Assembly: GCF_000003605.2 (NCBI RefSeq)
Contig: NW_003131855.1
Coordinates: forward strand, 5,442 to 34,158
DNA length: 28,717 nucleotides
Reading direction: 5' to 3'
Source: Saccoglossus kowalevskii
Lineage: Eukaryota; Hemichordata; Enteropneusta; Harrimaniidae
Below, piece by piece: positions 1 to 28,717 of this stretch. Each line of letters starts with the position of its first letter. The stretch's first letter is position 1. Under the pieces are notes generated by a model, which worked only from the letters and a program-made list of their open reading frames with translations, was not told the origin of the DNA and made no database searches. The position numbers were made by a program, and so were the translations under genes.

Positions 1-1466
1 AATTGAAGGCATAATGGGACAAGATACAGATTGATTTCAAGTGGACTAGCAACAAACTTCAAACTGAGAAAGAAATTATAAACTTTGTACACATTTCTCT
101 GTGAGATGCTTAAGATTTCCAGTATTTGTATGTCAATTTTTCAACTGAAAAATGAATTTTTTAAAGTATATTTTCACATTCTCAGATGGCAAGACACATT
201 AAATACTATAATATTTTGCAATTTCACTACCGTCCGTATAAGTTAGCTATCATATAAGAAACTTTTATTTCTAAAAATAAGGATTGTGATTTTCAACAAG
301 CACGGTGATATTTACTATTTGAAGGTTAGCGTCTGGATGATAACATAACCAGGATAAGCGATGTCAAATAATTCCCCAGCCGCTTTTTGCCAAAAATAAT
401 TATGCCAACTACAATATACAAATCTAATAATATTCATTTGACACAACATCTTCTTCAAGTTGTATATGGTTGAAAGTGAAAACTATTTGCAAATAGAATC
501 AGACCACAAATATTGTGGCGAACAAAAAGACACTAAAACTCAAAGTTACCTACTTGTTATTACGAATGTTCAGCTCTGTATGACCTTACCTATATAATAG
601 TAACCATGTCTTAAAATTGCAACTGGCAGACATAAACAAACTGCAGTCAATTCTAAAACATGTCACAATTGTACACAAAACGGGGTCCTGCCCGGACGTT
701 GATCATAAAAAGTGTGGATAGCTGCTCGAATTCGCCACTCCGGTTCAAATTTTGAGCATAAACGAATATTATACAGTACAAGGATTGCTGCCGCTGCCCC
801 GCGCGTTAGGTATTCCCCCTGTTCGCCTCCCTCGCGTGTCCGCGCGTTAAGTAGTAGGACCGCACAAAACGAATGTAAAGATGAAAAACACTTTGTTAAA
901 ATTTCCCAGCTTAAAGGAAAACACTAACAACAGTGATAACAAATTAGTTTTATCCTGAACGGCACACATATGTCACTGGTCAGAGCTGAATCCATTACAG
1001 TTCAGTCAGACAACATCATCAACATACCTAAGGATTTTTTTATGGAATTAGAGTTTGTTTGTTCTTTTTCCTTAGCTTTGCTACTATTATTTTGTTTTGT
1101 AGAACCATTTTTATCCTGTACATATCATGAGTTAATAAACTTATGATGCCAATAAAAACATTATCATGTGAAAGAAATAACAATATTGGTTGATTTGTGT
1201 CTTATAACTCGATCCTGGGTTCAAAAAAATGCAAGTGGATATTTCTTTAAAATAGCCATGAACTGATTCTAATAATTTAATTATAAATTAATTGTGTATA
1301 AAAAATTAGAAGATGTTAAAACAAGACAACAAATCTACTTTTAAAGGGAAAAAACTCAATAGTTCTTGCTGTGAAATGTAACTGTGGGTTTAACTGATAT
1401 ATAATCTTTTTTTTACTCTAGGGGTATAAGCAAACAAACATGCACATGTAGTATGTATATGTACAT
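1..1466 (-). other. Part of intron 3 of the membrane-protein gene
   Basis: This AT-rich DNA lies downstream (in gene sense) of coding exon 3 and holds no exon I can support. The only compositional oddity is a GC- and CpG-rich patch at about 787-856 (ctgccgctgccccgcgcg onward), which interrupts otherwise CpG-poor sequence and may be a transposon fragment. The short open frame over this patch has no recognisable protein features. Confidence 0.5.
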
Positions 1467-1468
1467 AC

Positions 1469-1554
1469 CTTATGAACGCCTACAATGACGATAACTGATA
1501 ACACAGCGATGAAAATATACATGGACAACATCACGTAAAACACCACCTCAATAA
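1469..1554 (-). CDS. LAPTM/DUF4728-like tetraspan membrane protein, coding exon 3
   Basis: This 86-nt exon follows an acceptor with a pyrimidine tract (CTTTTACTCCAG, AG at 1556-1555). Its first two bases complete the Val codon started by the last G of exon 2; 28 codons then follow, ending in phase 0 at CATAAG|GTATGT (GT at 1468-1467). The product is IEVVFYVMLSMYIFIAVLSV followed by IVIVGVHK: about 25 hydrophobic residues, a clear second transmembrane helix, ending in a basic stop-transfer-like VHK. The phase agreement with exon 2 (1 then 2 nt) and exon 1 (0/0) is the main reason to believe the model. The next exon, expected to begin in phase 0 with the third helix, was not found in the remaining 1.47 kb. 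Confidence 0.68.
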
Positions 1555-1854
1555 CTGGAGTAAAAGATGATTTAGGGATTTAGAAATGCATGTGTGAAGA
1601 ATTGTGACTGGTTGTTATTCAATGTATTACGGAGATTACGGCAATATATTATCCACACTGTATTAAAGTAATCTCCCCACACACTATTCATGCTGTATTA
1701 CAGTAATTTTTTACACACACTCATTAATTAAAATGGAATCACAAAAATCAGCTTTTTGACTGTTTGACAGAGAGGTCTTCAAAACAAACCCGCGAGTTAA
1801 GCCTAATGAGTAAATTGAGCACTGTTTATGGATATAATCAGTCAAAGCATTTAA

Positions 1855-2770
1855 GAGATATGGCTCTAGAAGCCCAATCATTAAAACAAAATGGCCGCCA
1901 GTCAGCCATTTTGAATCCAATTTGAAAAATAAAATGACGTGCATCAGGAACCCGTAATGTCTAATGCATGTACCAATTTAAGTTTGAATGAAATCCATCC
2001 ATAAATGCTTGATATTTGATGATTTTTTAGCACAAAATTGACCACCATTTGGCCATTTTGAATAGATCGTCAAACCAATATATCTGTTTATCTATGACAT
2101 GATGTATAATGAATATTTAAAATTTGAATATAATCAGTCAAAACAAGTCTGAGATATGGGTCTAGAAGCCCATTCATTAAAACAAAATGGCCGCCAGACA
2201 GCCATTTTGAATCCCATCTGAAAAATAAATGATGTGCATCAGGAACCTGTAATGTCTAATATATGTACCAAGTTTGAACGAAATCCATCTATAAATGCCA
2301 GAAATGCTTGATATTTGATGATTTTTTTAGCACAAAAATGGCCACCATTTGGCCATTTTGAATAGGATTGTCAAACCAATATATCTGTCTATCTATGCAT
2401 GATGTATAATGAATATTTGAAATTTGAACATAATCAGTGAAAGCAAGTCAGAGAAATGGCACGAGAACCATATTCATTAAAACAAAATGGCCGCCAGTCG
2501 ACCATTTTGAATCTTATCTGAAAAAGGTCCCATAATGTCTAATGTATATACCAAGTTTGAACAAAATCCATCTGTAAACAGCCGAGAAATGCTTGATTTT
2601 TAGGATTTTTTAGCATAAAAATGGCCGCCATTAGGCCATCTTGAATCAGATCGTAAAACAAAATGATGTGCATCAAGGTTCTATAATGTCTAATGTATAT
2701 ACCAAGTTTAAACAAAATCCATCTGTAAACAGCCGAGAAATGCTTGATTTTGATGATTTTTAGCACAAAA
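1855..2770. repeat. Satellite-like tandem array, ~150-bp unit in ~300-bp dimers, intron 2
   Basis: This array lies in intron 2 of the membrane-protein gene. The core word CCATTTTGAAT or a close variant recurs at 1906, 2053, 2202, 2353, 2502 and 2636, giving steps of 147, 149, 151, 149 and 134 bp. Alternate units are more alike: gagatatgg..tctagaagcc starts near 1855, 2151 and 2451. This gives a higher-order period of about 296-300 bp with two diverged half-units. Each half carries an inverted pair AAAATGGC...GCCATTTT around a variable centre. Shared words include gcatcagg, taatgtctaat, accaagtttgaa, aaatccatc, agaaatgcttgat and gatgatttttagcac. The last unit is shorter and more diverged. Confidence 0.88.
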
Positions 2771-2897
2771 ATTAACATAACTGTTTGCAGGACAGACATA
2801 CAGCCACCAACTTCATGGTACTGAAAGATTTGTCACATTAGCAATGCAAAGGGACTGTCATTCATCATGAGGGTGCTATTTGCGTGTTTAGTCTCAC

Positions 2898-2979
2898 CTT
2901 GGTATGTATACACTACACCTTCCTGCTGATAGCAGATAGCATTGTACAAGTCAATAGCAATACAAATCATCGCAAATAC
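2898..2979 (-). CDS. LAPTM/DUF4728-like tetraspan membrane protein, coding exon 2
   Basis: This 82-nt exon starts in phase 0 after a pyrimidine-rich acceptor (TTATTTTTCAG, AG at 2981-2980) and ends in phase 1 at CAAG|GTGAG (GT at 2897-2896). It encodes VFAMICIAIDLYNAICYQQE followed by GVVYTYQ. Placed directly after exon 1, its first 15 or so residues complete a first transmembrane helix that begins near GSLASGIYTL. The polar, Tyr- and Gln-rich end would be the first extracytosolic or luminal loop. The exon sits between two clusters of a satellite-like repeat (1855-2770 and 3781-4345) yet contains none of it, which supports selection on the exon. The open frame runs further on both sides, but the extra residues lie past the splice sites and are probably not translated. 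Confidence 0.68.
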
Positions 2980-3277
2980 CTGAAAAATAATACAAAAGAT
3001 GCATAATATTATCACGTGTATCATATCTAGGTGTTTCCTGTTCCAATTTTGAAAGCCACCAAGTTGGTCATTGAATTCAACAAGTGATTAAGTGACATCA
3101 TTAAGATCCTCAGTAAGAACCTGACCTGATCAAACTTTTCTCTTTAATGATGTACATTTTCTGGTCTGTTAGGTAATATTTAACAAGCTAAAAATTATAC
3201 TGGTCCGAGCTGACTTAACATTTAGTGATCAGTAGTCTGCCTAAATCTGTATCATAATAGTAACACTACAAAGAATC

Positions 3278-3400
3278 CATCAGCCATTTTGAATCTCATC
3301 TGAAAAACAAAATTACATGCATCAAGGTTCAATGTATATACTAAATTTGAACAAAGTTCATCAATATATGAATATCTGGAACCGAAATCACAGAAATGCT
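3278..3400. repeat. Diverged single unit of the ~150-bp satellite-like repeat
   Basis: This stretch repeats, in order, words of the main array: cagccattttgaatctcatctgaaaaacaaaa, a gcatcaaggttc segment, aatgtatatactaaatttgaacaaa and cacagaaatgcttg. It lies in intron 1 between exon 2 and the second repeat cluster and is probably a dispersed monomer or remnant of a longer array. Confidence 0.7.
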
Positions 3401-3593
3401 TGCTTTACAATGTACAATGTATGTGTGGAGTTTAAATGTGAGCAGTTAGCATGTCTGAGATAAACGTTATTGTTAGGTGAACTTAATTTTTTTTTTCACT
3501 TGCGCCTCATAATGAAATAACCCAGAATAACAAGTCATTGAAAATGTCACAGTCCTCGTTAAATTTTTGAAAGTTTTCTTTGTGCTTGTCATA

Positions 3594-3715
3594 TTAAAGT
3601 GGAGGGGTTATCGCGAGCGTGTCCCTGAAATTTTAGTCCAAAGTGGCGTATACAACAGATTGTTTATTTACATCAAATTTGAACACGTGTTGAGTGACGA
3701 CCCCTCCGGTTTGAG
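3594..3715. mobile_element. Diverged TTAA miniature element with A-type ends and B-type body
   Basis: The left end is TTAAAGTGGAGGGGTTATC and the right end, read inward, is CTCAAACCGGAGGGGTCGTC; both resemble family A termini. The body (ggcgtatacaacagattg, tttatttacatcaaatttgaacacg, tgagtgacgac) matches family B. The right TTTAAA has decayed to TTTGAG. It is an old non-autonomous DNA transposon relic with no coding capacity. Confidence 0.7.
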
Positions 3716-3780
3716 ACATGGAAAAGAAAAACATAGATCACAAGTAAAAGCATGTCCAAGTTATCACATTTTAAACTAAC

Positions 3781-4345
3781 AAGATGGCCGCCAGTCTGCC
3801 ATATTTGATCAAATTGCAAATTGAATTGACATGTACATGTATCCAATTATGACATGCTAAATATCAATGAAAATTATACATGTGTGACATAGTAATATGG
3901 CCAAAAATAAAAACAGCCGTTATTTGGCCATTTTTGATCTGATTATGAAACAAAGTGACATGGATGATGTATGTGTCAAATATAAATGAAAATGGTACAT
4001 AAATCTTCAAAATTAGTAGTAAGGCCAAAAAGTCAGATAGCTGTCCATTGGCCTTCCTTGATCTGATTTTGAAATTAATTGTCATGGACATGTATACTAA
4101 CATGTATAAAGTATGTGCCAAATTTGAATGAAAACTGACAAAGCATGTCCAAGATACCACATTTAAAAAAAAAACAAGATGCCTGCCAGTCGGCCATCTT
4201 TTATCCAATTGCGACAGAAATTGTCATGGACATGTATCCTAACATGTATAATCTATGTACCAAGTTTGAATGAAAACTGACAAAGCATGTTCAAAATACA
4301 ACTTTTTCAAAAAACAAGATGGCTGCCAGTCAGCCATTTTTAATC
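3781..4345. repeat. Second satellite-like cluster, ~125-142-bp units, intron 1
   Basis: Five diverged units have cores at 3799, 3928, 4052, 4194 and 4334 (steps 129, 124, 142 and 140). They share aagatgg(c)cgccagtc.gcca, ttgatc.gatt.tgaaa, gacatgtat and tttgaatgaaaa words. The AAGATGGC/GCCATTTT inverted core links them to the 1855-2770 array, but the spacers differ, so this is a subfamily. The last two units are most alike, sharing gacaaagcatgt and a run of A before acaagatg. The open frame on the minus strand over 3864-4208 is a by-product of the repeat. Confidence 0.82.
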
Positions 4346-4914
4346 AAAAAACTCAGGACCACTGCAAGTTTGACATGTTATTTCAGGTTTTAGACTAGTG
4401 AACAAATTAAAAATTAAAAATTGCCTGATTTTATCCATTAGATCAATCAGTGAAATAATACATGTTTTAAGATGTTTATACATTTGTTCGGTGTCACTTT
4501 ACACAAAATAAATATTCATTTTTTATGCAAAAGTTAAAGGTTCTAAGAGGATTATCTGTGGTAATCGTGAGATTTAAGAACAATAAACATCATATGACAT
4601 TTAATTCTGCTGCCGGGGGTACAATGTGTAGGAGTCAGATGAAGAGTGTTTGATTAATCCCATGCCTTAAAGTTATATGTTTGAAAAATAAGATTCTTCT
4701 CAGTTATTGATGGATAAGTACGGAGGTCGTCGTGGCATGTATTTATGAGATTTGTTTGATAAACACGTCGATTTTTGCACAACCCACCGAGCACTACTAA
4801 CAAATCAATAAAACTACCAGTCTGCATGTAAAATCTGATATCTGGGCGAGATAAATGCATCGTTGATACCTATTACAGATCTGTGGTCTTATTATCAATG
4901 GTCATCCCTAGTAA

Positions 4915-5063
4915 TTTAAAGTGGGGAAGTCGTCACCTGCGCGTGCATCAGAAGACCATAGCGTGTCATTGTTTACTAACAAGCATCTAACCATGAGTCT
5001 TTGTGTTGTTATCGTCGCTTGGGAATTCCTGCATGTGCACAGGTGACAACCCTCCAGTTTTAA
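4915..5063 (-). mobile_element. Family A TTAA-flanked miniature inverted-repeat element
   Basis: This ~149-bp element in intron 1 is bounded by TTTAAAGTGGGGAAGTCGTC and its inverse (gacaaccctccagttttaa). The inner inverted stretch is GTCACCTGCGC/GTGCACAGGTGAC. Its body (tgtgttgttatcgtcgcttggg) is the reverse complement of the copy at 12545-12695. Flanking TTAA at both ends suggests a TTAA-targeting transposase such as piggyBac-like or Kolobok-like; that assignment is inference. Confidence 0.85.
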
Positions 5064-6639
5064 TTTTTTCGATTAAACATTGCATTCATAGAAACTGAGA
5101 AAGTAATGATGTATGGCGTGAATTCCCAAGATCAGATTGCACTTTGTTATGGTTTAGCTTATCTGAATATTTAAAGTCAGATGTACATGCGCCACGACAG
5201 ACATGTTGTTTTATATTACAACTATATAACGTCACAACTGATAATTTAAGATTATTTAGCAGGTATTTTCACATCTATTAAAATAGATTAATCAAAAAAT
5301 TAAATAGTTAATCAAAATATTGTAATTTAAAAGTGCTACCGGTATTTAATAATAGATTTGGATATATTCCACAGCCTTTTGAATATTTTTTGAATCATGG
5401 TTTTAGAGAAAATTGTAACAGAATGCCAAAAAAATGGGCAATCAGAGATGTACCAATTCTGATGAAAATAAGATGCACCATGATTAGTAGTGATTAAATG
5501 TCAATGGTCAATGACATTCCACGGTCCCATTATGTATTTACCAAACTCCATCACTAGCAGTGATCAAGGAGTGTGGTTATACATTTTCCTAAATAGTGCT
5601 TTGATAGAAATACCGGTAGTTGTTAATTAACATGACATGCACCTCTAATCCAATATGTTTTATACTGATCAAACTTTAATCCTATAAGCAAGCAAGTTTG
5701 TATGTTATCTTTTGATATTTGTTGTGAATTCTTTCCTCCAACCACCCAGCCAATCCAAGTGTTGAGACAGCCATAATTTGATAGGGATGTCAGGGATGGT
5801 CTAGGTCAATTTCCCCACTGGTGCCAAACCGTTCAGACATGGTGTTTGGCAAGTGCTAGTCAGCTTGTAATGACAACATGCTAAGCTACTTTTAGACAAT
5901 GTCTGAATTACATCTTTAAAACGCCCTGAGAACGTCTGGTAAAAGGTGTACAAAGCATTCAGGTCAATAAAAATGAGAGCAAAAGAACAAGTGCATGACA
6001 TTTAAAGAGCATTGATGGCATCAAGTCACACTATTTAGAAAAAACATCCAAATACGCATCAAGAAGTCACTGTTAATGACACAGTCACTGTTGCATTTAG
6101 GGGGAGGGGAAATAATCATGCCTAATATAAAGTAATATGACCAAAAAGTAAGATGGCTTTTATCCCATCACAAACTGATTTTTTTATATTCATGCAACTT
6201 TTGTATTCAATGTAAAGTGTATGTCTTCAGTATCGTAAACATATGCCAGCTTATTTGTTATGGCGTTACCCAATGACACTCTGTCTAACAATACTTACAT
6301 AGTGGGCAATTAAAGCACAAGTAAAACATGAACATGTACCAAGCAAGTGACTAACATATAATATATGTTAAGAACATACTTAGTGTCACAGGTAAAGTTT
6401 GCTCACACCCATAGTCACAACCTGTTGTATGAGCTAATATGCATCTCAGGAGGACTCACTTATGTTTATTAATTGTTTTGTAATATTAATTAGATTTTTT
6501 GACTATGAACATTTAATACAATCTACAAATAAACATAGGTATATATTTTATGATAATAAAACAAATTTTTTTGGAACACAAATCAAAATTTGACAAGTCA
6601 TTGTCAATGACACGTCCCCGTTCCGTTCATATTTGAGCG

Positions 6640-6840
6640 ACATATACATTCAAAGCAGATCATGACCGAAATGCACCTGCATATGTACAACACATTGTGC
6701 TAAATCTGAACAAAATCCATCCATGCATGACTGAGATCCGGTTCCGGAATTGTGAAAATACGTGATTTTGATGCATTTTCGGCCTTAAAATGGCCATCAT
6801 TCAACTATTGTTAAGCGGATCATGAAACAAAATATGTAGA
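6640..6840. repeat. Highly diverged copy of the satellite-like repeat
   Basis: The stretch contains tctgaacaaaatccatcca, actgagatc, gtgattttgatgcatttt, aaaatggccatcatt and gatcatgaaacaaaat. These match, in order, the accaagtttgaacaaaatcc, gcttgattttgatgattttt, aaaatggccgccatt and gatcgtaaaacaaaat words of the main array. It sits alone in intron 1. Confidence 0.6.
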
Positions 6841-7418
6841 TGCACACACAGTCCCTTAGTGATGTAAGTCCAATACATGCTAGAGGATATATATGTAAAG
6901 CCACATTATCGAAGACACGTATCAGTGTGTTGACATTCTGAAATCATATTCAGTCACTAAGACTAAGCTTAAAAGTAAATGTTTGGAGGGGGTTATTATT
7001 TTGTTTTTTAAATATATTTTTTGGACCACACAACATTGAATTTCACTGTTGTCTTTCCTACGTCTACTGACATAGATGTATAGTACATTTTACAACAGAA
7101 ACCATATTCAAAAGTTTGTGACTACATGACAGGGCTGTACAGACAAAATACTCATACATTAGTTTGTGGCTTATTAAAATCAAAATTCTTTTTAGAACAG
7201 CAATTTGAATCTGGTGAAACGCTTGGTACAGTTTAACCATGGTCAAAAAAGATATATTTACCAAGTAGCAATTATTACAAATAATTTATTAAATGTGCAA
7301 TTAATATTAAAACAAAAGCTGCATTTTTAATTGTACATGTACTTTCTATCAAATAACTATACATGGGGTAAATAACAGCTAGGAATTAATTTTCAGCCGT
7401 CTGCATGCCTAGTCCATG

Positions 7419-7438
7419 TGACCTATGACCTCTGACCT
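7419..7438 (-). promoter_or_regulatory. Triple DR1 nuclear-receptor-like element in intron 1
   Basis: Three perfect TGACCT hexamers at 7419-7424, 7426-7431 and 7433-7438 have single-base spacers. In gene sense this reads AGGTCA-G-AGGTCA-T-AGGTCA. Direct repeats spaced by one base (DR1) are the known binding form for RXR, HNF4 and COUP-type receptors. Function here is inferred; the sites themselves are exact. Confidence 0.55.
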
Positions 7439-9039
7439 ATTACACTGTGTTTATTCAAATGAATTCCGCAATCGCAATTATTCAGATGTACAAAATTTAC
7501 TGTCAAGAATAAAATATTGTAATCTAAATATTTTTTCATACATAAATAATTTCTGTCGGGACTATAATAGAATATGCCTAATGCTATGAAGTGCCCAATT
7601 CTAATGATAAGCAACCATGCGCAAAAAACAAAATTAATAAGCCTTGTTATTGGGCATTTGCACTGTAAATATTCCTTATCATTGTGGCAGTGGTTCAGAT
7701 CAGCGTTATAAACGATATGTAGCAAAATAATATTTAACCAAAAAGCATTGAACTGTTGCATCCTGCTGGATTTGACATTATTGTATAGGGTACTAATAGT
7801 GTTCTGCTTCAGTTTGGGCAATGTGAATTTTAAAATGAATTTCAATGTGAATAACCAGGCCATGTTTTGAGTCAATTTAAATCGGGGTTGATGACATTTA
7901 ATGTAATCGATTATTGATAAAAAGAGAGATCACATCACAAGAGATACTCTCAAAAACGTGCTTGTGACAGATTTCAACCCAAGAAAACTTTTAAAATGTT
8001 AAAACGTTACAAATAACATTTAACCGAAACACATATAGATTACGTGCTGAACATGAGACTGAACAATCTACAAGTGAACCAGTCAGAAGTGATTAGAACA
8101 GGTTTTTTACCTTTGATCAGGGGGCACATGCATGTATCCATGGTAACAAAATCAATGCATGTGATATAATAATCACAAAGCATCACACATTTGTATTTTC
8201 CAGGAAATCTATAATAAAGTACCGGTAGCATGTGACCATATCAAACAGGAAGTGTTCCAACAACTCTGACGTCTCATAGTGAAAACCACAGAGATTTTGT
8301 CATTGACATTACTCTGAATATTTTAAGATAACTGATTACATACTTTGTTTCAAAATATTGTTCTTAGACGTTGTCACATTGTTTGTATATGTAAATATGT
8401 CAGGATTGCAGACAGATTGACAACTGCGTTTTATATTGAAAAAAAAATATTTACAGGGATTTTATGGGAGAAAATGTTTTATATTCATATTTGAGAGAGA
8501 TAATCTCTAATCCTTGCAGGAACGCAAAGAAGGAATATTACATGAGAAAGTTTTTTTTTAATATTTGAAAGGGACATTCAAGTAAAACAAGTAAAATCTT
8601 GGTCACGTCACAGGTACGGCCAAGGGTTACAACATTTGATATCTTGGGAATAGAAGTCACAAAGAAACAAATCTTACATGAGTGCGCTTGAGGTACCTAC
8701 ATACAAAAAATAATGAGCTGTTTTCAAAAAGAAGTCAAAAATATCATTTTATACTAATAATGACAGAAATATTAAAACATTGAAGGTAATTTTACATTAC
8801 AAAGAAATGTGAGAGAAGTCCACACAGTACATGAAATCAAGCAATTCAAAAATATCACTTTTAACAAAAATTACAAAAAAAATTCTTCAAAATTACAACA
8901 TTTAAGATTTTGTCACATAATGAACAAATTTGAGAGAGGTACATATATACCAAGTATCAAAGCAATCAAACTTGTACTTTATACCACGAAAAAAAATAGG
9001 TAGGTTTTCAGTCGGGTAGAAAGACAAGAAATTACTTTT

Positions 9040-9047
9040 ATGCAAAT
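9040..9047 (+). promoter_or_regulatory. POU octamer ATGCAAAT
   Basis: An exact ATGCAAAT octamer lies in intron 1, about 1.2 kb inside the gene. The word is short and may be chance in AT-rich DNA. Confidence 0.2.
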
Positions 9048-9987
9048 TTGCCGTTTTCGGGCCTTTCATTTTGGCACTACGAATAATACTTTAATAGACG
9101 TCTGACAGACACAGAATCAATGGAACAGTTCAATTATTTCACAGAAGATTCTCATTTCGTACACCAATAACTATACATACCGCATTATTCGATGAACTTA
9201 TTAAAACGACAGAAATCTTGAGTAGAATAAAAACAAACGCTAATTTATTCATTCATAAATTGAAAAGTTTTTGACTTCTATTCCAAGAAAACTAAGGCTC
9301 GCATTTTTTGATTACGTCTGTTTTGAGTGAAAAAACTCAAAAAAGCCTATTTTCGAGAGAAACACACATACACTTCACTAGTTTGAGAAAAAACAATATT
9401 TTCACATGATTCACACACCTAGCTAACTATAAATATATAACATGTAGGTAGTCAAATTCCATCTTCACTGTGAAAATACAGGTTTGAATATAAGCACCCA
9501 CGAACCTGGGTCTCATCCTTAAAGGCAACCTCTGTAATATAATGCCAGAGGTATAGTCTTTGTTTTACAAGTGCCTGCAACGTGCTTTGGGGTTTCTGTG
9601 TTATCCTTGAACAAGGCAACATCATTTGCTCGATCCACTCATTATATCAATTACCATGAGTTCAACATGAATTGTTTGACATAAGTGCGTGTTTTATCAT
9701 TATTTTTGAAATCAGTGGAAAAAAACACAGGGGCTCACGATATAAGCACGTTTTGTTTGTGGGAGTATAAACGTGAATGGTATTTGGGTTAATTTGTTCC
9801 AGAAATGTAATCTATTATTTACAGTAAAAAACATCATCCCGCAATTGTTTAAAGTCTTTTTAGCTCACAATCCGGAGTACTGATCGCCAACGTTACTACT
9901 AAGTGCTTACATCGTTAGCCTCCGTGGTGAAAATATGTCAGACATGAAGGTGGTCACCGAACGTTGGTCAATACTGTTACACAATGT

Positions 9988-10003
9988 AGGTCAGGGTAGG
10001 TCA
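9988..10003 (+). promoter_or_regulatory. DR4 nuclear-receptor-like element near the 5' end of intron 1
   Basis: Two perfect AGGTCA hexamers (9988-9993 and 9998-10003) are separated by GGGT, the four-base spacing known for thyroid-receptor- and LXR-type heterodimers. It lies about 236 bp inside intron 1, in the somewhat CpG-richer zone around the promoter. A further ggtca at 9966-9970 lies close by. Confidence 0.5.
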
Positions 10004-10239
10004 ACATACGAACTTCTCTGAGTAAAATTAAGATCAGGAGCTCTCGGATTGCATACAATTAACAGTTAGAAAAATCCGACGACATGATAGCTGTTTGGAG
10101 TAGATGTCATGGATTTGTTTGATAAATACTGATCGGCAACATGTAAGCGCGCGGATTTGATCAAATCATTTTGACCACAGTCACTATTCTAGTAGAGGAC
10201 TGTGTTTTGACATACAATATTACAGTGAGTATGACTTAC

Positions 10240-10314
10240 CAATGTGTAAATTCCGCTTGCTAACGATCCTGATCTCACGTTATTCCAACAGCAACATTGT
10301 CGTAAAAGAGCCAT
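10240..10314 (-). CDS. LAPTM/DUF4728-like tetraspan membrane protein, coding exon 1
   Basis: This is the first coding exon of a spliced minus-strand gene. It encodes 25 residues, MALLRQCCCWNNVRSGSLAS then GIYTL, and ends in phase 0 at an ideal donor (TTG|GTAAGT, GT at 10239-10238). The ATG has a good context (GACATGG, purine at -3 and G at +4). Joined to the exons at 2898-2979 and 1469-1554 it gives one open frame: a Cys-rich cytosolic leader, a first membrane helix running from exon 1 into exon 2, a short loop, and a second helix. The pattern CC...VR.G....G.Y.L resembles the N-terminus of lysosomal LAPTM4-type and insect DUF4728 tetraspan proteins, so an endolysosomal or plasma-membrane location is inferred only. 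The C-terminal half lies beyond the left edge. I am confident of the gene and less sure of the family. Confidence 0.68.
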
Positions 10315-10440
10315 GTCGAAGACGAAGACAGGTTGTGAGAAATCAGGTGCAGCACCGATGTTATTTATCAGGAAAATGCATCTTCTTATGCATTGAGAGT
10401 GATACTGATCACAGACTTTGACGTCAGTCTATGCTAATGA
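10315..10440 (-). promoter_or_regulatory. Putative core promoter and 5' UTR of the membrane-protein gene
   Basis: Upstream of the ATG at 10314, in gene sense, there is a full CRE palindrome TGACGTCA (10426-10419) and a TATA-like GATAAATAA (10371-10363), leaving a 5' UTR of about 20-30 nt if transcription starts some 30 bp past it. An octamer-like ATGCTAAT lies at 10431-10438. The frame of the ATG stays open for some distance upstream but without an in-frame ATG, which favours 10314 as the start. The start site itself is not visible. Confidence 0.4.
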
Positions 10441-10698
10441 GATATTAACGAGTAGGGATTTAGAAGATCGCCCCCAGAGGCAATTTTTGTAATTATTTTG
10501 TTTTTAATTTCAAATGCTAAGGGCCACTGAAATATTAGTAGTTGAGGTGGGTAAAATAAAACAAATGCCAATAGTTTATTTCTCCCGCAATACAAAATCT
10601 AGATCATCAGAACTGGTATTATAAACACACATTATCGATATTTGAGTATTGTTGCATGACTTTGCTTTCGGTACTTCACATCACACAATAGTGTTAGA

Positions 10699-10733
10699 TT
10701 AATCATGGAGGTAATAATACCTCCATGGGTTAA
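10699..10733. repeat. TTAA-flanked perfect hairpin
   Basis: CATGGAGGTA and its exact inverse TACCTCCATG (10704-10713 and 10718-10727) enclose a 4-nt loop, and TTAA lies on both sides (10699-10702 and 10730-10733). It looks like the remnant of a very small TTAA-targeting foldback element or the termini of a deleted one. Confidence 0.6.
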
Positions 10734-11918
10734 TAATGTAAATATAGACAACCTTTAGAAGTGTGCCTACACTTATGCCAATTACTACTATAGGCACGTT
10801 CTATCGTTGTATTAAGCACTTTTCTGGCTACCTTATGCCTGAATCTGCCAGGGCCATAGCCGCCATATGTATGTATTGTCTAAACATTTCTGGCACAGAC
10901 GCAGAACCGTTGTCAGTAATGACAATTGTGCTTAATTTGTGATTAGGCACCATGCCCTTGATTTAGGCACAGACTAGCCTCCGTGATCTTTGCCAAACAA
11001 ACTGATTTTATCAATTTTAATGCATATAATAGAAAGTGGAAATGTTACTCTGCTTTGGTAAAAAGATTCTCGTTAAGAAAAAACAGTTACAAAGATATAG
11101 TGATCAACAGCCTTGGTTTTATACTGCAAATGAGATTATAATGTATTGTTTGCAGGACACAAGATAGTATTGGGTAAATCAAAAACACAGATACGCATAT
11201 GCATTATTTGTACGTACCAAAAACAACCGATGCATATGCATATTAGACAACTTCATTGTGTCATCGAACGAAAACTCACAAATACTGCTACTACAAAAAC
11301 AGCGTTTACATACCAGGAGTTCAATGTATTCTCCAACATACAGTACAAAACAACAATATTACATCTTACGACTGAAAACAACTGATTTTGACAAATTCAG
11401 AAGTATATTCAGAATAATTCATGTCAAAATGTATTCCATACGCACACAAATAAATGCTAATTTTCATAACTACCGATTGAGCGAGAATAATACAGGAAAA
11501 ACATTGTTATATTCTCTATATTATTGCATTTTATCAAGGCGTGGGATATATAAATAAAATATATAATAAAAACTAAAAACTAATATATTTATATAATAAT
11601 ATACTTATTATTTTGTGATTGATTTTTTTATTATTACATGCATCTTATTTTGTATAATTTTTACTATCGCCACCTTGTGGTTTTTCACGATTACCAACAT
11701 TTTAAAAAGACTGCAAGCAAATAAAAAGTAAGTTCAATAAAAAAATACACCAAATATTTTTTCAGTGTTTCTGATGCAAGATCCGTTGCATCAAACTTGC
11801 AATCTAATTCTTGTTTACGCTTTTGTTTGCTTAGTGACAATTATAGTGTTATACTGTAAAACATGTCTTTTTAGCTAGGATGTTAGTTTTAGCTAATTTA
11901 GCTAATCTGTAATTTCGC

Positions 11919-12001
11919 TAATTCAAGATTATCGCCAGAGTAGCATCATTCCTTATCTGCAGCTTGGATTGATACAACACTCTGGCGGTAATCACTTGAG
12001 T
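11919..12001. repeat. Foldback with GATTAYCGCCAGAGT arms
   Basis: GATTATCGCCAGAGT (11927-11941) pairs with ACTCTGGCGGTAATC (11979-11993), 14 of 15 bases. The pairing extends outward through TTCAAG/CTTGAG. The loop is about 37 nt. It is probably a miniature transposon relic. Confidence 0.6.
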
Positions 12002-12048
12002 CGTGAATCACTTTGTGAAAACAAAGTAAAGTAAATAACTGTCAATAT

Positions 12049-12065
12049 GCCACTAGATGGTGCTA
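12049..12065 (+). promoter_or_regulatory. CTCF-like motif
   Basis: GCCACTAGATGGTGCTA resembles the CTCF core CCACYAGRKGGCRCTA. One occurrence of a degenerate motif is weak evidence. Confidence 0.2.
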
Positions 12066-12544
12066 TTCAAATGAAACAGATACTAGTACTAAGTTCATCT
12101 TTTCCTTGACACAACACAGACTTTGGCAAGTACGGCAGTCAATAAAAAACTACAAGGCAATAAAAAAATGATTAACAGTAAAGTGGAAACAAATAATAAA
12201 AGTACATTTACAAATTACAAGATTCACTGTCCATTAACATGCGAAAAAAACATTACAATACACCTATAGTTATATTATGGGGTGCGGTGGTCTTATTTAA
12301 ATACAATGTTTAAAAAGATTGCGGTTATGCTAAGCCAGGAAGAGGTATTGCTGTCTCAAGTAGTTTATATAAATGTGGCCAATGCAATATTCATTGCAAT
12401 GTTTTTATTTTCTTTTATCATTATAAATTTGTCCTCTTCGGTCAAGAATTCGGTATTTTTATTTATTTTATAAATGTGAAACAACCAAACCGTATACTAC
12501 ACTAAAGTAACACAACCAGGAAATATACTAATAAAATATGTATG

Positions 12545-12695
12545 TTTAAAGCGGAGGGGTCGTCACCTGCGCACGCGCGGGAATTGAGACCCAAGTGACG
12601 ATAACAACACATGCTAAAAACGCAAAGGCTGTTTGTAAATAATGACACGCTAAGGCCATCTGACGCATGAGCAGGCGACGACTCCCCCGCTTTAA
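12545..12695 (+). mobile_element. Family A TTAA-flanked miniature inverted-repeat element
   Basis: This 151-bp element has TTTAAAGCGGAGGGGTCGTC at the left and the inverse TTAAAGCGGGGGAGTCGTCG at the right. Inverted repeats extend to CACCTGCGCACGCG on the left against GCCTGCTCATGCGTC on the right. The body has gaattgagacccaagtgacg and ataacaacacatgctaaaaa, shared with copies at 4915-5063 and 13722-13881. It has no coding capacity; the antisense open frame across it is an artefact. Confidence 0.88.
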
Positions 12696-13602
12696 TGTGA
12701 CCGTACAGGCCATGTTGTCCACCGATGAATAGCTTCAGTGACGTACAAAAGCAAACTGTGCTTAGTCGTGTCGCCCCTTCTGACAGACAACTCTCCCGGA
12801 AGTTTAAGATACGTTTCGCATGCGCGCGCATGTCGTTTTGGGGGTGTAAACTTGCATGCGTGATATTATGCTTCTAGGTGCACCAATCGTTGTCACAAAA
12901 AAAAATTTCCTTCTATCGACTATCAGCAAACTTTCACGTTTGTATTTTCAGTTATGACACAGCAGGAGTACGTTTGCACCACCCCAGTCTCGCAACTTCC
13001 GGGAAAGTGGTATATTTAGTTGAATCGCGCTCTCTAGTTGGTGAGAGAAAGTAAACCATGTTTAGTTAACTTATGCAGACGATCGTCATACACATGTACA
13101 TTAATTGTTTCTAACCAACGCGTGAAACTATGATATCAACACAAAAATAAATTGTTATAATATTTGCTTTCGAATAACAATAATAACATTTAGCGACTGG
13201 ACTAAATTGACAAGAAAATTACAGAAAATTGAGATGACAGGTATCAGTGAAGCGCATGTATATCAATGACTGTGATATAAACTGGAACAAATATACATTG
13301 TACACGTCTGTCACGTTATATCAGTGTTGTCTTCAATAAAATTCTGAATGTCATCTAAAAATATCCATTATGTGATTACGCATTACTCTGAACTCTGAAT
13401 GTATAACACTACATTATCTCACACTATGAGACGGCATGTTTGTTTGTTGCCAGACAGCCTTGTATCAGCTGTATACTCCGTAACCGATTTCGTGACAGGC
13501 CAGCGGGCAGGTTCATATAATAATTGAATTATTGATGCGCTGAAGAGGTGAACTGAAACGATTGCTTGTTGTATATAAGACGTGTGTCGCCAATCTATTT
13601 AG
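12696..13602. other. Non-coding stretch between elements
   Basis: I see no gene, RNA or strong repeat. CpG content rises here compared with the AT-rich DNA to the left. Short GC-rich palindromic bits (gcatgcgcgcgcatg at 12819-12833) may be transposon debris. Confidence 0.4.
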
Positions 13603-13727
13603 TTTAAAGGGCGGCAGTCGTCCTGTTCGATGTGAGACTCATAGCGACGTATACAACGCGTGCAAAATACATTGTCTATTTACATGAAATTCGAACACGC
13701 GCTGCGCGACGACCACCGCGCTTTAAA
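13603..13727 (+). mobile_element. Family B TTAA-flanked miniature inverted-repeat element
   Basis: This 125-bp element has ends TTTAAAGGGCGGCAGTCGTC and, inward from the right, TTTAAAGCGCGGTGGTCGTC. The body is gttcgatgtgagactcatag, cgacgtatacaacgcgtgca, aaatacattgtctatttaca and tgaaattcgaacacgcgctg. Its right TTTAAA (13722-13727) is also the left end of the adjoining family A copy. It serves as the best-preserved reference for family B in this window. Confidence 0.88.
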
Positions 13728-13881
13728 GCAGGAGGGTCGTCACCTGCGCACGCGCGGGAATTGAGTCCCAAGCGACGATAACAACACACGCTAAAACGCA
13801 AAGACTCAAGGGTAGACACTTGTTTGTAAAAAAATGACACGCTATGACCATCTGACGCGTGCGCAGGTGACGACTTCCCCG
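13722..13881 (+). mobile_element. Family A element, right end displaced by an inserted 397-bp element
   Basis: It starts TTTAAAGCAGGAGGGTCGTC and its body matches the 12545-12695 copy (gaattgagtcccaagcgacg, ataacaacacacgctaaaac). The right arm, gcgcaggtgacgacttccccg, stops at 13881 where another element begins. The missing end (cttccccgctt) resumes at 14279-14289 after the insertion, so this copy is split. Confidence 0.85.
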
Positions 13882-14278
13882 CCCGGGGGGTCACTGTATA
13901 TTAAAACCTTACACCATGGGCATTCTTGCTAAAAAAAATAATAGGCACCTAGGGCTGGCAGCACATTGGCAAACTACTAGTATACCCCTATTATGGGCGC
14001 AATGTAAATTTAGTAACCCCCCCAGAGCATATTGAAGAAAAAACACCCCTATTGCAACTCCTAGGGCGGTGTATGGGAGTGGTTGTTGCAAGAGATCTAC
14101 TGCGGGCGCAGCAGCCCTGTGGGTTTATTCCTGGCGGCCTATTGCAGATATTAGCATTTTAAAGGGGCCTATTTGCCTCCCGTGCGGGCCCGCTTTAGAA
14201 GGTGAAAAACACCGCCCTTTCCCGCTAAATTTGGAACGCACATGGTGTAGTAACGGCATATAGAGTGACCCCCCCGGG
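13882..14278 (+). mobile_element. 397-bp element with 8-bp target-site duplication (hAT- or P-like MITE)
   Basis: The terminal inverted repeats are CCCGGGGGGTCACTGTATAT on the left and CCCGGGGGGGTCACTCTATA on the right strand, both continuing to TACACCATG about 40 bp inside. The direct repeat CTTCCCCG occurs immediately outside both ends (13874-13881 and 14279-14286). Eight-base duplications are known for the hAT and P superfamilies. No transposase frame is present; the small open frames on both strands are chance. The insertion lies in the right terminus of a family A element. Confidence 0.88.
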
Positions 14279-14289
14279 CTTCCCCGCTT
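14279..14289 (+). mobile_element. Displaced right tip of the family A element
   Basis: CTTCCCCGCTT continues the family A right end (expected cttccccgctttaaa) after the 397-bp insertion. The first 8 bases are the duplicated target. The terminal TTTAAA is decayed (ttgaag). Confidence 0.7.
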
Positions 14290-15158
14290 GAAGCGCGTCG
14301 CTTTAACTAGTCGGTATACCGAGTATTGTAACTCTGACATACCCATCCGTTTTATGGCTCGTCATCGTTAAATCTGGGCCTCGGCGGAATTCTGACATAA
14401 TATCTACAAAGTCACAGCCCGGAATAGACCCCTAAATTTGGACGGTTATTTTGAATGAATTTTATATGACTGGTACTTTCAAGACAGAGTCCACTTCCCG
14501 TTATGTATTGTCTGTATTGTGTATAATCTGCCACTGGAACTGCACCAACGCTGTACTCGCTACCATCGATTGGCAGTTAATGTTGTTGCTAGGCAGCAGT
14601 TATTACGGAGATAATATAATAATCCACTACTTCAATATTTGATTCATTGACACTCTTCATGTTGATATATCTTGTAATATGAGGTAATAATTATACGCGA
14701 TTTAGAGTTGTTTTTTATTTAAATAGCGCCAGCAGTGGTATCTACACGACTATATTGTAACCCACCCACCCCCCACCCCCACTAAAAAAAAGAAAACACA
14801 TATAGGCAGTCGTTCATTTGCCACCTCTCTCACTCACTCCCCTTTATTTTTTAATAGTACACACGTTCCCGGGTGACAACCTCGGCTTCTAAACCGTCAA
14901 CAAAACAATTTGTTACACTATAGAATTAAGACCAACAACCATTTGAAGATGCATTTAGATCCCACTTCGCAAACATCACTACCAGGACAAGCTAAAGCAT
15001 AAAATAAAATGTGTAAAAATGATGTTGTTTTGGTTGAGTAGATAACCTGCTCTAACCTTTCAGCGTATTTTATTTTTAGAGTACTGAAGGTTTTTATCTG
15101 TTCGGCAAGCTTATCTACAATGTGATCGATCTTCGTGGGCGAACACAGCCTCATATAC
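14290..15158. other. Non-coding stretch
   Basis: No gene can be supported. A C-rich run (cccacccaccccccaccccc, 14761-14780) stands out. At about 14868-14897 the words gggtgacaacctcgg and ttctaaa faintly resemble a decayed family A end. A minus-strand frame (14918-15154) has a plausible helical start but no recognisable domain. Confidence 0.4.
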
Positions 15159-15228
15159 TGCGTTTACACGACAGCATTTTATCGGAGCCCCACGGCTCTA
15201 ACCAGCAAAAATGACCGTGTATACGCGT
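15159..15228. repeat. Short foldback element with GGAGCC/GGCTC centre
   Basis: TGCGTTTACACGA at the left pairs imperfectly with CCGTGTATACGCG at the right. Inside, GCATTTTATCGGAGCC faces GGCTCTAACCAGC. A second GC-rich palindromic bit (cggctcgagccaagttcggc) follows directly. It is probably a miniature transposon; no clear target duplication was found. Confidence 0.5.
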
Positions 15229-15350
15229 TCGGCTCGAGCCAAGTTCGGCTCCAATAAACTCTCGGGATTGAGCTCTGATAGGATACCCAGTGTTCGCATT
15301 GTTCACAAATCTAACTCAACAATCTACACAATTTATTGTGCAGATATTAG

Positions 15351-15741
15351 TCACGTGATCTCACAACTAAATCAATTTGGATATCAGTAAAAGTGCATTA
15401 CTAAGTTGCAATAACGCTTCATTGAACCATACAAGTCAATAATTGTACAAGGAATCAGTGCCCTGGCTGCAGTTCAAATTTGCGATCGACGTGGAAGACA
15501 TTGCGCGGTGAATCTGGCTCCGCAAGTAGGTCACGTGTCTGATTCTTAAACATGACTTGAGTTTGACATGGATAATGGCTGCCATTTTGTTTTTATGAAT
15601 ACGCCCGTTTCTTCTTAGCAGTTTCATTGAACATAATAACATTATACTATAGGGCTACAATATTCGGACACAACATGCTCAACAATCCGTCTGTGCCTCA
15701 TAAACAAGTTAGCAAGTGACGCTGGGTGTAATATCACGTGA
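15351..15741. promoter_or_regulatory. Cluster of CACGTG E-boxes
   Basis: TCACGTGA palindromes occur at 15351-15358 and 15734-15741, and GTCACGTG at about 15532-15539. The 15350 site extends to GTCACGTGAT, close to the CLEAR motif GTCACGTGAC known from vertebrate lysosomal genes. The sites lie about 5 kb upstream of the minus-strand membrane-protein gene; any link is speculative. Confidence 0.25.
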
Positions 15742-15837
15742 TTGCGAGGGATATGATATTGATATGCTCGACATTTGATCGAACAAGACCCAAACAAGTT
15801 GGAGATGTCTTCGCATTATGAGCAACTCACACGATGC

Positions 15838-16090
15838 ATACACGTGTGCCCAAAACCGGGTTGGAGACAGCTTTATAGTTAAGCCGTCGTTGAAACACGT
15901 GTGAACAAGATAAGCCGGCGCCACGTCGATTTAGTTTAAGACGGCCTAAAGTGGCAAGTTTCGACCCGTATTTACAGAAACGGTTTTAGCACGTCGGAAC
16001 AATAACGCCGTCTTAAAAGCACGCCCTCAATGTCAGCCTCGCTCTCAGGTCCAAGTTAGTCAAGCCGGCTCTGTGGCACACGTGTGAACA
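15838..16090. repeat. Long imperfect inverted repeat, probable foldback element
   Basis: Outer arms are ACACGTGTGCCCAAAACCGG (15839 onward) and, inward from the right, ACACGTGTGCCACAGAGCCG. An inner exact pair is TTTAAGACGGC (15935-15945) and GCCGTCTTAAA (16007-16017). Another acacgtgtgaac lies at about 15894-15905. The arrangement suggests one element of about 250 bp or two overlapping ones. Confidence 0.5.
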
Positions 16091-16095
16091 CGGCA

Positions 16096-16190
16096 TATGA
16101 GTCTTTTGCGACGTAAACAACCCGTGTTTATTACGTTATTTGTTTACATGGACTTGAACGCGCACTGCGTGACGGCTGGGGCGCGTTGCG
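16096..16190 (+). mobile_element. Diverged family B element, ends lost
   Basis: The order tatgagtcttttgcgacgta, aacaacccgtg, ttatttgtttacatggactt, gaacgcgcactgcgtgacgg follows the 13603-13727 body. Neither TTTAAA terminus remains. It directly follows the 15838-16090 inverted repeat. Confidence 0.65.
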
Positions 16191-16789
16191 TTGTTTCGAA
16201 TCTGTATATCTTGTTGATTTGTTTGTGGTGGGTCACACTTTGATTTTCATTTTTGCCTACCTTACTTGTATTTCTTATCAGAGACAATGCCTGGACAAAG
16301 GTGTCATCTTTTCTATTCATAACCAGAAGCAGTGACACTGTTCGTCACATTTTGGTGGTATTTCCGCTATTTTACGATTAGTATTATTTCAATGTCCACC
16401 CACTGTATAACAATTTCTATGAATAAAAATATATAAATTCTATAAAACTGAACGTTCAAACATTGAATGAGTCTGTCGCGTCGTGGATAAACAAAATTTT
16501 CTCTTTGAACCAGATTAGCATCCACGATATTGCTTATAATAAGCCCGGCGAGAGAAGCAATATCTTGTGTGGAACGTACCTATAGACGCATTATGGAACT
16601 GATTTCAAGTCATTATCCACTCGCATTTACGAATGGGTTATTTCTTGTAAATGACAGACCGGTGACATCAAAGATGAATACACGAATGGACGTACAAACG
16701 AAGCGAAAACGTTCTTTAATATTGGAAAATGTAGTTAGCTCTGAAGGAAATGAAATAAAACAGTGTTAATGACAAAATTGTCTTGACTG
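16191..16789 (+). other. Non-coding or retroposed stretch before a poly(A) tract
   Basis: A short plus-strand open frame (first ATG at 16530) ends in TAA at 16767-16769. An AATAAA signal at 16754-16759 overlaps its last codons, and a run of 32 A begins at 16790. This is the layout of a reverse-transcribed, polyadenylated RNA, but I recognise no protein or SINE promoter, and no convincing target duplication was found. Confidence 0.35.

Positions 16790-16821
<32 letters not shown>
16790..16821 (+). repeat. Poly(A) tract (32 A)
   Basis: The uninterrupted run of A starts 31 bases after the end of AATAAA (16754-16759), the normal distance from signal to cleavage site. This suggests the tail of a retroposed transcript rather than a simple microsatellite. 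Confidence 0.6.
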
Positions 16822-16822
<1 letters not shown>

Positions 16823-16925
16823 GGTTTCAATGGACGTCGATCATAGTTTTAAATGGAACTGAAAAAATAAACATCTATGCAGTGGAAAGCATTTTTTTTT
16901 TCGAAATCGACAGTTCCGCTAATAG

Positions 16926-17059
16926 TTAAAGCGCGGTGGTCGTCGCGCGGCGCGTGTTCAATTTCATGTAAATAAACAATGTATTTTACACGCGTTGTAT
17001 ACGTCGCTATGAGTCCCATATCGAAAGAGGACGCGGCACGACGAACTGTCGCCCTTTAA
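16926..17059 (-). mobile_element. Family B TTAA-flanked miniature inverted-repeat element
   Basis: The ends are TTAAAGCGCGGTGGTCGTCG and, inward from the right, TTAAAGGGCGACAGTTCGTC. The body (atttcatgtaaataaacaat, cgcgttgtatacgtcgctat, gagtcccatatcgaa) is the reverse complement of the copy at 13603-13727. TTAA bounds both sides. Confidence 0.88.
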
Positions 17060-17933
17060 AAGTGATATAATTATTTCCGACACATTAAAACTATACGATC
17101 GAAGCCAATCAACTGAATTGACGCATCGGAAAATCGAGCATTAAACGAGTCAGAAGTTTATGATAGTGTTTACTCGTAGTTATAACTACAGTCTAAAAAT
17201 AAATCAGATATACCAATTACGGGGAATTCAACTCGAGTTTGCGTCATTTATGTTTCATTCGCGTGAGTGCTTCACTTGTCCGGTGTATTGTCCCCGATGA
17301 ATTGAGACACTCTCTCGCTGTGTGTCTTGAAATCAAGAATCCCGATACGCAACTTTGAAATAGTATGTACTCCGCCAATTACAACAATTGACCGGCGTTA
17401 TGCGAGTCACTGTGATAAACGAACTGTGCGTTTGAATAGGCGGCGAAAAGACTTATGGCTTGGTGATTTAAACTATGACGCTCTCGCCTAACTTATTTAT
17501 TTATTTTTTTGTAAAACCCAAGATAACTAACGTATTATGTTGTTTGTCTGGGCTATACACCGTGACTTCGTACGATATTACATAAAATCGGAACATAGAT
17601 GCCTGCTTTCAAGAAAACATACGCCCAATGACGCAAGCTGGATGACAATGGAATATTAAAATTAAACTAATATTCTGCTGTCATATGTAATATTTCCCCG
17701 GCCAACACACCTTAGCGAAGGTCGCCGGTTTGTTGTTTGTTGTCGGCGTTATTTTTTTAATTCTGATACGCAAGTTATAGAAACATTTTGTTTTTGTGTT
17801 TTATTCATTTTATTTCTATTTGACAGCGAATCAAATAAATGTTGTTTACACTCCGGTCACTGTGTCGTTGTGTTAATTACAATACACTGGCCGCCGCTAA
17901 ATGGGCGTTACAGTTAAATATACATACAATCAG
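17060..17933. other. Non-coding, CpG-rich stretch
   Basis: I see no gene or strong repeat. The sequence is richer in CpG than the left third of the window. All open frames are short. Confidence 0.4.
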
Positions 17934-17943
17934 AATCTACAGG

Positions 17944-18127
17944 CAATCTGATTAAAATAAGATTCTGTTTTTTTTTTGTTTTTTTTTTTTTTTAAATAAT
18001 ATCATTCATATTTTATCATATATTAAAAAACTAATAGAATATATGAAAAAAATATTAATGATATTATTTTAACAAAAAAAAAAACAAAAAAAAAAGCCCA
18101 AACTAGGATCTTATTTTAATCAGATTG
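17944..18127. mobile_element. 184-bp foldback element with 10-bp target duplication (Mutator-like MITE)
   Basis: The ends are exact inverted repeats, CAATCTGATTAAAATAAGAT and its complement (17944-17963 and 18108-18127). Further inside, T-rich and A-rich runs and AAATAATATCATTCATATTTT against AATATTAATGATATTATTTT continue the pairing, so almost the whole element folds into one hairpin. AATCTACAGG is repeated directly outside both ends (17934-17943 and 18128-18137). A 9-11-bp duplication is known for Mutator-like elements. It has no coding content. Confidence 0.88.
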
Positions 18128-18137
18128 AATCTACAGG

Positions 18138-18451
18138 TGTCCACACGCCATTTGTTCTTTCACATTGAATCTAGTCTTTTCTCGCCACCGAGGTTACGCA
18201 GCGTTCATTGAACCACGTAAGACGGGGGTGTCCAAATATCATTAGGGCTATTGATTTATATGAGTACATCAATTGATACTGAGAACAATCACTACTCTGT
18301 GCGAGCAACCTCGTGAATATAATATGCACATTTTTTTTTTTATTTTAATAGTATTTAATATTTGTAACTGCGCTACTTCGCCCGCTAGTTGTCACGGAAT
18401 ACTGCGATTAGTTTATTGTTACCATGGTGATTTAGTCACTGAAATCCTCAC
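18138..18451. other. Non-coding stretch
   Basis: I see no supported gene. A T-rich run at about 18330-18341 is the only simple repeat. Confidence 0.35.
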
Positions 18452-18539
18452 AATCACGAACGCCTGATCGGTCCGCTAAAAGAAGCTTAGGGTATTTTGA
18501 AATCGCGAACGCATGATCGGCCAGCTAAAAGAGGCTAGA
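18452..18539 (+). repeat. Two-copy tandem repeat, 49-bp period
   Basis: The segment aatcacgaacgcctgatcgg with tccgctaaaagaagctta at 18452 recurs with about seven changes at 18501 (aatcgcgaacgcatgatcgg, ccagctaaaagaggctag). The 11-bp spacer is not conserved. It is a local duplication of moderate age. Confidence 0.75.
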
Positions 18540-19240
18540 TTAATTGCGTAATGAGGTAAATAGTTATTGGCGTAGCAAGTTGACAACATGATCGATCAAA
18601 CATTATCGTGTCGGTTGTTGTTATGGGGGTCTTTGTGTGGGGGAAAATGAGAGGGCAGCTTGGGGCAGTTGTTGAAAAAAACAAAACGAATAACCCATTT
18701 TGTGATGTACAAAGAAAGCGATCAATAAATGGGTTTTAAATGGGGGCATTGTGGAATCAGACTGACGTATCAGGAAAATGTATCCGAATAGGATCTCATA
18801 CGCGTACAAAATTATGTTTTGATAAATCGTAACTAGATCCAAATAATTGTCGTTAAGTTTGAGGTAATGACGCGTTAACCGTCACAAAGTGTACAACGCC
18901 ACGGCAGATTGAAATACGGGGACAATCAATACTCGGACAAACAACCCACTGTCTAAATTTGGTCGGAGAATGTTAACTCAAGACATATCGAGCTTGCATT
19001 CAGTGCCTGTGATTAAGTCAATAGAACAGTCCCTCTTATACAGGTATACAGTGGCATAGTATATACCCACGTTGGGTTTCCACGGAAGCCATTGTGTCTT
19101 TGCACCCAGCCTCGTTTGCTTGCTCGAAAATGTTCTCTCATGGACGCCTGACTCTGTCACCAAAAGAACTGTTTACTGCCCTGCCGAAAGAAAGGTATTT
19201 AGAATCCCTAGGCAATTATAAACCAGATGGGTATTGTCCA
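18540..19240. other. Non-coding upstream region of the plus-strand gene
   Basis: I see no supported gene or RNA. Short minus-strand frames across it lack recognisable features. Confidence 0.35.
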
Positions 19241-19304
19241 CTCCGATTTGAATAATTATCGCCCGCCTAAGGCGTCCATTAACGCCTGCGTATTATAATC
19301 GGAG
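19241..19304. repeat. Small foldback about 290 bp upstream of the 393-aa gene
   Basis: CTCCGATTTGAATAATTATC pairs imperfectly with the complement of TATTATAATCGGAG. The centre GCCTAAGGCGTCCATTAACGCC holds a second GGCG/CGCC pair. It may be a miniature element or a structured upstream region. Confidence 0.45.
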
Positions 19305-19590
19305 CCCCCAGCTATCGTTAGATGTGCCGGTATGTAAAGTTTATAATGCAACGCAACCAAACACACTGAATGGAACTGAGTAGCTGGTCACAATCACTGC
19401 ACAAATGGTTGGCAAAACTGGACATGTCTGTCGGACATTTTAGATTCCTCCGTCTCCGTGTAGGATTATATTGAGCGTAGATACTTATTGGCGAAGGATA
19501 GAACATTTGCCGGTCGAATTCACTGGTTGCTGTAACCCAGTTGTTAATATGGTTCTTTGAGTGCGAGTTTGTATAATAATAGTCTATAGT

Positions 19591-20772
19591 ATGGGCGACC
19601 GAAAGGCGGCGGCCAAGGAGAGGTCGCAATCGGTCTACTCGGCTAACTGGAAAGAAGATTGTCTGCTACAGAGGAAACTGAAAGAACTTGACAGCTCTGA
19701 GAAAAAGGTGATTCACGGCATCGAGATTGATCAAAGAGTTGTCAACAAGAAATTTCAACAGAAGCTGTACCGATCACGTTTGGCGTACGCTCGCATGACC
19801 GGTAACCGAGAGAAGCTGAAGGAATTACTGCAGAAAGACGGTTACCGGTTCAACACCAACGTCAGTGGGGACGACGAGTTCACCCTGAAATTGCCGAGGG
19901 CGTCGAGTGCCCCGACGATGCGGTCAAAGAGGTTCGGCAACCAATTTCCCGAGAGACCAGCGACAACGGCCATCAGTAATCCACATTCAAAGACTCTTGG
20001 TGTTGACAACTTAGGTTCAAGAGACCGTAGGCCAAGAAGTTGTGTATCTATCGCATCCAGATCTGTGGCCCCTCGCCCATTAACCGCAGCGGTGCCGGAA
20101 AAGACGAGAAACGGACGCATGTTGGAGGAAGAGGATGATCTGGACATGACGATAGACGAAACTGACAGCGACTCTGATGACGGCGACGAAGAATCCGACG
20201 ACGACCACAACCATGGCCAGAGGGGACGGAAAAAATCTACCGCGAAACGTACGCGATTCAGCGTAAGTAAAATGGAACCACGGCCTAAAACCGCCGTCGG
20301 GTTTGTTACTAAGAACAGTCACCCAATACACAGACCCAAAACAACGAACTCAATAACTAAAACTAAAGTATCTGGCGGACTTTTTGACGACGAAAAGCCG
20401 CCGACGTTGTTGGAAGTCCATTACGCGAAAGTAAAAGCCGCAAATTTTCCACGGAAAGTGGACACATTTATTCGATCGGTAAAATATCTAGTGACTGGGG
20501 ACGCCGTTGATTATTACACATTACGGCTGGTGGAAAATGCCGACCGTGGAAGTAAAAATAAACTTAGCGTTGACTGTGTTGAGAGCGTAGCAGAAAAGCG
20601 AGACGCTTTGCGCAGCACTGGCGATTTAAATGCCCGAAATTTGACTATGCGAACTGTGAGTATGGAGTACGAACAACACGATCACATGCTCCACCGTATT
20701 GACATGGACGGAGAACTTTCTGAAGAATGTAACACAAACGACGTGGAAATGGAAGATTTCAACGAACAGTAG
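19591..20772 (+). CDS. Intronless RPxT-motif low-complexity protein, 393 aa, family unknown
   Basis: The ATG at 19591 has a good context (AGTATGG) and follows an in-frame TGA at 19558; the frame ends with TAG at 20770. Residues about 15-85 are charged and rich in Lys, Glu, Leu and Arg (QRKLKELDSSEKK, NKKFQQKLYRSRLAYARM, REKLKELLQKDGYRF), probably helical or coiled coil. Residues 100-255 are basic and Ser/Pro/Thr-rich, with RPAT (122), RPRS (147), RPLT (162), RPKT (231) and RPKT (248). A block at 179-208 is almost all Asp, Glu and Ser, followed by a basic RGRKKSTAKRTR (211-222) that could be a nuclear-localisation or microtubule-binding patch. Residues 265-315 look more ordered (LLEVHYAKVKAANFPRKVDT), and the C-terminus is acidic. 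There are no signal peptide or membrane helices. I do not recognise the family; RPxT-rich sequence occurs in some cytoskeletal and ciliary proteins, but that is only a hint. Confidence 0.85.
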   Translation: MGDRKAAAKERSQSVYSANWKEDCLLQRKLKELDSSEKKVIHGIEIDQRVVNKKFQQKLYRSRLAYARMTGNREKLKELLQKDGYRFNTNVSGDDEFTLKLPRASSAPTMRSKRFGNQFPERPATTAISNPHSKTLGVDNLGSRDRRPRSCVSIASRSVAPRPLTAAVPEKTRNGRMLEEEDDLDMTIDETDSDSDDGDEESDDDHNHGQRGRKKSTAKRTRFSVSKMEPRPKTAVGFVTKNSHPIHRPKTTNSITKTKVSGGLFDDEKPPTLLEVHYAKVKAANFPRKVDTFIRSVKYLVTGDAVDYYTLRLVENADRGSKNKLSVDCVESVAEKRDALRSTGDLNARNLTMRTVSMEYEQHDHMLHRIDMDGELSEECNTNDVEMEDFNEQ

Positions 20773-21743
20773 AAAGGTGGTGCACGTAGTTTGGTGAGAT
20801 TGAAACGTATACATTGGCGGCGGTTCGTGTATGGCTATTGTTAGCGGACACAGTGGTAAAATGTTAAATACGCTTTACCGGACAACCACTTGTTAGAGAA
20901 GGCTGGTGGTGCGTTATGGTTAGACACCGGGGGTACTAGTCTGTTTACTATTCACAAGGAGTAACGCATTCTATGGGAGTCTAGTTCTCTTTGCAAATAC
21001 AAACGTTGTCATATTTCTTACAGGATATATTTACAGCTAAGGGCCAAATTATACAGGGGCAGCGGTCGACGAGTAACTTCACCTTTAACGAGCCCGAGTA
21101 CCCGGTCCCATACACTGGTTACTATACAGAATACGGTAATTGATACCAACCATAGTGTTGTCAAGTTTTATTCACAACTTCGCTCATATGGGTTTCATAT
21201 ATATATATGAAAACAATTCGAAACTAACACACATTAATTTGTATATAATTGCGTTATGATTAAAATTGATTCAATTCGATCATGTGATTATTTGTTGGTA
21301 AACTAACTGACATTTATCAGTTCCACCGAATTCGTTTTTTCTTCGTTTCACCATGGAGAGGGCAATTAAATAATACAAAGGTATAACAAGATGTTTTCTC
21401 AAGTATGTAACTTTTTGGGTCAAGTAAGATAAGATAATAAGATGAATATCTTATTGTTTCCATGAAAACCGAACTTAAAACGAAAACTGTCATATCGTCT
21501 GTACACTCACCTCGGTCCATCATTTTTAATTATTAAAAATACACCGCAATTTTAGTTTTCTGCCATCTCATACTATCTAGTAACGTCATTTCTAAATACC
21601 GCCCTCCGATCGTGTCGGTCACTCAGCACGCAGCTGACTCCACTAAGCTATCAGAATGATTATTTTAATAAATGTGTTTGTGCCAGATAATCCTGCGTGA
21701 ATATGACCGTTTAGTTTGTAGCGATTAACTTTTTTTAGAAAAG
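20773..21743 (+). other. Probable 3' UTR and intergenic stretch after the 393-aa gene
   Basis: No further gene is seen. The first polyadenylation-signal-like word I found downstream is ATTAAA at 21259-21264; the canonical AATAAA nearest downstream lies at 21902-21907, beyond a family B element. A short TA run is at about 21199-21208. Confidence 0.35.
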
Positions 21744-21852
21744 TTAAAGCGCGGTGGTCGTCGCGCAGCGCCGTTCGATTTTACGCGCGTTGTATACGTC
21801 ACTACGAGTCCCATATCGAACATGACGCGGCACGACGACTGCCGCCCTTTAA
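21744..21852 (-). mobile_element. Family B TTAA-flanked element, internally shortened
   Basis: The ends TTAAAGCGCGGTGGTCGTCG and, inward from the right, TTAAAGGGCGGCAGTCGTCG match the reference copy. The body cgcgttgtatacgtcactac and gagtcccatatcgaacatga matches the reverse complement of 13603-13727. It lacks about 25 bp (the catgtaaataaacaatgtat section), giving 109 bp. It lies about 1 kb downstream of the 393-aa gene. Confidence 0.88.
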
Positions 21853-22775
21853 GTGAGTTTGTTGTATGGAAGATCGTCGTGTTCATAGACTGTATTTTCA
21901 AAATAAAAATAGTATTACAATATTAATCCCTATTTGCACTTACTACTTGTTCCTCATTTATCGTGACTTCGTTGTTCGGTGAGCGTGCCGGTAATATCAC
22001 CAGGTATCAGTAAAGCGATAAAGCAACAGGAACTTCACACTCTGTAATCTTGTACTCGTGAAGAACGGATTTATAAAACAAACAGTTGTCATGGTTTCCT
22101 AGAAACGTGGCTCGCGCACCCCAGTAAACCCGCAACCCGGTTTATTTTGTCAGATTTATGTTATTAAAACAGTAGCCGTGTCGTGATTTTTTCTGTGGTG
22201 GGTGCGATGGCTTTTCAGACTCGCGCGTGTGCGCTTATTGCAGTACTGGACTGTTATATGGAGGTTCTGTTCGCTACAGAGCTGAAGTTCAAGCCCTGCA
22301 CTCTGCTTTGTTGTCCTTACAATCGAGACTCAGCAACTGTATACAGAATAGCAATAAATGAAAACGGCTTTTCAGTCGTCAAAGTCTCTTCACTATGTTT
22401 TTGTATTGGTTGACCTCAGCAGCACCGTTGCATACTTCACGCTCAGAGAAACACGGTGTTCTACTTTTTTCTATTCAACTTAACGGTATTTGAGTCGTAA
22501 ACACGTCCATGATACGGTAGGTGATTGAGTGAGTGGGCGCGGGCGTGTGAGAAATGTCCCAGAACGCTTCTATGAAAGTAATAAAACCGATGTGTTCTGT
22601 TTCCTGACGTGATACGGAACCAGCGTTGCAATTATCGAGATATTGTTGCAATCATGATCGCTTTAAATTTGGTGATTATCCAATAACGTTATGTCGCGAA
22701 ATGACGAACTAAACATTTCAAGCGAACGAGGATACAACACAATTAAACCGACCTCACGCTTTCTCGATGTTGGTA
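21853..22775. other. Non-coding, CpG-rich stretch
   Basis: I see no supported gene. A plus-strand frame ending at 22413 has Cys- and Leu-rich random-looking content. No strong repeat was found. Confidence 0.35.
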
Positions 22776-22817
22776 GTTCATACATAGACCATGTATTTTA
22801 AGGTCTATGGTTCATAC
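22776..22817. mobile_element. 27-bp micro-foldback with 7-8-bp flanking duplication
   Basis: CATAGACC (22783-22790) and its exact inverse GGTCTATG (22802-22809) enclose 11 nt. GTTCATA, extended by a shared C to GTTCATAC, stands directly on both sides (22776-22783 and 22810-22817). The structure is that of an extremely short inserted element or a deletion derivative with intact ends. Confidence 0.6.
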
Positions 22818-24929
22818 TACTACAATGACAATAACACCCTTGGATCTAAAAAAACAACAACAACAGCAGATAATCGGGATTATTCACAAAACACATTTGA
22901 CAACGTTCTGCAGTGGCGGTACACAACAGCATGGGTTCGAGCTCATTAAAGCCGACATCGGTCTATATGAACGTCATTATACGTGGGTCTTTAATCTCGA
23001 CATACAAAGCGAGAATCTATCGACGATTTCAAATCTTATTATTAACTGCATTGATTGGATTTTTAAGTACTGTTGATCCCCGAACACACCTGCTGTGTGC
23101 AACAGTTTGTATGCTCGTTACTAAGAATTACCTGTGTTTTTTAGGCATCCATGTTTTTCAAGCCGATTAAGTATTCGATACACCCAGGGGAGTTGCCGTG
23201 CTTTTAAACTTGATTATGGGAGTTTGGAAATCCCGCACACGTTGTGTAAAGTTAAGTTTGGACCCAATTATAATCTTGTTTGTGCAGGTTTTTATAGCTA
23301 CATTCCCCGTATGAAGTCTCTCTGTAAATTTTTAAATTTCAAAATACGATTTTTTTCTCCAGATTTTCAAGTTCCGAGGTCCTATGAAGATTTTACGCAA
23401 CATTTAACACCCCGGCTTCCAATAGAAAGGACCGTTCGCGCTAAATATCGTTTTTGCAAGAGCGCCCGATTATTCAGAATTCGGATAATCGTAGTTTTTG
23501 AACACTTTTCGAATAACGTCGCAAAATTGAAAACCGTATCTGTCTAAGTAAATATCAAGGAGAGCCCGGCGAGGAGCATTTCGAGTATTTCTGTGTATGT
23601 TCAGTATCTAGAATCATACTGTCTATCTGATGATGACGTTTTCAGCAAACTATATGCAGACATGTCCATGTGCGACATGAATATTATTTCAGATGGAACG
23701 ATTAGATTTTTCCAAATTTAAGCCATCAAGAACGCTAACACTTTTTGTACATTTTTTTTCTTGTTGGGCCAAATAGACATGATTCCCTATTGACTGTAGG
23801 TCTATCGAAAAGAAATTTGGGAAAAAACGATACAGCTTAAATTGTCAAACGGTTAATACCGTTTGATCATTATTTTGAACATAGAAATTGGATCATATGC
23901 AACTGAAAACCGACAATATTCTAAATACGATCATTTAGTAAATATGGAGGCCACTAGATAATGCACTGATACGTACTAGTAGATAACCACAGTTTTGATT
24001 GACCATTTTTTTTTCAATCGAACAATAATAGTTGACATGTAGAATGTCATCATAATAACTAATTGAAACAAATCAGCATATTTTGAGTTTAGCAGCTTAA
24101 ACAGGTCAATATAAAATTCGACACATATTGCGAGTATCTACTCCAGTTGACCGTGACACTCAAATACTGTTTAGGACATCAACTTGAATGCCCTCACAAC
24201 GCCCGATTGTCGCCGGTCCCATATTTTAGCCCCATCATGTAGTGCGTAACGTTTAAAACACCGTGAATTATACCGGCGTTAAAACGTGAAAACAACGAAT
24301 GTTAAAGTTGTTCTTACACGTCACGCTAAGGCGTCTTTTACGTATTGCAACACTCAGCCCGAGCACGGACTCAAAGTAAATATTGTTTTATTAAATGGTA
24401 GAGCTAGTAGTCTATAAATTCTCGATAAAATCCGATAATAAATCCAGCACGATGGCCCTAAAGTTTAACAACTGTCATTATAAATGTTCATATGAACGTT
24501 TCTGTTACATATACATGGCAACGCCGGCGTGTGTGTTTTGAACATGGAACAGTGACAGTTAGCGAATATACATACACGAACCATGTAAACTTCAGTATTT
24601 ACAGAAAGGCTTGAGATGAACTAGTATTTGCCCATCGGTGGAGTCTACATACTTGAAATGGATTGTCGACACAATATTGCCGTAATGTTGATGTAGAATG
24701 TTACACGCGATGTCCATCACGCCGCTAAGCTGTCAACTATCGGTCTTGTTACGCGGAAACGAATGCGAATGCCATGTTTAAAACCCACCATAAACTGAAC
24801 CTCGTCTTGTTTTGTTTGTACAGCTGGAATAAGACTTTCCCTTGCGAGTCGTAACAATTATCATCAATCTCCGCATTATTTTGGTGTCTGTGTGGGCATG
24901 GAGGTATGGTGTGGGGCTTTTCTCAACGT
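22818..24929. other. Non-coding stretch with one palindrome
   Basis: Several plus-strand frames of 70-137 codons (within 22807-23547) overlap one another in different frames and show no domain, start context or codon pattern I trust. The palindrome at 23845-23866 is the only clear structure. Confidence 0.4.
23845..23866. repeat. 22-bp perfect palindrome
   Basis: TCAAACGGT and ACCGTTTGA flank TAAT. It has nine-base perfect arms and a 4-nt loop. It could be a binding site for a dimeric protein or a foldback remnant. Confidence 0.5.
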
Positions 24930-25032
24930 ACGTTCGATATGGGTCCTATATTACGAAAAGAGACATATGCGCATAACAGTCAAAAACGTTGTTTATTTAC
25001 GCATAATTTGGACTACGAGGATGTGACGACTT
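24930..25032 (+). mobile_element. Diverged family B element without intact ends
   Basis: Words in order are cgttcgatatgggtcctata, ttacga, caaaaacgttgtttatttac, gcataatttggactacgagg and gtgacgac. They follow gttcgatgtgagactcatag, gcaaaatacattgtctattt and the gcgcgacgac end of the reference copy. Both TTTAAA termini are lost. Confidence 0.55.
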
Positions 25033-26606
25033 CTACACTTTAGATTGAGAAACGAGTCGAAATTTCTTATGAAAACCCATTGTTAGTCATTAACCTCAAA
25101 TTGTGTAGAAACTACATTTCACAAATCGTACAGTAAGCTCACGACTTTGCTTTTGCCAGGAGTGAGATAACCCATATCGATTTGAAGACTTATTAACAGT
25201 TTGAAAAAATACCGAGGGAAGAATAGCCCCCCATAAACCAATTGAAGGGGTGATTTACGCTCAGTTGAGGGGGCGTGTCGTAACAGAAAGTGCGTAGAAT
25301 AGTAACGCGACGATACGTCCAGGGTTCAGTGCATCGGCACTATACCCCATACGTCACTGAATATCCCATTAATAAAACTCAAACATTTCTGTCCAATTAT
25401 TCGAGTTGCCGTTGTAACGTGTCTTACAGAATTATTACCTATATATATCGTTCTAGCATTCACGACAGGAAATTGGTTAATGCTTTTATTTTGAACAAAT
25501 ATTAACTCCATAAAATTGAAAATTCCAGCTTAATAATATCTTATGCCATTTCACGCATTGTTTACCCTGGGCCTCATATATACTCACTCCGTATTCCACG
25601 CACGAACTCATTTATCGTTTTAAATCATCGAAAACAAAAAAATCAATACGGTTCGTTTATGCTAACACAACATCGAAGTTTAATTTCGGCACACACAAGA
25701 AATATTAATTTAATTCGATTCTGTACGGTGCATACACATCTAATTTTATATATGAATAATATTTCACCCACGTCTAATTCAGCAACCAAAGGCGGTCACT
25801 CAAACAGGACAAATCGTGCACACAGTAAGGGTCAATCTGAGGTCACGCGAGGTACGTTTTAAAAGTAGAGCCCTTGGCGTTTGACGTAAAAGCATATACC
25901 ATGTCGCCGAATATCGTGCGGTGACCCGAAATAGCGTGGCTGACTTGCACTTAATCACCCTCACTTTAAAATCTTAATCATCATTTTTCGAAATGCAGTG
26001 ATATTTCACGGAACGCAGAAGACCAATTACCATCCCGGTGAGCTATTGTGGGGGATAACAGCAACCGGACAATGCTTTCGACGACGATAATAAGGTGTGC
26101 CTGATCTTTGCAACCTGCGTCAGTGCCCGGAAGGTTGGTAAACAAATCAAACTGAGTGATTCAAGCATTATGAACACCACGTTTTAATTTCTTCTTGAAA
26201 GAGTTCAATTTAGTGTGCCCGGTTTTTAATGGAGACCATTAAGCAACAATTCAGTTTTATTTTCATGAAGTAATAAACAAACTAACCCGGAGTCAAACGC
26301 ATGACGTCACCGATTTTGTTTTCATGTTCGTCTCAAGGATAAATTACTGTCTCGTGGGATTGTTGTTACGTGCCTTAACGCTGTTAATGCACACTCACGT
26401 AGTGATTTGTAGTATCTCACAATTATTTCATTTTCCTGTTATACGATTCAAGCTCTTTTTAAGTGTGTTCAAATAAACTTAATCTATGTACATTGTATCT
26501 GTAACAGCGGTGTATACCCTGAACTGAACAGTCTATGGCACACCGACCGTTTAAAATGGCCCGTACGTAGAGATTTATAACGATTATGTTACAGTCCTCG
26601 GCAACT
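25033..26606. other. Non-coding stretch
   Basis: No supported gene. It contains an exact CRE palindrome TGACGTCA at 26302-26309 inside atgacgtcaccg. Other frames are short and unremarkable. Confidence 0.35.
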
Positions 26607-26712
26607 AGAGGGCGGGGGCACGTATAGCACGTATTTAACGCACCACAATCGTGACGTGTTCGATGCGGGTCCCATACGACGCATACAACGCGTATAAAAT
26701 ACATTAGTTACA
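26607..26712 (+). mobile_element. Diverged family B element, right half lost
   Basis: Gagggcggg at the left, then gtgttcgatgcgggtcccat, acgacgcatacaacgcgtat and aaaatacattagttacat, follow the reference family B order. About 30 extra bases lie between the terminus and the conserved body, and the right arm is missing. Confidence 0.6.
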
Positions 26713-28717
26713 TCTGTAAACATTTTCTAAGGTATATGGTACAACAGAAAGTTCACACTATAATATTTAATACGGACTAGGATTAACACATGATGATATG
26801 TTTTGGTTTTAGCGGGGTCACACCGCCATCATTATGACGCGATTCAACAGGTGGTTGTTATATCGAAGTTCAATGTAGACCAAACAGCAATGACAACGAC
26901 AGCCTACACTGTGACATTGACATTTTTGACAAGAAAGAGAAAACAAACTCATTATGACAGTACAAATTTAGATAAACACTAAAAGTGACCCGTTTTGAAA
27001 CATGGCAGTGTACTTATCTAACTCAACATTTCGCGTCCGTGCTGCATTCCAGAGACATGGCGTGTACACGCTGGACACTTACAACGTCTGTCTTCCGAAA
27101 ACGTCGCTGATTGTCAAGTTCAGATTACGAACGCCGTCGACGCCCCAAACATCACCGCGATACTACAATCATGTCGATTTACCACACCAATCAATTCGAT
27201 GCTCTAAATGACATGCATTTTTTACAAGAGTGTGTGTTCGTTGGGTTCATCGCTGGTGTGTTGGCTCATTATTATTCGATTGTCAACGTTTGAATCGTTT
27301 GAAATGTTGAATTACTCGGTAATAATGACGAACAAGTAGAACATGCAGGACATGGTGCATTAATGAGATAGAGTACATTGGTACTCAGTGGGAACGTATT
27401 GGGTGGAACGCGTTGGCTTAGTTTGGAAATAAACATCACCTGTCAATTTAATTGTTAGTGTGTCATTTATACGTGTTTACCGTCCGTCTATTGGGTGACG
27501 TCAAATACTAAAGTATTTTTTCTCCCATGGGGCGGGCTTAACAACGATAATTCTATGGCAGTGCTATAATCTTTTCGAACTATCGCCGTATATCGCTTGG
27601 CTGCACTTGACAGCAGTGGTAAAAAATCTCTTGAAGCAAAACGATTTCACAGTTTTGCGACCAGTCAACTTGATTTCGCAGTTGTGCGTCCAATTTTCCG
27701 GCATGGTAAGCACGCCGTAATAGATTCAGAAAAGCCAATTATAAAACTGACAAAGTTGCCGAGGAGTGTCGTAAGTTCTTTTTCAATGTTACTGCGTCGC
27801 ACGCTCCATTTCCGGGTGAAATGTGCGTTAATTAAAAAAATATAAAGCCCCTTCACCAGTCTAAATTTCGAGACCCAATGTGAATGCTACGGCATTTGTA
27901 CGTGTCGGTCGTGAAGGTGGCATTATTATGCGAATGTTCTCTTATAGTCTATTGTGACTAGGAAGAAAGAATTCTATTTAAGGCAGTCGACCTGAAGGGA
28001 ATATACAGTGAATCGTGGAATAAAAGACGAATTCCGCGGGTGTTGTTTATTATCGGATGAACGAGCATGTACCTTCTGTCATAGCAAATTGACTATCGTT
28101 ATCAGGCCGGTGCTAGTCACCTAGCTATTGAACGCCATGGTCACAGAATCGCTACTTTAATTATAAGACAAATTTGAGATTTTTAATGTCGAATGGTGCT
28201 TTTATTGACAAGAAGACAGTTAGGCAACGGATAACTTGTCCACACACAATGCCACATACCAAGTAGGGAATGGTGAAGTCAGAGCGCTACAATTGTATAA
28301 CGTGAGCAATGTCATATACACCAACTCTGAGAAATTAAATCACTAAATTAAATTAACTTGTTTAACTGCGAATTGAAAAGTGCTCATCCGTGATATCGAG
28401 CAAATAGCCCTAGGCAGTGGAACACGGTGGTAGTTTAATTATAAGTGGAATTACATATCTAGTGAGTTTGAAAGTGGCAGTGATGCGCGCGAAAGCAGAT
28501 CCGAGGAAACTCCACTACGATCGTAAACCAGAATTAAACTGGCCATCCTGACGAGTTATTATTGTCCGTGTTTTCAATTGGCGTCAAATGATTCACAATT
28601 GTTCGTGGATTTACCTGAAAGGTCAGCCTATTGTCAATACACATTGCGAGGCATACCAAATTACAGAAATATGTTCACAGTATTGTTCAATGGTGGGCTG
28701 ATGGTGCCAGTAGTGAA
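26713..28717. other. Non-coding to the right edge, with a promoter-like cluster
   Basis: I see no convincing exon. The motif cluster at 27490-27537 might serve a gene lying to the right of the window or an unseen first exon. Frames at 27002-27293 and 27597-27845 have no recognisable features. Confidence 0.35.
27490..27537 (+). promoter_or_regulatory. Promoter-like cluster: inverted CCAAT, CRE and GC box
   Basis: ATTGG (27490-27494), TGACGTCA (27496-27503) and GGGGCGGGC (27529-27537) occur within 48 bp, a grouping typical of animal promoters. A CTATAATC lies about 25 bp further. No coding exon could be joined to it. Confidence 0.35.

Follow-up and report, generated by a model that had tools for sequence, protein, structure and literature searches.

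The window, by which we mean the whole 28,717-nt stretch of DNA analysed, carries on its minus strand a proposed chain of three short coding exons, which we read directly and found to have GT/AG flanks and compatible phases (slashes below mark exon borders). The proposed first coding exon, exon 1 (10240–10314, 75 nt), supplies 25 codons (MALLRQCCCWNNVRSGSLASGIYTL), with its ATG in the context GACATGG, and ends in phase 0 at the donor TTG/GTAAGT. Proposed intron 1 (2980–10239) is a GT-AG intron of 7260 nt with tandem repeats inside. Exon 2 (2898–2979, 82 nt), bounded by the acceptor TTTTTCAG/G and the donor AAG/GTGAGA, leaves 1 nt and encodes the remainder of a first hydrophobic helix and a short loop. 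After a proposed intron 2 of 1343 nt (1555–2897), which holds a 300-nt tandem array (1834–2659), exon 3 (1469–1554, 86 nt) takes up the remaining 2 nt and ends in phase 0; it encodes a second hydrophobic helix and lies between the acceptor CTCCAG/T and the donor AAG/GTATGT.

Joining exons 1–3 gave 243 nt, or 81 codons without a stop, and both other frames of the joined sequence contain stops. Direct reading and joining thus bore out the three exons, consensus splice sites and matching phases proposed in an earlier, sequence-only reading; the frame it had put at 79–80 residues is open as stated, but is 81 residues long. The same reading held that no exon is visible as a long open frame. Exon 2 in fact sits within an 84-residue stop-to-stop frame (2833–3087), although the window contains 28 such frames 80 or more residues long, so that as a single frame exon 2 is undistinguished rather than invisible.

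Kyte-Doolittle means over 19 residues peaked at 2.08 (residues 18–36) and at 2.72 (residues 60–78 and 61–79) of the 81-mer, in agreement with the two transmembrane helices claimed previously. The leader contains the motif CCC. Arginines precede helix 1, acidic residues lie between the helices and His-Lys follows helix 2, a charge pattern compatible with a cytosolic N terminus like that of LAPTM4A, which, according to passages of PMC13170719, spans the membrane four times and has its termini in the cytosol.

Candidate fourth exons and family profiles

A continuation of the chain was sought by listing the phase-0 acceptors in bases 1–1468, splice sites being scored here and throughout, as were splice sums, with weight matrices. 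Eleven tails from the window were added to exons 1–3 and scanned against Pfam together with the read-through of the exon 3 donor, six tails of at most 9 residues being left out. No convincing exon 4 emerged from these bases: in most cases the acceptor is weak, or the frame runs into a stop and offers no donor. Two unproven candidates, both on the minus strand, were kept in view. One (1028–1115, 88 nt) is lysine-rich and fits in phase, with an acceptor score of 0.2 and a donor score of 3.3. The other, an alternative terminal exon (847–954, its end placed by counting 35 codons and the stop), adds a third hydrophobic stretch behind an acceptor scoring 1.3. The strongest acceptor, at 1214 (score 3.7), was rejected as a start of exon 4 because a stop follows after only 16 codons; the 590–687 tail has the best donor among the tails, yet gave no Pfam match. 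Adding the 1028–1115 tail raised the NCBIfam mtp match described below, and the 847–954 and 1417 tails, both terminated by a stop with no donor scoring at least −1, raised a match to DUF7027.

The sequence-only reading had likened the peptide to LAPTM4/DUF4728 proteins and pointed to the Mtp and DUF4728 profiles for comparison. Even with E values of up to 10 admitted, the 81-mer found no match in Pfam, and so matched neither; the longer constructs fared no better, Pfam Mtp being absent from every scanned construct of the chain and DUF4728 (PF15860) likewise at E up to 10. One of 38 control peptides from shuffled DNA did match DUF4728 (E 1.1). In the part of the literature searched that mentions DUF4728, the domain is named in a list.

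NCBIfam reported two matches for the 81-mer, small_MgtS (E 0.062, one helix) and TIGR00799 mtp, the latter aligning residues 4–76 to model positions 5–80 of 258 (E 1.3, 8.6 bits). With candidate exon 1028–1115 attached, the TIGR00799 match improved to E 0.068 and 12.7 bits. These scores (8.6–12.7 bits) do not reach the cut-off of 181.3 bits, a full score not being expected of a partial peptide. The 1028–1115 construct also matched six other NCBIfam families beside mtp, the best of these, the unrelated ExoX (E 0.0031), ranking above it. The mtp profile was not reported with the 847–954 tail, for exons 2–3 alone, or when exon 1 was swapped for either of two others. Nor was it reported for any of 38 two-helix control peptides derived from shuffled DNA or any of 30 block-shuffles of the 847–954 construct, the last being a weak control since the unshuffled construct has no mtp match either.

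TIGR00799, 'Golgi 4-transmembrane spanning transporter', represents the LAPTM/Mtp family of LAPTM4A, LAPTM4B and LAPTM5, and the weak match places the N-terminal leader and first two helices found here in register with it. The resemblance of the Cys-rich leader to DUF4728 proteins is one that we presume. LAPTM/Mtp proteins have four or more helices, whereas exons 1–3 encode two in a partial peptide, and the loop between these two is presumably short by LAPTM standards. The C-terminal tails of LAPTM proteins bear PY motifs and lysosomal sorting signals, and the peptide here differs in ending short of the C-terminal region in which one would look for PY motifs. LAPTM5 carries PY motifs according to a passage of PMC13170719.

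The best Pfam match was obtained with exons 1–3 plus the 847–954 tail, residues 25–110 of which aligned to positions 11–92 of 100 of DUF7027 (PF22954) with E 1.3e-4 and 22.2 bits, this best score falling short of the gathering score of 27 bits. DUF7027 was reported in 6 of 15 constructs of exons 1–3 plus a tail; the 15 include three artificial control tails, all of which failed to match. By tail, E was 1.3e-4 (847–954), 2.9e-4 (1417) and 0.0088–0.043 (the other four, with 0.0088 for candidate exon 1028–1115), values below 0.001 requiring the addition of one or other of two unproven fourth exons. The family was not reported for exons 1–3 alone, for exons 1–2 (44 residues) or for exons 2–3 alone, and the 847–954 tail by itself matched nothing in Pfam. 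When that tail was kept and exon 1 removed, DUF7027 still scored E 2.5e-4 and 4.2e-4; as far as profile scores go, the match with the 847–954 tail does not need exon 1.

Unrelated Pfam families scored nearby, 7tm_1 (E 0.0037) ranking above DUF7027 in the 1028–1115 construct and DUF6796 reaching E 0.0025 in the 847–954 construct. None of the 38 shuffled-DNA peptides matched DUF7027, and one of 30 block-shuffles of the 116-residue 847–954 construct did so, with E 0.081. Judged on these comparisons, the DUF7027 signal lies above composition and below cut-off, and its strongest form depends on an unproven fourth exon. DUF7027, which the sequence-only reading did not name, is a better sub-threshold match than NCBIfam mtp; the literature searched made no mention of DUF7027 or PF22954.

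Alternative first exons and possible chance assembly

Among the 1873 GT sites of the minus strand, 14, 1 and 11 outscore the donors of exons 1, 2 and 3, respectively; the acceptors of exons 2 and 3 are outscored by 6 and 51 of 1226 AG sites. Support for the chain rests mostly on exons 2 and 3; of the three, exon 1, with its Cys leader, is the one most open to doubt. Four other ATG-to-donor exons could take its place as first exon, each joining exon 2 in phase and giving a splice sum of 23.9, against 23.4 for the chain under study; three of them are ATGs that share a donor after 12567 and the fourth lies at 4937–4969. Exons 2–3 might accordingly belong to a real membrane-protein gene whose N terminus comes from another first exon, or from extra exons in intron 1, so that the Cys-rich LAPTM-like leader would not be in the protein. 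That DUF7027 was still matched with a swapped first exon and the 847–954 tail (E 0.0011) is consistent with such an arrangement. Three of the four alternatives, however, overlap a repeat (12545–12619, with a second copy, 92% alike, at 13722–13796), and NCBIfam mtp was reported in two of three constructs with exon 1 and in none of three without it. The ATG of exon 1 also lies in a good start context. We regard a wrong first exon as unlikely and favour 10240–10314, on its start context and on its N-terminal register with NCBIfam mtp, weak as that match is.

Chains of splice-like sites may also arise by chance, and their frequency was estimated from dinucleotide-preserving shuffles of the minus strand. 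With thresholds set just under the weakest sites of the chain, 19 of 600 shuffles contained any chain and none a two-helix chain (1 and 0 in an initial 100 shuffles), and the real DNA contained six chains on the minus strand, all six with exon 3 and five with exon 2, and none on the plus strand; as these thresholds were picked after the chain was known, the chance figures are optimistic. Stricter thresholds (6.5 and 3.5), which were tried first, yielded no chain on either strand and excluded the chain under study itself. Under looser ones, the real minus strand yielded 53 chains, of which 14 had two helices, and the real plus strand 173, of which none did; shuffled strands averaged 57. Under these looser thresholds, a splice sum of at least 23.4 was attained by some chain in 121 of 1000 shuffles and by a two-helix chain in 3 of 1000; these figures, too, are optimistic for the reason just given. 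Splice strength alone is thus unremarkable, and in combination with two helices it is unusual.

These figures bear on the view that splice-like sites and hydrophobic codons came together by chance in AT-rich non-coding DNA. Such DNA easily encodes hydrophobic residues; some two-helix chain, of any splice sum, appeared at the loose thresholds in 124 of 600 shuffled strands, no family cut-off was reached, and the original reading was free to search for chains of this kind. Codon usage takes neither side: measured against a 393-aa frame in the same window (19591–20772), the synonymous codon use of the joined frame was equalled by 30% of 2473 random open stretches and surpassed by the frame shifted one base, and is uninformative. 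What speaks against chance is that splice sum and helices were equalled together in only the 3 of 1000 shuffles, and that the DUF7027 match beats both of its controls, the shuffled-DNA peptides and the block-shuffles. We hold a chance assembly to be quite unlikely.

Other searches added little. Exon GC is slightly over that of the surroundings, 18–27% of nearby windows being equally high. Prokaryote genome contigs and viral contigs, where an animal gene is hardly expected, held no relatives, their 256 and 23 pattern matches, respectively, not being upheld by tblastn. The best match of the peptide to a solved structure had E 0.23. Rfam and tRNA scans returned nothing, and ten other frames of the window, compared with Pfam, gave nothing near cut-off.

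A decayed copy that kept its first exons and lost its 3′ part would explain the lack of a convincing further exon in bases 1–1468, but we consider such a pseudogene fragment very improbable, as its 81 codons show no stop or frame break, its introns argue against a retrocopy and the remaining exons may simply lie past base 1.

A putative multi-pass membrane protein

Taken together, the open spliced frame, the high-ranking splice sites, the two hydrophobic segments and the collinear but weak profile matches are best explained if the three exons form the 5′ coding portion of a single, unremarkable intron-containing gene whose product is a small multi-pass membrane protein. We hold this reading to be moderately probable; the layout of the gene suggests that its source is an animal, or at any rate a eukaryote rich in introns. 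The start of a gene for a multi-pass membrane protein, as first suggested, accordingly remains the best account of the splice and hydropathy evidence, whereas none of the families named for it is confirmed. With its LAPTM-like layout, the protein may be related to the lysosomal LAPTM family. On profile scores we claim no membership in LAPTM, DUF4728 or DUF7027, as no family cut-off of Pfam or NCBIfam was reached.

If the gene is as we favour, the N terminus would lie on the cytosolic side together with the Cys cluster and arginines that it bears, and the helix split by intron 1 would enter the membrane. The short acidic loop (residues ∼41–55) would then be luminal, the second helix would return across the membrane, and additional helices may be encoded by exons within or past bases 1–1468. 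By analogy with its LAPTM-like layout, from which an endolysosomal sorting role is drawn, the protein would act as a LAPTM-type tetraspan in the endosome/lysosome membrane, binding and sorting partner proteins or lipids.

A more specific proposal, which we find doubtful, is that the gene represents an undescribed branch of LAPTM-like tetraspans, one that falls between the profiles of Mtp/LAPTM and DUF7027 without reaching either cut-off and is marked by a short loop between the helices and, behind helix 2, a lysine-rich segment. Unless the sub-threshold matches do mark such a separate branch, ideas about the family would be unchanged. If true, our preferred reading of an ordinary spliced gene would add one more multi-exon tetraspan gene to an AT-rich, repeat-bearing, animal-like genome, and would indicate that splice phase and hydropathy can reveal short coding exons where single frames show nothing.

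TGACGTCA sites in the window and tandem arrays in the proposed introns

Perfect TGACGTCA sites were found at three positions in the window (10419-10426, 26302-26309 and 27496-27503), against a mean expectation of 0.44; three sites were reached in 3 of 100 shuffles. On the minus strand, the first of these precedes the start codon of the proposed exon 1 (10240-10314) by ~105 nt. Both proposed introns of this three-exon chain contain a tandem array: 1.9 copies of a 142-nt unit in intron 1 (4077-4342), and 2.8 copies of a unit of ~300 nt in intron 2 (1834-2659).

A 393-residue open frame

An ATG-initiated frame on the plus strand (19591-20772), starting MGDRKAAAKERSQ..., runs for 393 residues without interruption; no open frame in the window is longer. 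Its product is charged, and searches of Pfam, NCBIfam and solved structures returned no family above cut-off.

Inverted and dispersed repeats

Two 66-nt arms (13626-13691 and 16960-17025), 94% complementary and spaced 3268 nt apart, form an inverted repeat that could represent the ends of a mobile element. A 75-nt element, present in two copies 92% alike (12545-12619 and 13722-13796) and in a third, weaker copy (3593-3667; 61%), is perhaps a dispersed repeat.
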